Shown here: one piece after another, positions 1-64,000 of the stretch | How positions within the stretch are numbered: the first letter of the stretch is position 1 | Layout of the letters: every line of letters begins with the position of its first letter | Source of the DNA: Otariodibacter oris | Lineage (GTDB): Bacteria > Pseudomonadota > Gammaproteobacteria > Enterobacterales > Pasteurellaceae | Direction of reading: 5' to 3' | NCBI RefSeq assembly: GCF_009684715.1 | Contig: NZ_CP016604.1 | Span: forward strand, 635,262-699,261 | DNA length: 64,000 nucleotides | The notes under the pieces: generated by a model | Databases searched by the model: none | What the model was told of the DNA's origin: nothing | The model's input: the letters and a program-made list of their open reading frames with translations, nothing else | Made by a program: the position numbers and the translations under genes

Positions 1-554
1 TTTTTGGTTTTTTAATTTTAACATCTGAATACCGATTAAGACGTGTAACTTCATTTATGGATCCTTTTGCTGATGCTTATGGTGATGGATTTCAGTTATC
101 TAATTCACAAATGGCATTTGGCCAAGGTGAAATTTTGGGAAGAGGATTAGGAAATTCAGTACAAAAATTGGAGTACTTGCCTGAAGCACATACCGATTTT
201 GTAATGGCAGTCGTTGGTGAAGAATTTGGATTATTGGGAATTTTAGTTATTGTTTCTTTATTGGTTATTTTAACATTTAGAGCATTAAAAATTAGTAAAG
301 AAGCATTGATTTTAGAGCAACGATTTAAAGGATTCTTTGCTTTTGGCATAGGAGTTTGGATTTTTATTCAAGGTTTTGTAAATTTAGGTGTAGCGTCAGG
401 TTTACTCCCAACTAAAGGGCTAACCTTCCCTTTAATTAGTTATGGTGGTTCAAGTTTAATTATTATGGCAATTGCAGTAGCGATATTAGTTCGAATTGAT
501 CATGAAAATAGACTAGAAAAAATCGGGCATGCTCATCTAAATGATCATGAATAA
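1..554 (+). CDS. ftsW: FtsW, septal peptidoglycan polymerase (5' end outside window)
   Basis: FtsW is the SEDS-family glycosyltransferase that polymerises septal peptidoglycan with FtsI in the inner membrane. The reading frame is open from base 3 and has no start in the window, so this is the C-terminal part; the ATG at 57 is internal. Family-typical segments are visible: RRVTSF near the left edge, [21 protein letters not shown], then hydrophobic membrane segments and [13 protein letters not shown] near the C-terminus. Downstream, murG follows in the standard dcw order after a gap of 28 bp. The product is identified by strong recall of E. coli FtsW; only its N-terminal half is unseen. Confidence 0.96.
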
Positions 555-582
555 ATTAAAAAATGAAAAAATGGGAATTAAC

Positions 583-1650
583 ATGGCAAAAAAACTTTTA
601 GTGATGGCTGGCGGAACAGGAGGGCATGTTTTTCCTGCTATTGCAGTGGCAAGGGAATTGCAACAACAAGGCTGGGAAATTCGTTGGTTAGGCACGAAAG
701 ATAGAATGGAGGCCGATTTGGTTCCCAAACATGGGATTCCTATTGAGTTTATTCAAATTTCAGGAATAAAAGGGAAGGGGATTAAGGCGTTATTAACTGC
801 ACCTTTTGCTATTTTTAGAGCAGTATTACAAGCAAGAAAAATTATTAAGCATTACAAGCCTGATGCGGTTCTAGGAATGGGCGGATATGTTTCTGGTCCG
901 GGTGGAATTGCGGCAAAACTTTGTGGTGTGCCAATTATTTTACATGAACAAAATGCAGTGGCTGGGCTAACTAATCGTTGGTTATCTCGTTTTGCCAAAA
1001 GAACTTTACAAGCCTTTCCAACGGCCTTTCCTCAAGCAGAAGTGGTTGGAAATCCGGTTCGACAAGATTTATTTACCATAAAAGAACCTGAACAACGTTT
1101 TCAAGAACGTTTTCAAGATAAAAATCATCCCATCAACATATTGGTAATGGGAGGAAGCCAAGGTGCGTTAGTCATTAACAAAACTGTACCTCAAGTGGCT
1201 AAAAATTTGGGCGATAAGGTTTTTGTAAGTCATCAGGTTGGAAAAGGGAAATTAAGTGGCGTAGCAGAAATATATCAATCGGCAGGTAACGGAATTGCGA
1301 GTGAGTTTATTGATGACATGAAAGCCGCTTATGAATGGGCGGATTTAGTGATTTGTCGCTCTGGTGCTTTAACTGTAAGTGAAATTGCGGCTGCGGGTTT
1401 ACCTGCTGTGTTTGTGCCTTTCCAACATAAAGATAGACAACAATTTTTAAATGCAGATTATTTGGCTCAATCACATGCTGCAATCATTATTGAACAAGTT
1501 GAGTTTACACCAGAGAATTTACAAAGAGTGTTAGAACCCTTGATAAATGACCGTGATCGACTGACAGAAATGGCGGTGCTTGCTAGAAAAAAATCAGCTC
1601 CTTTAGCAGCTAAACGCGTGGCAGAAGTCATTATTGAAGAAAGTTTGTAG
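583..1650 (+). CDS. murG: MurG, UDP-GlcNAc:lipid I GlcNAc transferase
   Basis: MurG adds GlcNAc to undecaprenyl-PP-MurNAc-pentapeptide (lipid I) to give lipid II on the cytoplasmic face of the inner membrane. The protein is 355 aa from the chosen start. It has the N-terminal glycine-rich [10 protein letters not shown] loop (residues 10-19), the [11 protein letters not shown] segment, HEQNAVAGL, and the C-terminal GGSQGA and [11 protein letters not shown] segments of the GT28 fold. The frame is open back to 541, overlapping ftsW, but the ATG at 583 puts the conserved [13 protein letters not shown] directly at the N-terminus and has a GGGA element about 8 nt upstream, so I prefer it. It is part of the dcw cluster. 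Confidence 0.96.
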
Positions 1651-1746
1651 CTGTTGTCATTATTTGTAGGCTAGTAAGCGGTAAGTTAATAAGATTTTTT
1701 TGTAAATCTGCATCCACATAAAGATATTGAAGGAATATTCAAACCC

Positions 1747-3174
1747 ATGAACAATTACCAAGATAAAATTAAAAAATTAGTACCTGAAATGCGTCGTGTC
1801 AAACACATCCACTTTGTTGGAATCGGTGGGGCTGGAATGAGTGGGATTGCAGAGGTATTGCTTAATGAAGGGTATAAAATTAGTGGTTCAGATCTTGCAG
1901 ATGGTCCAGTAACACAACATTTATCTCAAGCTGGAGCAGAGATTTTCATTGGACATAATGGTGAAAATATTATTGGGGCAAGTGTCGTTGTTATTTCGAG
2001 TGCGATTAAGGAGGATAATCCTGAAGTCGTTGCCGCTAAGGCTTCGCGTATTCCAGTGATTCAACGTGCACAGATGTTGGCTGAAATTATGCGTTTCCGC
2101 CATGGGATAGCTATTGCTGGTACTCATGGAAAAACAACTACAACAGCTATGATTTCAATGATTTACACGGAAGCAAAATTAGATCCAACTTTTGTAAATG
2201 GTGGATTAGTCAAGTCAGCTGGGAGAAATGCACATTTGGGTGCAAGCCGTTATTTAATTGCTGAGGCAGATGAAAGCGATGCTTCATTTTTACATTTACA
2301 ACCAATGGTTTCTGTTGTAACCAATATCGAGCCAGATCATATGGAAACCTATGGTGGTGATTTTGAAAAAATGAAAGACACCTATGTGCGTTTTTTACGT
2401 AATTTGCCTTTTTATGGTTTAGCCGTAATGTGTGCTGACGATGAAGTTGTGATGGAAATTGCAAGCAAAATTGGTCGTCAGGTTATAAGTTATGGATTTA
2501 GCGAACAGGCTGATTATCGCATTGAAGATTATCATCAAACAGGTTTTCAAGGGCACTACACTGTGATTTGCCCAACTGGCGAACGTATTGATGTGTTACT
2601 TAATATCCCTGGGGAACATAATGCACTGAATGCCACAGCAGCATTAGCTGTCGCTAAGGAAGAAGGTATTCCTAACGAAGCCATTTTAGCAGCCTTAGCT
2701 GATTTCCAAGGTGCAGGTCGTCGATTTGATCAGTTAGGTTCGTTTATTCGCCCTAATGGAAAAGTAATGCTCGTTGATGATTATGGTCACCATCCTACGG
2801 AAGTTGATGTGACCATTAAGGCAGCACGACAAGGATGGGAAAATAAGCGCATTGTCATGGTATTCCAACCTCATCGTTATTCCCGTACTCGAGATTTATT
2901 TGATGATTTTGTGCAGGTTTTATCTCAAGTTGATGCCTTAGTGATGTTAGATGTTTACCCAGCAGGCGAAGTACCAATAGTCGGTGCAGATAGCAAAACC
3001 TTATGCCGCTCTATTCGTAATTTAGGTAAGGTGGATCCTATTTTAGTATCAGATACATCTCAATTAGGAGACGTACTCGATAGATTAATTCAAGATGGTG
3101 ATTTAATTTTGGCACAAGGTGCAGGTAATGTGAGTAAATTATCCAGAGATTTGGCTGAAAATTGGAAAAAGTAA
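1747..3174 (+). CDS. murC: MurC, UDP-N-acetylmuramate--L-alanine ligase
   Basis: MurC is the cytoplasmic ATP-dependent ligase that adds L-Ala to UDP-MurNAc, the first step of stem-peptide assembly. The 475 aa length is normal for the family. Visible features are the N-terminal nucleotide-sugar fold with [11 protein letters not shown] (residues 23-33), the ATP loop GTHGKTT (125-131), EADESDASF, the [12 protein letters not shown] metal/substrate segment and the C-terminal [10 protein letters not shown] and FQPHRYSRT motifs. A GAAGGAA ribosome site precedes the ATG. The 96-bp gap after murG contains a degenerate USS-like TAAGCGGT and no gene. Confidence 0.97.
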
Positions 3175-3219
3175 TTATAAAAAAATATTGCGACAAAAAA
3201 TGTCTAAGGGTTATATATA

Positions 3220-4131
3220 ATGAATTTAAAAAATGAAAAGATAGCGGTTTTATTTGGTGGAGAATCAGCTGAGCGTGAAGTTTCTCTTGCATCTGGAGAA
3301 GCAGTCTTAGGCGCACTAAAACAGCTTGGATATAACGTTGAAGGAATTGATACAAAATCTTATCCAATTGAAAAACTAAAAGAAAATGGGATTCAACGTG
3401 TATTCAATATATTGCATGGTGGCATTGGTGAAAATGGGGTGTTGCAGGGTGCATTAGAGCAGTTGGGTATTCCATATACTGGCTGTGGAGTGATGGCATC
3501 TGCGGTTACTTTGGATAAATTCAGAACCAAATTATTATGGAATGCTGTGGGTTTACCTACGGCTGATATGGTAGTTATTAGACGTGGACAAGCGGTAAGA
3601 TCCGAAGAAATTATTGCAAAATTAGGATTACCTTTATTTGTAAAACCAGCGAGTGAAGGGTCGAGTGTAGGTGTAAGTAAAGTAAAAGAGGAATCTCAAT
3701 TAGTCCCTGCTATTGAAGAAGCACTTAAATATGATTCAATTGTGCTTGTAGAAGAAAATTTAGCGGGAGCGGAATATTCCGTGCCTGTGCTTGATGGTGA
3801 GGTATTGCCAGCTGTACAAATCGTGCCTGATGGTGAGTTTTACGACTATCATGCAAAGTATGTTTCTGATAATACGCAATATATTTGTCCTGTATTATCT
3901 GATGAACGTCAGCAAGAAGTTGCAAAATTAGTTAAAGCGGCCTATGACGTTGTGGGGTGTAAAGGTTGGAGTCGTATTGATGTGATGGAAGATGCGCAAG
4001 GCCAGTTTAGATTGGTTGAAGTAAATACCTCACCGGGCATGACAAGTCATAGTATTTTCCCTAAATCAGCAGCCGTAGTTGGATACAGTTTTGAACGATT
4101 GGTTGAGAAAGTATTGGAGTTGAGTATCTAA
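3220..4131 (+). CDS. ddlB: DdlB, D-alanine--D-alanine ligase
   Basis: This ATP-grasp enzyme makes the D-Ala-D-Ala dipeptide used by MurF. The product is 303 aa (E. coli DdlB is about 306). The N-terminus reads [17 protein letters not shown], typical of Ddl. [12 protein letters not shown], the [16 protein letters not shown]-binding loop and the C-terminal [12 protein letters not shown] metal/substrate motif are all present. The stop codon shares one base with the ftsQ start, suggesting translational coupling. A perfect USS copy lies inside the gene at 3588-3596. Assignment as the dcw-linked DdlB rather than DdlA rests on position. Confidence 0.96.
3588..3596 (+). repeat. DNA uptake signal sequence (ACAAGCGGT)
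   Basis: Perfect copy of the Apl-type Pasteurellaceae uptake core, inside ddlB, where it encodes part of GQAVR. Confidence 0.75.
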
Positions 4132-4910
4132 TGGCAAAGGTGTTTCGTAAGAAACCAACCTCAGTGATTCGAACTAACTTGAGTCAGCCTGAGCGTTCTA
4201 GAAGTTGGTTTAATTTTATTAAACCTATTATTGTAGTATTATGTTTAATACTTGCATATGGTGTTTATAATCAATGGAATAATTGGTTATCATTACTTGA
4301 TAGTTCGCCAATAAAATCATATGCATTGACACATAAAACAAAATTTACAACAAATGCTGATATTCGAGGGGTTTTGTCTGAAGCTCCAGATCTGAAGGGG
4401 TATTTTGGGCAAGATATTCAAGAGTTAAAAGATCGATTTTTATCTCTCTCTTGGATAAGAGATGTTTCTGTTAGAAAAATTTATCCAGATCGATTAAGTA
4501 TTACTTTGTTAGAGCATGTTCCTGTTGCTCGTTGGAATGATGAGCATTTAGTTTCGCAGCAAGGAGTTGTATTTGATCTACCTAAAGATAGATTTGATTC
4601 AGAACAACTCCCTGCATTTTATGGACCTGATATTTCTTCAAAAAAAGTATTAGATGCTTGGTATAAAATACAAAAAGATTTAGAATCACGTAAGTTAGTA
4701 CTTAAATCGATCTCTATGGATATTAGAGGATCTTGGAGTATAGTGTTAGATAATCAAGTTGAATTACGACTAGGAAGAGGGGATTGGTTACCCAAGATAG
4801 ATCGATTTGTAACGATTTTTCCAGAAATTGAGATTCCAGAAGAAAAGCGTTTATCTTACGTCGATTTACGTTATGAACATGGCGCCTCAGTAGGATTTAT
4901 CCAAAGATAA
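4131..4910 (+). CDS. ftsQ: FtsQ, divisome protein
   Basis: FtsQ is a bitopic inner-membrane protein that links early and late divisome proteins (FtsA/Z side to FtsBL/FtsWI). The 259 aa product has a short basic cytoplasmic N-terminus, one membrane segment at about residues 30-47, then a periplasmic POTRA-type domain (LKDRFLSLSWIRDVSVRKIYPDRLSITLLEHVPVARW region) and the FtsQ/DivIB domain. The start ATG overlaps the ddlB stop by one base. Sequence conservation is modest as usual for FtsQ, and position between ddlB and ftsA makes the call secure. Confidence 0.95.
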   Translation: MAKVFRKKPTSVIRTNLSQPERSRSWFNFIKPIIVVLCLILAYGVYNQWNNWLSLLDSSPIKSYALTHKTKFTTNADIRGVLSEAPDLKGYFGQDIQELKDRFLSLSWIRDVSVRKIYPDRLSITLLEHVPVARWNDEHLVSQQGVVFDLPKDRFDSEQLPAFYGPDISSKKVLDAWYKIQKDLESRKLVLKSISMDIRGSWSIVLDNQVELRLGRGDWLPKIDRFVTIFPEIEIPEEKRLSYVDLRYEHGASVGFIQR

Positions 4911-4937
4911 ATAATAATTTTGAGAATAGATGATAAT

Positions 4938-6197
4938 ATGACGAAAGTAGCAGAATCTAAAATTGTTGTAGGGTTGGAAATTGGCACACATAAAATTGTT
5001 GCTGTTGTTGGTGAGGTTCTACCTGATGGTGTGATTAATGTGATTGGATCTGGTGTAAGCCCTTCAAAAGGTGTACAAGGTGGTGGTGTCGTAGATTTAG
5101 ATGCTGTAGTAGGATCAATACAGAGAGCCATTGAGGAAGCTGAATCTATTTCAGAATGTAAAATTATTGGAGTAACGCTAGCCTTATCTGGAGCGCATAT
5201 TGCTGGATTAAATGAGAGTGGTTCAGCATCCTTATCAGGATCAGTTAGACCAGATGATCTAGATAGTGCCATTCATTTGGCTCGTTCAATAAAACTTCCT
5301 GATGGCGTAGAAACGTTACATATTATTCCTCAGGAATATAAAGTAGATAGATTACCAGCAACTAAAAATCCGTTAGGATTATCTGGTATGCGTTTACATG
5401 CTCAAGTTCATTTGATTGCTTGTCATAATGATTGGTTGAGAAATTTGAAAAATGCAGTAGAAAGAAGTAAATTAAAAATTGATCAAATTGTATTTTCAGG
5501 TTTAGCTTCTAGTTACTCTGTTTTGACAGAAGATGAGAAAGAACTCGGTGTATGTTTAATTGATATTGGTGGCGGTACAATGGATGTGCTTGTTTATACT
5601 GATGGAGCGTTACGATTTAGTAAAGTTATCCCATTTGGGGGGAATAATGTAACGGATTATATTGCACATATGCTGACGACATCACGCAATGAAGCTGAAA
5701 ATATCAAGGTTCAATATGGAAGTGCCGTATCTCCACCTTCTCATTTCCCTGAAAAGAAAATAGAAGTGGCAGGATTGGGTGGTAGAGCACCAAGAACTTT
5801 TACCAAAGCTCAGTTGTCCAATATTACATCTCAGTGTTATACGGACCTGTTAGGTGTTGTAGCAAGTGAATTGACTCAATTGAGGAATGAATTGTATCAA
5901 AAAGGTATAAAACAAGAATTAATTGCAGGAATTGTGTTGACAGGTGGTGGTTCTCAAATCGAAGATATTGTAGAATGTGCTAAGTCTGTATTTGGATCTC
6001 AGGTAAGAATAGGATATCCATTAAATATTACAGGATTAACAGATTATGTAAATAAGCCACAGTATGCTACAGTATTAGGACTACTACAATACAGCCACTA
6101 TAACTCTCCGAGTGAGGATAGAGAACAGCCGATTCCAGGAAGTGGCGTTGTAAGCAAAGTGTTTGAAGTAATCGGTTGGATAAAAAAGAATTTTTAA
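4938..6197 (+). CDS. ftsA: FtsA, actin-like membrane tether for FtsZ
   Basis: FtsA is the actin-like ATPase that anchors FtsZ to the membrane and recruits later division proteins. The 419 aa product has [24 protein letters not shown] at the start, the SHS2 (1C) domain, [11 protein letters not shown] and [12 protein letters not shown] phosphate loops, and a C-terminal amphipathic membrane-targeting helix ([12 protein letters not shown]). The frame extends upstream to a TTG at 4920, but the ATG at 4938 fits the length of homologues. It follows ftsQ after 27 bp and precedes ftsZ by 42 bp. Confidence 0.96.
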
Positions 6198-6239
6198 TAG
6201 ATATTAACAGTAAGAGTTAATGTTTTAGGGAGAATAAAC

Positions 6240-7502
6240 ATGTTTGAACCAGTTGTCTTTGATACCACACAAGATGCGGTCATTAAAGTTATCGGCGTCG
6301 GTGGCGGTGGTGGTAATGCATTAAATCATATGGTTGGAAGTCAATCAGAGAGTGAAGGCGTTGGTGGTGTTGAATTTTTTTCGGTTAATACGGATGCTCA
6401 AGTTTTACGTAGTAGTGTGGTCAGAAATACTATTCAGATTGGTGCTGCAGTAACTAAAGGCTTGGGAGCCGGAGCCGATCCTAATGTAGGACATCAAGCA
6501 GCAGAAGAAGATAGAGATGCTTTAACAAACATGATTGCTGGTGCGGATATGGTTTTCATAGCTGTAGGTATGGGGGGGGGTACTGGAACGGGTGCTGCTC
6601 CTGTTATTGCAGAGATTGCTAAACAAGAAGGCGCGTTAACTGTTGGGATTGTTACTAAGCCTTTCTCTTTTGAAGGAAGAAAACGTTCTAATTACGCTGA
6701 GCAAGGCATTAAAGAGTTAGCTAAACATGTTGATTCTCTTATTATCATTCAAAATGATAAACTACTAAAAGTTCTACCTAAAAATGTTAAATTTAATGAA
6801 GCATTTGGTGTCGCAAATGATGTACTACGTAATGCCGTATTAGGCATTACAGATATGATTACGTCGGAAGGATTAGTTAATGTCGATTTTGCTGATGTGA
6901 AGAAAGTTATGTCTGAAATGGGACGAGCGATGATGGGAACTGGTATTGCGGAAGGTGAGAATCGTGCTGAAAATGCTGCTAAGGAAGCTGTAGCAAGTCC
7001 ATTACTTGAAGATGTAGATTTATCAGGAGCAAAAGGTATTTTGGTTAATATTTCTTCTGGTTTTGATATTGAACTTGCAGAAGTTAATACTATTATGGAG
7101 TATGTAACAAGTTTTTCTGATCCTGATGCGGCTATTATTTTTGGTTCTGCATTTTATCCAGAAATGGAAGGGAAAATTAGAGTAACTTTAGTTGCAACGG
7201 GGATTGGGCAACCAGAAGAGATTGTTCCTCCAAGAATGACAGGATACCCTAATCAAGGAGCAACTCCACAGCAACATATGGGCGGACAACCGAATAATTT
7301 ACATGGACAAACAATGCCTCATCAAGGTCAAATTGGTTCTCCTTCATTTGTAAATAATATGGGTAGTGGATATTCACAGCAACAGAATCAGTTCAATCAT
7401 CAAAATCAACAACAGTCATCGCATAAGCCACAACAAGTGGATAGTGATCAAGTTTTCTCACCAAGTTCAATACCTGGTTTTATGAGAAATGGACAGCGAT
7501 AG
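6240..7502 (+). CDS. ftsZ: FtsZ, tubulin-like division GTPase
   Basis: FtsZ polymerises into the cytoplasmic Z ring that organises division. The 420 aa product has the nucleotide-binding GVGGGGGNA (19-27), tubulin signature GGGTGTG (112-118), and the T7-loop region [12 protein letters not shown]. The GTPase core is followed by a linker from about residue 330 that is unusually rich in Gln, Asn and His, and ends in the conserved C-terminal peptide [12 protein letters not shown] that binds FtsA/ZipA. The ribosome site TTAGGGAGA is strong, as expected for an abundant protein. The tubulin signature is encoded across a run of nine G (6572-6580), notable in such AT-rich DNA. Confidence 0.98.
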
Positions 7503-7526
7503 TTTGATACCAGTGAAGGATAGAAT

Positions 7527-8447
7527 ATGATTAAGCAAAGAACACTTAAAAAAGTGGTAAAAGTAACTGGAATTGGTTTACATAGTGGTAAAAAAGTAAC
7601 TTTGACATTACGTCCAGCTCCAGCAAATACGGGTATTTTATATGCCCGTACAGATTTAGAACCAGCAGTTTATTTTCCTGCAAGTGCTGATATGGTTGGA
7701 GATACTACTTTATGTACTTGTATGATGAATGATGATGGTGTGAGAATCTCTACTGTTGAGCATTTGAGTGCTGCAATGTCAGCTTTAGGATTGGATAATG
7801 TAATTGTAGAAGTTGATGCACCAGAAATTCCAATAATGGATGGGAGTTCTAGTCCATTTATTTATTTGTTACTAGATGCTGGTATTGAAGAACAAGATTC
7901 CCCTAAAAAGTTTATTCGTATTAAGGAATCAATAAGAGTTGAAGATGGCGATAAGTGGGCGGAGTTTAAGCCTTATAATGATGGGTTAAGATTAGATTTT
8001 ACAGTTGATTTCCAACATCCATTGATTACTAAAGATGTAAAAAATTATAAGATGGAATTATCTGCTCAAAATTTTATTCAGCAACTCAGTCGTGCTAGAA
8101 CTTTTACATTCATGAAAGATGTTGAATATCTTCAATCAATGGGACTTGCATTAGGTGGTAGTTTAGATAATGCAATTGTATTAGATGATTACCGTATTTT
8201 GAATGAAGATGGTTTACGTTTTAAAGATGAGCTAGTAAGACATAAAATGTTAGATGCTATCGGCGATTTATTTATGTGCGGACATAATATCTTAGGTGAT
8301 TTTAGTGCATATAAATCAGGTCATGGATTAAATAATAAATTACTTCGTAAAGTATTAGCTACTCAAAGTTCGTGGGAATTTGTAACCTTCAATGATAAGG
8401 CTCAAGTTCCTTATGAGTATGAAATCAAGGATAGAGTACTTATATAG
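7527..8447 (+). CDS. lpxC: LpxC, UDP-3-O-acyl-GlcNAc deacetylase
   Basis: LpxC is the zinc-dependent enzyme for the first committed step of lipid A synthesis, in the cytoplasm. The 306 aa length matches the family. Zinc ligand His79 lies in STVEHL (residues 76-80), and the C-terminal HKMLDAIGD and [19 protein letters not shown] segments carry the remaining His/Asp ligands and catalytic His. It sits 24 bp after ftsZ, with an AAGGA ribosome site, at the end of the dcw cluster as in E. coli (here without secM-secA). A palindromic terminator follows. Confidence 0.97.
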
Positions 8448-8493
8448 TAGGTTATCTCCCTTTTCTCTATTTTTATATCATTTTATCAAAAAG

Positions 8494-8511
8494 CCGAATC
8501 AATTGATTCGG
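8494..8511. terminator. Bidirectional terminator between lpxC and the LysE-type gene
   Basis: Perfect 18-bp palindrome CCGAATCAATTGATTCGG lying between two convergent genes. On the minus strand it is followed by CTTTTTG; on the plus strand the tail is a weaker T/C-rich stretch. Confidence 0.75.
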
Positions 8512-8526
8512 ATTTCTCGTTCTCTT

Positions 8527-9150
8527 TTAGCTAAAGAATAGAGTTATAAGTCCTTCATAAATTAAACTCACACCAAAAATTATAAACACAATCCCTGCTA
8601 TATTATCTAAATAATGGTTGTATTTAGTATAAAATAATTGAATTTTATGATGGGAAAATAGAATACTAACAAGCGTAAAATAAGCAAAGCCGCTACCTGT
8701 TAATATAAGTAGAACCAATAAAATATCTTGTATACTTGATAAATTGGATACATAACCAGAAAGAACACTACTAAAGAAGATGATGATCTTTGGATTAGAA
8801 AGATTTATCAGTAATCCACCTAATATTTCTTTCCAGATCGATTGTTTTTCTTCAGTTTTTTTATCTGAGAGTTGGGTATTTTTGGTGACTTGCACCATCT
8901 TTAATCCGCCATAAGCTAAGTAAGCTCCCCCAAATAACATTAAGATGTATTGAAAGTTAGGGATGGTATTATTAATTACAGCTAATCCAAATAAAACAAG
9001 TAGTGACCAGAAGGCAATACCAAGTGTTATGCCTAAACTGGCTAATATAGCATTTTTTCTAGAATCTCCCATCGCTTTGCGGGTGACGTATAAAAAATCA
9101 GGACCAGGACTAATTAATCCTGCTAGTTGTACAAAGAATATTGTCCACAT
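8527..9150 (-). CDS. LysE/RhtB-family amino acid exporter
   Basis: A 207 aa inner-membrane protein of the LysE/RhtB translocator family, which exports amino acids such as homoserine, threonine or lysine. The N-terminal family signature is visible (LAGLISPGPDFLYVTRKAM, residues 9-27), followed by about five or six hydrophobic segments. The gene start abuts the pgpA stop with no spacer, so it is probably co-transcribed with nusB-thiL-pgpA. The substrate cannot be read from the sequence. Confidence 0.9.
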   Translation of the reverse strand: MWTIFFVQLAGLISPGPDFLYVTRKAMGDSRKNAILASLGITLGIAFWSLLVLFGLAVINNTIPNFQYILMLFGGAYLAYGGLKMVQVTKNTQLSDKKTEEKQSIWKEILGGLLINLSNPKIIIFFSSVLSGYVSNLSSIQDILLVLLILTGSGFAYFTLVSILFSHHKIQLFYTKYNHYLDNIAGIVFIIFGVSLIYEGLITLFFS

Positions 9151-9621
9151 TTATAAAATCCTAAAAAAACAGTATAGAGTAAAACTAGTATAGACTGCTG
9201 CAATTATATCATCAAGCATAATACCTAACCCGCCAGAAACATGATTGTCAATGTAGCGAATTGGGTAAGGTTTCCAAATATCAAATATACGAAATATAAT
9301 AAAAGCTAGAATGTAATAAGTGACAGTATATTGTGGTAGAAAACTGAATATAAAAAATATAGCGACAATTTCATCCCAAACAATACGTCCATCATCATGA
9401 GTTTGTATATCGTCGCTTGTTTTTTGACAGATATAGCAACCTAATGAGAACGATACTATGGTAAAAATAACAAAAAATGTAGTGGAAGCGGTGAGATTCC
9501 ATATCAATATTGCAATTAACGTGCCTAGTAGAGATCCCCATGTGCCTGGCGCTGGTTTAATTAAACCGGATCCAAAACCTACAGCAAGCAGATGAATGGG
9601 ATTTTTTAAATTAAATTTCAT
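9151..9621 (-). CDS. pgpA: PgpA, phosphatidylglycerophosphatase A
   Basis: PgpA dephosphorylates phosphatidylglycerol phosphate to phosphatidylglycerol in the inner membrane. The 156 aa protein has the N-terminal VGFGSGLIKPAPGTWGSLLG motif, the conserved VWDEIVAIFF acidic membrane segment and the C-terminal DNHVSGGLGIMLDDIIAA motif. It follows thiL by two bases in the conserved nusB-thiL-pgpA order. Confidence 0.95.
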   Translation of the reverse strand: MKFNLKNPIHLLAVGFGSGLIKPAPGTWGSLLGTLIAILIWNLTASTTFFVIFTIVSFSLGCYICQKTSDDIQTHDDGRIVWDEIVAIFFIFSFLPQYTVTYYILAFIIFRIFDIWKPYPIRYIDNHVSGGLGIMLDDIIAAVYTSFTLYCFFRIL

Positions 9622-9623
9622 GA

Positions 9624-10598
9624 CTATTTATTAAAATGATCAAAACCAATATGTTGAGGCAATATAATTGCATTGCCTTTATCGAATAATTTTACTTCAT
9701 TAACTTGATTCGTGATTTTTCCGATACAAGTACAGTTAAACCCTTTTTCCATTAATACTTTTTCTAGCGTCTTCAGTTTTTCTGGTGAGATTGTGAAACA
9801 TAATTGGTAATCCTCTCCTCCTGTTAAAGCAAACTGTTCAGCTTGTTTTTTTCCATAGCGTGCAACAAGTGTTGATGATAACGGTAAATTTTCAATATAT
9901 ATTTCAGCCCCACACTGACTACGATTTAAAATATGTTTGAGATCTGCAATGAGTCCATCAGAAATATCAATCGCACATTGGCTATATGAAGTTAATACTT
10001 TTCCTAATTCTACTTGTGAAATAGGATGTAGATGTTGGCGAATAAGGTATTGCTCTTCTTGACTATAGTTATTTTCTGAATAATTTAATAATAAGTCTAA
10101 TCCTGCTGCGCTATCACCTATATTTCCTGAAACAAAAATCAAATCTCCAACTTGTGCTTTGTGTCGAAATAACCCTTGATTTTGTTCAAGTACACCTTGA
10201 ACAGTCAATGTTATAGATAAATGCCCCTTAGTTGTATCTCCACCAATTAGAGCAACATTATAGTGATCTAAAATATTAAATAGGCTATTGCTGAATTCAG
10301 ATAACCAATCATTGTCAATATTTGGAAGGGTAAGGGCAAGAGATGCCCACAGAGGAGTAGATCCCATTGCTGCGAGATCACTAAGGTTAACAGCTACAGA
10401 TTTATAAGCTAAATCAGAGGGTGATATGGTTGGCAAAAAATGCGTGCCAGAAACTAATGTATCTGTTGTAATTACTATATTTTGCCCTGATTTTATTTGG
10501 GTAACTGCACAGTCATCCCCAATAGATAACATGATATCTTCGCGGGATAATTGCTTATGTTTTGAAAAATATTTTGCAATTAGATCAAATTCACCCAT
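9624..10598 (-). CDS. thiL: ThiL, thiamine-monophosphate kinase
   Basis: ThiL phosphorylates thiamine monophosphate to the cofactor thiamine diphosphate. The 324 aa product has the PurM-like fold: GEFDLIAKYF at the N-terminus, the metal-binding IGDDCAV near residue 27, ITTDTLVSGTHF, LSDLAAMGSTPLW and the C-terminal AIDISDGLIADLKHI and TGGEDYQLCF motifs. It lies 9 bp downstream of nusB, as in many proteobacteria. Confidence 0.96.
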   Translation of the reverse strand: MGEFDLIAKYFSKHKQLSREDIMLSIGDDCAVTQIKSGQNIVITTDTLVSGTHFLPTISPSDLAYKSVAVNLSDLAAMGSTPLWASLALTLPNIDNDWLSEFSNSLFNILDHYNVALIGGDTTKGHLSITLTVQGVLEQNQGLFRHKAQVGDLIFVSGNIGDSAAGLDLLLNYSENNYSQEEQYLIRQHLHPISQVELGKVLTSYSQCAIDISDGLIADLKHILNRSQCGAEIYIENLPLSSTLVARYGKKQAEQFALTGGEDYQLCFTISPEKLKTLEKVLMEKGFNCTCIGKITNQVNEVKLFDKGNAIILPQHIGFDHFNK

Positions 10599-10607
10599 GT
10601 TTAATCC

Positions 10608-11024
10608 TTAACGATTATTGCGAATTTTAATAGCAAGTTTATCTAGTATACCATTTACATACTTATGGCTATCATCTGAGCCAAATACTTTCGCTACTTC
10701 TATACCTTCATTAATGACGACTTTATAAGGTACGTCCAGTTCATATTGTAATTCATAAGCAGACATACGTAGAATTGAACGTTCTATAGGATCGACTTCA
10801 TTTTCATCACGATCTAAGTAAGGGAGAAGTGATAGATCAATATCTTCAATATGCTCTATTGTTCCACGTAATAATTTTCGGAAATAAGGCATATCAACCC
10901 CTTTCATATCTTGATCAGTAACGAAGGATAGTTCAATCTGTTCAATTTCATTTTGTGAAATATGCCAAGAGTAAATTGCTTGAACTGCACATTCTCTTGC
11001 GCGACGACGTGGAGAAACTTTCAT
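10608..11024 (-). CDS. nusB: NusB, transcription antitermination factor
   Basis: NusB, with NusE (S10), binds boxA RNA in rRNA operons and allows processive antitermination. The 138 aa product is all-helical by composition, with the family N-terminal [17 protein letters not shown] and the central [12 protein letters not shown] and [32 protein letters not shown] segments. It leads the thiL-pgpA-lysE-type unit here; the usual ribD/ribH neighbours are not upstream. The 78-bp gap to the end of comE shows no clear terminator hairpin. Confidence 0.95.
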
Positions 11025-11102
11025 AAAACCTCAAATTTATAGCGTAAATATTCAGTATTTACCTAAGATTAAAAATAGCCGAGCATTCTATCATAGTTCA
11101 TC

Positions 11103-12407
11103 TCATTTATGCGCAGATTTCTTGATTTTTACTGTTGATTGCGGGTTTATGATATAAGGTGTGACGAATATAATGAGTTCTCGTTTTGATATTTTATCTC
11201 TACTTTGACTAAATAGATGCTTTATAACAGGAATACTACCTAATATTGGTACTCGATTTTCACTTTTTGAAATAAGGTGCTGAAATACTCCTCCTAATAC
11301 GATGGTTTCACCATGATGAGCAATCACTTGTGTTTTTAATTCTTGTTTATCTATAGTTGTGAGTTCATTTACACCTTGTTGGCTGTTAGGGGCATTTTGA
11401 GTGACAAGTAAATCCAGTAAAATTTGGTTATTTCTAGAAAGCTGAGGAGTAACCTCTAAGCCTAGTACGGCTTTTTTAAATTCAACATCTGTTGTTTCGC
11501 TTTTTTTATCATAAATAGCGTAAGGAATTTCAGTACCTTGTTTAATACTGGCCTGTTGCTTATTCGTGGTTAATAAACGAGGGCTTGCAATAATTTCAAC
11601 ATGATTTTCACGTTCTAATGCGTTTAGTTCTAGATCAAGCACTCTGCCATTGATTTTCGCAATTTGTAAAACAGCAGAGGCAGCATTGCTGACAGGAAAG
11701 TTTACATTAAGATTATTGACCACACTTCCATTCCCTTCAAGATTTCCTGCAAAGGAGTGATGTTGATCCGTGGGAGAAAATAGCCCCCATCTAACACCTA
11801 ATTCTTTTAAGTTTTCACTGCTAATAGTCACTATTCTAGCTTCGATTGCTATCTGTGGGATTGGCATATCAAGTTGCTTTATCAATTGAGATATAGTGTT
11901 AATTGATTTTTCAGTATCTTTTATAATGATTTGATTACTTCTATCATCAAAATGCAAATAGCCAGCTTCAGATAAAATATTTCCATTACCTTTTGTGATA
12001 GATTCAATAATCTTTGAGGCTTTAGAATGATATAACTTGATTGTTTTTGTTTTGAGAAATATAGAAGTATCTGGAATATTCGTAATATTAGGAACACTTT
12101 GATTAAGATTGTCATCTAAGGTATTCAGAGGTTTTTCCTCTTTTGAAACCATATAGATATTATCATTTTTATGTATGGACAAATTATTTATTATTGCTAT
12201 CTGATTGATAATTTTATTAAAATCACTTTGCTTTATGTATAAAGTTGTGTTTGAGTCTATATTATCTTTTACAATAATATTATTTCCCGTTTCTATAGCA
12301 AGGTAAGAGAGTATTTCTTTTGTTGGGGCATCTTTTAAAGAGATAGTAATTGATGATGAAAATGCAGTCTGAATAAAAAATATGGTGATTAGATTAAAGT
12401 ATTTCAT
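11103..12407 (-). CDS. comE: ComE/PilQ-type secretin (HofQ homologue)
   Basis: Outer-membrane secretin pore for the competence pseudopilus/type IV pilus, through which the pilus extends and DNA enters. The 434 aa product has a signal peptide-like N-terminus (ITIFFIQTAFSSS), an STN-like domain (DAPTKEILSYLAIETGNNIIV), a secretin N1 domain with IIKDTEKSINTISQLIKQLD and PQIAIEARIV, and the secretin core with GETIVLGGVFQ and VPILGSIPVIKHLF. It corresponds to E. coli HofQ and is the last gene of comABCDE. No comF follows it, unlike in H. influenzae. Confidence 0.93.
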   Translation of the reverse strand: MKYFNLITIFFIQTAFSSSITISLKDAPTKEILSYLAIETGNNIIVKDNIDSNTTLYIKQSDFNKIINQIAIINNLSIHKNDNIYMVSKEEKPLNTLDDNLNQSVPNITNIPDTSIFLKTKTIKLYHSKASKIIESITKGNGNILSEAGYLHFDDRSNQIIIKDTEKSINTISQLIKQLDMPIPQIAIEARIVTISSENLKELGVRWGLFSPTDQHHSFAGNLEGNGSVVNNLNVNFPVSNAASAVLQIAKINGRVLDLELNALERENHVEIIASPRLLTTNKQQASIKQGTEIPYAIYDKKSETTDVEFKKAVLGLEVTPQLSRNNQILLDLLVTQNAPNSQQGVNELTTIDKQELKTQVIAHHGETIVLGGVFQHLISKSENRVPILGSIPVIKHLFSQSRDKISKRELIIFVTPYIINPQSTVKIKKSAHK

Positions 12408-12420
12408 TTTACCTCTATTA

Positions 12421-12831
12421 CTATATGGCTAATTTTATCTTTATTGGTGTTTTGCAATTATTGCTTTTACCCCAATCTATATATTCTATTTCTTTTGAGT
12501 TTATATCTATAATTTGTATTTTTGACGGCTCTATCATTTGATCTTTTTTTAGCTCAATAATTCTTAAAGCATCATTTAGTAAGAGCCCTGTAAAGTTATC
12601 ATCTATACTAATGATCCCTATTAGTTTTAATTCTTGAAATTTTTCTACTATATTTATAGTTTCTAGGTTGTCCTCTTTATTACAGTTTAAATGAGATTTT
12701 TCATTTTTTAGTATAATTTCTTCATTTTTTTTAACTTCTTCATTTATATCTTCTTCATCATAGAATGGATCAGCATAAGCTATAGTGATATTTAATATAA
12801 TAAAAAGAAAAGTAAGAATGGTTTTTTGCAT
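12421..12831 (-). CDS. comD: ComD, pilus assembly protein (HofP/PilP position)
   Basis: A 136 aa secreted protein in the fourth position of the competence operon. It begins with a signal peptide (about residues 1-20, ending AYA), then a Glu/Lys/Asn-rich linker and a small beta-rich domain (FQELKLIGIISIDDNFTGLLLND) like PilP, which links the inner-membrane pilus proteins to the secretin. Primary sequence conservation is low; the assignment depends mainly on order and size. Spacing is 13 bp to comE. Confidence 0.8.
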   Translation of the reverse strand: MQKTILTFLFIILNITIAYADPFYDEEDINEEVKKNEEIILKNEKSHLNCNKEDNLETINIVEKFQELKLIGIISIDDNFTGLLLNDALRIIELKKDQMIEPSKIQIIDINSKEIEYIDWGKSNNCKTPIKIKLAI

Positions 12832-12840
12832 ATAATTTCC

Positions 12841-13359
12841 TTAGGGGATAATTGTTAATGTTATATCTAACTCGATAGATTTATTTATACCGGTTTTGGA
12901 TAATATTAGTTCAGTAAATTTTAGGTGTTTTATTTTATTTATATCTTGTATGATGTTGATAGATTTTTTACTGTTTTGGGTTGATATTACATTTATCTTT
13001 TGGCTATCACCAAAATACCATTGTAAATTATTTAACTTTCCTCCATTTTTTATTATTATTTCTTTAATTTTACTATCAATAATAGATATACTACCAGTTT
13101 TTTTGCTTTTTTCTTGGTTTTTTTTATATGCTTTGGATAATATTATTGACTTATTTTTTAATTTTTCTTGATAGCTTTCCTGTATTTCTAGTTCTTTATT
13201 TAGCATGTTTTTTAATCTAAAGTAGTTTGTTGCTGATAAGGTAATCGTTATCAGCATTATAATTAATATCATCTGTATACGTTTTTTATTAATAATGTTA
13301 ATTATTTTATATTTTTTCTTTGTTGGTGATGTATACAGTTTTTTTAATGTTTTTTGCAT
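12841..13359 (-). CDS. comC: ComC, pilus assembly protein (HofO/PilO position)
   Basis: A 172 aa protein in the third position of the com operon. It has a strongly basic cytoplasmic start, one membrane segment (about residues 29-50, IQMILIIMLITITLSATNYF), a Lys/Glu-rich coiled segment and a C-terminal globular domain, the arrangement of PilO-type inner-membrane alignment proteins. The coding sequence is extremely AT-rich, with many Lys, Ile and Asn codons. Function is inferred from position and topology. Confidence 0.78.
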   Translation of the reverse strand: MQKTLKKLYTSPTKKKYKIINIINKKRIQMILIIMLITITLSATNYFRLKNMLNKELEIQESYQEKLKNKSIILSKAYKKNQEKSKKTGSISIIDSKIKEIIIKNGGKLNNLQWYFGDSQKINVISTQNSKKSINIIQDINKIKHLKFTELILSKTGINKSIELDITLTIIP

Positions 13360-13368
13360 AATTTTATT

Positions 13369-13881
13369 TTAATGTATTGATATTGAAAATAATATTCTAT
13401 GATCATCTATTGTTTGAAAGTTCTCAATAGTATATTTATACTTTCTTGTCTTTAATTGTTCTTCTATTTTTTTGAATTCTTCTCTGTTATTTACTTTGCC
13501 CTCTAAGACAAGTAGGGTTTGATCACTATTTTTATGTATTTCAACGGTTGATAAAGAACCAGATGTTTTTATTTCTTTTAGATAATTTGTTAATTCTGAA
13601 ATTTTTTCTCTTGGGATATATTCTTTTCTTATGGTGCTTTTTTTGGAAATGCTTATAATATTATTTTCTATTTCTTTCATTTTTTCTTTATATGCTATGT
13701 TTTTATTTTTTATAGTTATGTAGTCTAAATATATATCTCTTTGATATATATATGAAAAATAAGTAAAGGTGAATAAAGTAAATATAAAGGTTACCATTAT
13801 TAATATATTTGATTTGGATTTATTAACCCATTTTTTAGCATTATGATCGGTTAAATTTATACCTTGCCATTCCATAAACAT
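13369..13881 (-). CDS. comB: ComB, pilus assembly protein (HofN/PilN position)
   Basis: A 170 aa bitopic inner-membrane protein with a short cytoplasmic N-terminus containing GINLTDHNAKKWVNK, the usual PilN-type lead into the membrane helix (about residues 28-48). A coiled segment and a periplasmic ferredoxin-like domain follow. PilN N-termini bind PilM/ComA. Its start overlaps the comA stop by 25 bases, so translation of the two is probably coupled. Confidence 0.8.
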   Translation of the reverse strand: MFMEWQGINLTDHNAKKWVNKSKSNILIMVTFIFTLFTFTYFSYIYQRDIYLDYITIKNKNIAYKEKMKEIENNIISISKKSTIRKEYIPREKISELTNYLKEIKTSGSLSTVEIHKNSDQTLLVLEGKVNNREEFKKIEEQLKTRKYKYTIENFQTIDDHRILFSISIH

Positions 13882-14561
13882 GCTCCCAATGCTAATAAAT
13901 ACATATCGAGGTCTAGAATTTTCTCAGATTCGTTTATGTGTTCTATCGTTAGAACATTTAGTACATCACCATTTTCTTGTATGAGTAATTTATCTAATTG
14001 GAATTGAACAATAGAATTTCTGAACTTATAGTAATTTTTGTGTACAGTATCGTATGGAACAGAGGATAAGTAGTGGAATGCTCTTAAGTAACAGTATAAT
14101 TCACAATCTAAAATTGTGAGTTCATTGATAAATAGGGAGTGAGCAAATTCTTTACGTAATGCATAAATGATTGTTCTGATTGCTGATTTAGAGTGATTTT
14201 TTTCAACATAATAGTCAAAAAAGACATCCTCTAAATCGACAGGAAGTTCTATCTTAAGAATTTCTATGATTTTCTTATAGCACATTTCATCAGAATAATG
14301 ATGAGGGAAAAAGACATATTTTCGCCAAATATAGTGATGAGGTACTGGTCTGATGATCGTAACTTTTTTGGGGAGATCCTCGCTATCTTGTATATCAAGC
14401 AACGTAGATTTTAAAGATTTGGATTTGTTTACCCAAAGAGTGCGTATTGTTCTGTTTTGTATATATAACACACAATAATAGAGATCATTTTCACTAATAC
14501 CTATTTGTATAGGAGTGCTTGTGGATTCTGATATATTGATGTTTAAGAGTTTTTTCAGCAT
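13857..14561 (-). CDS. comA: ComA, pilus assembly protein (HofM/PilM position)
   Basis: The first gene of the competence operon encodes a 234 aa cytoplasmic protein with no signal or membrane segment. Position and weak motifs (PVDLEDVFFDYYVE) fit the PilM/HofM actin-like protein that binds PilN inside the cell. It is divergent from mrcA, exactly as hofM is in E. coli. Sequence is diverged from better-known PilM proteins, so the name comes from synteny with H. influenzae comA. The shared upstream region contains a candidate dyad (14648-14668). Confidence 0.82.
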   Translation of the reverse strand: MLKKLLNINISESTSTPIQIGISENDLYYCVLYIQNRTIRTLWVNKSKSLKSTLLDIQDSEDLPKKVTIIRPVPHHYIWRKYVFFPHHYSDEMCYKKIIEILKIELPVDLEDVFFDYYVEKNHSKSAIRTIIYALRKEFAHSLFINELTILDCELYCYLRAFHYLSSVPYDTVHKNYYKFRNSIVQFQLDKLLIQENGDVLNVLTIEHINESEKILDLDMYLLALGACLWNGKV

Positions 14562-14647
14562 GATTACTCGTTATTTATAAAAGATTAAGCGATAAAAACA
14601 GCTTTTTGTTAAGTTTTAGCTTATAATTAACCTGTTTATTCAAAGTA

Positions 14648-14668
14648 TTTGCATATATTGGGTGCAAA
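14648..14668. promoter_or_regulatory. Dyad in the comA-mrcA intergenic region, possible CRP-S-like site
   Basis: TTTGCA and TGCAAA arms flank 9 bases, centred about 97 bp before the comA ATG. A TAATTATAAG stretch between the site and comA could serve as a -10 region. Sxy-dependent CRP-S sites start TGCGA and have six bases between half-site cores; here the core spacing is seven and the inner bases do not match, so this is only a candidate. Confidence 0.3.
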
Positions 14669-14704
14669 TTTAGTTTTAGTCATTTGTTAAAAGGGTCTTT
14701 TTCG

Positions 14705-17278
14705 ATGAAGATCGTAAAAATTATATTTAGTAGTTTTCTTACATTATTTATTCTGGGATGCATTGTTGCAGGTTTAGGTTACATGCATTTCAAACAAGGT
14801 TTACCAGATGTAGCAACTTTAAAAACTGTAGAATTACAGCGACCAATGCAGATATTTACTGCTGATGGAAAATTAATTGGTGAGGTTGGTGAAGAACGTC
14901 GTATTCCTGTTAAGTTGAGTGACATTCCTACAGCTTTAATTGATGCAATTATTGCAACTGAGGATGCTCGTTTCTATGAACACAAAGGTATTGATCCTAA
15001 AGGTATTTTACGTGCTATATGGCGTTCTGCTAATGGAGATCAACAAGGTGCGAGTACCATTACTCAGCAATTAGCTCGAAATTTTTTCCTCTCTCCTGAA
15101 AGAAAAATAGAAAGAAAAATTAAAGAAGCTATTTTAGCTGTAGAGATAGAGCAGAACTTAACTAAAGATGAAATTTTAGAGCTTTACCTTAATAAGATTT
15201 ACTTGGGCTATCGTTCCTATGGTGTTGCTGCCGCAGCTAAGACATATTTTGGAAAAGATTTAAATGAGTTAACTTTATCTGAAATTGCAATTATTGCTGG
15301 ATTACCTAAAGCACCATCGACAATGAATCCATTATTTTCAGTGAAAAGGGCAGAAGATCGTCGTAATGTCGTATTGGGAAGAATGTTAGACGTAGGAAAA
15401 ATTACTCAAGAGCAGTATGAACAAGCTAAAGCTGAACCGATTAATGCGAAATTTCATGGCGCATCTTTAGAATTCAGAGCAGATTATGTGACAGAGATGA
15501 TTCGTCAAGAAATGGTAAAACGGTATGGTGAAGAAGCAGCATACACTAAGGGGTACCAAGTATATGCCACTGTCTTGTCGGATGATCAAAGAGAAGCGCA
15601 AAACTCTCTACGAAATAATTTAATTGATTATGACCGCCGTCATGGTTGGAGAGGTGCAGAGCAACTTTGGAAACCAAATGAAGAAGCTTGGGATGAAGAA
15701 ACTATTATTGATCACTTGAGTAAATTACCAAATTCAATACCTTTTATTGGTGCTGCAGTGTTAAGTACTGCAAAAGACAAGGCCAATATTTTATTGAATA
15801 ATGGCGAAAAAGTAGAGCTAAAATTAGGGGGTATGAAATGGGCAAGAAAATTTATTAGTGACTCAGCTAAAGGGAAAACTCCTACTTCTGTCAGTGATGT
15901 AATTCATACAGGAGAACAAATTTGGGTTAAACAAGATAGATCTGGAAATTGGGAATTAGGACAAATTCCAGAGGTAAATTCTGCTCTAGTTTCATTAAAT
16001 AGTGATAATGGTGCAATAGAAGCCATTGTAGGTGGATTTAGTTTCGAACAAAGCCGTTTTAATCGTGCAACTCAATCTTTGGTGCAAGTTGGTTCTTCTA
16101 TAAAACCATTTATTTATGCAGCTGCTTTAAATAAGGGATTAAGTTTGGCAACGACTTTAAGTGATCAACCTATTACAATTGTAAAGAAGGGGCAAAAGCC
16201 ATGGTCACCTAAAAATTCACCTAATGTTTATGAAGGTACGTTGCGTTTGCGTGTAGGTTTGGGTAAATCAAAAAATGTCATGATGGTTAGAACAGTTCAA
16301 ATGGCAGGAGTTGACTATATCGCTGATTATTTACAACGTTTTGGGTTTGATCGAAAACAATATCAAGCAACGGAAGCTTTGGCGCTTGGTGCTGCTTCTT
16401 TTACTCCTCTTGAAATGGCTAGAGGATATGCCACATTTGATAATGGTGGTTATTTGATTGAACCTTATTTAATTGAGCGTATCGTTGATGGAAATGGTCA
16501 GGAAATATTTAAGGCGAATCCTGCTATGGCTTGTTTAACTTGTAATGATATTCCTGTTGTTTATCCTGAACCTAATTATTTTGACTTTATTAAAATTGAA
16601 GAATCGCCTGTTCATGATGTTAATATAGATGATGTAACAGATATTATTCCTGGCCTTGATATAAATATGATTCAAAAAGACGAGATGCCAAGTTTAATGG
16701 TAGAGTCTGGATTGAATTCTCAAGAAAAACGTCATGCTCCACGCGTTATTAGTGGTGAAATAGCTTTTCTTATGAGGAGCGCCTTACATACAGCGATTAC
16801 TGGTGAACCAGGTCAAGGTTGGAGAGGGACTGGGCATCGTATTGTTGGTCAAATCAAACGTCAGGATATTGGTGGAAAAACTGGGACAACTAATAATTCA
16901 AAAATTGCTTGGTATGCAGGATTTGGTGCTAATTTAGTTACTACTGTTTATGTTGGTTTCGATGATAATAAGCGTGATCTTGGTAGAGGAGAAGCAGGAG
17001 CACAAACAGCTTTACCCGCTTGGATTGGTTATATGAAATCAGCATTAAAAGATAAATCTGAAAGAAAAGAAATATTGCCACCAAATATTGTGACTGCAAA
17101 AATTGATGCATCTACAGGATTTTTAGGTAATAGTTTGACTGAATACTTTATTAAAGGGACTGAACCAACAAGAAGATTTATTATTGAGAAAGGTTATCAA
17201 ATTGATAATGGTAACCCTCGTTTAGGATTACCGAACTCAGGAACCTCAAATGGAACAGGGAGCCAAGAATTATTCTAA
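14705..17278 (+). CDS. mrcA: PBP1A, class A penicillin-binding protein
   Basis: A bifunctional peptidoglycan glycosyltransferase/transpeptidase anchored in the inner membrane and acting in the periplasm. The 857 aa product has an N-terminal membrane anchor (residues about 5-27), a GT51 domain with catalytic Glu86 in ATEDARFYEH and QGASTITQQLARNFFLS, an OB-like insert, and a transpeptidase domain with SSIKPF (active Ser), SKN and KTGTT motifs. It ends with SQELF like E. coli PBP1A. The frame opens at a TTG at 14684, but the ATG at 14705 (MKIVKIIFSS) matches homologues. It is divergent from comA. Confidence 0.96.
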   Translation: MKIVKIIFSSFLTLFILGCIVAGLGYMHFKQGLPDVATLKTVELQRPMQIFTADGKLIGEVGEERRIPVKLSDIPTALIDAIIATEDARFYEHKGIDPKGILRAIWRSANGDQQGASTITQQLARNFFLSPERKIERKIKEAILAVEIEQNLTKDEILELYLNKIYLGYRSYGVAAAAKTYFGKDLNELTLSEIAIIAGLPKAPSTMNPLFSVKRAEDRRNVVLGRMLDVGKITQEQYEQAKAEPINAKFHGASLEFRADYVTEMIRQEMVKRYGEEAAYTKGYQVYATVLSDDQREAQNSLRNNLIDYDRRHGWRGAEQLWKPNEEAWDEETIIDHLSKLPNSIPFIGAAVLSTAKDKANILLNNGEKVELKLGGMKWARKFISDSAKGKTPTSVSDVIHTGEQIWVKQDRSGNWELGQIPEVNSALVSLNSDNGAIEAIVGGFSFEQSRFNRATQSLVQVGSSIKPFIYAAALNKGLSLATTLSDQPITIVKKGQKPWSPKNSPNVYEGTLRLRVGLGKSKNVMMVRTVQMAGVDYIADYLQRFGFDRKQYQATEALALGAASFTPLEMARGYATFDNGGYLIEPYLIERIVDGNGQEIFKANPAMACLTCNDIPVVYPEPNYFDFIKIEESPVHDVNIDDVTDIIPGLDINMIQKDEMPSLMVESGLNSQEKRHAPRVISGEIAFLMRSALHTAITGEPGQGWRGTGHRIVGQIKRQDIGGKTGTTNNSKIAWYAGFGANLVTTVYVGFDDNKRDLGRGEAGAQTALPAWIGYMKSALKDKSERKEILPPNIVTAKIDASTGFLGNSLTEYFIKGTEPTRRFIIEKGYQIDNGNPRLGLPNSGTSNGTGSQELF

Positions 17279-17425
17279 ATTTTACGAGATAGGTACAGTT
17301 TAGGTTGAAAAGAAGGGTGGTTTATTGCGATAATGGCATCCATCTTTCTCTTTGGGCGATTTGTGGTTTAATTAGTATATAAGTGTATTATTTATAATCA
17401 CTTTTTTGTAAATTTTAACTCATAA

Positions 17426-17459
17426 CAGACCGCTTGTTTTTACAAGCGGTCTGTTTTTT
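17426..17459 (+). terminator. Terminator made of an inverted USS pair, after mrcA
   Basis: A perfect 12-bp stem CAGACCGCTTGT / ACAAGCGGTCTG with a TTTT loop, followed by six T. Both arms are complete uptake signal cores (17429-17437 and 17442-17450). The 147 bp between the mrcA stop and this hairpin holds no convincing gene. Confidence 0.88.
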
Positions 17460-17515
17460 CGACATTTTTACCACAAATTAGGTTATTAATCTTTAAATAT
17501 GAAAAGAAAAAAAGA

Positions 17516-18037
17516 ATGGCAGAAAAACGTAATATTTTTTTAATCGGTCCTATGGGAGCAGGTAAAAGTACAATTGGGCGTCAGCTAGCACAAATGCTAA
17601 ATATGGATTTTTTAGATTCTGATGCTGTAATTGAAGAACGAGCTGGTGCTGATATTGACTGGATTTTTGATATAGAGGGGGAAGAAGGTTTTCGTAAGCG
17701 TGAAGAGCGGGTTATTAATGAATTAACGCATTCTCAAGGATTAGTTCTTTCGACAGGAGGGGGATCTGTTGTTTCTAAGGACAATCGTAATGCTTTATCT
17801 GCTCGTGGTATCGTGGTCTATTTAGAAACATCCGTTGATAAACAATTTGAGCGTACTCAGCGAGATAAAAAGCGACCATTGCTACAAAATGAAGATCCTT
17901 ATCAGATCTTACAAGAGCTTGCGAAAGTACGTAATCCATTGTATGAAGAAATCGCAGATATTACCTTACAGACAGATGAACAAACAGCAAAAGTTGTTGC
18001 AACTAAGATCATTGAAATGATCGATAATTTGCAATAA
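17516..18037 (+). CDS. aroK: AroK, shikimate kinase
   Basis: Shikimate kinase phosphorylates shikimate at the 3-position in aromatic amino acid synthesis. The 173 aa length is standard. It shows the Walker A loop GPMGAGKST (residues 11-19), [18 protein letters not shown] substrate motif, [16 protein letters not shown] and the RDKKRPLL lid. It precedes aroB by 22 bp, the conserved aroK-aroB-dam order. Confidence 0.97.
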
Positions 18038-18059
18038 ATATAATGAAAAGGGAGTTGTA

Positions 18060-19145
18060 ATGTTAACAGTCGATGTTGAGCTAAAGGATAGGAAATATCC
18101 TATTTCTATCGGTGAAAATCTATTAGATAAGATTGAGAGTTTTTATCCGCTCAAATCTGGAGATAGAGTAATGATTGTTTCCAACCCTACAATTGCCAAA
18201 TATCACCTTGCAACAGTTGAAAACACACTATCCCAATTAGAATGTATTGTTGATCATGTTCTTATACCAGATGGTGAACAGTATAAGACACTGGATTCAT
18301 TAAATTTAATTTTTACCACTTTACTTGAAAAAAATCATAATAGAGATACAACAATTATTGCATTAGGTGGTGGTGTAGTTGGTGATATTGCTGGGTATGC
18401 AGCAGCTTCTTATCAGCGTGGAGTGAGATTTATTCAAATTCCAACAACATTATTAGCACAAGTTGATTCATCCGTAGGAGGAAAGACGGCAGTTAACCAT
18501 CCATTAGGTAAGAACATGATCGGTGCATTTTATCAACCTATTTCTGTAATTATTGATATCAACACACTAAATACCTTACCCAAAAGAGAGATTAGTGCAG
18601 GATTGGCTGAAGTGATTAAATATGGTGCAATCTTTGATATTCAATTTTTTGAATGGTTGGAAGACCATATAGATGGTCTTGTGAGCTTAGAATCATCACT
18701 GCTTGCATATTGTATTGAGCGTTGCTGTCAGCTAAAATCGATGGTTGTTGCAAAAGATGAAAAAGAAAATGGTGAACGTGCTTTATTAAATTTTGGACAC
18801 ACTTTTGGGCACGCAATTGAAGCTCATTTAGGATATGGAAATTGGTTACATGGTGAAGCTGTTGCAGTCGGAATGTTAGAGGCAGCTGCATTATCTCATT
18901 TGAATGGCGATATTACGGAAAAAGAAGTAGCTAGACTAGAATTGCTACTTGCTAGAGCTAATTTACCAACATATTCTCCAGATGGTATGCTTTCAAATGA
19001 GTATTTACCTTATATGAAACGTGATAAAAAAGTATTGGGTAGTAAATTACGTTTTATTCTATTAAAGTCTCTCGGCTCTGCTTATATCGCGACAAATGTT
19101 TCAGAAGATAAAGTGATACAAGCTATTTCTCATTTTGTTGAATAA
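18060..19145 (+). CDS. aroB: AroB, 3-dehydroquinate synthase
   Basis: AroB converts DAHP to 3-dehydroquinate using NAD and zinc, the second shikimate pathway step. The 361 aa protein has the NAD-binding [21 protein letters not shown] segment, [35 protein letters not shown], and the zinc His motif [12 protein letters not shown]. It is preceded by a GGGAG ribosome site. The next gene, dam, starts 10 bp later; the damX gene found between them in E. coli is absent. Confidence 0.97.
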
Positions 19146-19155
19146 TTAAGTAAAT

Positions 19156-19980
19156 ATGAATACTAAGCAAAGAGCTTTCTTGAAGTGGGCAGGAGGAAAG
19201 TATCGCTTAATTGAAGATATTGCTCGTCATTTACCAAATAAATCTTGCTTAGTTGAGCCATTTGTTGGGGCTGGATCGGTTTTTTTAAATACAGAATTTG
19301 AACGTTATGTGCTAGCTGATATTAATCCCGATCTTATCAATCTATTTAATATTATAAAACAAGATGTAGAGAGTTATCTTTCGGATGCAAAATCGCTTTT
19401 TGAAAATTCTCAAGCCAATACTCCTCTGTTTTATTATCAGTGTCGCCAAGAGTTTAATTCATCAAATGATGTATTTAGACGCTCGGTCTTATTTCTCTAT
19501 CTAAATCGATTTGGTTTTAATGGGTTATGTCGTTATAACCAGAAACACGAGTTTAATGTACCTTTTGGCTCATATGCTCAGCACTATTTCCCAGAAAAAG
19601 AACTCCGATATTTTGCAGAGAAAGCTCAACACGCAATATTTATTTGCGCTGGGTTTGAGCAAACGTTTGAATATCTTTTAGAGAATATGGAAGATTGTGT
19701 TGTGTATTGTGACCCACCTTATGCACCCCTTGAGCAAGAAAGTAATTTCACACAATATGCCGGCGGTGGATTTAGTCTAGAGAACCAAAAATTATTAGCA
19801 TATTATGCTGAAAAGGCAAAAGATAAAAATATTCCCGTACTAATTTCTAATCATGATACAGCATTCACTAGAGAAATATATAAAAATGCTGAACTTACAA
19901 CTTTTAAAGTGCAACGACACATTGGGCAGAAGTCACATTCTCGTATAAAGGTTGATGAACTTTTTGCACTTTTTTCTTAG
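19156..19980 (+). CDS. dam: Dam, GATC adenine N6 methyltransferase
   Basis: Dam methylates adenine in GATC, marking strands for mismatch repair and influencing replication and gene expression. The 274 aa product has the SAM-binding FLKWAGGKYRL motif (residues 8-18), VEPFVGAGSVF, and the catalytic DPPY motif (186-189). The aroKB linkage and length argue for the housekeeping Dam rather than a restriction-modification enzyme, and no endonuclease gene is adjacent. Confidence 0.95.
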   Translation: MNTKQRAFLKWAGGKYRLIEDIARHLPNKSCLVEPFVGAGSVFLNTEFERYVLADINPDLINLFNIIKQDVESYLSDAKSLFENSQANTPLFYYQCRQEFNSSNDVFRRSVLFLYLNRFGFNGLCRYNQKHEFNVPFGSYAQHYFPEKELRYFAEKAQHAIFICAGFEQTFEYLLENMEDCVVYCDPPYAPLEQESNFTQYAGGGFSLENQKLLAYYAEKAKDKNIPVLISNHDTAFTREIYKNAELTTFKVQRHIGQKSHSRIKVDELFALFS

Positions 19981-20009
19981 TTATTACAAGAATTTTATTT
20001 GGAGTACAA

Positions 20010-21374
20010 ATGATAGAACAACAAAATCGTATAGAAAGACAGTCTTGGTCAAACCGTTTGGCATATATTATGACTGTAGCTGGAGCTACTGTTGGCTTCG
20101 GTGCAACTTGGCGCTTTCCTTATCTTGTAGGTGAGAATGGTGGTGGCGCTTATGTTATGCTTTTTTGTCTTGCTATGATTGTAATTGGAATTCCAATGAT
20201 TCTGGTTGAGAATGTAATTGGACGACGAATTAAAGTGAATGCAATAGATGCTTTTTCGGGAAGAATAAATGGTCGTAATATTCATCCAGCATGGAAAATA
20301 TTAGGTTATATGGGATTATTAGGTGCGTTTGGTATTCTTGCTTATTACATGGTTCTTGGTGGATGGGTCATTAATTATATTATTAGCTTTATTACGGGAG
20401 CTTTAGATATTTCATCACCTATTTCGGTTGATACTGCATCAATTTATTTTCAAAATAGTATCTTTAATAGTCCACTTGCCATTATTGGTTATACTGCAAT
20501 TTTTGTTATTGTAAATTATGTGATTCTTGCAAAAGGAATTGTGGATGGTATTGAGAAGTCCGTAAAATATTTAATGCCTTTATTATTTATTTTTCTGATT
20601 ATTATGGTAATTAGAAATGTCACTTTGCCTGGTGCAATGGAAGGTATTCGCTTTTATCTTATGCCTGATTTCTCAAAAATTACGCCGAAGCTGTTTGTTT
20701 TTGTCTTAGGACAAGTATTTTTTGCATTGAGTTTAGGATTTGGCGTATTAATTACCTTATCGAGTTATTTAGATAAAAAAGAGAATTTAGTAAAAACAGC
20801 CATGATTACGGGGGTATTAAATACCTTTATTGCTTTATTGGCAGGTTTTATGATTTTCCCTTCATTATTCAGTTTTGGTATTGCTCCAAATTCTGGACCA
20901 ACGTTAGTTTTCCAAAGTTTACCTATCGTATTTTCTCATATGTGGGGCGGTACTATTTTTTCGATTATTTTCTTTAGTTTACTGATTGTTGCAGCACTGA
21001 CTACCTCCTTAACTATTTGTGAAGTGATCATTACTGCGCTGCAAGAAAAAACTAAAATGGGACGTAAAATGGCGATATTAGTCACTTTAGGTGCTATTTT
21101 TGTTTTGGGGAATATTCCTTCTATATTAGGAGACAGCAGATGGAAAGATGTCACTATCATGGGAAAAAGTATTTTTGATGCCTTTGATTATATTAGTGGC
21201 AATATTCTATTTATATTGACTGCATTAGGTAGTGCCATCTTTGTTGGTTTTGTTTTAAAAGATGAAGCAAAAGAAGAGCTTGGAGCAGGAAAATTATTTA
21301 CATTGCTATGGTTTAATTATGTGAAATATATTATTCCTATTATCATCACAATTATTTTCTTTAGTTCGTTGTAA
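20010..21374 (+). CDS. Neurotransmitter:sodium symporter-family transporter
   Basis: A 454 aa polytopic inner-membrane protein of the SNF/NSS family, which takes up amino acids or related solutes with sodium. The first membrane segment has the sodium-site pattern GATVGFGATWRFPYLVGENGGGAY (residues about 25-48), and about 11 hydrophobic segments follow, with GVLITLSSYLDKKENL in the intracellular gate region. Bacterial homologues include LeuT-like and tryptophan transporters; the substrate here cannot be inferred. It follows dam after 29 bp and ends at a bidirectional terminator. Confidence 0.92.
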   Translation: MIEQQNRIERQSWSNRLAYIMTVAGATVGFGATWRFPYLVGENGGGAYVMLFCLAMIVIGIPMILVENVIGRRIKVNAIDAFSGRINGRNIHPAWKILGYMGLLGAFGILAYYMVLGGWVINYIISFITGALDISSPISVDTASIYFQNSIFNSPLAIIGYTAIFVIVNYVILAKGIVDGIEKSVKYLMPLLFIFLIIMVIRNVTLPGAMEGIRFYLMPDFSKITPKLFVFVLGQVFFALSLGFGVLITLSSYLDKKENLVKTAMITGVLNTFIALLAGFMIFPSLFSFGIAPNSGPTLVFQSLPIVFSHMWGGTIFSIIFFSLLIVAALTTSLTICEVIITALQEKTKMGRKMAILVTLGAIFVLGNIPSILGDSRWKDVTIMGKSIFDAFDYISGNILFILTALGSAIFVGFVLKDEAKEELGAGKLFTLLWFNYVKYIIPIIITIIFFSSL

Positions 21375-21414
21375 TTAAATTGAATATCAGTAGTATGTTG
21401 GGTTAATGATAAAA

Positions 21415-21442
21415 AAAGACCAAGCTTTTAAACTTGGTCTTT
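21415..21442. terminator. Bidirectional terminator between the NSS transporter and fadL
   Basis: Stem AAAGACCAAG / CTTGGTCTTT with an 8-nt loop. Seven A precede it on the plus strand, giving a T7 tail for the minus-strand fadL transcript; the plus-strand tail is TTTCTTT. Confidence 0.88.
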
Positions 21443-21456
21443 CTTTATAAGGTAAA

Positions 21457-22899
21457 TTAGAATTTATAGTTAATATTTAAACCATAAAGGCTAGCTTTAG
21501 CGGTTGTTTTAAACTCTACAAGCCCATCTTCAGTAAAGTTATTTTTGCTTCCTTTGAGGTATGAATAACCTAGATCAGCAGAAATATTTGGTGTAAATTT
21601 ATATGTCGCCCCAATTGAATACCATGTACGATCTGTATCAGGAATAGAAATAGATGGATTGCTAATACTTGCGGTTTCATCATAAGCAATACCTGTACGT
21701 ACAGTTAATTTTTCTGTGAAATCATAAGAAAAACCGACCGCAATTCTTGATGCATCATTAAAATTCTCAGTTTTATGGAATAAGGTATTTCCAGTTTGAA
21801 GGCTAGTTGCTTCTAAGCTTTTAAATGTACTCCAATTTGTTCTTTTATAGCTATATTGAAAAGCTAATTTATCTGTTAATTTATGATAGCCTGAAATTTC
21901 CCAAAATGATGGTAGTTTAAGAGTTAATGCTCCAGGCATTGTTACTCCACCAGTTATATTATCCATTTCTACAACATTTGGAATAGGCATTGATACTGTG
22001 TTTAAATATTCACCTTTAAATTTGATTTTAATTGGTGAGTGATAAGACACCCCTATACGATTAGCTTGATTAAGTTCGTATAATAATCCTACATTCCATC
22101 CTAGAGCCCATTTATCTCCAGTTAGTTTGTGAATGATAGTTTTATTTTCTATTGAAGCATAATTTCTTGCTATTACTGCTGCTTGGCTTGCTTGTGCTGC
22201 AAATTGCTGTGCTTGTGCCATTGCAATTTGTGCTTCTTGGGTACGTCCAGCATTAAGGTATTCTTGTGCTACAGTTCCAGCTTGTTGTGCCGCCATAGCA
22301 GCTTGTTGTGCGTTTTGTTGCGCCCTAAGAGCAACAGCTTTACCTAATAATCCTAAATTTCTTTCTAATTCAGCTTTTGCCTTAACAACATCAAGCCCAA
22401 TCCCGATACTAAAACCATAACCTAAGTTATAGGCACTACTAAGATTTAGATTAATTGCTGATAGTTCTGTTCTCCCACCGAAGAAACCAGCATTGTAGTT
22501 AGGGGTATATTCTGACTTTAAGCCATAGTTAACATTCATTCCTCCACCCACAACAAAACGATCATTTACTGGTACTACAATATATGCGTTTGGAACAACT
22601 GCATTTGGAACAATATTTTCTTGATTAGCAGTAGCAGGAGACGAAGTGAATTTTCCATTAATATTCACATCTGAGTCAACTAATACACCACCAGCTGAAA
22701 TTTCAATATTTTTAAATTTTGTCATTAATGCTGGATTACTGGCAACTACAGATGCATTATCTGCTACAGCAGCATTACCTGCATACGCAAGACCCAACCC
22801 TGATGTTGAAATTTCTGCTAATTGAAATGCTGCTGCTGATGCTCCACCTGCAAAAATAGATAATAAAGATGCGATAGTTGTTTGAGTAAACTTTGTCAT
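21457..22899 (-). CDS. fadL: FadL/OmpP1-family outer-membrane long-chain fatty acid channel
   Basis: An outer-membrane beta-barrel that takes up long-chain fatty acids and other hydrophobic compounds; H. influenzae calls it P1. The 480 aa product has a signal peptide (about residues 1-22, ending ASA), the hallmark hatch segment AAFQLAEISTSGLGLAYAGNAAVADNASVVASNPALM, repeated beta-strand patterns and a C-terminal aromatic residue (YKF). Residues about 186-250 form an Ala/Gln-rich predicted helical insert in a surface loop that I do not recall from H. influenzae P1. yfcZ lies upstream and divergent, as next to fadL in E. coli. Together with fadD (45447) it suggests fatty acid uptake and activation. 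Confidence 0.93.
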   Translation of the reverse strand: MTKFTQTTIASLLSIFAGGASAAAFQLAEISTSGLGLAYAGNAAVADNASVVASNPALMTKFKNIEISAGGVLVDSDVNINGKFTSSPATANQENIVPNAVVPNAYIVVPVNDRFVVGGGMNVNYGLKSEYTPNYNAGFFGGRTELSAINLNLSSAYNLGYGFSIGIGLDVVKAKAELERNLGLLGKAVALRAQQNAQQAAMAAQQAGTVAQEYLNAGRTQEAQIAMAQAQQFAAQASQAAVIARNYASIENKTIIHKLTGDKWALGWNVGLLYELNQANRIGVSYHSPIKIKFKGEYLNTVSMPIPNVVEMDNITGGVTMPGALTLKLPSFWEISGYHKLTDKLAFQYSYKRTNWSTFKSLEATSLQTGNTLFHKTENFNDASRIAVGFSYDFTEKLTVRTGIAYDETASISNPSISIPDTDRTWYSIGATYKFTPNISADLGYSYLKGSKNNFTEDGLVEFKTTAKASLYGLNINYKF

Positions 22900-23097
22900 A
22901 AAGCCCCTTAAGATTAATTATTAGGAATATTTTTAATAAACTATGTTGTTATTAAATAGAGTAAACAAATCACTATGATTTTAGGTACTTACTTGTAGTC
23001 AATCAATGAAATTCAGTGGAAATAAGAAGAGTTCCGACCAGTTATTAAAAAGGTTGATAATTGGATTTGATGTTATTTTATAAGGAGAGTAAAATTA

Positions 23098-23142
23098 ATG
23101 ACGGTAGTATTTTATATCGGTTTTAGGAGAAAATATGTCTGA
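23098..23142 (+). CDS. Possible 14-codon leader ORF overlapping the yfcZ start
   Basis: ATG with an AAGGAG ribosome site ten bases upstream opens a frame for MTVVFYIGFRRKYV that ends at a TGA at 23140-23142, eight bases into yfcZ. The geometry (good ribosome site, stop overlapping the next start) suggests translational coupling or a leader, but such a short frame may be chance. No homologue can be judged by eye. Confidence 0.35.
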   Translation: MTVVFYIGFRRKYV

Positions 23143-23419
23143 ATATAAAGCAAATGAAAGTCCTATGTGTTGTTGTGTGGATGTTGGGACAGTGATTGAT
23201 AATAGTGATTGTTCTGTCAATTTTACCCAAATATATAGTGAAAAATCTGAAGCAGAAGATGCATTATCTTATCTGACAAGTAAAGCTAAAGCCGCTGAGT
23301 CAGATCCGTGTTCTATTACTAGTGACATTGTTAAAACTGAAAGTGGATACCAATTACAGGCTAATTTTGATTTTAGTTGCCAAGCTGAAGCAATGATTTT
23401 TCAACTTTCAACTCGTTAG
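23135..23419 (+). CDS. yfcZ: YfcZ/YiiS-family protein (DUF406)
   Basis: A 94 aa protein of unknown function matching E. coli YfcZ along its whole length: ESPMCCCVDVGTVIDNSDC at the N-terminus, EAEDALSYLTSKAKAAESDPC in the middle and a C-terminal CQAEAMIFQLSTR. The Cys-Cys-Cys cluster at residues 12-14 and later conserved Cys residues hint at metal or redox chemistry, but that is inference. E. coli also has yfcZ beside fadL, so the neighbourhood is conserved. Its own ribosome site TTTAGGAGA lies inside the upstream mini-ORF. Confidence 0.93.
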   Translation: MSEYKANESPMCCCVDVGTVIDNSDCSVNFTQIYSEKSEAEDALSYLTSKAKAAESDPCSITSDIVKTESGYQLQANFDFSCQAEAMIFQLSTR

Positions 23420-23506
23420 TTTCTACTTTAACAACAGTTAATAAATAGTATTTATTGATAAAATCTATTTTACATATTTGCAAAACCTTTCTGTGATTCC
23501 TTCAAA

Positions 23507-23538
23507 ATACTTGACTAATTTAGTATGGTATATAGAAT
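23507..23538 (+). promoter_or_regulatory. iscR promoter overlapped by a type 1 IscR operator
   Basis: The 25 bases 23507-23531 match the E. coli type 1 IscR site pattern (ATAC..GACT....AGT....GGTAT) almost throughout. The operator contains a -35 box TTGACT (23511-23516); a -10 box TAGAAT follows at 23533-23538 with a 16-bp spacer. Binding of [2Fe-2S]-IscR here would repress the whole isc operon when clusters are plentiful. Confidence 0.85.
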
Positions 23539-23579
23539 TTACATTATTGATTAGTCATTCTTAAATATAAGGTTGAAGT

Positions 23580-24026
23580 ATGAAATTAACTTCTCGAGGA
23601 CGCTATGCAGTTACTGCAATATTGGATATTGCGCTACATGGCAAGTCATTGCCTGTCAGCCTAATGGATATTTCTGAACGTCAATCTATCTCTCTCTCTT
23701 ATTTAGAACAGTTATTTGCTCAATTACGTCGGGAAGGCATCGTTAATAGTGTTCGAGGCCCTGGTGGTGGTTATCAATTAGGTAAATCACCTCAAGAAAT
23801 TAATATTGGTATGATTATTGCTGCTGTAAATGAAAGCATTAATGTCGCAAAATGCAAAGGTAATGGTAATTGCAGTAACAATAATTTATGTTTAACCCAT
23901 TCTTTATGGGAAAGATTAGAGGATCAGATAGAAGGATTTTTACATAAAATCACCTTGGAAGAATTGATTGAAGAGCATAGTGATCACAATTGTGCTATCT
24001 CTCACTGCCATGATCACAGCCACTAA
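23580..24026 (+). CDS. iscR: IscR, iron-sulfur cluster regulator
   Basis: An Rrf2-family repressor that senses [2Fe-2S] status. The 148 aa product has the winged-helix DNA-binding N-terminus ([50 protein letters not shown]) and the cluster ligands Cys92, Cys98, Cys104 and His107, in the same positions as in E. coli. The C-terminus is His-rich (HCHDHSH). It is the first gene of the isc operon and has its own operator just upstream, so autoregulation is expected. Confidence 0.97.
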
Positions 24027-24076
24027 AAAGTAATGATTCAAATTAATGTAATCTTACTTATCGTTCAGGAGTAACA

Positions 24077-25297
24077 ATGAAATTACCAATTTACTTAGAT
24101 TATGCTGCAACAACGCCAATGGATGAGCGTGTTGCAAAAAAAATGATGGAATATATGACCAAAGATGGGATTTTTGGTAATCCTGCATCTCGTTCACATA
24201 AATTTGGTTGGGAAGCAGAAGAAGCAGTTGATGTTGCTCGCAATCAGATTGCAGACCTAATTGGTGCAGATTCAAGAGAAATCGTTTTTACGTCAGGTGC
24301 AACAGAATCGGATAACTTAGCAATAAAAGGCGCAGCACATTTTTACCAAACAAAAGGTAAACATGTTATTACTGTTAAAACAGAGCATAAAGCAGTACTA
24401 GATACTTGTCGTCAATTAGAACGTGAAGGCTTTGAGGTTACTTATTTAGATCCTGAAGCAGATGGTTTGATTGATTTGGAAAAATTAGAAGCAGCGATCC
24501 GTCCAGATACTATTTTAATTTCCGTTATGCATGTGAATAACGAAATTGGTGTTATTCAACCAATCGCCGAAATTGGAAAAATGTGTAGAGAAAGAAAGAT
24601 TATTTTCCATGTAGATGCAACGCAAAGTGTCGGTAAAGTACCTGTTGATGTGAAAGCATTAAATATTGATTTAATGTCATTCTCTAGCCATAAATTATAT
24701 GGGCCTAAAGGTATCGGTGGCTTATATGTATGTCGTAAACCAAGAGTACGTTTAGAGGCAATTATTCATGGCGGTGGTCATGAGCGTGGTATGCGTTCAG
24801 GTACACTTCCTGTACACCAAATTGTGGGTATGGGTGAAGCATATCGTATTGCCAAGGAAGAAATGGCAACAGAAATGCCGAGAATTAAAGCATTGCGTGA
24901 CCGTTTATACAATGGCTTTAAAGACATGGAAGAAGTCTATGTCAATGGTTCAATGGAAGAAGGCAAACGAGTTGATAGCAATTTGAATATCAGCTTTAAC
25001 TTTGTTGAAGGTGAATCTATGATGATGTCATTACGTGATATCGCAGTTTCTTCTGGTTCGGCATGTACATCAGCAAGTTTAGAACCATCTTATGTTCTTC
25101 GAGCATTAGGTCGCAATGATGAATTAGCACATAGTTCAATTCGTTTTTCATTAGGACGTTGGACAACAGAAGAAGAGATTGATTATACGATTGATCTTGT
25201 TAAGCAAGCAGTACTTAAACTTCGTGACTTATCACCTCTTTGGGATATGCATAAAGAGGGTATTGACCTTGATTCAATTGAATGGTCACACCACTAA
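24077..25297 (+). CDS. iscS: IscS, cysteine desulfurase
   Basis: A PLP enzyme that removes sulfur from cysteine as a persulfide for cluster assembly, tRNA thiolation and other uses. The 406 aa product starts [19 protein letters not shown] and carries the PLP lysine in [15 protein letters not shown] and the catalytic Cys in [21 protein letters not shown] (near residue 330). It is 50 bp after iscR and 21 bp before iscU. Confidence 0.98.
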
Positions 25298-25318
25298 TTA
25301 CAAGAGGGGAATTTAAAA

Positions 25319-25702
25319 ATGGCATATAGTGATAAAGTTATCGATCATTATGAGAACCCAAGAAATGTGGGTTCATTAGATAAAAAATCAGCGGATGTTG
25401 GAACGGGTATGGTTGGCGCACCAGCTTGTGGTGACGTAATGCAACTTCAAATTAAAGTAAATGATAGTGGTATCATTGAAGATGCACGTTTTAAAACTTA
25501 TGGCTGTGGTTCTGCGATTGCTTCAAGCTCTTTGATTACAGAATGGGTAAAAGGTAAATCATTAGACGAAGCTGCATCCATTAAAAATAGTCAAATTGCA
25601 GAAGAATTAGAATTACCACCAGTGAAAGTTCACTGTTCAATTTTAGCTGAAGATGCAATTAAAGCAGCGATTGCTGACTATAAAGAAAAAAATACGAAAT
25701 AA
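25319..25702 (+). CDS. iscU: IscU, Fe-S cluster assembly scaffold
   Basis: The scaffold on which [2Fe-2S] clusters are first built before transfer by HscA/HscB. The 127 aa product keeps all ligands at the canonical positions: Cys37, Asp39, Cys63, His105 and Cys106. The HscA recognition peptide LPPVK is at 99-103. It is preceded by an AGAGGGGAA ribosome site. A USS-derived hairpin lies between it and iscA. Confidence 0.98.
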   Translation: MAYSDKVIDHYENPRNVGSLDKKSADVGTGMVGAPACGDVMQLQIKVNDSGIIEDARFKTYGCGSAIASSSLITEWVKGKSLDEAASIKNSQIAEELELPPVKVHCSILAEDAIKAAIADYKEKNTK

Positions 25703-25711
25703 TTTTTAGAT

Positions 25712-25760
25712 AAGCGGTCAGTTTTTGTGATTTTTTTGCAAGATCTGGCCGCTTTTATTT
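25712..25760 (+). terminator. Imperfect USS hairpin between iscU and iscA, possible attenuator
   Basis: AAGCGGTCAG (25712-25721) pairs with CTGGCCGCTT (25745-25754) with one G-T pair, across a 23-nt T-rich loop, followed by TTATTTT. It resembles the USS-pair terminators elsewhere in the window but is weaker, so it may lower rather than end transcription into iscA-iscX. Confidence 0.5.
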
Positions 25761-25797
25761 TGGTATTTTGATTTAATTCATTCGCAGAGGATAAAGT

Positions 25798-26121
25798 ATG
25801 AGTATTATTTTGACAGAAACCGCCGCAAATCGAGTAAGAACTTTTCTAGATAATAGAGGCAAAGGAATTGGTTTGCGGTTAGGTGTAAAAACTTCGGGCT
25901 GTTCTGGCTTAGCTTATGTTTTAGAGTTTGTTGATGTATTAAATGAAGATGATCAAGTATTTGAACAGCATGGCGTAAAGATTATTGTTGATGCTAAAAG
26001 TTTAGTTTACCTAGATGGCACAGAATTAGATTATGTCAAAGAAGGATTAAATGAAGGATTCAAATATAGCAATCCTAATGTCAAAAATGAATGTGGATGT
26101 GGTGAAAGTTTCCATGTTTAG
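25798..26121 (+). CDS. iscA: IscA, A-type Fe-S carrier
   Basis: IscA carries Fe-S clusters from IscU to client enzymes, particularly for [4Fe-4S] formation. The 107 aa product has the three family cysteines at exact positions: Cys35 in [10 protein letters not shown] and Cys99/Cys101 in NECGCGESF. It is separated from iscU by 95 bp, the largest gap in the operon, which holds the USS hairpin, and has its own ribosome site GAGGAT. Confidence 0.97.
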
Positions 26122-26132
26122 GAGAGCATAAA

Positions 26133-26654
26133 ATGTTAAATCCTTTTTCACTTTTTGAGTTGCCAGTACAATTTAGCGTAGACACGACTTTACTTTCTGA
26201 GCGTTATCTCTCCTTACAAAAGTCATTGCATCCTGATAATTTTGTTGCACACTCAGCTCAAGAGCAGCGATTGGCTATGCAAAAGTCAGCAGAAATTAAT
26301 GATGCATTACAAGTGTTAAAAAATCCCATCTTAAGAGCGGAAGCGATTATTCAATATTATACGAATGCAGAGCAAGATGTTGAGCAGAAAAGTACGAATG
26401 ATGTCACTTTTTTAATGCAGCAGATGGAATGGCGAGAAAAATTAGAAGAGATTGAGGCAGAAAAAAATGAAGATGAATTATCTGCGTTTACTTCAGAAAT
26501 AGAAAATATACAGCAATCTATCTTGATGCAATTAGAAAAAGAACTCAATGAGCAACAATGGGCTCAAGCCTCATTAACTACTGATAAATTACGTTTTATC
26601 AAGAAATTAATGGTCGAAATAGAGCAAGTTGAAGAAAAGTTATTTGATTATTGA
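26133..26654 (+). CDS. hscB: HscB, J-domain co-chaperone
   Basis: HscB delivers IscU to the HscA chaperone and stimulates its ATPase. The 173 aa product has an N-terminal J domain with the HPD motif (SLQKSLHPDNF, near residue 33) and a C-terminal three-helix domain that binds IscU. It is 11 bp after iscA. In E. coli hscA follows directly; here a DUF2625 gene intervenes. Confidence 0.95.
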   Translation: MLNPFSLFELPVQFSVDTTLLSERYLSLQKSLHPDNFVAHSAQEQRLAMQKSAEINDALQVLKNPILRAEAIIQYYTNAEQDVEQKSTNDVTFLMQQMEWREKLEEIEAEKNEDELSAFTSEIENIQQSILMQLEKELNEQQWAQASLTTDKLRFIKKLMVEIEQVEEKLFDY

Positions 26655-26684
26655 GTGTAAGTTAGCGATATAAAATTGATTCAT

Positions 26685-27329
26685 ATGAAAACCTTAGAAG
26701 AATTATTAGATAAAGAAAACAGCGCTTGGAAAATTATGCATTCGTGGTTCGACTCTGCTAAAAATCAATATGAAATTTTACCTAAAGATGTTGAGTCAGC
26801 GGGTAAAGAATTGGTTGGAATGCAACTTTCAACTAAAACTCCGTTAGGATCCATTATTTATGAAACAGGTGGTATTCTCATTGATAATGGTTGGTTACGG
26901 ATTCTTGGATCAGGTAGTCCAAAGCTTCCCAGAGGTTTTTTCGAGTGGAATTTTGGTAAAACATTTGAGTCATCAGGTGAAAGACCATTACATTTATTAG
27001 TGGCAGATGATGTTATTGGTGGCTATTTTGCTATTAATGGTGGCGGACTAGGTGAAAAGGTTGGAATGGTTTATTACTATCACCCTACAAAACAAAAATG
27101 GGAAAGTATCGGTTTGAATTATTCACAATTTATCGGCTGGGCATTAACTGCTGATATTGGTAGTTTTTATCACGCATTACGTTGGAAAAATTGGCAATCA
27201 GACATTCAAACGGTAAGAGGTGATCAGGTGATTAATCGTGATACCAAAGTATTACAGCCTATAGAGCGACATTATCAATCGACATTCACTAATGATGATA
27301 AATACAGTTTCGGCTATTCCGTTAATTAA
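26685..27329 (+). CDS. DUF2625-family protein within the isc operon
   Basis: A 214 aa soluble-looking protein of the uncharacterised DUF2625 family. The recognisable core is GWLRILGSGSPKLPRGFFEWN, LLVADDVIGGYFAINGGGLGE, MVYYYHPTKQKWESIGLNYSQFIGWAL and FYHALRWKNW. It has no signal peptide, membrane segment or metal-ligand cluster that I can see. The frame reaches a TTG at 26676, but the ATG at 26685 is the likelier start. It lies between hscB (30 bp) and hscA (22 bp) on the same strand, so it is almost surely co-transcribed with the isc genes; a role in cluster biogenesis is only a guess. Confidence 0.85.
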   Translation: MKTLEELLDKENSAWKIMHSWFDSAKNQYEILPKDVESAGKELVGMQLSTKTPLGSIIYETGGILIDNGWLRILGSGSPKLPRGFFEWNFGKTFESSGERPLHLLVADDVIGGYFAINGGGLGEKVGMVYYYHPTKQKWESIGLNYSQFIGWALTADIGSFYHALRWKNWQSDIQTVRGDQVINRDTKVLQPIERHYQSTFTNDDKYSFGYSVN

Positions 27330-27351
27330 ATAAAAAAAGAGATATAAATCA

Positions 27352-29208
27352 ATGGCATTACTTCAAATTGCAGAACCAGGTCAAACAGCAGCGCCTCATC
27401 AGCATCGTTTAGCGGTTGGGATCGATTTAGGTACAACGAATTCGCTTGTCGCAAGTATAAGAAGTGGTCAAGCGAACGTATTATTAGATGAGAAAGAGAG
27501 AGCTCTTGTCCCCTCAGTTGTTCATTATTCCCCAAGTCATAAAATCGTGGGAGTGGAAGCTTTTGCACAAGCAAGTATCGATCCTCAAAACACTGTAATT
27601 TCTGTAAAACGATTGATTGGACGTAGCTTAGTGGATGTTCAGCAATCCGATAAAAAATCGCCTTATAAATTTATTGAAAGTGAAAATGGGTTACCGCTCA
27701 TTGAAACTGCACAAGGCTTAAAAAGTCCTGTTGAAGTCTCAGCAGATATTCTACAACATTTGAATACTTTGGCAGAAAAACGATTAGGTGGTGAATTATC
27801 TGGTGTCGTGATCACAGTGCCTGCTTATTTTGATGATGCACAACGTCAGAGTACCAAAGATGCTGCACGTTTAGCGGGGGTTAATGTATTGAGATTACTT
27901 AATGAGCCAACGGCTGCAGCCATTGCTTATGGGCTTGATAGTGAGCAAGAAGGGGTTATCGCTGTTTACGATTTAGGTGGTGGTACATTTGATATCTCTA
28001 TTTTAAGATTAAGTCGTGGTGTGTTTGAAGTGCTATCGACAGGTGGTGACACTGCTCTAGGTGGAGATGATTTTGACCATTTATTAGCAAATTGGATCGC
28101 AGAGCAAGCGGGTGTAAACGTTGATGGTATTCATCAGCAACGCGAATTATTAACTTTAGCCAGTGAAGCTAAGATTGCATTATCACAAGCGGATAGTTAT
28201 TCACTGCATTTTGCAAATTGGGAAGGTGAGATTACCCGTTTACAATTTAATCAACTGATCCAACCGCTTGTAAAACGCTCTTTGATGACTTGTCGCCGAG
28301 CATTAAAAGATGCGGGTATTACAACAAGTGATGTAAAAGAAGTGGTCATGGTTGGCGGATCTACTCGTGTTCCTTTTGTACGAGAACAAGTAGGCGAATT
28401 TTTCGGTAGAGAGCCTTTAACTTCAATTGATCCAGATAAAGTTGTGGCATTAGGTGCGGCAATTCAAGCTGATATTTTAGTGGGCAATAAACCAGATTCT
28501 GAAATGTTATTGCTAGATGTTGTACCGTTATCATTAGGAATCGAAACAATGGGCGGATTAGTGGAGAAAATTATTCCACGAAATACTACAATTCCTGTCG
28601 CAAAAGCCCAAGAATTTACTACGTTTAAAGATGGTCAAACAGCCATGACAATCCATGTATTACAAGGCGAACGTGAATTAGTAAGTGATTGTCGTTCATT
28701 AGGTCGTTTTACCCTAAGGGGTATTCCACCAATGGTGGCGGGGGCAGCACATATTCGAGTGACTTACCAAGTTGATGCCGATGGTTTATTGAGCGTAACG
28801 GCAATGGAAAAATCAACCAAGGTTCAAGCGTCGATTCAAATTAAGCCTTCTTATGGCTTAACAGATGAAGAGGTTACGGAAATGATCCGCTCTTCAATGA
28901 GCAATGCCAAAGAAGATATTGAAGCTCGCCAATTAGCAGAAGTCAGAGTGGATGCTGATCGAGTGATTGATAGTGTCATAGTTGCCTTACAAGAACATGG
29001 TGAGCAATTATTATCTATTGATGAATTTAAGTCTATTGAAAGTGAATTAGCGCGTTTAATTGAAACGAAGAAAGGCACTGATCTTCAAGCAATTCAACAA
29101 GGCATCAAAGATGTTGATATTGCAACCCAAGCATTTGCTGCGAGACGAATGAATTTATCAATTCAAAAAGCATTAGCAGGTAAAGCTGTTGATGAAATTA
29201 TTAAATAG
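27352..29208 (+). CDS. hscA: HscA, specialised Hsp70 for Fe-S transfer
   Basis: HscA uses ATP to release the cluster from IscU, recognising its LPPVK peptide. The 618 aa protein has the Hsp70 ATPase signatures [12 protein letters not shown] (near residue 24), [14 protein letters not shown] and [15 protein letters not shown], then a substrate-binding domain ([12 protein letters not shown]..., [20 protein letters not shown]) and a helical lid. Length matches E. coli HscA (about 616). It is 8 bp upstream of fdx. Confidence 0.97.
28263..28271 (-). repeat. DNA uptake signal sequence (ACCGCTTGT on plus)
   Basis: Perfect uptake core within hscA, where it encodes part of QPLVK. Confidence 0.75.
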
Positions 29209-29216
29209 AGGATATT

Positions 29217-29558
29217 ATGCCAAAAGTTATTTTTCTTCCTAATGAAGAATTTTGCCCAGAAGGAATGGTGGTGGATGCACAGCCTGGGGACAATCTACTT
29301 GAGATTGCTCACAATGCAGGCGTGGAGATCCACAGTGCATGTGATGGTTCTTGTGCGTGTACGACTTGCCATGTTGTTATTCGGGAAGGGTATGATTCTC
29401 TGAATGAAACAAGTGAGCAAGAAGAAGATATGCTAGATAAAGCATGGGGGCTAGAAATGGAGAGTCGCTTGTCTTGCCAAAGTATTATTGGTGAAGAAGA
29501 TGTCGTGGTGGATATTCCTAAATATAATCTAAATCAAGTCAATGAGGTAGCACACTAA
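29217..29558 (+). CDS. fdx: Fdx, Isc-type [2Fe-2S] ferredoxin
   Basis: An adrenodoxin-type ferredoxin that supplies electrons for cluster assembly. The 113 aa product has cluster ligands Cys42, Cys48, Cys51 and Cys87 ([15 protein letters not shown] and RLSCQS), identical in spacing to E. coli Fdx, and the acidic helix [13 protein letters not shown]. The final base of its stop codon is the first base of the iscX ATG. Confidence 0.97.
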
Positions 29559-29752
29559 TGAAATGGACAGATGCACAGGAAATCGCATGGGCTTTGTATG
29601 ACAGAGACCCAGATTTAGATCCGCAAACTGTACGTTTTACAGATTTGCATCAATGGATCTGTGATTTGGAAGGGTTTGATGATGATCCTGAAAAATCAAA
29701 TGAATCTATTTTAGAAGCAATTTTATTAAAATGGATTGAAGAGTATGAATAA
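29558..29752 (+). CDS. iscX: IscX, small acidic Isc accessory protein
   Basis: A 64 aa acidic protein that binds IscS and modulates iron supply to cluster assembly. It has the family pattern [42 protein letters not shown] and [10 protein letters not shown] at the C-terminus. It is the last isc gene, overlaps fdx by one base and is followed at once by a strong terminator. Confidence 0.96.
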
Positions 29753-29784
29753 AAATAAGGTGGGAGTTTCCCACCTTATTTTTT
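29751..29784. terminator. Terminator at the end of the isc operon (also serves ygiM)
   Basis: A 15-bp perfect stem AAAAATAAGGTGGGA / TCCCACCTTATTTTT with a 3-nt loop. T runs exist on both strands, fitting convergent iscX and the minus-strand SH3 gene. It begins within the iscX stop codon. Confidence 0.93.
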
Positions 29785-29796
29785 GCTTACTGTCTG

Positions 29797-30402
29797 CTAC
29801 CATCCATTATTACGTCTACGACGAGGTATAAAAACGGGAATAAGTAACCCAAGTAGTAATCCAGCCCCAAGGACACTGCCCCCATAAATAAAGTATTGAA
29901 TCATAATCTCACGGGATTCAGCATCTTGCATTGTTTCTAGATCTCGATTTTTATTTTTTAGAATATCAAGCTCTCTCTTTAATCTGGCATTTTGGTCGAG
30001 TAATTCACTACTTTGTTGATCTGACTGTTGTACTCGTCTTTGCATTTCTGCTGTGCGTTGTTGCCAATCACCATCAATTTTATTTAATTTAACCGTCAGC
30101 TCTTCTATTTGTTGCTGAAGTTGCGGTATTAATTCTTTTGAACTCGGGGTCGTGGAAAGTTCACTATTCAAAATCCAAGCTTCTCTATTTTTTGCATCTC
30201 GAATTAATGAATAACGATCTCTCTTTTCTAATACTGAAACCTGTTCACCTGCCTGAATTGTGCCTGATATCTTATATTGATCACCCGCACCTCTTCTCAA
30301 ATAGGTATGTAAGTTATCAGTGACATACAGTGTTTCAGCGAATATTGGCAGCGAAGTTATACATATTAAGCTACCTAATAGAATAGAGAATATTTTTTGC
30401 AT
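29797..30402 (-). CDS. ygiM: YgiM-like SH3-domain envelope protein (TIGR04211 type)
   Basis: A 201 aa envelope protein of unknown exact role. It has a signal peptide (1-22, ending IFAE), a bacterial SH3 domain (LYVTDNLHTYLRRGAGDQYKISGTIQAGEQVSVLEKRDRYSLIRD), a Gln/Arg-rich coiled coil (about residues 88-160), then one membrane segment (about 168-190) and a basic RRRR tail. This is the layout of E. coli YgiM. Nearby pit and its accessory gene are on the same strand but separated by a terminator hairpin. Confidence 0.88.
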   Translation of the reverse strand: MQKIFSILLGSLICITSLPIFAETLYVTDNLHTYLRRGAGDQYKISGTIQAGEQVSVLEKRDRYSLIRDAKNREAWILNSELSTTPSSKELIPQLQQQIEELTVKLNKIDGDWQQRTAEMQRRVQQSDQQSSELLDQNARLKRELDILKNKNRDLETMQDAESREIMIQYFIYGGSVLGAGLLLGLLIPVFIPRRRRNNGW

Positions 30403-30421
30403 GATTAGAATCCTATATAAA

Positions 30422-30460
30422 AAATAAAGAGAAATACAGTAATTGTACTTCTCTTTATTT
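30422..30460 (-). terminator. Terminator downstream of pit
   Basis: A 12-bp stem AAATAAAGAGAA / TTCTCTTTATTT with a 15-nt loop. The minus strand continues in a run of T, so it should stop pit transcripts. Confidence 0.85.
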
Positions 30461-30469
30461 AGCTGAAGT

Positions 30470-31732
30470 TTAGTTGAAAATCATACTAAGAATGTAGTAA
30501 ATAATAATAGAAAGAATTGCACCTGCTGGAAGTGTGATGACCCAAGATGCAACAATATTTCTAATAACACCTAAATTCAGTGCAGCAATCCCACGAGCAA
30601 ATCCAATTCCCAAAACAGCTCCAACCAATGTTTGAGTCGTTGAGATCGGTAATCCCGTGCCAGAAGCAAGAACTACAGTAATAGCACACGCAAATTGAGC
30701 AGCAAATCCTCGGCTGGGTGTGAGATCAGTAATGCCTGTACCAATAGTGCTCATTACTTTACTTCCCATAATAGCTAACCCAAGAGCAATACCAGTTGCT
30801 CCTAATGGGAGAATCCAAGGTGCCATTACAGTTTTGCCTTCTATGATACCACCATTATCTACAATTGATACCACTGCGGCGAGAGGGCCTACTGCATTTG
30901 CCACATCATTTGAGCCATGAGCAAATGCCATCGCACAAGCGGTAATAATCATGAGTAAATTAAATACTTTTTCCACACCGTCAAATCCACCTTTTTTAAC
31001 TCTATCAAGGAAGCTTTGGCTACGGAGATATAAGAAACAGATTATAGTTGAAATAATTAATAAAATAAGACCAATGAGGAGAGTCTGTCCATAACTAAGA
31101 TCTAAACCAACATGTTTTAAACCTTTATCAAGTGTGACGATACAAATAATGAATATAGTCATACCGACATAAAGAGGAGCATACTTCTGAGCATTTTTTA
31201 ATGGATTTGAGGTATCAAATATTAATTTCTGAGTAGAGATAAAAATAAGGAATGCAACAATACCAGCAAGAAAAGGTGTAATAAACCAGCTTCCAACAAT
31301 TCCGCTAAATTGCCCCCACTGAACAGCATCTGTTCCAATGGTGATACAAGCAAAGCCGACTATTGCTCCAATAATTGAATGAGTGGTAGAAACAGGCCAT
31401 CCTTTATGAGAGGCTATAGTGAGCCAAAGACCAGCAGCAAATAGAGATGACATCATGCCTAAAATTAAAATATCTGGTCGTCCAGCAAAAGCATCTGCTG
31501 AAATAATGCCACTCTTTATCGTTTCAGCTACTTCGCCACCTGCCAAATACGCCCCTATAAATTCAAAGACTAATGCAATATAAACTGCTTGTTTTGGGGT
31601 AATCGCTCCAGAACCTACGGAAGTTCCCATTGCATTAGCTACATCATTTGCCCCAATCCCGAAAGACATAACAAAACCAAACATAGCAGTGATCAGTAAA
31701 AGGATAAAGCCGTATTGATGAATCATTTCCAT
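30470..31732 (-). CDS. pit: Pit-family inorganic phosphate transporter
   Basis: A 420 aa polytopic inner-membrane protein of the PiT family, moving phosphate (often with metal or protons). Both duplicated family signatures are present: GANDVANAMGTSVGSGAITPKQA near the N-terminus and FAHGSNDVANAVGPLAA in the second half, with SVTTHSIIGAIVG-like and PISTTQTLVGAVLGIG segments. It lies 15 bp downstream of its DUF47 partner gene. A USS copy is inside the gene. Confidence 0.94.
   Translation of the reverse strand: MEMIHQYGFILLLITAMFGFVMSFGIGANDVANAMGTSVGSGAITPKQAVYIALVFEFIGAYLAGGEVAETIKSGIISADAFAGRPDILILGMMSSLFAAGLWLTIASHKGWPVSTTHSIIGAIVGFACITIGTDAVQWGQFSGIVGSWFITPFLAGIVAFLIFISTQKLIFDTSNPLKNAQKYAPLYVGMTIFIICIVTLDKGLKHVGLDLSYGQTLLIGLILLIISTIICFLYLRSQSFLDRVKKGGFDGVEKVFNLLMIITACAMAFAHGSNDVANAVGPLAAVVSIVDNGGIIEGKTVMAPWILPLGATGIALGLAIMGSKVMSTIGTGITDLTPSRGFAAQFACAITVVLASGTGLPISTTQTLVGAVLGIGFARGIAALNLGVIRNIVASWVITLPAGAILSIIIYYILSMIFN
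30935..30943 (+). repeat. DNA uptake signal sequence (ACAAGCGGT)
   Basis: Perfect uptake core within pit, on the strand opposite to its coding strand. Confidence 0.75.
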
Positions 31733-31747
31733 GATATTTTCCTCGTA

Positions 31748-32428
31748 TTATGAGCGAGCTAGCATTAATTCAATTCGAGACCCAACACGCTGAGCTTGAT
31801 CTGCGAGTACTCCAATCCATTCAATAATTTTATAGAGAAACACAATATCAATCGGGTTATATTTGTCTTCAATACTTAATAATGATCTGCGCAACACAAT
31901 TTGTAATTGATCGGTATCATCTTCAATGGTGTCTAGTTCTAAGATCATATTATTAACAAAATTGAGTTCTCTTCCTCTAAATCCTGTTTCAAGCAATTGA
32001 TCCATTTCATTAATGACTTTATCTGATTGTTTAGTTGCATCTAAACTACGTGCAAGAAAATGTAAAAAAGAGGTTTGCATTTCTGTAGGTATTAGTAATC
32101 TACGCCCAATTACTCGTCCAGAAATATCTTTGGAATAGTTAGCAAGTTTGTCGAGCTGAGTTACGAGTTCAAGTAAATCTGTTCTTTCAACTGGCATAAA
32201 TAATCCACGTGGCAATTTTAGTCGAATTTCACGTTTCAATGAGTCAGCTCTTCTTTCTAGATCGATAATTTGACGACGAATATGTTCTGCATCTTCCCAA
32301 TTGTTTTCAAAGGTAGCTGTGAAAAAAGGGACTAATAATCCGCAACATTCAGTCACTTTTTGAGAATGTTTTTGTAGTGGTTTTAGTGGTGAATGAGCGA
32401 ATAATCCTAAAATATTATTCATTGCCAT
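31748..32428 (-). CDS. DUF47/UPF0111 protein, Pit accessory (TIGR00153)
   Basis: A 226 aa helical PhoU-like protein typically encoded beside pit genes and thought to modulate phosphate transport. The N-terminal MAMNNILGLFAHSPLKPLQKHSQKV is as in the H. influenzae homologue, which fixes the start at 32428; the open frame reaches further upstream to 32494. A GGGAG ribosome site on the minus strand supports this. It is translated just ahead of pit and probably co-transcribed. Confidence 0.9.
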   Translation of the reverse strand: MAMNNILGLFAHSPLKPLQKHSQKVTECCGLLVPFFTATFENNWEDAEHIRRQIIDLERRADSLKREIRLKLPRGLFMPVERTDLLELVTQLDKLANYSKDISGRVIGRRLLIPTEMQTSFLHFLARSLDATKQSDKVINEMDQLLETGFRGRELNFVNNMILELDTIEDDTDQLQIVLRRSLLSIEDKYNPIDIVFLYKIIEWIGVLADQAQRVGSRIELMLARS

Positions 32429-33722
<1,294 letters not shown>

Positions 33723-33746
33723 AATAAAAAAATAAGGGATAGATAA

Positions 33747-36134
33747 ATGAAATTCAGTGAATCTTGGTTACGTGAGTGGGTAAATCCTCAAATTAATACA
33801 GAGCAATTATGTGACCAAATCACCATGCTAGGTCTAGAGGTTGATGGTGTCGAGTCAGTAGCCGGTGAATTTAATGGTGTGGTAGTTGGTGAGGTTGTGG
33901 AATGTGAGCAACATCCTGATGCCGATAAATTGCGAGTCACTAAAGTAAATGTTGGTGGTGAGCGTTTACTCGATATCGTTTGTGGCGCACCTAATTGCCG
34001 TAAAGGATTAAAAGTAGCTTGTGCTATAGAAGGTGCAGTTTTACCGGGTAATTTTAAAATTAAAAAAACAAAGCTACGTGGTCAGCCATCTGAGGGTATG
34101 CTGTGTTCTTATTCTGAACTTGGCATTAAAGAAGATCATAGTGGAATTATTGAATTACCAGCTGATGCGCCAATCGGTACTGATTTCAGACAATACTTAG
34201 ATTTAGACGATAAAGTTATTGAAATTAGCTTAACACCAAACAGAGCAGATTGTTTGAGTATCGCAGGTATTGCTCGTGAAGTTGGTGTAGTGAATCAAGT
34301 GAAGGTTAGTGAACCCGCTATTGACCCCGTTACTTCAACAATTAGTGATAAGGTATCAATTGAATTACAAGCACCAGAAGCTTGCCCTCGCTATTTATTG
34401 CGAGTGGTTAAGAATGTCAATGTTAATGCAACTTCACCATTATGGTTACAAGAAAAATTACGTCGTTGTGGCATTCGCTCAATTGATCCGATCGTTGATA
34501 TCACTAATTTAAGTTTACTTGAGTTAGGTCAGCCTATGCATGCGTTTGATATGGATAAAGTTGCCCAACCTGTTCAAGTGAGAATGGCGAAAGAAGGTGA
34601 AGAGCTTGTTTTATTAGATGGTTCAACAGCAAAATTACAAGTAAATACTTTGCTAATTGCAGATAAGAACGGACCGCTTGCAATGGCAGGAATTTTTGGC
34701 GGTAAAGAGAGTGGCGTAAGTACTGAAACAAAAGACATCATTTTAGAGTCTGCATTTTTTGCCCCATTAGCGATTACTGGTCGAGCAAGACAATATGGTT
34801 TACATACTGATGCATCACACCGTTTTGAGCGTGGTGTAGATCCTGAATTAGCACGTAAAGCGATGGAAAGAGCGACAGCATTAGTACTTGAAATTTGCGG
34901 TGGTGAAGCGGGTGAAATCGTTGAGTCTGTCAGTGAGCAACATTTACCAAAATCAAACCAAGTCACTCTTCGTCGTTCAAAATTAGATTCATTACTCGGC
35001 CATCATGTATCGACAGAAGTCGTTAATGATATTTTTGAACGTTTAGGTTTGAGTGCAACTTTCCAAAATGATAGCTGGACAGTTCAATCTCCTAGTTGGC
35101 GTTTTGATATTGAAATTGAAGAAGATTTAATCGAAGAAGTGGCTCGAATTTATGGTTACAACAGTATTCCAAATAATGCGCCTTTAGCACATTTAAAAAT
35201 GCGTGCAATCCCGGAGAAATTATTAGACGTTTCTCGACTTAAAACTGCATTAGTAGATAGTGATTATCAAGAGGTTGTTACTTACAGTTTTGTCGATCCT
35301 AAAGTTCAACAGTTATTACACCCAGAACAAGACGCATTAATTTTACCAAATCCTATTTCGAGTGAAATGTCTGCAATGCGTGTTTCCTTATTATCAGGAT
35401 TACTTACTACGATTGAGTACAACCAAAATCGTCAGCAAAATCGTGTCCGTATTTTTGAGCATGGGCTACGTTTTATTCCTGATGATTCAGCAGAAAGCGG
35501 AATTCGTCAAGAAATGGTATTAGGTGGTGCTATTGTTGGCGATAAAAAATCAGTTTATTGGGAACAGAAATCAGAATCGGTGGACTTTTTTGATTTAAAA
35601 GGTGATTTAGAGCGTGTACTTTCTTTAACTTCTATACGAGGTAAAGTAAGTTTCGTTGCTAAAACATTCTCTGCGCTCCATCCAGGGCAATCCGCTGCGA
35701 TTGTGTTAGAGGGGAAAGAGATTGGCTTTATTGGAACAGTTCATCCAAAAATTGTTCAGGCATTAGGTTTATCAGGTAAGCCAGTTGTTTTTGAATTATT
35801 AGCTTCTGCATTAATGGAAAAAATTATTCCTCAAGGTAAAGAAATTTCTCGTTATCCTGCGAACAAACGTGATATTGCTATTGTCGTAGATAATCATGTA
35901 CCAGCGGGTGACATTCTAGAGACTTGTCGAGAAGCTGGCGGAGAGAAACTTGTTGCTGTAAATTTATTTGATGTGTATCAGGGTGCGAATTTAGCTGAAG
36001 GTAAGAAAAGTCTAGCAATCAGTTTAGTGATTCAAGATACAGAAAAAACACTTGAAGAAGATCAAATTAATGCAGTAGTTCAATTTGTAGTAGAAGCATT
36101 AGCACAACGTTTTAATGCTTGTCTAAGAGATTAG
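33747..36134 (+). CDS. pheT: PheT, phenylalanyl-tRNA synthetase beta subunit
   Basis: The large subunit that provides editing of Tyr-tRNA-Phe and tRNA binding. The 795 aa length equals E. coli PheT. Visible are the N-terminal EMAP-like tRNA-binding domain ([26 protein letters not shown]), the editing B3/B4 domain region ([18 protein letters not shown]), B5 domain, and the C-terminal anticodon-binding FDX-ACB domain ([23 protein letters not shown]). It is 24 bp after pheS. Confidence 0.97.
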
Positions 36135-36155
36135 ATTTTAGATTAAGGATTAGTT

Positions 36156-36443
36156 ATGTCACTGACCAAGATTGAAATTGCAGAAAATTTAGTAGAAAAA
36201 TGTGGGCTAGACAAACGTATGGCGAAAGAGTTTGTTGAGCAATTTTTTGAAGAAATTCGTGTTGCACTAGAGCATGGTGAAGAGGTTAAATTATCAGGAT
36301 TTGGTAACTTTTCTGTGAGAGATAAGCGATCAAGACCAGGCCGTAATCCAAAAACAGGAGAAGATGTTTCTATCTCTGCACGTCGTGTTGTGGTTTTTAA
36401 ACCAGGGCAAAAATTTCGTGAAAGAGTAGAGCATTCAAGGTAA
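36156..36443 (+). CDS. ihfA: IhfA, integration host factor alpha
   Basis: One subunit of the IHF heterodimer that bends DNA at specific sites in replication, recombination and transcription. The 95 aa product has the HU/IHF fold with [16 protein letters not shown], the beta-arm [24 protein letters not shown] and the C-terminal [12 protein letters not shown]. It is 21 bp downstream of pheT, the usual pheST-ihfA linkage. Confidence 0.97.
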
Positions 36444-36467
36444 TGTATTTCATAGGATAAATAACAA

Positions 36468-36995
36468 ATGATTATTAATAAAATAACCCTATTAAGTCTT
36501 GTATCTGCAGTAGCTTTAGTGGGATGTAGTAGTAATACGATAGAGAGGAAAGTTTCTTCAAATCATATGAATGTGCAGAAAGCTGATTCCTATGGGTTTT
36601 CTCAAGGTAGTGTTGCAGATCCTATTTTTGTTATTAGTAGCCTAAGTGAGCAGCAAGAGGAGTGGAAGGGTACTCGTTATGTTCTTGGCGGTACGACAAA
36701 GAATGGAATAGACTGTTCAGCATTTGTACAAATTACATTTCGTGAATTATTTGGATTGAATTTACCTAGAATGACGAGGGATCAAGTCAAAGAAGGAAGT
36801 AAAGTTGCTAAATCTGATTTGAAGCCTGGAGACTTAGTTTTCTTTAAAACAGGTAGAGGGCCAAATGGATATCATGTGGGTATTTATGCTCAGAATGGCA
36901 AGTTTCTGCATGCTTCAACAAAGGGGGGCGTTATTTATTCAGACTTGAATTCACCTTATTGGAGTAAAACCTACTGGCAAGCTCGTCGTGTATAG
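36468..36995 (+). CDS. NlpC/P60-family lipoprotein, probable murein endopeptidase
   Basis: A 175 aa lipoprotein with a lipobox ending at Cys20 (LVGC), then an NlpC/P60 cysteine peptidase domain. The catalytic Cys83 is in NGIDCSAFVQITF; His136 in YHVGIYA and His148 in FLHAS complete the usual triad region. Homologues NlpC and Spr/MepS in E. coli cleave peptide crosslinks; which of the two this equals is not clear. It lies 24 bp after ihfA. The region after its stop contains a separate regulatory and RNA-like signal. Confidence 0.9.
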   Translation: MIINKITLLSLVSAVALVGCSSNTIERKVSSNHMNVQKADSYGFSQGSVADPIFVISSLSEQQEEWKGTRYVLGGTTKNGIDCSAFVQITFRELFGLNLPRMTRDQVKEGSKVAKSDLKPGDLVFFKTGRGPNGYHVGIYAQNGKFLHASTKGGVIYSDLNSPYWSKTYWQARRV

Positions 36996-37001
36996 ATAAA
37001 A

Positions 37002-37017
37002 TGCGATGTGGATCACA
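37002..37017 (+). promoter_or_regulatory. Predicted CRP-binding site
   Basis: TGCGATGTGGATCACA fits TGTGA-N6-TCACA at nine of ten core positions, with the correct six-base spacing and A/T flanks. The single deviation (TGCGA) resembles a CRP-S half-site. It lies seven bases after the NlpC/P60 stop, and the next gene on this strand is 700 bp away, so it most likely controls something in the interval. Confidence 0.65.
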
Positions 37018-37050
37018 AATTTACGAATAAATGGAAGGCAAAATAGAATA

Positions 37051-37169
37051 AAATTTGAAAATTTTTGTTGTTTGCACTAATCTGTAAGTAACAAAAAGAA
37101 AGTGTTGTACTAGACAACCAAATTAATAATTTTGCTTTCCGAGTAGCCCCTATTTAGGGGCTTTTTTTA
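37051..37169 (+). ncRNA. Candidate small RNA with its own CRP-linked promoter
   Basis: Between the CRP site and a strong terminator there is no open frame worth the name, but there are promoter-like hexamers: TAGAAT at 37044-37049, or TTGAAA (37055-37060) with TAATCT (37078-37083) at 17 bp. Transcripts of roughly 80-119 nt would result. The core can fold with GAAAG (37098-37102) closing on CTTTC (37135-37139), enclosing GTTGT/ACAAC and AAATT/AATTT hairpins, before the terminator stem and a T7 tail. This is inference; it could instead be only the 3' end of the NlpC/P60 mRNA. The start is uncertain. Confidence 0.45.
37145..37169 (+). terminator. Rho-independent terminator after the NlpC/P60 gene/sRNA candidate
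   Basis: AGCCCC / GGGGCT stem with a TATTTA loop followed by seven T. The T run is only on the plus strand, so it ends rightward transcription and not the convergent yfbV. Confidence 0.93.
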
Positions 37170-37171
37170 TT

Positions 37172-37612
37172 CTATAATTCGTCAAAGTAGGCATCGCCCC
37201 AAGTCTTTTCTGCAAGTTGGAGTAAATTTGCAAAATCTTGATAGGAGGGTACCGCTTGATCTCCTATTTTTTTATGTTGTTCATGAATAAGTTTTTGACG
37301 AAGTGTTTCATACCATTCTAACAAAGAGAGTGGAAGAGGTGATTCTGCACGTTTTCCTAACCAAAATAACCCTTGGAAAGGGATACTTAATGCAAAGAGT
37401 GATGTAATAATAGCATTCGCTGTGATGGTTTGCTCAGGATCGGCAAAACTAAATTGCCAAATAATCGCAAAACAAGCAAAAGCTGGCATAATTCGTGATG
37501 AAAGTTTCACTAGCCGAATCAATCTATAATCAGGCAAAAAGAGATTCAGTTTCTTTTGATTAGGAAAGGTATTTAAGTAATTTTGCCCTGCTTGTAATAT
37601 GGCAAACATATT
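37172..37612 (-). CDS. yfbV: YfbV, UPF0208 membrane protein
   Basis: A 146 aa inner-membrane protein with two hydrophobic segments (about residues 42-60 and 70-88). It matches E. coli YfbV (FALSIPFQGLFWLGKRAESPLP), which has been linked to Ter macrodomain insulation. The open frame reaches 37657, but the ATG at 37612 has AGGAAG upstream and gives the conserved short N-terminus (MFAILQAGQNYLNTFP). It converges with the preceding terminator. Confidence 0.9.
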   Translation of the reverse strand, partial: NMFAILQAGQNYLNTFPNQKKLNLFLPDYRLIRLVKLSSRIMPAFACFAIIWQFSFADPEQTITANAIITSLFALSIPFQGLFWLGKRAESPLPLSLLEWYETLRQKLIHEQHKKIGDQAVPSYQDFANLLQLAEKTWGDAYFDEL

Positions 37613-37724
37613 GATTTCTTCCTGATGTATCTTTATAAATTTGATAATATCTATCATAGCGAAATAACTAAACTGTTGCTATACTTCCCGACGATTTTGA
37701 CAGTTTGATATAAGGAATTTCTTC

Positions 37725-38525
37725 ATGCCTATCAATTTTCAGCTATTGCTACAAGAAAGTTGGAATTTTATGCGTAATCAATTAAATTTTTCTCTTTTTG
37801 GAGTTGGATTATTGATTATCTTACAAATAATTGCTCTATATTTTTTACCTGATAGCAATGTTTCTCCAGAGAGTATGCATTCAGTTTCTTCAATGGAAGA
37901 TATTGATATGTTGGCTTTTTCCTCCGCTATTATTTGGGCTCTGTTGAGTATATGGGTAAATATCCTTTTGATTTTAAATATTAAATCAATTAATGCTGGG
38001 CGATATCATTCTTTTTTGAACAATGGTAACGAAGCATTAAAAAGACTTATACCTGTTACTATTTTAAATTTGGTTACTGTTGTACCGGCACTCATCTTTT
38101 CTTTACCTGGCATGTCTATTATTACTGGAGGAGTTCTTTTCTCTTCAATGGGAGTTGCTGTGATGATGTTCTTTATAATGGTAGGAGTTGTTGTAATGTT
38201 GCCTGGAATATTAGTTTTTGTTAAATATTCCTTGGTAACTTACGTCCATTTAGTAGAAGAGCCTAAAAAAAGTATAGGTGAAACTTTAAAATTTACTTGG
38301 GCAATGAGCCGAGAAAAAATGAAATTACTTTTTATCTTTTGTGGGATCACTTCTCTATTCCCATTATTAGTCAATGCCTGGCTTAGCCAATTAGATCGAG
38401 ATATGGGCATATTAATTGCAATAATAAGTGCTTTTATTAATGTCTTTATGGTCATATTTAGCTTCCGTTTTTATCAGGTTTATCGAGAGTTGCCTATTGC
38501 TCAAAGAAAAGGTGAGAAAATATGA
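37725..38525 (+). CDS. yciC: YciC-like UPF0259 membrane protein
   Basis: A 266 aa polytopic membrane protein with about six hydrophobic segments. Sequence similarity to E. coli YciC is moderate ([48 protein letters not shown]), but its place directly before yciB-yciA, the reverse-listed E. coli neighbours, supports the call. The function is unknown. Its stop overlaps the yciB start by four bases. Confidence 0.8.
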
Positions 38526-39070
38526 AAAAATTACTTGAATTTATTCCATTAATTCTATTTTTTATTGTTTATAAAACTTATGGTGTTCAAGAAGGGGCAA
38601 TTGTTTTAGCTGTTGCCACTGTGATTCAACTTATTTTACTTAAAGTACTTTATAAACAGATTGAAAAGTCCCAATGGATCATGGGAATTGCTGTCGTGAT
38701 ATTTGGATTATTAACGGCATATTTTAATGATCTTGTTTTTTTAAAATGGAAAGTTACATTGATTAATGCGCTATTTGCAATCGTACTTCTAGTTAGCCAA
38801 TTTGTATTTAAAAAGCCAATTATTCAGGCTTTATTAGGTAAAGAATTAACATTACCTCAATCAGCATGGGCAACACTCAATGTCGGTTGGGCTGGATTTT
38901 TTATATTATGTATGGTGATTAATATTATTATCAGCCAATTTTTTTCGGATGATATTTGGACGACTTTTAAAGTATTTGGTTTAACAGGTCTAAGCCTTGT
39001 TGCCACATTAGTCACCGTTATTTATTTATACCCACATTTAAAATTACAAGAGGAAAGTAATGGAAAATAA
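38522..39070 (+). CDS. yciB: YciB, inner-membrane septation protein A
   Basis: A 182 aa inner-membrane protein with about five membrane segments, implicated in envelope maintenance and cell division/elongasome interactions. It shows [24 protein letters not shown] at the N-terminus and [22 protein letters not shown] near the C-terminus, both family hallmarks. It overlaps yciC by 4 bases and yciA by 11 bases, so translation of the three is coupled. Confidence 0.95.
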
Positions 39071-39515
39071 TAAAGAAGATCTCCGTCAACCTGATGGTTC
39101 ATTGATCTTAAGAACTCTCGCAATGCCAACAGATACCAATGCAAATGGTGATATTTTTGGTGGATGGCTAATGTCTAGAATGGATATGGGGGGCGCTATT
39201 TTAGCTAAAGAAATTGCACATGGTAGGGTGGTGACTGCTTCTGTTGATAGTATCTCTTTCTTACGTCCAGTGGCTGTTGGTGATGTTGTTTGCTGTTATG
39301 GTCGTTGCGTAAAAGTTGGTCGTACATCACTAAAAGTTAAAGTCGAAGTTTGGATTAAGAAAGTAATAGAAAATTCAAGAGATCGTTTTTGTGTGACGGA
39401 AGCGTTATTTACTTTTGTTGCTGTTGATAAAGAAGGTCGCCCAAGACCGATTCCAACAGAGAATAATCCGGAATTAGATGTTGTTTTAGCGGAATTATCT
39501 ACTCAAGATTCATAG
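39060..39515 (+). CDS. yciA: YciA, acyl-CoA thioesterase
   Basis: A hotdog-fold thioesterase hydrolysing a wide range of acyl-CoAs. The 151 aa product has [33 protein letters not shown] with the catalytic Asp region, and [27 protein letters not shown]. The homologue in H. influenzae (HI0827) is structurally known. It starts inside the yciB 3' end and is 9 bp ahead of yciI. Confidence 0.96.
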
Positions 39516-39524
39516 GAGAAGAGT

Positions 39525-39824
39525 ATGATGTATTATGTGATTTTTGCACAAGATTTACCAGATACGTTAGCACAACGTTTAGCGGTGAGAGAGCAACACT
39601 TAGCGCGTTTATCTCAACTTCAAAGTGAAGGGCGTTTATTAACAGCTGGCCCTAATCCAGCGGTTGATGATGAAAATCCTGGAGAAGCAGGTTTTACAGG
39701 CTCAACAGTGATTGCTCAGTTTGATTCTTTAGCAGCGGCGAAGCAGTGGGCGAGTGAAGATCCTTATGTTGAAGCGGGTGTTTATGGAGAGGTTATCATT
39801 AAACCTTTCAAAAAGGTGTTTTAA
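39525..39824 (+). CDS. yciI: YciI-family protein
   Basis: A 99 aa ferredoxin-like-fold protein with the YCII pattern [27 protein letters not shown] (with the conserved His), [29 protein letters not shown] and [21 protein letters not shown]. The family resembles muconolactone isomerase and chlorite-dismutase-like folds; the cellular role is not established. Either of two adjacent ATG codons (39525 or 39528) could be used after AGGAG. Confidence 0.95.
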
Positions 39825-39847
39825 ATCACACTAAAACATATTGCGAC

Positions 39848-39890
39848 AGGTAGGTTATAAATGCTGTAAACCTACCTTTACTTCCTTTCT
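39848..39890 (+). terminator. Terminator after yciI
   Basis: AGGTAGGTT / AACCTACCT stem with a 12-nt loop followed by TTACTTCCTTTCT; the tail is only moderately T-rich. Confidence 0.6.
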
Positions 39891-39910
39891 AGCTTAATTT
39901 TAGGTTTCGT

Positions 39911-42796
39911 ATGCAAACGACACTTTTCCTATCCGCAGAGCAAAAACTGGCAGAGTTGTTTTCACTTCATCAGATATCAGAAAATTTGCAAAAAACAGCG
40001 ATGATCCAACCGCTTGTCACTGCAATTGCAATGTCTGATTTTGTCTTTCAGCAACTGCAAAAACAGCCCGATTTATTGATAGAGTGGGTGCAAAATATTC
40101 CAACCCTAAGTAATGTAGAACAATACAAAAATGAATTATCACAAAAATTACAGGCGGTTGATGGTGAAGAAAGTTTGCATAAAATATTACGTCAATATCG
40201 CCATAGAGAAATGGCAAAATTAAGTTTTTTACAATCTAATCATTTAGCGACTCCTCAACAAATTTTTGAAACCTTATCCGATCTTGCCGAAACCATTATT
40301 TTAGCTACAAGAGATTGGTTGTTTGAGCGTTTGTGCCAAGATTACGGTACGCCAATGAATGAACTCGGCGAACAACAAGAATTACTAATTTTAGGGATGG
40401 GAAAATTAGGTGGAAGAGAGCTTAATTTTTCTTCTGATATAGATTTAATTTTTACTTATCCTGATGTGGGTGAAACGGTTGGAGCAAGAAAATCAATTGA
40501 TAACAGTAAATTTTTTACTCGGCTTGGACAGAAACTCATTCGTGCGTTAGATGAAATTACCTTAGATGGCTTTGTATATCGTACCGATATGCGATTACGC
40601 CCCTTTGGCGATAGTGGGGCTTTGGTACTGAGTTTTTCAGCGATGGAGGACTATTACCAAGAGCAAGGGCGAGATTGGGAACGCTATGCGATGATCAAGG
40701 CAAAAATTCTGGGTGAAGATCTTACCAATATCAATCACAAATATTTAAAGCAGATGCTGCGTCCGTTTGTTTATCGTCGTTACCTTGATTTTAGTGCTAT
40801 TCAATCCTTACGGGAGATGAAGCAAAAAATTAGCAGAGAAGTGCTACGCAGAGGGCTAGAAGATAATATTAAGCTAGGGGCGGGCGGTATTCGAGAAGTT
40901 GAGTTTATCGTACAAACGTTTCAAATGATCCGAGGTGGCAGAGATAAAATTTTACAACAACGTAGTTTACTTAGCGTTTTACCGCATTTAGCCACATTAA
41001 ATTTATTAACTCCACAGCAAATTGAACTCTTAAAAGACGGCTATTTATTTTTAAGACAAGTTGAAAATACCCTTCAAGCGATCAATGATCAACAAACTCA
41101 AACCTTACCAATGGATCCCCAAGATCAGCAACGTATTGCCTTTATTTGTGGGTGTGAAAATTGGCAAGCATTTTTGATTCAGTTGCAACATTATCAACTA
41201 CAGATTAGAAATATATTTAATGAGTTAATTGGCGAAGATGATGAACAGGAATGTTCAGAAGATGATCATTCGCAATCACTTCAATTAAGTATGTGGCGAG
41301 ATATTTTGAATTATCAAATTACGCAAGAGGATGTTGCAACAAATTTGGTTGCATATCCTGTAGCACCAGAGGATTATTCTCCTATTTTTCAGATTTTTTC
41401 ATCGACTTTTCAAGAGTGGATCAAACGTCCGATTGGTGTGAGAGGGCGAGAAGTATTGAGAAGATTACTGCCTGTGATCGTGGATCAAGTTTTTCAACAA
41501 AATAACTACCTGACACTGTTACCTCGAATTTTAAATATTATTGATAAGATCAATACTCGTACGACCTACTTAGAATTGTTACTCGAGAAAGAGCAAATCT
41601 TACCGCAACTATTTACCCTATGTAGTCAATCGGTGATGATTGCTGAACAGATTGCTCGTCATCCCATGTTGCTAGATGAATTGATTGTGCAAAATTCTTT
41701 AACCCAAGTCATTCCTTTGGAAGAGTATGCAATCACATTACAAGAATATTTAATACGTATTCCCGAAGAGGATGAGGAAGCATTAATTGATGCCCTTCGT
41801 CAGTTTAAGCAAAGCCAGACATTACATATTGCCTCAGCAGATATTTTAGGTGTATTGCCGGTGATGAAAATTAGTGATCACTTAACTTATTTAGCGGAAG
41901 CTATTTTAGGTGCAGTGGTGAATTTAGCGTGGAAGCAAGTATCAAAACGCTTTGGTGTCCCAGAACATTTAGCTGAAAATGAACAAGATTTTATGGTGAT
42001 TGGTTATGGTAAATTAGGTGGAATTGAGTTGGGATATAATTCCGATTTGGATTTAGTTTTCCTACATAATGCACCAGAAAATAGCCAAACAGTTGGGGGT
42101 AAAAAGAGCATTTCTAGCCACCAATTTTATTTAAAACTGGCGCAAAAAATTAACAGTATTTTTAATCTCAATACCAGTGCGGGTGTGCTGTATGAAATCG
42201 ATATGCGATTACGACCATCGGGTGAATCGGGTTTATTAGTCAGTACCTTTGATGCTTACGAAGACTATCAAAAAAATGAAGCATGGACATGGGAATCTCA
42301 AGCATTAGTGCGAGCAAGGGCGGTTTATGGTTCATCTTTACTTCGTCAACGATTTGAAACCATCCGTCAAAATGTATTAGGCATAGCAAGAACAAGCAGT
42401 CAGTTAGTGGAAGATATTTGCAATATGCGTGCAAAAATGTATTCACATTTAAGTCATACTGAAAATGGGCGTTTTCACTTAAAAACCGATCTTGGCGGAA
42501 TTACAGATATTGAGTTTATCGCACAATACCTTGTCTTGAATTATGCTAATGCTTCACCACAAGTAGCTGTATGGTCAGATAATGTCCGTATTTTTGAAAG
42601 CTGTGCAGAAAGTGGTATCCTTTCCCTAGAAGAAAGTGAGCAACTTAAATATTGCTATACAACTTTACGCAATAAAATTCATCATCTTAATCTTTTGAAT
42701 CAAACTGCCATTGTTGATAGTGAAGAATTTGAACGTGAGAGTAGTTATGTCAAATCAACATGGAAAAGATTATTTCAGCGAGAAGTGAATGCCTAA
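39911..42796 (+). CDS. glnE: GlnE, glutamine synthetase adenylyltransferase/deadenylylase
   Basis: A bifunctional enzyme that attaches and removes AMP on glutamine synthetase according to PII and glutamine status. The 961 aa product has two nucleotidyltransferase domains, marked by [20 protein letters not shown] in the N-terminal (deadenylylase) half and [20 protein letters not shown] in the C-terminal (adenylylase) half, each followed by MRLRP motifs. The end overlaps the start of cutC by eight bases. The USS at 40009 lies near the 5' end. Confidence 0.97.
40009..40017 (-). repeat. DNA uptake signal sequence (ACCGCTTGT on plus)
   Basis: Perfect uptake core near the 5' end of glnE, coding within QPLV. 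Confidence 0.75.
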
Positions 42797-43538
42797 AATC
42801 GAAGTTTGTGTTGATAATTTAGAATCCGTGATTACAGCAAATCAATATCCTATTGATCGTATTGAGCTTTGCTCAGCATTATCGGTGGGGGGAATTACAC
42901 CAAATTACGGTTTATTAAAACAAGCGGTAGCTATATCAAATATTCCTATTGCAGTGATGATTCGCCCTAGAGCAGGAGATTTTATTTTTAGTGAATCTGA
43001 AATTCAAGCCATGATCACTGATATTGAAATGGCATTGGCTTGTGGCATAAAAAATATTGTGATTGGGGCTTTAACTCCTTCAGCACAAGTCGATATTCAA
43101 ACCATCAAACGTTTGTTAATTGTTGCTCAAGGAATGAAAGTTACCTTTCATCGGGCATTTGATCTCTGTGATGACCCTTTTGTCGCATTATCTCAATTAA
43201 TTGATCTTGGGTGTGATCGTATTTTAACTTCAGGACAAGCAAAAACGGCTTTTGAGGGTATTCCTTTATTGCAACAATTAGTTAATAAAGCTCAAAATCA
43301 GATTCAAATTATGGCGGGCTGTGGTATTAATGCAGACAATGTGTCTGAAATAATCCAACGCACTCAAGTGCCACAAATTCATTTTTCGGCAAAAGGTGAA
43401 CGTTGGAGTACAATGAGGCAGTCTAATCAAGTAAGTATGGGAAATGATAATTCAGAACAAGATAGAAAATTAACTGTCTTAGATCATCAGAAATTATCCG
43501 CAATACTACATCAAATAAGAACATCGAATAGAACATAG
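42789..43538 (+). CDS. cutC: CutC-family protein
   Basis: A 249 aa TIM-barrel protein of the CutC family, named for copper homeostasis although its biochemical function remains uncertain. It shows [76 protein letters not shown] and [12 protein letters not shown]. It starts within the last codons of glnE and is likely translated by coupling. Confidence 0.95.
42920..42928 (+). repeat. DNA uptake signal sequence (ACAAGCGGT)
   Basis: Perfect uptake core within cutC, coding for part of KQAVA. Confidence 0.75.
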
Positions 43539-43565
43539 AATTGCACAGCAAATAGGAGATAGAGT

Positions 43566-43949
43566 ATGAACAAAGCAACCATCTTATTAGGATTGGCTGT
43601 TGTGAGTCTTACCGCTTGTAGCCTTACACCAGAACAACAAGCAATACGAGATGCAAAAAGACTTAGAGCAGAGCAAGCATTGCAAGTAAATTTAGCCAAA
43701 CAATGTGATATGCAAACGGCAGAATTAATGCATGAGAAATTTAATCCACCTCTTGATCGCACAGAAGAAGAACAAAAAGCCTTTGAGAAACAGTATTTAG
43801 AAAAGGTCAATAATCCAATGTTCCAAGCTTGTTATAAATTGGCATTACAGAATCATGTTGCTGAAGAAAAGTTAGAGTGGATGAGAATGCATTATTATGA
43901 TGATTGGCGTGGATTTGGATTCGGTCGTTTTTGCTACGCTTGTTGGTAA
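43566..43949 (+). CDS. Small lipoprotein of unknown function
   Basis: A 127 aa protein with a lipoprotein signal (MNKATILLGLAVVSLTAC, lipid on Cys18). The mature part is charged and predicted helical (Glu/Lys/Gln-rich), with single Cys residues and an aromatic-rich C-terminus (YYDDWRGFGFGRFCYACW) holding two closely spaced Cys. I do not recognise the family. A USS overlaps the lipobox codons at 43611-43619. It starts 27 bp after cutC, with a GGAGA ribosome site. Confidence 0.8.
   Translation: MNKATILLGLAVVSLTACSLTPEQQAIRDAKRLRAEQALQVNLAKQCDMQTAELMHEKFNPPLDRTEEEQKAFEKQYLEKVNNPMFQACYKLALQNHVAEEKLEWMRMHYYDDWRGFGFGRFCYACW
43611..43619 (-). repeat. DNA uptake signal sequence (ACCGCTTGT on plus)
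   Basis: Perfect uptake core overlapping codons for LTACS, i.e. the lipobox of the small lipoprotein. Confidence 0.75.
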
Positions 43950-44032
43950 TTCTCTGCTCAATTAGTGAATTTGTCAGGTAATTTTGCAAAATTTTGTTAC
44001 AATCTTACCGCTTTAATTTTATAAAATAGAAA

Positions 44033-45007
44033 ATGATGAAAATTTATAAAGTAGTTACACTCTTACTTTCATTTGGACTATCGGTTATGGGATTCGCAGA
44101 AGTTGCTAAAACACCCGTAGCCTATTTGAATGCAATGACAATAGCTCATAAAATGCTGAATTATGAGTTATTTTACTTTGTGCAGCAGGGAGAGCAAGTT
44201 GATTCCCTAAGATATCGCCATGCGAATTATTTAGGCAAAGAATACGCACAATTATTGCAACTAGATAAAGCAAGGGAAGAGATTATTTTAAGGGATGATC
44301 GAGTAAGCTATTTTGGAGAATTTCAGCCATTTAGTCTAGCTAGTGATCATATTTTAGATAATTTACCTGTACTTTTATATACTGATTTTGATCAGTTAGA
44401 TGGATATAATTTTATTGATGTCGGTAGAGAAAGAATCGCAAATCGTTTAGCTAGAGTGATTAGAATCGTTCCAAAAGATGATTTTCGTTATCAACATGAA
44501 GTGTGGATTGATGAGGAAAATTATTTATTACTCAGAGCTGATTTATTGGATCGGGATGGTAATATTTTAGAACAATTTAAAGTGCTTAAGCCGACGGTTG
44601 ATGACCAGTTTATATATATCGTTGAGCCTATTTCTTCTCTAATTTTACCGAGTGTTATTGTTGATGAGCAAAAAAATTCTCCATTACTAAGTTGGGATCC
44701 AAAATGGATTCCAAGAGGATTTAAAAAAATTAAATCAGGAACACAGAATTTATCTGGTGTATTAATGGAAAATGAGCAAATTGAAAGCCAATTATATAGT
44801 GATGGGTTAGCATCTTTTACCATATATTTAGTACAGAATAAGGGTGTCATTTTTAATGAGCAATTTTGGCGACAAGGAAAATTGAGTATTTATAGCCAAA
44901 CATTTGGGGATAAGGACGTTGTCATTGTTGGTGAAATACCTTTAGTTTCTGCACGCCATATTGTACAAGATATTCAGCAAAACCAATTAATTGGGGAACC
45001 TAAATAA
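44033..45007 (+). CDS. rseB: RseB, periplasmic sigma-E regulator
   Basis: RseB binds the periplasmic part of the anti-sigma factor RseA and shields it from DegS; it is displaced by mislocalised lipopolysaccharide. The 324 aa product has a signal peptide (about residues 1-22), the MucB/RseB lipoprotein-localisation-like domain (KMLNYELFYFVQQGEQVDSLRYRHA, DEENYLLLRADLLDRDGNILEQFKV) and a C-terminal domain (WIPRGFKKI...). rseC follows with a one-base overlap, but rpoE and rseA, normally upstream, are absent here. Confidence 0.92.
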   Translation: MMKIYKVVTLLLSFGLSVMGFAEVAKTPVAYLNAMTIAHKMLNYELFYFVQQGEQVDSLRYRHANYLGKEYAQLLQLDKAREEIILRDDRVSYFGEFQPFSLASDHILDNLPVLLYTDFDQLDGYNFIDVGRERIANRLARVIRIVPKDDFRYQHEVWIDEENYLLLRADLLDRDGNILEQFKVLKPTVDDQFIYIVEPISSLILPSVIVDEQKNSPLLSWDPKWIPRGFKKIKSGTQNLSGVLMENEQIESQLYSDGLASFTIYLVQNKGVIFNEQFWRQGKLSIYSQTFGDKDVVIVGEIPLVSARHIVQDIQQNQLIGEPK

Positions 45008-45435
45008 TGATGGTTGAATATGCAACGGTTGTGAATTATTCCAAGGGTATTGCAACCGTAGTGTGTGACCCAAAAGTAGGATGTGGCAGTTGTGTCAGTA
45101 GTGGTGCTTGTGGCACTCGTACTTTATCTGCTTTGGCAGGAGAAAAATCCGCATTAGAATTTGAATTGAAGGTAAGTGAAACTTTATCAATTGGTGATAA
45201 GATTGAAATTGGTCTAACTGAACGAAATTTATTATTGGGTGTTTTTGGGATGTATGGCATCCCTCTTATTGTATTTATCGGGAGTGCATTACTATTTTCA
45301 CAATGGATAGATAATGAATTAGTGGTTGCACTTATTATGTTTATGAGTACAGCAGGCTTGTTTGCTGGAATGAAAAAAGTATTACAAAAAAAATCAATGG
45401 GACAATTTATCCCTGTTTTTTTGAGAAAAATTTAA
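45007..45435 (+). CDS. rseC: RseC/MucC-family membrane protein
   Basis: A 142 aa inner-membrane protein with a Cys-rich N-terminal domain (Cys-x5-Cys-x2-Cys-x5-Cys in [18 protein letters not shown]) likely to hold a metal or redox centre, and two membrane segments (about residues 77-97 and 101-118). RseC has been tied to the Rsx/Rnf-like SoxR-reducing system and to sigma-E control. The start overlaps the rseB stop; ATG at 45007 or the next codon 45010 could be used. fadD follows by 11 bp. Confidence 0.93.
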
Positions 45436-45446
45436 GGAGAAATCCC

Positions 45447-47144
45447 GTGGACAAAATTTGGTTGAAAAACTATCCAGATGGGGCACCAACAACTATTAAT
45501 CCAAATCAATATAGTTCTTTAGTTGAAATGTTTGAAAAAGCAGTACGTCGCCATCCAGATATTCCAGCCTATATTAATATGGGAAAAGTGCTTACGTATC
45601 GTAAGTTAGAAGAGCGTAGCCGAGCATTTGCTGCTTATTTACAAAATGAATTATGCCTAGAAAAGGGTGAGCGTATTGCATTAATGATGCCAAATTTATT
45701 GCAATATCCTATTGCGTTATTTGGTGCATTACGGGCTGGATTAGTTGTGGTTAATGTAAACCCTCTTTATACCCCCAGAGAATTAGAGCATCAATTAAAT
45801 GATAGTGGTGCAAAGGCAATTGTTGTGGTTTCAAACTTTGCAGCAACACTGGAAAAAGTGGTATTTAACACTGAAGTAAAACACGTAATTTTAACCAGAA
45901 TGGGGGATCAGCTTTCTTTTGGTAAACGTACATTAGTCAATTTTGTGGTGAAGTATGTTAAAAAATTAGTACCTAAATATAAACTTCCCCATGCAGCAAG
46001 TTTCCGTGAAGCTTTAAGTATCGGTAAATTGCGTCAATATGTTAAACCTGAATTATTGCCTGATGATCTTGCTTTTCTTCAATATACAGGTGGAACAACA
46101 GGAGTGGCAAAAGGAGCAATGCTAACGCATCGCAGTATTGTGGCAAATATAATACAAGCAAAATGGGTGGCTGATCCATTAATCCTGAATGGAGAAGGTA
46201 AAATCGGTGTTATTGCTTTGCCAATGTATCACGTGTTTGCATTGACCGTGAATTGCTTACTATTTATTGAATTAGGTTTGACAGGATTATTAATTAGTAA
46301 TCCGCGAGATATACCTGGATTCATTAAAGAATTAAAAAAATATCGAGTTTCAGTGATAACAGGGGTCAATACATTATTTAACGCATTGTTGAATAATGAG
46401 CACTTCAAGGAAGTGAATTTTTCTCGGATGAAAATGACTGTAGGTGGTGGTGCTGCGGTACAACGTTCAGTTGCAGAACGTTGGCATGCAGCAACTGGAA
46501 ATCATATTATCGAAGGATATGGTATGACTGAGTGTTCCCCATTGATTGCCGCAACGCGTAGTGATTCCACTGAATATTCAGGCTCTATTGGTATCCCCGT
46601 GCCTAATACAGATATTCGTATTGTGGATGATGCTGGGAATGACGTTCCTTTAGGTGAACGTGGTGAACTATGGGTCAAGGGCCCTCAAGTGATGCAAGGC
46701 TACTGGCAACGAGAAGAAGATACTGCCGATGTTATGAAAGATGGATGGATGGCAACAGGTGATATCGTTGAAATGGGGCAAGATCTTAATTTACGAATTG
46801 TCGATCGAAAAAAAGATATGATCATCGTTTCTGGCTTTAATGTTTATCCAAATGAAATTGAAGAGGTAATTTCCTCTCATCCTAAAGTCAATGAGGTCGT
46901 TGTTGTCGGTATTCCAAATGAAAAATCAGGGGAATGTATTAAAGTTTTTGCGACAAAAAAAGATGAAACATTAACTCGGGAAGAATTACGTAAATACTGT
47001 AAACAACATTTAACAGGTTACAAAATTCCTAGAGAAATTGAGTTTAGAGAAGAGTTGCCCAAAAGCAACGTTGGAAAAATTCTTCGCCGAGTCTTGAGGG
47101 ATGAAGAGATGGAGAGAATTAAAAAGCAATTAAATGCGAAATAA
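45447..47144 (+). CDS. fadD: FadD, long-chain acyl-CoA synthetase
   Basis: FadD activates exogenous long-chain fatty acids to acyl-CoA at the inner membrane. The 565 aa protein begins with GTG after AAGGAGA and aligns from its first residues with E. coli FadD ([18 protein letters not shown]). The AMP-binding loop [16 protein letters not shown], the [10 protein letters not shown] motif, and the FACS signature around [12 protein letters not shown] and [21 protein letters not shown] are present, as is [10 protein letters not shown] at the C-terminus. It pairs functionally with FadL (21457). A terminator follows. Confidence 0.97.
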
Positions 47145-47161
47145 TTAATCCATACCAGAGT

Positions 47162-47200
47162 AAAATGCCATTACTAATTCGTACAGTAATGGCATTTTTT
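47162..47200 (+). terminator. Terminator after fadD
   Basis: AAAATGCCATTACT / AGTAATGGCATTTT stem with a 9-nt loop and a T6 run. Confidence 0.92.
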
Positions 47201-47224
47201 GTTACAAATTTTAGTGGTAAAGTG

Positions 47225-47233
47225 ACCGCTTGT
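47225..47233 (-). repeat. DNA uptake signal sequence (ACCGCTTGT on plus)
   Basis: Perfect uptake core in the fadD-leuB intergenic space; single copy, no inverted partner. Confidence 0.75.
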
Positions 47234-47238
47234 TAGGA

Positions 47239-48330
<1,092 letters not shown>

Positions 48331-48460
48331 TTATTATTGTGTTTAGTTTAATTAATGAAAGAAAAAGACAATATAAAACATTTTTACAACAAAATCCGAG
48401 ATTTTTTGCATATTTTCTGTTATTTCAGTTATGATAATTGGCAGATGGGAGAATGAATAA

Positions 48461-48694
48461 ATGAAAATAAATGCTTACAGGCTAATGGTAGTAATTTTGG
48501 GTGTATTATCTTTGTCTGGATGTGGCACAATTTTGAGTTTTACGGCAAACGACTATACCCCTTATGCAGGAGTAAGTCGTGATTTTTCGTTCATTCAAGA
48601 AGGGGGCATTGTCAGTGTGGTTGCCGTCGTCGATTTACCCCTCAGTCTAGTTTTAGATACGTTATTTTTACCTGTTACATTGAGTCAGAAATAG
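48461..48694 (+). CDS. YceK/YidQ-family lipoprotein (DUF1375)
   Basis: A 77 aa lipoprotein with lipobox ending at Cys21 (LSGC). The short mature part has the DUF1375 pattern [10 protein letters not shown] and [19 protein letters not shown] near the C-terminus. The function is unknown. Its last 20 bases overlap the 3' end of convergent ubiG. Confidence 0.87.
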
Positions 48695-49397
48695 GTTTTA
48701 ATGTAGCAATATAATTACAGCTTACATCCTTATTTATCCAGAATTTTTCTAAAAGTGGATTAAAATGATAGCCAACCATATCAATACAATCTAAGTCTGC
48801 CTTGTCACACCAATAGAGTAATTCTGCGGGTTTTATAAATTTATCAAATTCATGAGTACCTTTAGGTAACATTTTCAATACATATTCTGCACCGATAATC
48901 ACTAAGGCATAGGCTTTTAATGTACGATTAATGGTAGAAAGAAAAAGTACGCCATTCGGTTTAAGTAATTTTTGGCAACTGCTAATTACTGATAATGGAT
49001 CAGGCACATGTTCTAGCATTTCCATACATGTGATGACATCATATTTTTCTGCCTGTGTTTCTAGATGTTTTGCGAGAAAGTCTTCAACAGTAATTCGCTG
49101 ATAGTCGATTTTGAGTTGATTTTCTTGAGCATGTTGTTTGGCGATCTCTAATGGATGTGTTGTCATATCAATGCCTGTGACATTAGCACCAGCTTTTGCC
49201 ATACTTTCACTTAAAATTCCGCCTCCGCAGCCGACATCAAGAACTTTTTTTCCGAATAACCCTTCAGACTTTTCATTGATATAGGCAAGACGAAGAGGAT
49301 TCAGTAAGTGGATTGGTTTAAAATCACCTTGTGGATCCCACCAACTTTTTGCCATTTTTTCAAATTTTGCTAATTCTTGTTGATCTACATTACTCAT
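48675..49397 (-). CDS. ubiG: UbiG, ubiquinone O-methyltransferase
   Basis: UbiG performs both O-methylations in ubiquinone synthesis. The 240 aa product starts [33 protein letters not shown], carries the SAM-binding [19 protein letters not shown] motif, and [11 protein letters not shown]. It stands alone and overlaps a lipoprotein gene tail to tail by 20 bases, with no room for a separate terminator. Confidence 0.95.
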
Positions 49398-51023
<1,626 letters not shown>

Positions 51024-51060
51024 CCTTTACTTATATAATTTAAGTCAATGTTTATTTATT

Positions 51061-51092
51061 ATGCAGAAGATATTTATATCTTCTGCATTTTT
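51061..51092 (+). terminator. Terminator after gdhA
   Basis: A 12-bp stem ATGCAGAAGATA / TATCTTCTGCAT with a TTTA loop and a T run. Confidence 0.92.
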
Positions 51093-51186
51093 ATTCTTTA
51101 GAATTTAGTCTAATTACGTTAGAATTAAAAGGCTTATCAAGCACAAGGTCATTAACTATATTCTACTTAATATTAGGAGGCTTAAT

Positions 51187-51651
51187 ATGCAAAAGCGGAT
51201 GGCTTCTTACATTAAAAAAATGTATTTATTTACCCTTTCTTGTACACATAATGATATCCCTTGGGCAACAGCACATTATTATGTTTTTGATGAAGAACGA
51301 AAGCGTTTAATTTATGTTACAAGTGATAGAACCCATCATGCTCAAACTGTATTTAAAAATCCAATTGTAGCAGGAACCATATTTACCCCAACACGTTTTC
51401 ATGCTTCTTTACAAGGTATTCAATTTACTGGGCGAACAGCTATGCTTGAAGGTGATGAAGCTCAATTAGGTCGAAAATTGTATAAAGCGCTTTATGATCA
51501 TAGATTAATTGATGAGTTACCTGTTTGGGAGATATCACTGGAATACATTCGAATGATTGATCATTCTTTAGGTTTTTTTAATTCAATAGAATGGCGTATT
51601 GAAGATGAAGATACAGATTTAGAATCAGAAATAGAAGAGATAAATATTTAG
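51187..51651 (+). CDS. YhbP-like UPF0306 protein (FMN-binding split-barrel type)
   Basis: A 154 aa protein resembling E. coli YhbP: ATAHYYVFDEERKRLIYVTSDRTHHAQT, AGTIFTPTRFHASLQGIQFTGRTAMLEG and PVWEISLEYIRMIDHSLGF. The fold is the pyridoxamine-5'-phosphate-oxidase-like split barrel, many members of which bind FMN, but no activity is established for this group. The C-terminal tail is acidic (EDEDTDLESEIEEI). An AGGAGG ribosome site precedes the start. It is a single-gene unit between gdhA and cpdB. Confidence 0.88.
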   Translation: MQKRMASYIKKMYLFTLSCTHNDIPWATAHYYVFDEERKRLIYVTSDRTHHAQTVFKNPIVAGTIFTPTRFHASLQGIQFTGRTAMLEGDEAQLGRKLYKALYDHRLIDELPVWEISLEYIRMIDHSLGFFNSIEWRIEDEDTDLESEIEEINI

Positions 51652-51714
51652 CCCTATTTTGCAAGCGGTGGGTTTTATAAAAAGTTTGCAAGTTCATTTA
51701 ATTGGAGTAATAAA

Positions 51715-53694
51715 ATGATAAACAGAAGACGCTTTATTCAAATTGGTGCAAGTGCAATGCTAGTTCTTGGCACACAGCGGTACAGTTGGGCATTACCTGC
51801 TATGGAAAATGCCGTAAAATTACGTGTCATTGCGACTACAGATGTACATAGTTTTTTAACCGATTTTGATTATTACAAAGATGCCCCGACAGATAAATTT
51901 GGTTTTACCCGCACAGCAACTCTGATTGAGCAAGCAAGGAAGGAAGTCAAAAATAGCGTCTTAGTGGATAATGGCGATTTAATTCAAGGAAATCCTATTG
52001 CCGATTATCAAGCTGCCGTTGGCTATAAAGAAGGTAAATCTAATCCCGCTATTGATGTATTGAATTTCATGAAGTACGATGTAGGTACGCTAGGTAACCA
52101 TGAATTTAATTATGGATTGGAATACCTCAATGCAGCCATTAAGCAGGCTAATTTTCCAATTATCAATGCAAATGTCGTAAAACCTGGTACAGATGTGCCA
52201 GTTTATCAACCTTATTTCATCCAAGAAAAAACAGTTATTGATGAATCAGGTAATGAACAAATTGTTAAAATTGGCTATATCGGATTTGTTCCTCCACAAA
52301 TTATGGTTTGGGATAAAGCTAATTTAGATGGAAAAGTTGATGCTAGAGACATTGTAAAAACTGCAGAGCGATTTATTCCTGTTTTAAAAGGTAAAGGGGC
52401 AGATATTATTGTCGCATTAGCGCATACTGGACCATCAGATGAACCTTATGAAGAAGGCGCAGAAAATGCAGCGTTTTATCTTGCCGATGTAGAAGGCATT
52501 GATGCTGTTATTTTTGGACACGCGCATCGTTTGTTCCCGAATAAAGAGTTCTCAGAATCCCCAAATGCTGATATTGAAAAGGGTACAATGAAAGGCGTCC
52601 CTGAAAGTATGGCGGGTTATTGGGGGAATAACATTAGTGTTGTTGATCTGACGTTAGCGAAAGAAAATGATAAATGGGTGGTGACAGATGGACAAGCTGC
52701 ATTACGTCCAATTTATGATGTAGAGAAAAAAGCTTCGACAGTAGAAAATCATCCAGGCGTTGCGGCATTACTATTTCCTGTTCATGAAGCAACTCGAGCT
52801 TTTGTTTCACAGCCTATTGGTAAAGCAAGCGATAATATGTATAGCTATTTAGCTTTAATGCAAGATGATCCAACGGTACAAATTGTCAATCAAGCACAAA
52901 AAGCCTATGCAGAAAATGTCGTGAAAAGTTTACCAAAATTAGCAGGATTACCTGTATTAAGTGCAGGTGCACCATTTAAAGCAGGTGGACGTAAAAATGA
53001 TCCAACAGGCTATACCGAAGTCGATAAAGGTGATTTAACCTTCCGTAATGCTGCTGATTTATATCTCTATCCAAATACATTAGTCATTGTTAAAGTGACA
53101 GGGGAAGAGTTAAAAGAGTGGTTAGAATGTAGCGCGGGAATGTTTAATCAAATTGATCCAGCGAAGAAAGAAACACAATATTTACTTGATTGGACAGGCT
53201 TTAGAACCTATAACTTTGATGTTATTGATGGCGTGGAATATCAGTATGATATTACTCAACTAGCACGCTATGATGGCGATTGTAATTTAATTAATGAAGA
53301 ATCTCATCGTGTTATCAGTTTAACTTATCAAGGTGAACCAGTAGATCCAAAAGCTGAATTCTTGGTTGCAACCAATAATTATCGTGCTTACGGTAATAAA
53401 TTCCCTGGTACTGGTAGTGATCATATTGTATTTGCTGCACCAGATGAAAACCGTCAAATTCTTGCTAATTACATTACTGCAAAAAGCCAAGAAGATGGAC
53501 AAGTCAGTCCAAGCGCAGATAAAAACTGGCGTATTGCACCAATTACTAGTGATGTGAAATTGGATATTCGTGTGGAGACTTCTCCAACTGAAAAAGCGAA
53601 AGCTTTTATCAAAGAAAAAGCACAATATCCGATGAAATTTATCAAAAATGATGAAGTTGGATTTGCGGTGTATAGCGTGGATTTAAGTAAATAA
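51715..53694 (+). CDS. cpdB: CpdB, 2',3'-cyclic-nucleotide 2'-phosphodiesterase/3'-nucleotidase
   Basis: A periplasmic enzyme that opens 2',3'-cyclic nucleotides and removes the 3' phosphate, salvaging nucleosides from RNA. The 659 aa product has metallophosphoesterase motifs ATTDVHSFL, DNGDLIQGNP, GTLGNHEFNYG and FGHAHRLFP, then the 5'-nucleotidase C-terminal domain. The N-terminus NRRRFIQIGASAMLVLG has a twin-arginine-like motif, suggesting Tat rather than Sec export; E. coli CpdB has an ordinary signal. A single USS-like GCAAGCGGT lies upstream. Confidence 0.95.
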   Translation: MINRRRFIQIGASAMLVLGTQRYSWALPAMENAVKLRVIATTDVHSFLTDFDYYKDAPTDKFGFTRTATLIEQARKEVKNSVLVDNGDLIQGNPIADYQAAVGYKEGKSNPAIDVLNFMKYDVGTLGNHEFNYGLEYLNAAIKQANFPIINANVVKPGTDVPVYQPYFIQEKTVIDESGNEQIVKIGYIGFVPPQIMVWDKANLDGKVDARDIVKTAERFIPVLKGKGADIIVALAHTGPSDEPYEEGAENAAFYLADVEGIDAVIFGHAHRLFPNKEFSESPNADIEKGTMKGVPESMAGYWGNNISVVDLTLAKENDKWVVTDGQAALRPIYDVEKKASTVENHPGVAALLFPVHEATRAFVSQPIGKASDNMYSYLALMQDDPTVQIVNQAQKAYAENVVKSLPKLAGLPVLSAGAPFKAGGRKNDPTGYTEVDKGDLTFRNAADLYLYPNTLVIVKVTGEELKEWLECSAGMFNQIDPAKKETQYLLDWTGFRTYNFDVIDGVEYQYDITQLARYDGDCNLINEESHRVISLTYQGEPVDPKAEFLVATNNYRAYGNKFPGTGSDHIVFAAPDENRQILANYITAKSQEDGQVSPSADKNWRIAPITSDVKLDIRVETSPTEKAKAFIKEKAQYPMKFIKNDEVGFAVYSVDLSK

Positions 53695-53709
53695 ATTCTA
53701 TAGATAGAT

Positions 53710-53758
53710 AACAAGCGGTCAGATTTCACAAAAATTATGTAAAATCTGACCGCTTGTT
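53710..53758. terminator. Inverted USS pair between cpdB and ppiB
   Basis: A 17-bp perfect stem (53710-53726 with 53742-53758), each arm starting with a full uptake core (53711-53719 and 53749-53757), and a 15-nt loop. It sits between convergent genes. T tails are weak on both strands, but the position fits bidirectional termination. Confidence 0.75.
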
Positions 53759-53772
53759 CTAATTATCGTAAA

Positions 53773-54264
53773 TTATTCAACAGTGACTGAGGTAATAATC
53801 ACCTCTTCTTTTGGTACATCTTGGTGGAAACCGTAGTTACCAGTTTTCACGCCTTTGATTTTATCAACTACGTCCATACCCTCTACAACTTCACCGAACA
53901 CCGCATAGCCCCAGCCTTGCATAGTTTCTGATTTAAAGTCTAAGAATGTGTTGTCTGCAACATTGATAAAGAATTGTGCAGATGCTGAATGCGGATCAGA
54001 AGTACGAGCCATTGCGATTGTGCCACGTTTGTTGCTTAAGCCATTGTTTGCTTCATTTTTGATTGGCGCACGAGTTTGTTTTTCCTTCATGCCCGCTTCC
54101 ATACCACCACCTTGAATCATAAAACCATCAATCACACGGTGGAAAATTGTGTTGTTATAGAAACCGTCTTTACAGTAAGTTTTAAAGTTTTCTGCTGTTA
54201 CTGGTGCTTTTTCCGCATTTAATGCAATTTTAATGTCACCAAAGTTAGTGTGTAATGTAATCAT
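53773..54264 (-). CDS. ppiB: PpiB, cytoplasmic peptidyl-prolyl cis-trans isomerase
   Basis: Cyclophilin-type proline isomerase that assists folding. The 163 aa product lacks a signal peptide, which separates it from periplasmic PpiA. The core reads [18 protein letters not shown], with [27 protein letters not shown] and [18 protein letters not shown]. It is divergent from cysS, as in several Pasteurellaceae and E. coli. Confidence 0.96.
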
Positions 54265-54406
54265 GTTGTTTCCTTGTTAGTTAGAGGGAGATACAAAGGC
54301 GGTATTATTAAAAAGTTTAGCCAAAATTGCAAAAAAATCTCACAATCTGACCGCTTATTTGCTATATTTGTCGCGATTTTTACAACTAAATGAAAATAGA
54401 GGAACT

Positions 54407-55786
54407 ATGCTCAAAATTTATAACACCTTAAAACGTGAGAAAGAAGAATTTAAGCCAATCAATCCTAACCAAGTCGGTATGTATGTGTGTGGAGTAACGG
54501 TTTATGATCTCTGTCACTTTGGGCATGGTCGTACCTTTGTTTCTTTTGATGTGATTACCCGTTATTTACGTTATTTAGGTTATAACCTTCGCTATGTGCG
54601 TAATATTACTGATGTGGACGATAAAATCATTAAGCGTGCGATCGAGAATAATGAAACCACCGATCAGCTTGTGGATCGTATGATCGCTGAAATGCACAAA
54701 GATTTTGATGCGTTGAATATTTTACGTCCAGATGTTGAGCCAAGAGCGACCCAACATATTGCGGAGATTATTGAGTTAGTCGAAACCCTCATCAACAATG
54801 GTCATGCCTATGTGGCGGAAGATGGTGATGTGATGTTCCAAGTTGATACTTTCCCAAAATACGGCTCACTTTCACGTCAGAACTTAGAGCAACTTCAAGC
54901 AGGTGCAAGAATTGAAGTGAAAAGCGTAAAACGTAACCCAATGGATTTCGTGTTGTGGAAAATGTCGAAAGAGAATGAACCAAGCTGGGATTCTCCTTGG
55001 GGGAAAGGTCGCCCTGGTTGGCATATCGAGTGTTCTGCAATGAACAGTAAAGAATTAGGCAATCACTTTGATATTCACGGCGGTGGTTCAGATTTAATGT
55101 TCCCACACCACGAAAATGAAATTGCACAATCTTGCTGCGCGCACGGTGATCAGTATGTCAATTATTGGCTACACACGGGAATGTTAACGATTAACGAAGA
55201 GAAAATGTCTAAATCGTTAAACAATTTCTTCACTATTCGAGATATCTTAAATAAATACGACAGCGAAAGTGTGCGTTATTTCTTTTTAACTGCGCAATAT
55301 CGTAGTTTGTTAGATTATAGTGAAGAAAATATCGGCTTGGCTCGTAAAGCCTTAGAGCGTTTATACACTGCTTTAAGAGGCTGTAAAACAGATATTTCAT
55401 TGCCAGAAGACGATCAATATGTTGAGAGTTTTAAAGAGTCAATGAATGATGACTTTAACACTCCGGGTGCATTAGCTGTTTTATTTGAATTAGCGAGAGA
55501 AATCAATAAACTCAAAGCAGAAAATCAAGCAGAAGCAGATAAATTAGCATCTCGTCTAAAACAACTTGCGGGCGTGTTAGGTTTACTTGAACAAGATCCA
55601 GAAGTCTTTTTACAAGGCGATGCGAATAATGATGAAGTAGCGGAAATTGAAGCCCTAATCAAACAGCGTAATGACGCTCGTGCAAGTAAGAATTGGGCGG
55701 TTGCTGATGAAGCCCGTAATAAATTAACTGAAATGGGCATTATTTTGGAAGACGGTCCAAATGGTACGACGTGGCGTAAAGCGTAA
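54407..55786 (+). CDS. cysS: CysS, cysteinyl-tRNA synthetase
   Basis: A class I synthetase that charges tRNA-Cys. From the ATG at 54407 (AGAGGAA ribosome site) the product is 459 aa, the normal length; the open frame to 54359 is spurious. It starts [15 protein letters not shown], has zinc Cys28 in [21 protein letters not shown] with the HIGH-type HFGH (37-40), [18 protein letters not shown] and the KMSKS loop ([11 protein letters not shown]). Confidence 0.97.
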
Positions 55787-55813
55787 TTTTTCAATTTAGC
55801 TCTAATGTGAATG

Positions 55814-55871
55814 ATAAGCGGTCACTTTCTCTAAAAATATTGCAAAATATTGATCGGAAGTGACCGCTTAT
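55814..55871. terminator. Inverted USS-like pair after cysS
   Basis: Perfect 14-bp arms ATAAGCGGTCACTT / AAGTGACCGCTTAT with a 30-nt loop. Each contains eight of nine bases of the uptake core (TAAGCGGT). It ends about 30 bp before the next gene, with no long T tail. Confidence 0.6.
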
Positions 55872-55903
55872 TTACTTTATGTAATACGATTTTTCGAGGA
55901 AAT

Positions 55904-56380
55904 ATGAAACCACAAATTAATATCTTATTTGTCTGCTTAGGCAATATTTGTCGTTCACCAATGGCAGAGTATGTGATGCGAGACAAAATCAAACAGGCAC
56001 ACTTAGATAATCTGATTTTTACTGATAGTGCTGGCACAGCAGGATGGCATGAAGGGGAAGATATGCATCGGGGTACTGCCAAAGTATTAGCTCAACATCA
56101 AATTGATAATAAAGGTTTTAGCAGTCGTCCTATCAAAAAATCAGATTGGGATCAGTTTGATTATATTATTGCGATGGATGACAGTAATTTGCGTGATTTA
56201 GAAAAACTTTTTGGAAAATCATCTGAAAAATTATTCCAAATTACTACGCTACGGTCTGATTTACCATATGATCATATTCCCGACCCTTGGTACACCAACA
56301 ATTTTGATGAAACTTACGCTTTATTAGATAAATGTTGTGAGAGTTTATTGGTGAAAATCAAACAAACTCATCATCTCTAA
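55904..56380 (+). CDS. Low-molecular-weight protein-tyrosine-phosphatase family protein
   Basis: A 158 aa cytoplasmic phosphatase with the CX5RS loop CLGNICRS (catalytic Cys11, Arg17) at the N-terminus and the general-acid Asp in IPDPWYTN. The start is set by GAGGAA and the family's short N-terminus; the frame opens earlier at 55850, inside the hairpin. No tyrosine kinase or capsule gene lies nearby, so unlike Wzb/Wzc pairs the substrate is unknown. Residues DFDETYALLDKCCESLL-like at the end fit the eukaryote-like LMW-PTP group. Confidence 0.92.
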   Translation: MKPQINILFVCLGNICRSPMAEYVMRDKIKQAHLDNLIFTDSAGTAGWHEGEDMHRGTAKVLAQHQIDNKGFSSRPIKKSDWDQFDYIIAMDDSNLRDLEKLFGKSSEKLFQITTLRSDLPYDHIPDPWYTNNFDETYALLDKCCESLLVKIKQTHHL

Positions 56381-56426
56381 TGCACAATATGCTACAATCG
56401 GGCTTATTTACTCCACAATATAGCCA

Positions 56427-57977
56427 ATGAATAAGCCAACCTTCTTTATTTACGATTACGAAAGTTTTGGAATTAACCCCGCTTCAGACCGTCCTGCACA
56501 GTTTGCGGGGATTCGTACCGATAGTGATTTTAATATTGTCGGCGAACCAGTGATGTTCTATTGCAAACAAACGCCTGATTATTTACCTTCACCAGAAGCA
56601 GTAATGGTTACGGGGATTACTCCTCAACTTTGTAATAAAGAAGGCATTTCTGAGCCTGAATTTGCGGCACGTATTCATGCTGAATTTTCACAACCCAATA
56701 CCTGTATTATGGGTTATAACAGCATTCGTTATGATGACGAAATGACTCGCTATACTTTCTTCCGTAATTTCTTTGATCCTTATGAGTATAGTTATAAAAA
56801 TGGCAATTCCCGTTGGGATCTACTCAATGTAGTTCGTGCGTGCTATGCATTGCGTCCAGAGGGCATTGAATGGGCGTTTGATGATGAAGGCATGCCAAGT
56901 TTTAAATTGGAAAATTTAACTAAGGCAAATGGGATTGCACATGAAAATGCGCACGATGCGATGGCAGATGTGTATGCAACCATTGCGATGGCAAAATTAA
57001 TCAAAGAAAAACAACCAAAACTATTCAACTTTTTCTTTGAAAATCGCGGTAAAAAAGAACTTGAAGCAATGATTGATACGGGTGAAATGACACCTCTTGT
57101 TCACGTTTCGGGAATGTTAGGCAATTATCGGGGAAATACCACTTGGATCGCACCGCTTGCGTGGCATCCAGAAAATAAAAATGCGGTTATCGTGTGTGAT
57201 TTAGCGGGTAATATGGATGATTTACTGACTGAATCAGCAGAAGTGCTAAAAGAACGCCTTTATACTAAAAAAGAAGAATTGGAACAAAATGGCTTGAGTA
57301 GTGTGCCGTTGAAATTAGTACATATTAATAAATGCCCAATTTTAGCGCCAGCGAAAACCTTGTTGCCTCAAACCGCTGAACGATTGGGGATTGATAGAGA
57401 ACTTTGTTTAGCGAATTTGAAAAAACTCAAAACACAGAAAAGTGTGATTCGAGAAAAAGTCACTGAAATCTTTAGTGACACACGTACATTCACTGAATCA
57501 CCTAACGTTGAAACTACATTATATTCGGGATTCTTCTCGCCAGCAGATAAAAATAATATGGCAATTTTACGTACCTTAGAGCCACAAGAATTAGCAAATC
57601 ACGGTCTAAAATTTGCCGATCCACGTGTCGAAAAACTATTATTTAATTATCGGGCAAGACACTATCCAGAAACCCTTTCTCGTTCAGAACAAGTTCGTTG
57701 GCAAAAATATTGTTATCAACAAATTGATGACAAAGCCGAAAGCTTTACTCAATCTATGGATAAGCTTTTCCAAGAGTTTCACGATAATGAAGAAAAACGT
57801 GCATTATTAGAAGAATTAACGATTTACGCTGAAACGCTATCAGAAGGGCAAACACTGAATTATTCTTCGGATCCTAATTCAGATTATTTATTAGCAGAAT
57901 TAAATAAAGTGGCTGAACAAGCGGTCGATAAAGCAGAAAAATTTAAAGAATTAAACGCATTACTCGGCAAAAAATAA
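56427..57977 (+). CDS. sbcB: SbcB, exodeoxyribonuclease I
   Basis: A 3'-5' single-strand DNA exonuclease used in recombination and mismatch repair. The 516 aa product has the DEDD nuclease motifs (FFIYDYESFGINPASDRPAQFAGIRTD, YNSIRYDDEMTRYTFFRNF, ENAHDAMADVYATIAMAKL), the SH3-like middle (VHVSGMLGNYRGNTTWIAPLAWHPENKNAVIVCDL) and the helical C-terminal domain. It is about 40 residues longer than E. coli ExoI owing to a C-terminal extension after YAETL, which contains a USS copy. Confidence 0.96.
   Translation: MNKPTFFIYDYESFGINPASDRPAQFAGIRTDSDFNIVGEPVMFYCKQTPDYLPSPEAVMVTGITPQLCNKEGISEPEFAARIHAEFSQPNTCIMGYNSIRYDDEMTRYTFFRNFFDPYEYSYKNGNSRWDLLNVVRACYALRPEGIEWAFDDEGMPSFKLENLTKANGIAHENAHDAMADVYATIAMAKLIKEKQPKLFNFFFENRGKKELEAMIDTGEMTPLVHVSGMLGNYRGNTTWIAPLAWHPENKNAVIVCDLAGNMDDLLTESAEVLKERLYTKKEELEQNGLSSVPLKLVHINKCPILAPAKTLLPQTAERLGIDRELCLANLKKLKTQKSVIREKVTEIFSDTRTFTESPNVETTLYSGFFSPADKNNMAILRTLEPQELANHGLKFADPRVEKLLFNYRARHYPETLSRSEQVRWQKYCYQQIDDKAESFTQSMDKLFQEFHDNEEKRALLEELTIYAETLSEGQTLNYSSDPNSDYLLAELNKVAEQAVDKAEKFKELNALLGKK
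57917..57925 (+). repeat. DNA uptake signal sequence (ACAAGCGGT)
   Basis: Perfect uptake core, followed by C, inside the C-terminal extension of sbcB, coding for part of EQAVD. Confidence 0.75.
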
Positions 57978-57990
57978 TCGTGACAGTGCC

Positions 57991-58018
57991 TAGACAATTT
58001 TTATACTGTATATATACT
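57991..58018 (+). promoter_or_regulatory. Predicted promoter of the SAM-hydrolase-like gene
   Basis: TAGACA (57991-57996) and TATACT (58013-58018) with a 16-bp spacer, about 40 bp before the ATG at 58060. Confidence 0.5.
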
Positions 58019-58059
58019 AATTAAACAAATTTAATGCTTACACAACATAAGGATAATTA

Positions 58060-59058
58060 ATGAATAAAAAATTTTTAGCAATTGTTATTGCGAGTTTTTC
58101 GACAATGACATTTGCGGCAACGGAACCCACGCAACCTGTTACGGACAATGTCGATAATGTAAAAAATACGCAACAAGTTGAGCAAAATGCGGAAAAAAAT
58201 GCATTGGTATTACAAACTGATTTTAGTTTACAAGATGGTGCGGTTTCTGCGATGCAAGGGGTTGCGTTTGGGGTCGATCGTGACCTTAAAATGTTCAATT
58301 TAACCCACGAAATCCCGCCTTATAACATTTGGGAAGCCTCTTATCGTTTATTTCAAACAGCAACTTATTGGCCAAAAGGCACGGTATTTGTGAGTGTAGT
58401 TGATCCGGGTGTAGGTACAGATCGCAAATCGGTGGTATTGAAAACCAAAACAGGACACTATTTTGTGACACCTGATAACGGCACTTTAACCTTAGTAGCT
58501 GAAAATTTAGGGATAGATTCCATTCGTGAAATTGATGAAACAAAGAACCGCTTACCCGGTTCTGAAAAATCATATACCTTCCACGGACGTGATGTTTATG
58601 CTTATACGGGAGCAAGACTCGCCTCTGGCACAATCAGTTTTGACGAAGTCGGGAATGAATTACCGCCACAAGTAATGACAATTGACTATCAAAAACCTGT
58701 ATTAGAAGAAGGCACATTAAGAGGTAATATTCCTGTATTAGATATTCAATATGGCAATATTTGGACAAATATTAGTGACTCATTGCTTGAAGAATCTGGT
58801 ATTAAGCCTAATACACGTGTATGTGTGGAAATTAGCCAAAAAGTAGGTGATCAAAATAAGGCTAAAGTGCTTTATAGTGGTGCAATGCTTTATAAAAGTA
58901 GTTTTGGCGAAGTGGAAGAAGGTCGTCCTTTAATGTACCTCAATAGCTTATTGAATGTTTCATTTGCTTTAAATATGGATAATTTCGCGAATAAATATAA
59001 GATTAAATCAGGTGCGGATTGGTCTGCTTCTGTAAAATCTTGTGAAAAAGCGAGTTAA
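58060..59058 (+). CDS. Secreted SAM hydroxide adenosyltransferase/SAM hydrolase homologue (DUF62)
   Basis: A 332 aa protein of the family that includes SAM hydroxide adenosyltransferases and the fluorinase/chlorinase. Motifs are LQTDFSLQDG (about 51-60), VVDPGVGTDRKSV (DPGVG 115-119), PDNG (138-141) and FHGRDVYA (174-181). An N-terminal signal peptide (1-19, ending TFAA) is followed by an acidic Asn/Gln-rich linker to about residue 48, so the enzyme domain should be periplasmic. Cytoplasmic homologues hydrolyse SAM to adenosine and methionine; whether SAM is the substrate outside the inner membrane is unclear. It is monocistronic, with its own promoter and terminator. Confidence 0.85.
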   Translation: MNKKFLAIVIASFSTMTFAATEPTQPVTDNVDNVKNTQQVEQNAEKNALVLQTDFSLQDGAVSAMQGVAFGVDRDLKMFNLTHEIPPYNIWEASYRLFQTATYWPKGTVFVSVVDPGVGTDRKSVVLKTKTGHYFVTPDNGTLTLVAENLGIDSIREIDETKNRLPGSEKSYTFHGRDVYAYTGARLASGTISFDEVGNELPPQVMTIDYQKPVLEEGTLRGNIPVLDIQYGNIWTNISDSLLEESGIKPNTRVCVEISQKVGDQNKAKVLYSGAMLYKSSFGEVEEGRPLMYLNSLLNVSFALNMDNFANKYKIKSGADWSASVKSCEKAS

Positions 59059-59081
59059 TTCCTTTTTGTTTTTTATCCGTT

Positions 59082-59121
59082 GCCACGGTGTGTAGTTTTA
59101 TATACCGTGGCTTTATTTTTT
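59082..59121 (+). terminator. Terminator after the SAM-hydrolase-like gene
   Basis: GCCACGGTGT / ATACCGTGGC stem (one G-T pair) with a 14-nt loop, followed by TTTATTTTTT. Confidence 0.88.
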
Positions 59122-59142
59122 ATTTTCCCATAAGATTATTTA

Positions 59143-59961
59143 ATGATTAGAGATCTCCATAGCCATAGTACCGCTTCGGACGGTATGTTAACCCCAACCC
59201 AATTGATCGAACGGGCTGTTGAATTTAATGTAGGCATGCTTGCTTTAACCGATCACGATACTTTGGCGGGTATTGCAGAAGCAAAACATTTTGCTCAAAC
59301 ACAACCAATAGAATTTATTTCTGGCGTAGAAATCTCTATTTTATGGGAAGGAAAAAGTCTTCACCTTGCCGCATTAAACGTCGACGAAAATAATGAAGAC
59401 TTGTTGAAATTAATGCAAAGCCAAGCCGAACTTCGTCAAACTAGAGCAGAGTTGATTGGTGAAAAATTAGAAAAGGCGGGTGTAGCCAATGCTTATGAGG
59501 GGGCAAAAGCCCTTGCAAGTGGGGAGGTCACTCGAGCACATTATGCACGTTTTTTAGTTTCACAAGGCTATGTGCGTAATGATGAACAAGCGTTTAAACG
59601 TTATTTGGGCATGGGGAAATCTGCCTATGTTAAACCTGAGTGGTGCTCCTTAGAAGAGGCAATTACGGCAACGCATCATGCTGGAGGAGTCATTTGTATC
59701 GCTCATCCATTGCGTTATAAGCTTACAGCACGTTGGATCCGTCGCATCATTACTGCTTTTAAAGAAGCGGGTGGAGATGGACTAGAAGTAGCTGGATGTG
59801 GACAATCGCCAGATCAACGTCAATTATTAGCTCGTTGGGCAAATGAATTTGAATTATATGCCTCCGCAGGGTCTGATTTTCATTATCCAGCGGGATGGAT
59901 TGAGTTAGGTAAAAACCTCAATTTACCACAAGATTGTAAGCCCATTTGGGATAAATTTTAA
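59143..59961 (+). CDS. rnm: RNase AM (YciV/TrpH) PHP-family 5'-3' exoribonuclease
   Basis: A PHP-domain phosphoesterase; E. coli YciV/RnmA(M) trims 5' ends of rRNAs and hydrolyses 3',5'-nucleotide bisphosphates. The 272 aa product begins with the metal motif DLHSHSTASDGMLTP, then LALTDHDTLAG, the FISGVEIS segment, IAHPLRY and the terminal GSDFHYP, together supplying the His/Asp ligands of the trinuclear site. In E. coli it lies next to trp genes, but here the neighbours are unrelated. Confidence 0.92.
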   Translation: MIRDLHSHSTASDGMLTPTQLIERAVEFNVGMLALTDHDTLAGIAEAKHFAQTQPIEFISGVEISILWEGKSLHLAALNVDENNEDLLKLMQSQAELRQTRAELIGEKLEKAGVANAYEGAKALASGEVTRAHYARFLVSQGYVRNDEQAFKRYLGMGKSAYVKPEWCSLEEAITATHHAGGVICIAHPLRYKLTARWIRRIITAFKEAGGDGLEVAGCGQSPDQRQLLARWANEFELYASAGSDFHYPAGWIELGKNLNLPQDCKPIWDKF

Positions 59962-59994
59962 TAATTCAAATTTACAAATATTTGGATTAAACTT

Positions 59995-60003
59995 ACCGCT
60001 TGT
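59995..60003 (-). repeat. DNA uptake signal sequence (ACCGCTTGT on plus)
   Basis: Perfect uptake core in the gap before dnaB. Confidence 0.75.
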
Positions 60004-60023
60004 GTGTTGAATGGAGAAATGAA

Positions 60024-61481
60024 ATGGCGAAGATCAAACCTAAAAAAGCCGAGAGAACCGTTGATAAAGAAATAGAAGAAATTAATACTGCACCACATTC
60101 TACGGAAGCAGAGCAGGCAGTACTGGGAGCTGTTCTAATCAATAATGAACAATGGGATAATGTTTCTGAAAGGGTTCAACCCTCTGATTTCTATCATTTT
60201 GCACACCGATTGATTTATGAAGAGATGCTTCATCTTGCATCGAATAATCAGCCGATTGATATTATCACCTTAGATCAAGAACTAACAAATCGAGGTGTGA
60301 TTCAAGATGTGGGTGGTTTTGCTTATTTGGCGGAGCTTTCCAAGAACACACCAAGTGCTGCCAACGTTTTAACCTATGCTGAAATTATTAGCGAGCGAGC
60401 CATTCGCCGAGAATTGATTGCCGCAGGGCATAAGATTGCAGAAATGGGTTATCAATCAAAAGGGCTGTCGATTAAAGATGTTTTAGATGAGTCGGAGCGT
60501 TCCGTTTTCCACATTGCAGAAAAACGTACCTCAAATGAAGAAGGACCTAAAAAGATCGATACCATTTTGCTTAAAACATTGGATCGTATCGAAGCGTTAA
60601 CCAAATTAAAAGGTAATGGTGTTACAGGACTTTCTACAGGCTTTACTGATTTAGATCGGAAAACCGCAGGCTTACAACCTTCAGATTTAATCATTGTTGC
60701 CGCTCGTCCTTCAATGGGAAAGACAACCTTTGCCATGAATATTTGTGAAAATGCAGCATTAGGTGACAAAATCGTTGTTGATGAAAATGGTAACCAAACA
60801 AAAGTGCCGAACAAACCTGTGCTTATTTTTAGCTTAGAGATGCCTGCCGATCAAATTATGATGCGTATGTTAGCCTCATTATCTCGTGTGGATCAAACTA
60901 AGATCAGAACAGGGCAACTCGCGCAAGATGATGAAGATTGGAGTAAGATCTCAACCAGTATGGCTCTCTTACAAGAACGCCATAATATTTATATTGATGA
61001 TAGCTCAGGTTTAACACCGACTGAATTACGCTCTCGTGCTAGACGAATCTACCGTGAAAATGGCGGCTTGAGCTTAATTATGGTCGATTATTTGCAGTTA
61101 ATGAGAGCCCCTGGGTACAGCGATAATCGAACCTTAGAAATTGCTGAAATTTCACGCTCGTTAAAAGCCTTAGCAAAAGAATTAGAAGTGCCAGTGGTTG
61201 CCTTATCACAGTTAAATCGAGGACTAGAGCAACGAGCTGATAAACGTCCAGTCAATTCCGATTTACGTGAATCAGGATCTATTGAACAAGATGCCGATTT
61301 GATTATGTTTATTTATCGAGATGAAGTGTATAACGATAATTCTGAATCAAAGGGCATGGCAGAAATTATTATCGGAAAACAACGTAATGGTCCGATTGGT
61401 AAAGTGCGTTTGGCTTTCAAAGGACAATATTCTCGATTTGATAATTATGAAAGCCAAGTAAGTTATGATGATGGGTATTAA
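60024..61481 (+). CDS. dnaB: DnaB, replicative DNA helicase
   Basis: The hexameric 5'-3' helicase of the replication fork. The 485 aa product has the N-terminal primase-interaction domain ([24 protein letters not shown]) and the RecA-like ATPase with Walker [10 protein letters not shown] (227-235), [64 protein letters not shown] and the C-terminal [19 protein letters not shown]. The frame opens at a TTG (60000), but the ATG at 60024 fits. A 14-residue insert (about 247-260) follows the Walker A helix, absent in E. coli DnaB (471 aa). Confidence 0.97.
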
Positions 61482-61483
61482 TT

Positions 61484-61774
61484 ATGTTATGTGCGATTTA
61501 TAAAAGCAGTAAAAAAGCAGAAATGTATTTATATATTGAAAAACGGGATCAATTTGATTCTGTTCCAGAAGAATTATTACAACAATTTGGTAAACCACAA
61601 TTTGTAATGTTATTTAATTTAAAAGGAAACAAGTCTCTCAAGCGGGCAGATAATCAAGAAGTTTTGCAACAAATTGAAACGAAGGGTTTCTATCTACAAA
61701 TGCCGCCGCCAGTAGAAAATTTGCATAAGCAATTTGTTGAACAAAATATCGAACAACAAAAGGGACAATTATAA
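61484..61774 (+). CDS. ycgL: YcgL-family protein
   Basis: A 96 aa protein matching Ycg[42 protein letters not shown] and [13 protein letters not shown]. The fold is a small alpha/beta domain; the cellular role is not known to me. It starts 2 bases after dnaB and its stop shares a base with the nrdR ATG, so the three genes appear to be one unit. Confidence 0.93.
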
Positions 61775-62235
61775 TGCGTTGCCCATTTTGTCATGCCGAA
61801 GATACAAAGGTGATCGATTCACGTGTTGCGTCAGATGGGTATTCCATTCGTCGTCGCCGTGAATGTAATCAGTGTAAGGAACGTTTTACCACCTTTGAAA
61901 CTGTTGAGTTACAGATTCCGCACATTATAAAAAGTAACGGTAATCGAGAAGCATTTGATGAGCAAAAATTACGTCAAGGGATGGTTCGTGCGTTAGAAAA
62001 ACGCCCTGTCAGTGCTGATGATTTAGAAAAAGCCATCACTCAAATCATCATCCGCTTACAAGGATTAGGCGAAAGAGAAGTGCCAAGTAGCCTTCTCGGT
62101 AAACTCGTACTCGAAGCCTTAAAAAATTTAGATAAAGTGGCTTATATTCGCTTCGCTTCTGTTTATATGAGCTTTGATGACATTGAAGAATTTACCAAAG
62201 AGATTGAAAAATTACGCTTGGATAAAGGGTGTTGA
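61774..62235 (+). CDS. nrdR: NrdR, ribonucleotide reductase gene repressor
   Basis: NrdR senses ATP/dATP through an ATP-cone and represses nrd genes. The 153 aa product has the zinc ribbon with Cys3, Cys6 and Cys31, Cys34 ([16 protein letters not shown] ... [14 protein letters not shown]) and the ATP-cone ([30 protein letters not shown]-like). Its usual neighbour ribD is not here; it follows dnaB-ycgL instead, overlapping ycgL by one base. Confidence 0.97.
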
Positions 62236-62293
62236 TTGAATTAGTAAGGACTACTTACTACTCATTCTAATAAGGGATTCCCGTAGAATGTTA

Positions 62294-62340
62294 AAAAGGA
62301 CTGAATCCGATTTATATCGTTTTCAGTCCTTTTCTTTTTG
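62294..62340 (+). terminator. Terminator after nrdR
   Basis: AAAAGGACTGAA / TTCAGTCCTTTT stem with an inner CGAT/ATCG helix and a C-T-rich tail TTTTCTTTTTG. The A-run on the left would also give a T tail on the minus strand, so it may serve the convergent ABC gene. Confidence 0.85.
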
Positions 62341-62365
62341 CAGATTAGTTAAGGTAACTCACCGC

Positions 62366-64000
62366 TTAAGACATTCTTCCATTGGCGATATGGATCACTT
62401 GATCGCAAATAGACATGGTTGATTCCCTGTGGCTTACTAAGATAATCAGTTTGTCAGATTTTTCTTTGAGTAATGATTGAAGAATAATGGCTTCGTTCAA
62501 GCTATCTAAATTACTGGTTGGTTCATCCAGTAAAATGATAGGAGCATTATGTAAAAATGCACGAGCAATACCAATTCGTTGTTTTTCCCCATCAGATAAG
62601 CTATTTCCTAGCTCGGTGACTTTCGTGTCATAACCTTCAGGCAAACTCATAATAAAATCGTGAATCGATGCTTTTTTAGCGGCTTCGATTACTTGTTCTT
62701 TAGTTGCTTGGCGGTGTGCCATCACAATATTTTCGTAAATACTTTCATTGAAAATATAGGTCTGTTGGGTGATATAAGCCATATTATCACGCAAGTTGTG
62801 CGTGTTAATTTGGGTTAAATCTGTGCCATTGATTTGGATTTTTCCCGCTTGTGGATCGTAGAATCGCATTAATAGCTTAAGCAAAGTACTTTTCCCACTA
62901 CCACTACGTCCGTGAATCCCTAAGATTTGTCCCTTATTTAATGAAAATGAAAGGTTAGATAAGATCTGTTCGTTTTCATAAGCGAAATCAACATTTTCAA
63001 CCTGAATACGTTCAATATTTTCTAGATCTTTACCCTTTTCGACATCTTCTAAATTTGGTTCTTCCGAAAGTAGAGCAAGCACTCGTTCGCCACTGGCTAG
63101 GGTTTGCAGTAAATTATTTGAGAGGTTGCTCAAGGCAATAACGGGTCCATAGCTCGACATTAATAAAATGACTGCAATTAATAATCCAGAGAAACTAATT
63201 TGTTGATAAGCAAATAAAATTAAACCCACAAATAGAATAAGAATATTAAAAATAGAAACGGCAAATTCAGTGTAAGAGCGTACTTTACCTTCTTGATTTT
63301 TAATTGCTAAGAATGCTTTATCAATATTTTGGCTACGTTGGTTAATTTCTGTTAAGCGTTCATCTTCATTACCAAATAATTGGATCTCTTTCATTCCTCT
63401 AATACTATCAAGGAAATAGTCATTCATTTCGCCGACTAATTCACGATATTGACGTCCACTTTCACGTCCCATTCTTGTGGTGATGATTGGCAAGATAAAA
63501 CCAATGGTGACATAAGCCAATAAAGCGACTAAGGTAAACCATAGCGAGATATGCGAGAACACCAGCAAGAGAACGATTGAAGTTAAAATAGCAATCATCA
63601 CAGGGGCGATGGTATGTGCATAAAAGACTTCAAGTAATTCAATATCGTTTGTGACTAAAGATAATAATTGTCCCGATTGTTTGCCTTGTAATTTGACGAA
63701 GGCTAATTTACGCAATGCAGAAAAGACTTTATCACGTAATAATGCAAGCAATTTAAAGGCAATATAATGCCCTGACATTTGTTCAAGGTAGCGTAAAATT
63801 CCCCTCGCAAACGCAAGCACAACAAGTAAGGTTAAAATAGTTGAAAAACTGAGATGCGTTTGGATATCTAGTAGATTAATCAAACCCATTGCACCAAAGA
63901 CAATAATAAATATCGCCGCAAGGAAACCTAACACGCCCATAATGATGGTAAATGTCATAATATGCGCAAGCGGAGTGACTAACTTCATCAGTTGCCACAT
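62366..64000 (-). CDS. Fused ABC transporter, permease-ATPase (CydC-like; start may lie beyond window)
   Basis: A half-transporter with an N-terminal six-helix membrane domain and a C-terminal ATPase: Walker A GRSGSGKST, Q loop TQQTYIFNE, signature NSLSDGEKQRIGIARA, Walker B IILLDEPTSNLD and a switch His in SHRES. At least 544 aa are visible; an ATG coincides with the very last bases, but the frame may extend outside. It resembles the paired H. influenzae HI0663/HI0664 transporters and CydC-type proteins in cysteine/glutathione or amino acid export. The signature LSDGE departs from LSGGQ at two positions. A partner half-transporter probably lies outside the window. Confidence 0.82.
   Translation of the reverse strand: MWQLMKLVTPLAHIMTFTIIMGVLGFLAAIFIIVFGAMGLINLLDIQTHLSFSTILTLLVVLAFARGILRYLEQMSGHYIAFKLLALLRDKVFSALRKLAFVKLQGKQSGQLLSLVTNDIELLEVFYAHTIAPVMIAILTSIVLLLVFSHISLWFTLVALLAYVTIGFILPIITTRMGRESGRQYRELVGEMNDYFLDSIRGMKEIQLFGNEDERLTEINQRSQNIDKAFLAIKNQEGKVRSYTEFAVSIFNILILFVGLILFAYQQISFSGLLIAVILLMSSYGPVIALSNLSNNLLQTLASGERVLALLSEEPNLEDVEKGKDLENIERIQVENVDFAYENEQILSNLSFSLNKGQILGIHGRSGSGKSTLLKLLMRFYDPQAGKIQINGTDLTQINTHNLRDNMAYITQQTYIFNESIYENIVMAHRQATKEQVIEAAKKASIHDFIMSLPEGYDTKVTELGNSLSDGEKQRIGIARAFLHNAPIILLDEPTSNLDSLNEAIILQSLLKEKSDKLIILVSHRESTMSICDQVIHIANGRMS

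Follow-up and report, generated by a model that had tools for sequence, protein, structure and literature searches.

A conserved predicted CRP site and promoter associated with an AaHKsRNA20-family small RNA in Otariodibacter oris and other Pasteurellaceae

The nlpC-DUF412 interval and its small RNA

The window analysed is a stretch of 64,000 nucleotides from the genome of Otariodibacter oris (contig NZ_CP016604.1), which consists of 2.02 Mb in a single contig. The nlpC gene ends with the stop codon TAG at positions 36993-36995, and the interval that follows contains a predicted binding site for the cAMP receptor protein (CRP), a putative promoter, a small RNA of a catalogued family and an intrinsic terminator (Table 1). 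The next gene, which encodes a DUF412 protein, is on the opposite strand and the next plus-strand open reading frame after the small RNA starts at 37725, about 700 nt further on. This agrees with an earlier note made from the DNA letters, according to which the CRP site has no coding target to its right within 700 bp.

Table 1 Features of the nlpC-DUF412 interval. Positions are those of the window.
Feature	Positions	Strand	Evidence
nlpC, NlpC/P60 lipoprotein (upstream neighbour, outside the small RNA unit)	36468-36995	+	Pfam PF00877, E 1.2e-33
Predicted CRP-binding site, TGCGATGTGGATCACA	37002-37017	+	9/10 core; centre at about -80.5 relative to the predicted start
-35 hexamer, TTTGAA	37054-37059	+	Column conservation 0.90 in 14 nlpC-linked genera, against 0.60 for the CRP-to--35 stretch
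-10 hexamer, TAATCT	37078-37083	+	18 nt after the -35; aligns with TATTCT/TATCCT/TAATCT in relatives
AaHKsRNA20-family small RNA	37090-37169	+	RF02898 match; start (~37090) predicted from the -10 box; end in the T run
Hairpin 1, GTTGT-ACTAG-ACAAC	37104-37118	+	All cells (100%) paired across 36 genera; double changes in 4/5 pairs
Invariant 14-mer between the two hairpins, TTTGCTTTCCGAGT	37131-37144	+	Identical in 36/36 genus representatives
Intrinsic terminator, AGCCCCTATTTAGGGGCT and T run	37145-37169	+	Stem covaries; 97.6% of cells paired
DUF412 (YfbV-like) gene (convergent neighbour only)	37172-37657	-	Pfam PF04217, E 2.8e-51

When the whole window was compared with Rfam 15, a single match exceeded a curated cut-off, RF02898 (AaHKsRNA20), at 37095-37173, with a score of 72 bits (cut-off 43 bits) over model positions 1-77 of 77; neither Spot 42 nor CyaR had a match above its cut-off anywhere in the window. 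The small RNA, which the earlier note did not recognise, therefore already has a family, and the hairpin 1, linker and terminator that characterise RF02898 are conserved.

Matches to the RF02898 model were present in 126 of 140 Pasteurellaceae genomes, representing 37 of 43 genera, and in none of the 14 control genomes. No convincing match could be obtained in several genera, even when a model constructed for this analysis was used. Elsewhere in the order a single genome had a weak match of 35.9 bits, which is below the cut-off and was not accepted as a member. Scanning 84,980 species for a sequence pattern yielded 72 stretches, all from the Pasteurellaceae except one in a Dadabacteria MAG, which is GC-rich, has no terminator and is attributed to chance, and one in the record CABDVE010000001.1, titled Pseudomonas stutzeri NCTC11607. 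The latter record, which corresponds to a genome (G128) that groups with Rodentibacter-like genomes, is probably mislabelled. Judged by these sequence searches, the AaHKsRNA20 family is confined to the Pasteurellaceae.

In Actinobacillus pleuropneumoniae, co-immunoprecipitation with Hfq recovered the homologue Rna02, which was placed in RF02898 and described as poorly characterized (PMC9577009). It was confirmed on a northern blot and was reduced or undetected in an hfq mutant (PMC9577009). The window copy has the same hairpin 1, invariant stretch and terminator as Rna02, and the covariance score places it in the same family; the Hfq binding is that reported for the homologue.

Covarying fold and invariant linker

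An alignment of one representative per genus from 36 genera was used to assess the structure. The genera fall into two sets by the stem of hairpin 1, which reads GCUAU/AUAGC in one and GUUGU/ACAAC in the other. Taken together, hairpin 1 and the terminator stem have 98.6% of cells paired, and 8 of their 12 pairs show double changes; none of 500 shuffles matched either the observed percentage paired or the covariation score. The strong plus-strand terminator described in the earlier note also outranks the other terminator-like sites of the region. Of the foldable core proposed in the same note, together with a covariation check across the Pasteurellaceae, the GTTGT/ACAAC hairpin withstood the comparison and, like the terminator, covaries strongly. 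The outer closing stem, GAAAG/CTTTC, is not conserved, being fully formed in the window sequence alone among the 36 genera, and was rejected, while the AAATT/AATTT hairpin found little support in the alignment. At one locus (G085), an insertion of approximately 24 nt in the hairpin 1 region gives a longer CRP-to-seed distance than in relatives.

Between the two conserved hairpins lies the invariant 14-mer, which is single-stranded in the consensus fold save that bases close to its end pair marginally with the T run. It is the likely target-pairing seed of the RNA.

Predicted CRP site and promoter upstream of the RNA

The CRP site begins 7 nt past the nlpC stop codon, where the earlier note had placed a site with 9 of 10 core matches. 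Conservation of the site, which that note had set as a test, was assessed against the core consensus TGTGA-N6-TCACA in 122 oriented homologous loci from 37 genera, with one locus per genus for the genus counts. A site with at least 9/10 matches was found upstream of the RNA in 31 of 37 genera (109 of 122 when counted by locus), whereas dinucleotide shuffles of the same searched stretches gave such sites in a mean of 0.1 and a maximum of 2 genera, and the test was thus passed. The window site has a C at one core position, unlike most relatives, and its half-site is weaker than that of the best Actinobacillus genomes, which score 10/10. All 140 Pasteurellaceae genomes carry a crp gene.

Two promoter-like matches were found in the region compared with 5.7 in shuffles, so the hexamers by themselves, which the earlier note had listed as part of its case, carry little weight. 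It is conservation that supports the pair at 37054-37083, giving a predicted start near 37090; other genera have TTTGAA or TTTGCA at the same -35 place. The pair TTTACG/TAGAAT at 37020-37049, returned by a simple scan, was rejected in favour of these hexamers. In the 14 nlpC-linked genera, conservation is 0.85 for the CRP cores, 0.90 for the -35 hexamer and 0.92 for the RNA, as against 0.60 for the stretch from the CRP site to the -35, such that the CRP site, the -35 and the seed form islands of conservation amid drifting intergenic sequence.

The centre of the CRP site is mostly at -60.5 from the predicted start in one set of genera and at -80.5 in the other, approximately two helical turns apart; these distances use predicted starts, and some rows deviate merely because another hexamer was chosen. 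On the basis of the predicted starts, the site is on the correct helix face upstream of the -35 in most genomes, and in the window it is close to the consensus (9/10). Conservation and spacing together are what a class I promoter under CRP activation should show, and activation is therefore the predicted effect.

The location of the RNA varies. One set of genera has it after nlpC; in others it is found after mdh, after modA, beside pta, between ilvH and argS (in a Haemophilus genome) and in other places (the names of neighbours other than nlpC were read from translations). The CRP site and promoter accompany the RNA in most of these neighbourhoods, which suggests that the site belongs to the RNA and is not a leftover of one neighbour.

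The chief alternative is that the small RNA is real but that the CRP site has another function or is vestigial, with the RNA under other control, for example by an oxygen regulator. Poor sites despite the presence of the RNA were found in Haemophilus ducreyi (best 6/10), two Aggregatibacter genomes (7/10) and the Testudinibacter group, and the retention of the RNA by H. ducreyi where the CRP site is absent is in keeping with such control. So is the expression of Rna02 in A. pleuropneumoniae, which occurs mostly or exclusively in aerobic growth (PMC9577009) and which CRP alone does not explain; Rna02 was not detected by RT-PCR in vesicles or anaerobic cells (PMC10708910). Against this, the helical phase of the CRP site relative to the -10 box is kept in most genera, the site travels with the RNA between unrelated gene neighbourhoods and there is no other promoter near it in the window. 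This alternative is considered unlikely. In H. ducreyi (G071), the RNA is intact and the CRP site is lost while crp is still present.

A second possibility is that the site is a Sxy-dependent CRP-S site, which would put the RNA in the competence regulon of the window species. The CRP-S core is TGCGA-N6-TCGCA, and the half-site TGCGA, found only in the window and in Muribacter, resembles one half of it. The other half of the window site is TCACA, however, so that one half alone fits, and the first half is TGTGA, CGTGA or TATGA in most relatives; no conserved CRP-S core was found, and this possibility is regarded as highly improbable. Least credible is that the RNA is merely the 3' UTR of the nlpC mRNA or a fragment derived from its terminator, since, although it directly follows nlpC in the sense direction, many genera have this RNA, complete with a conserved promoter of its own, after mdh or modA, between ilvH and argS or elsewhere, and it several times adjoins opposite-strand genes.

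The best-supported reading is thus the one proposed in the earlier note, a small RNA linked to CRP that has a promoter and a terminator of its own; the CRP site, hairpin 1 and the terminator are conserved family-wide. The RNA itself was already catalogued and the CRP site appears to be the new part. CRP is nowhere mentioned in either of the two studies of Rna02 (PMC9577009, PMC10708910), and a full-text literature search that covered few subscription papers returned no report of CRP control of AaHKsRNA20.

The only other genome of the genus of the window (G104) has a decayed copy of the RNA after nlpC that was missed by the Rfam search, with the seed TTTTACTTTCTAAGTGG instead of TTTTGCTTTCCGAGTAG, an 8/10 CRP site and a weakened terminator, which suggests that degeneration of the RNA is under way in this closest relative.

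Candidate targets and proposed regulatory role

The invariant stretch contains CUUUCC, which is able to pair with ribosome-binding sites of the GGAAAG type. The seed could therefore cover such sites, which makes repression of translation the most likely outcome. Four computational searches gave no target candidate above control. For the complement of the seed in the genome of the window (16-mer, at most 3 mismatches), there were 21 sites compared with 20 for the reversed pattern, and, of the sites inspected, the majority fell within coding sequence. Among 14 genomes, a 13-mer search with at most 1 mismatch gave no candidate gene common to different genera, and a search for CGGAAAG within 10 nt of an ATG gave no cross-genus candidate and was not clearly above the reversed-pattern control. 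Target prediction also drew on stretches sampled from two genomes. The best duplex energies at 734 gene starts in approximately 864 kb of the genome of the window were little better than those of shuffled seeds, and no pair among 215 orthologous gene pairs from this genome and a Haemophilus genome exceeded shuffled seeds.

Individual genes were also considered. At the start of degP in the genome of the window, GGAAAGCAAAA, a perfect complement of 11 bp to the seed covers the ribosome-binding site; other genera do not share this match, and degP was rejected. The most attractive functional candidate among the orthologous pairs, mglC (galactose uptake), was compared in 30 genomes and was likewise rejected, as 24 of 300 shuffled seeds did equally well, which is not significant; the pairing falls mostly in conserved coding sequence. 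The MglC query had no match in the H. ducreyi genome. In a Haemophilus genome (G065), the start of a dsbA-like gene, GGAAAGCAAA, is complementary to the seed, and the sequence taken as its counterpart in the genome of the window lacks this complement.

Taken together, the locus very probably represents an AaHKsRNA20 gene with a CRP-activated class I promoter, the product of which would pair with mRNAs through its seed with the assistance of Hfq. When the preferred sugar is scarce, cAMP-CRP would bind upstream as a class I activator and, as the site and its spacing suggest, recruit RNA polymerase to the promoter, from which an RNA of approximately 80 nt would be transcribed as far as the terminator. 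The RNA would bind Hfq, as its A. pleuropneumoniae homologue does, and the invariant stretch between the hairpins, UUUGCUUUCCGAGU, may then pair with mRNAs and probably repress their translation.

CRP in the Pasteurellaceae also governs natural competence and sugar use, and a CRP-controlled Hfq RNA, if true, would be a missing layer of this network. What the present analysis adds is family-wide evidence placing AaHKsRNA20 in the CRP network. A conserved, correctly phased CRP site provides a testable input signal for a poorly characterized RNA in Haemophilus, Pasteurella, Actinobacillus, Mannheimia, Aggregatibacter and others, and the invariant 14-mer is a defined place to mutate.

A broader proposal, favoured with moderate confidence, is that AaHKsRNA20 is a family-wide RNA arm of the Pasteurellaceae CRP regulon, acting on several mRNAs through the 14-nt seed as the counterpart of Spot 42 and CyaR. 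It would act like one or other of these enterobacterial RNAs while being unrelated to both. Spot 42 (Spf) of the enterobacteria and Vibrio is likewise a CRP-linked Hfq small RNA with a terminator and is not homologous to AaHKsRNA20 by Rfam. CRP acts on Spot 42 as a repressor; for AaHKsRNA20, the class I position of the site predicts activation instead. CyaR, also an Hfq small RNA, is activated by CRP and pairs with its targets at ribosome-binding sites; AaHKsRNA20 differs from it in sequence, has no Rfam match to it and is found only in the Pasteurellaceae.
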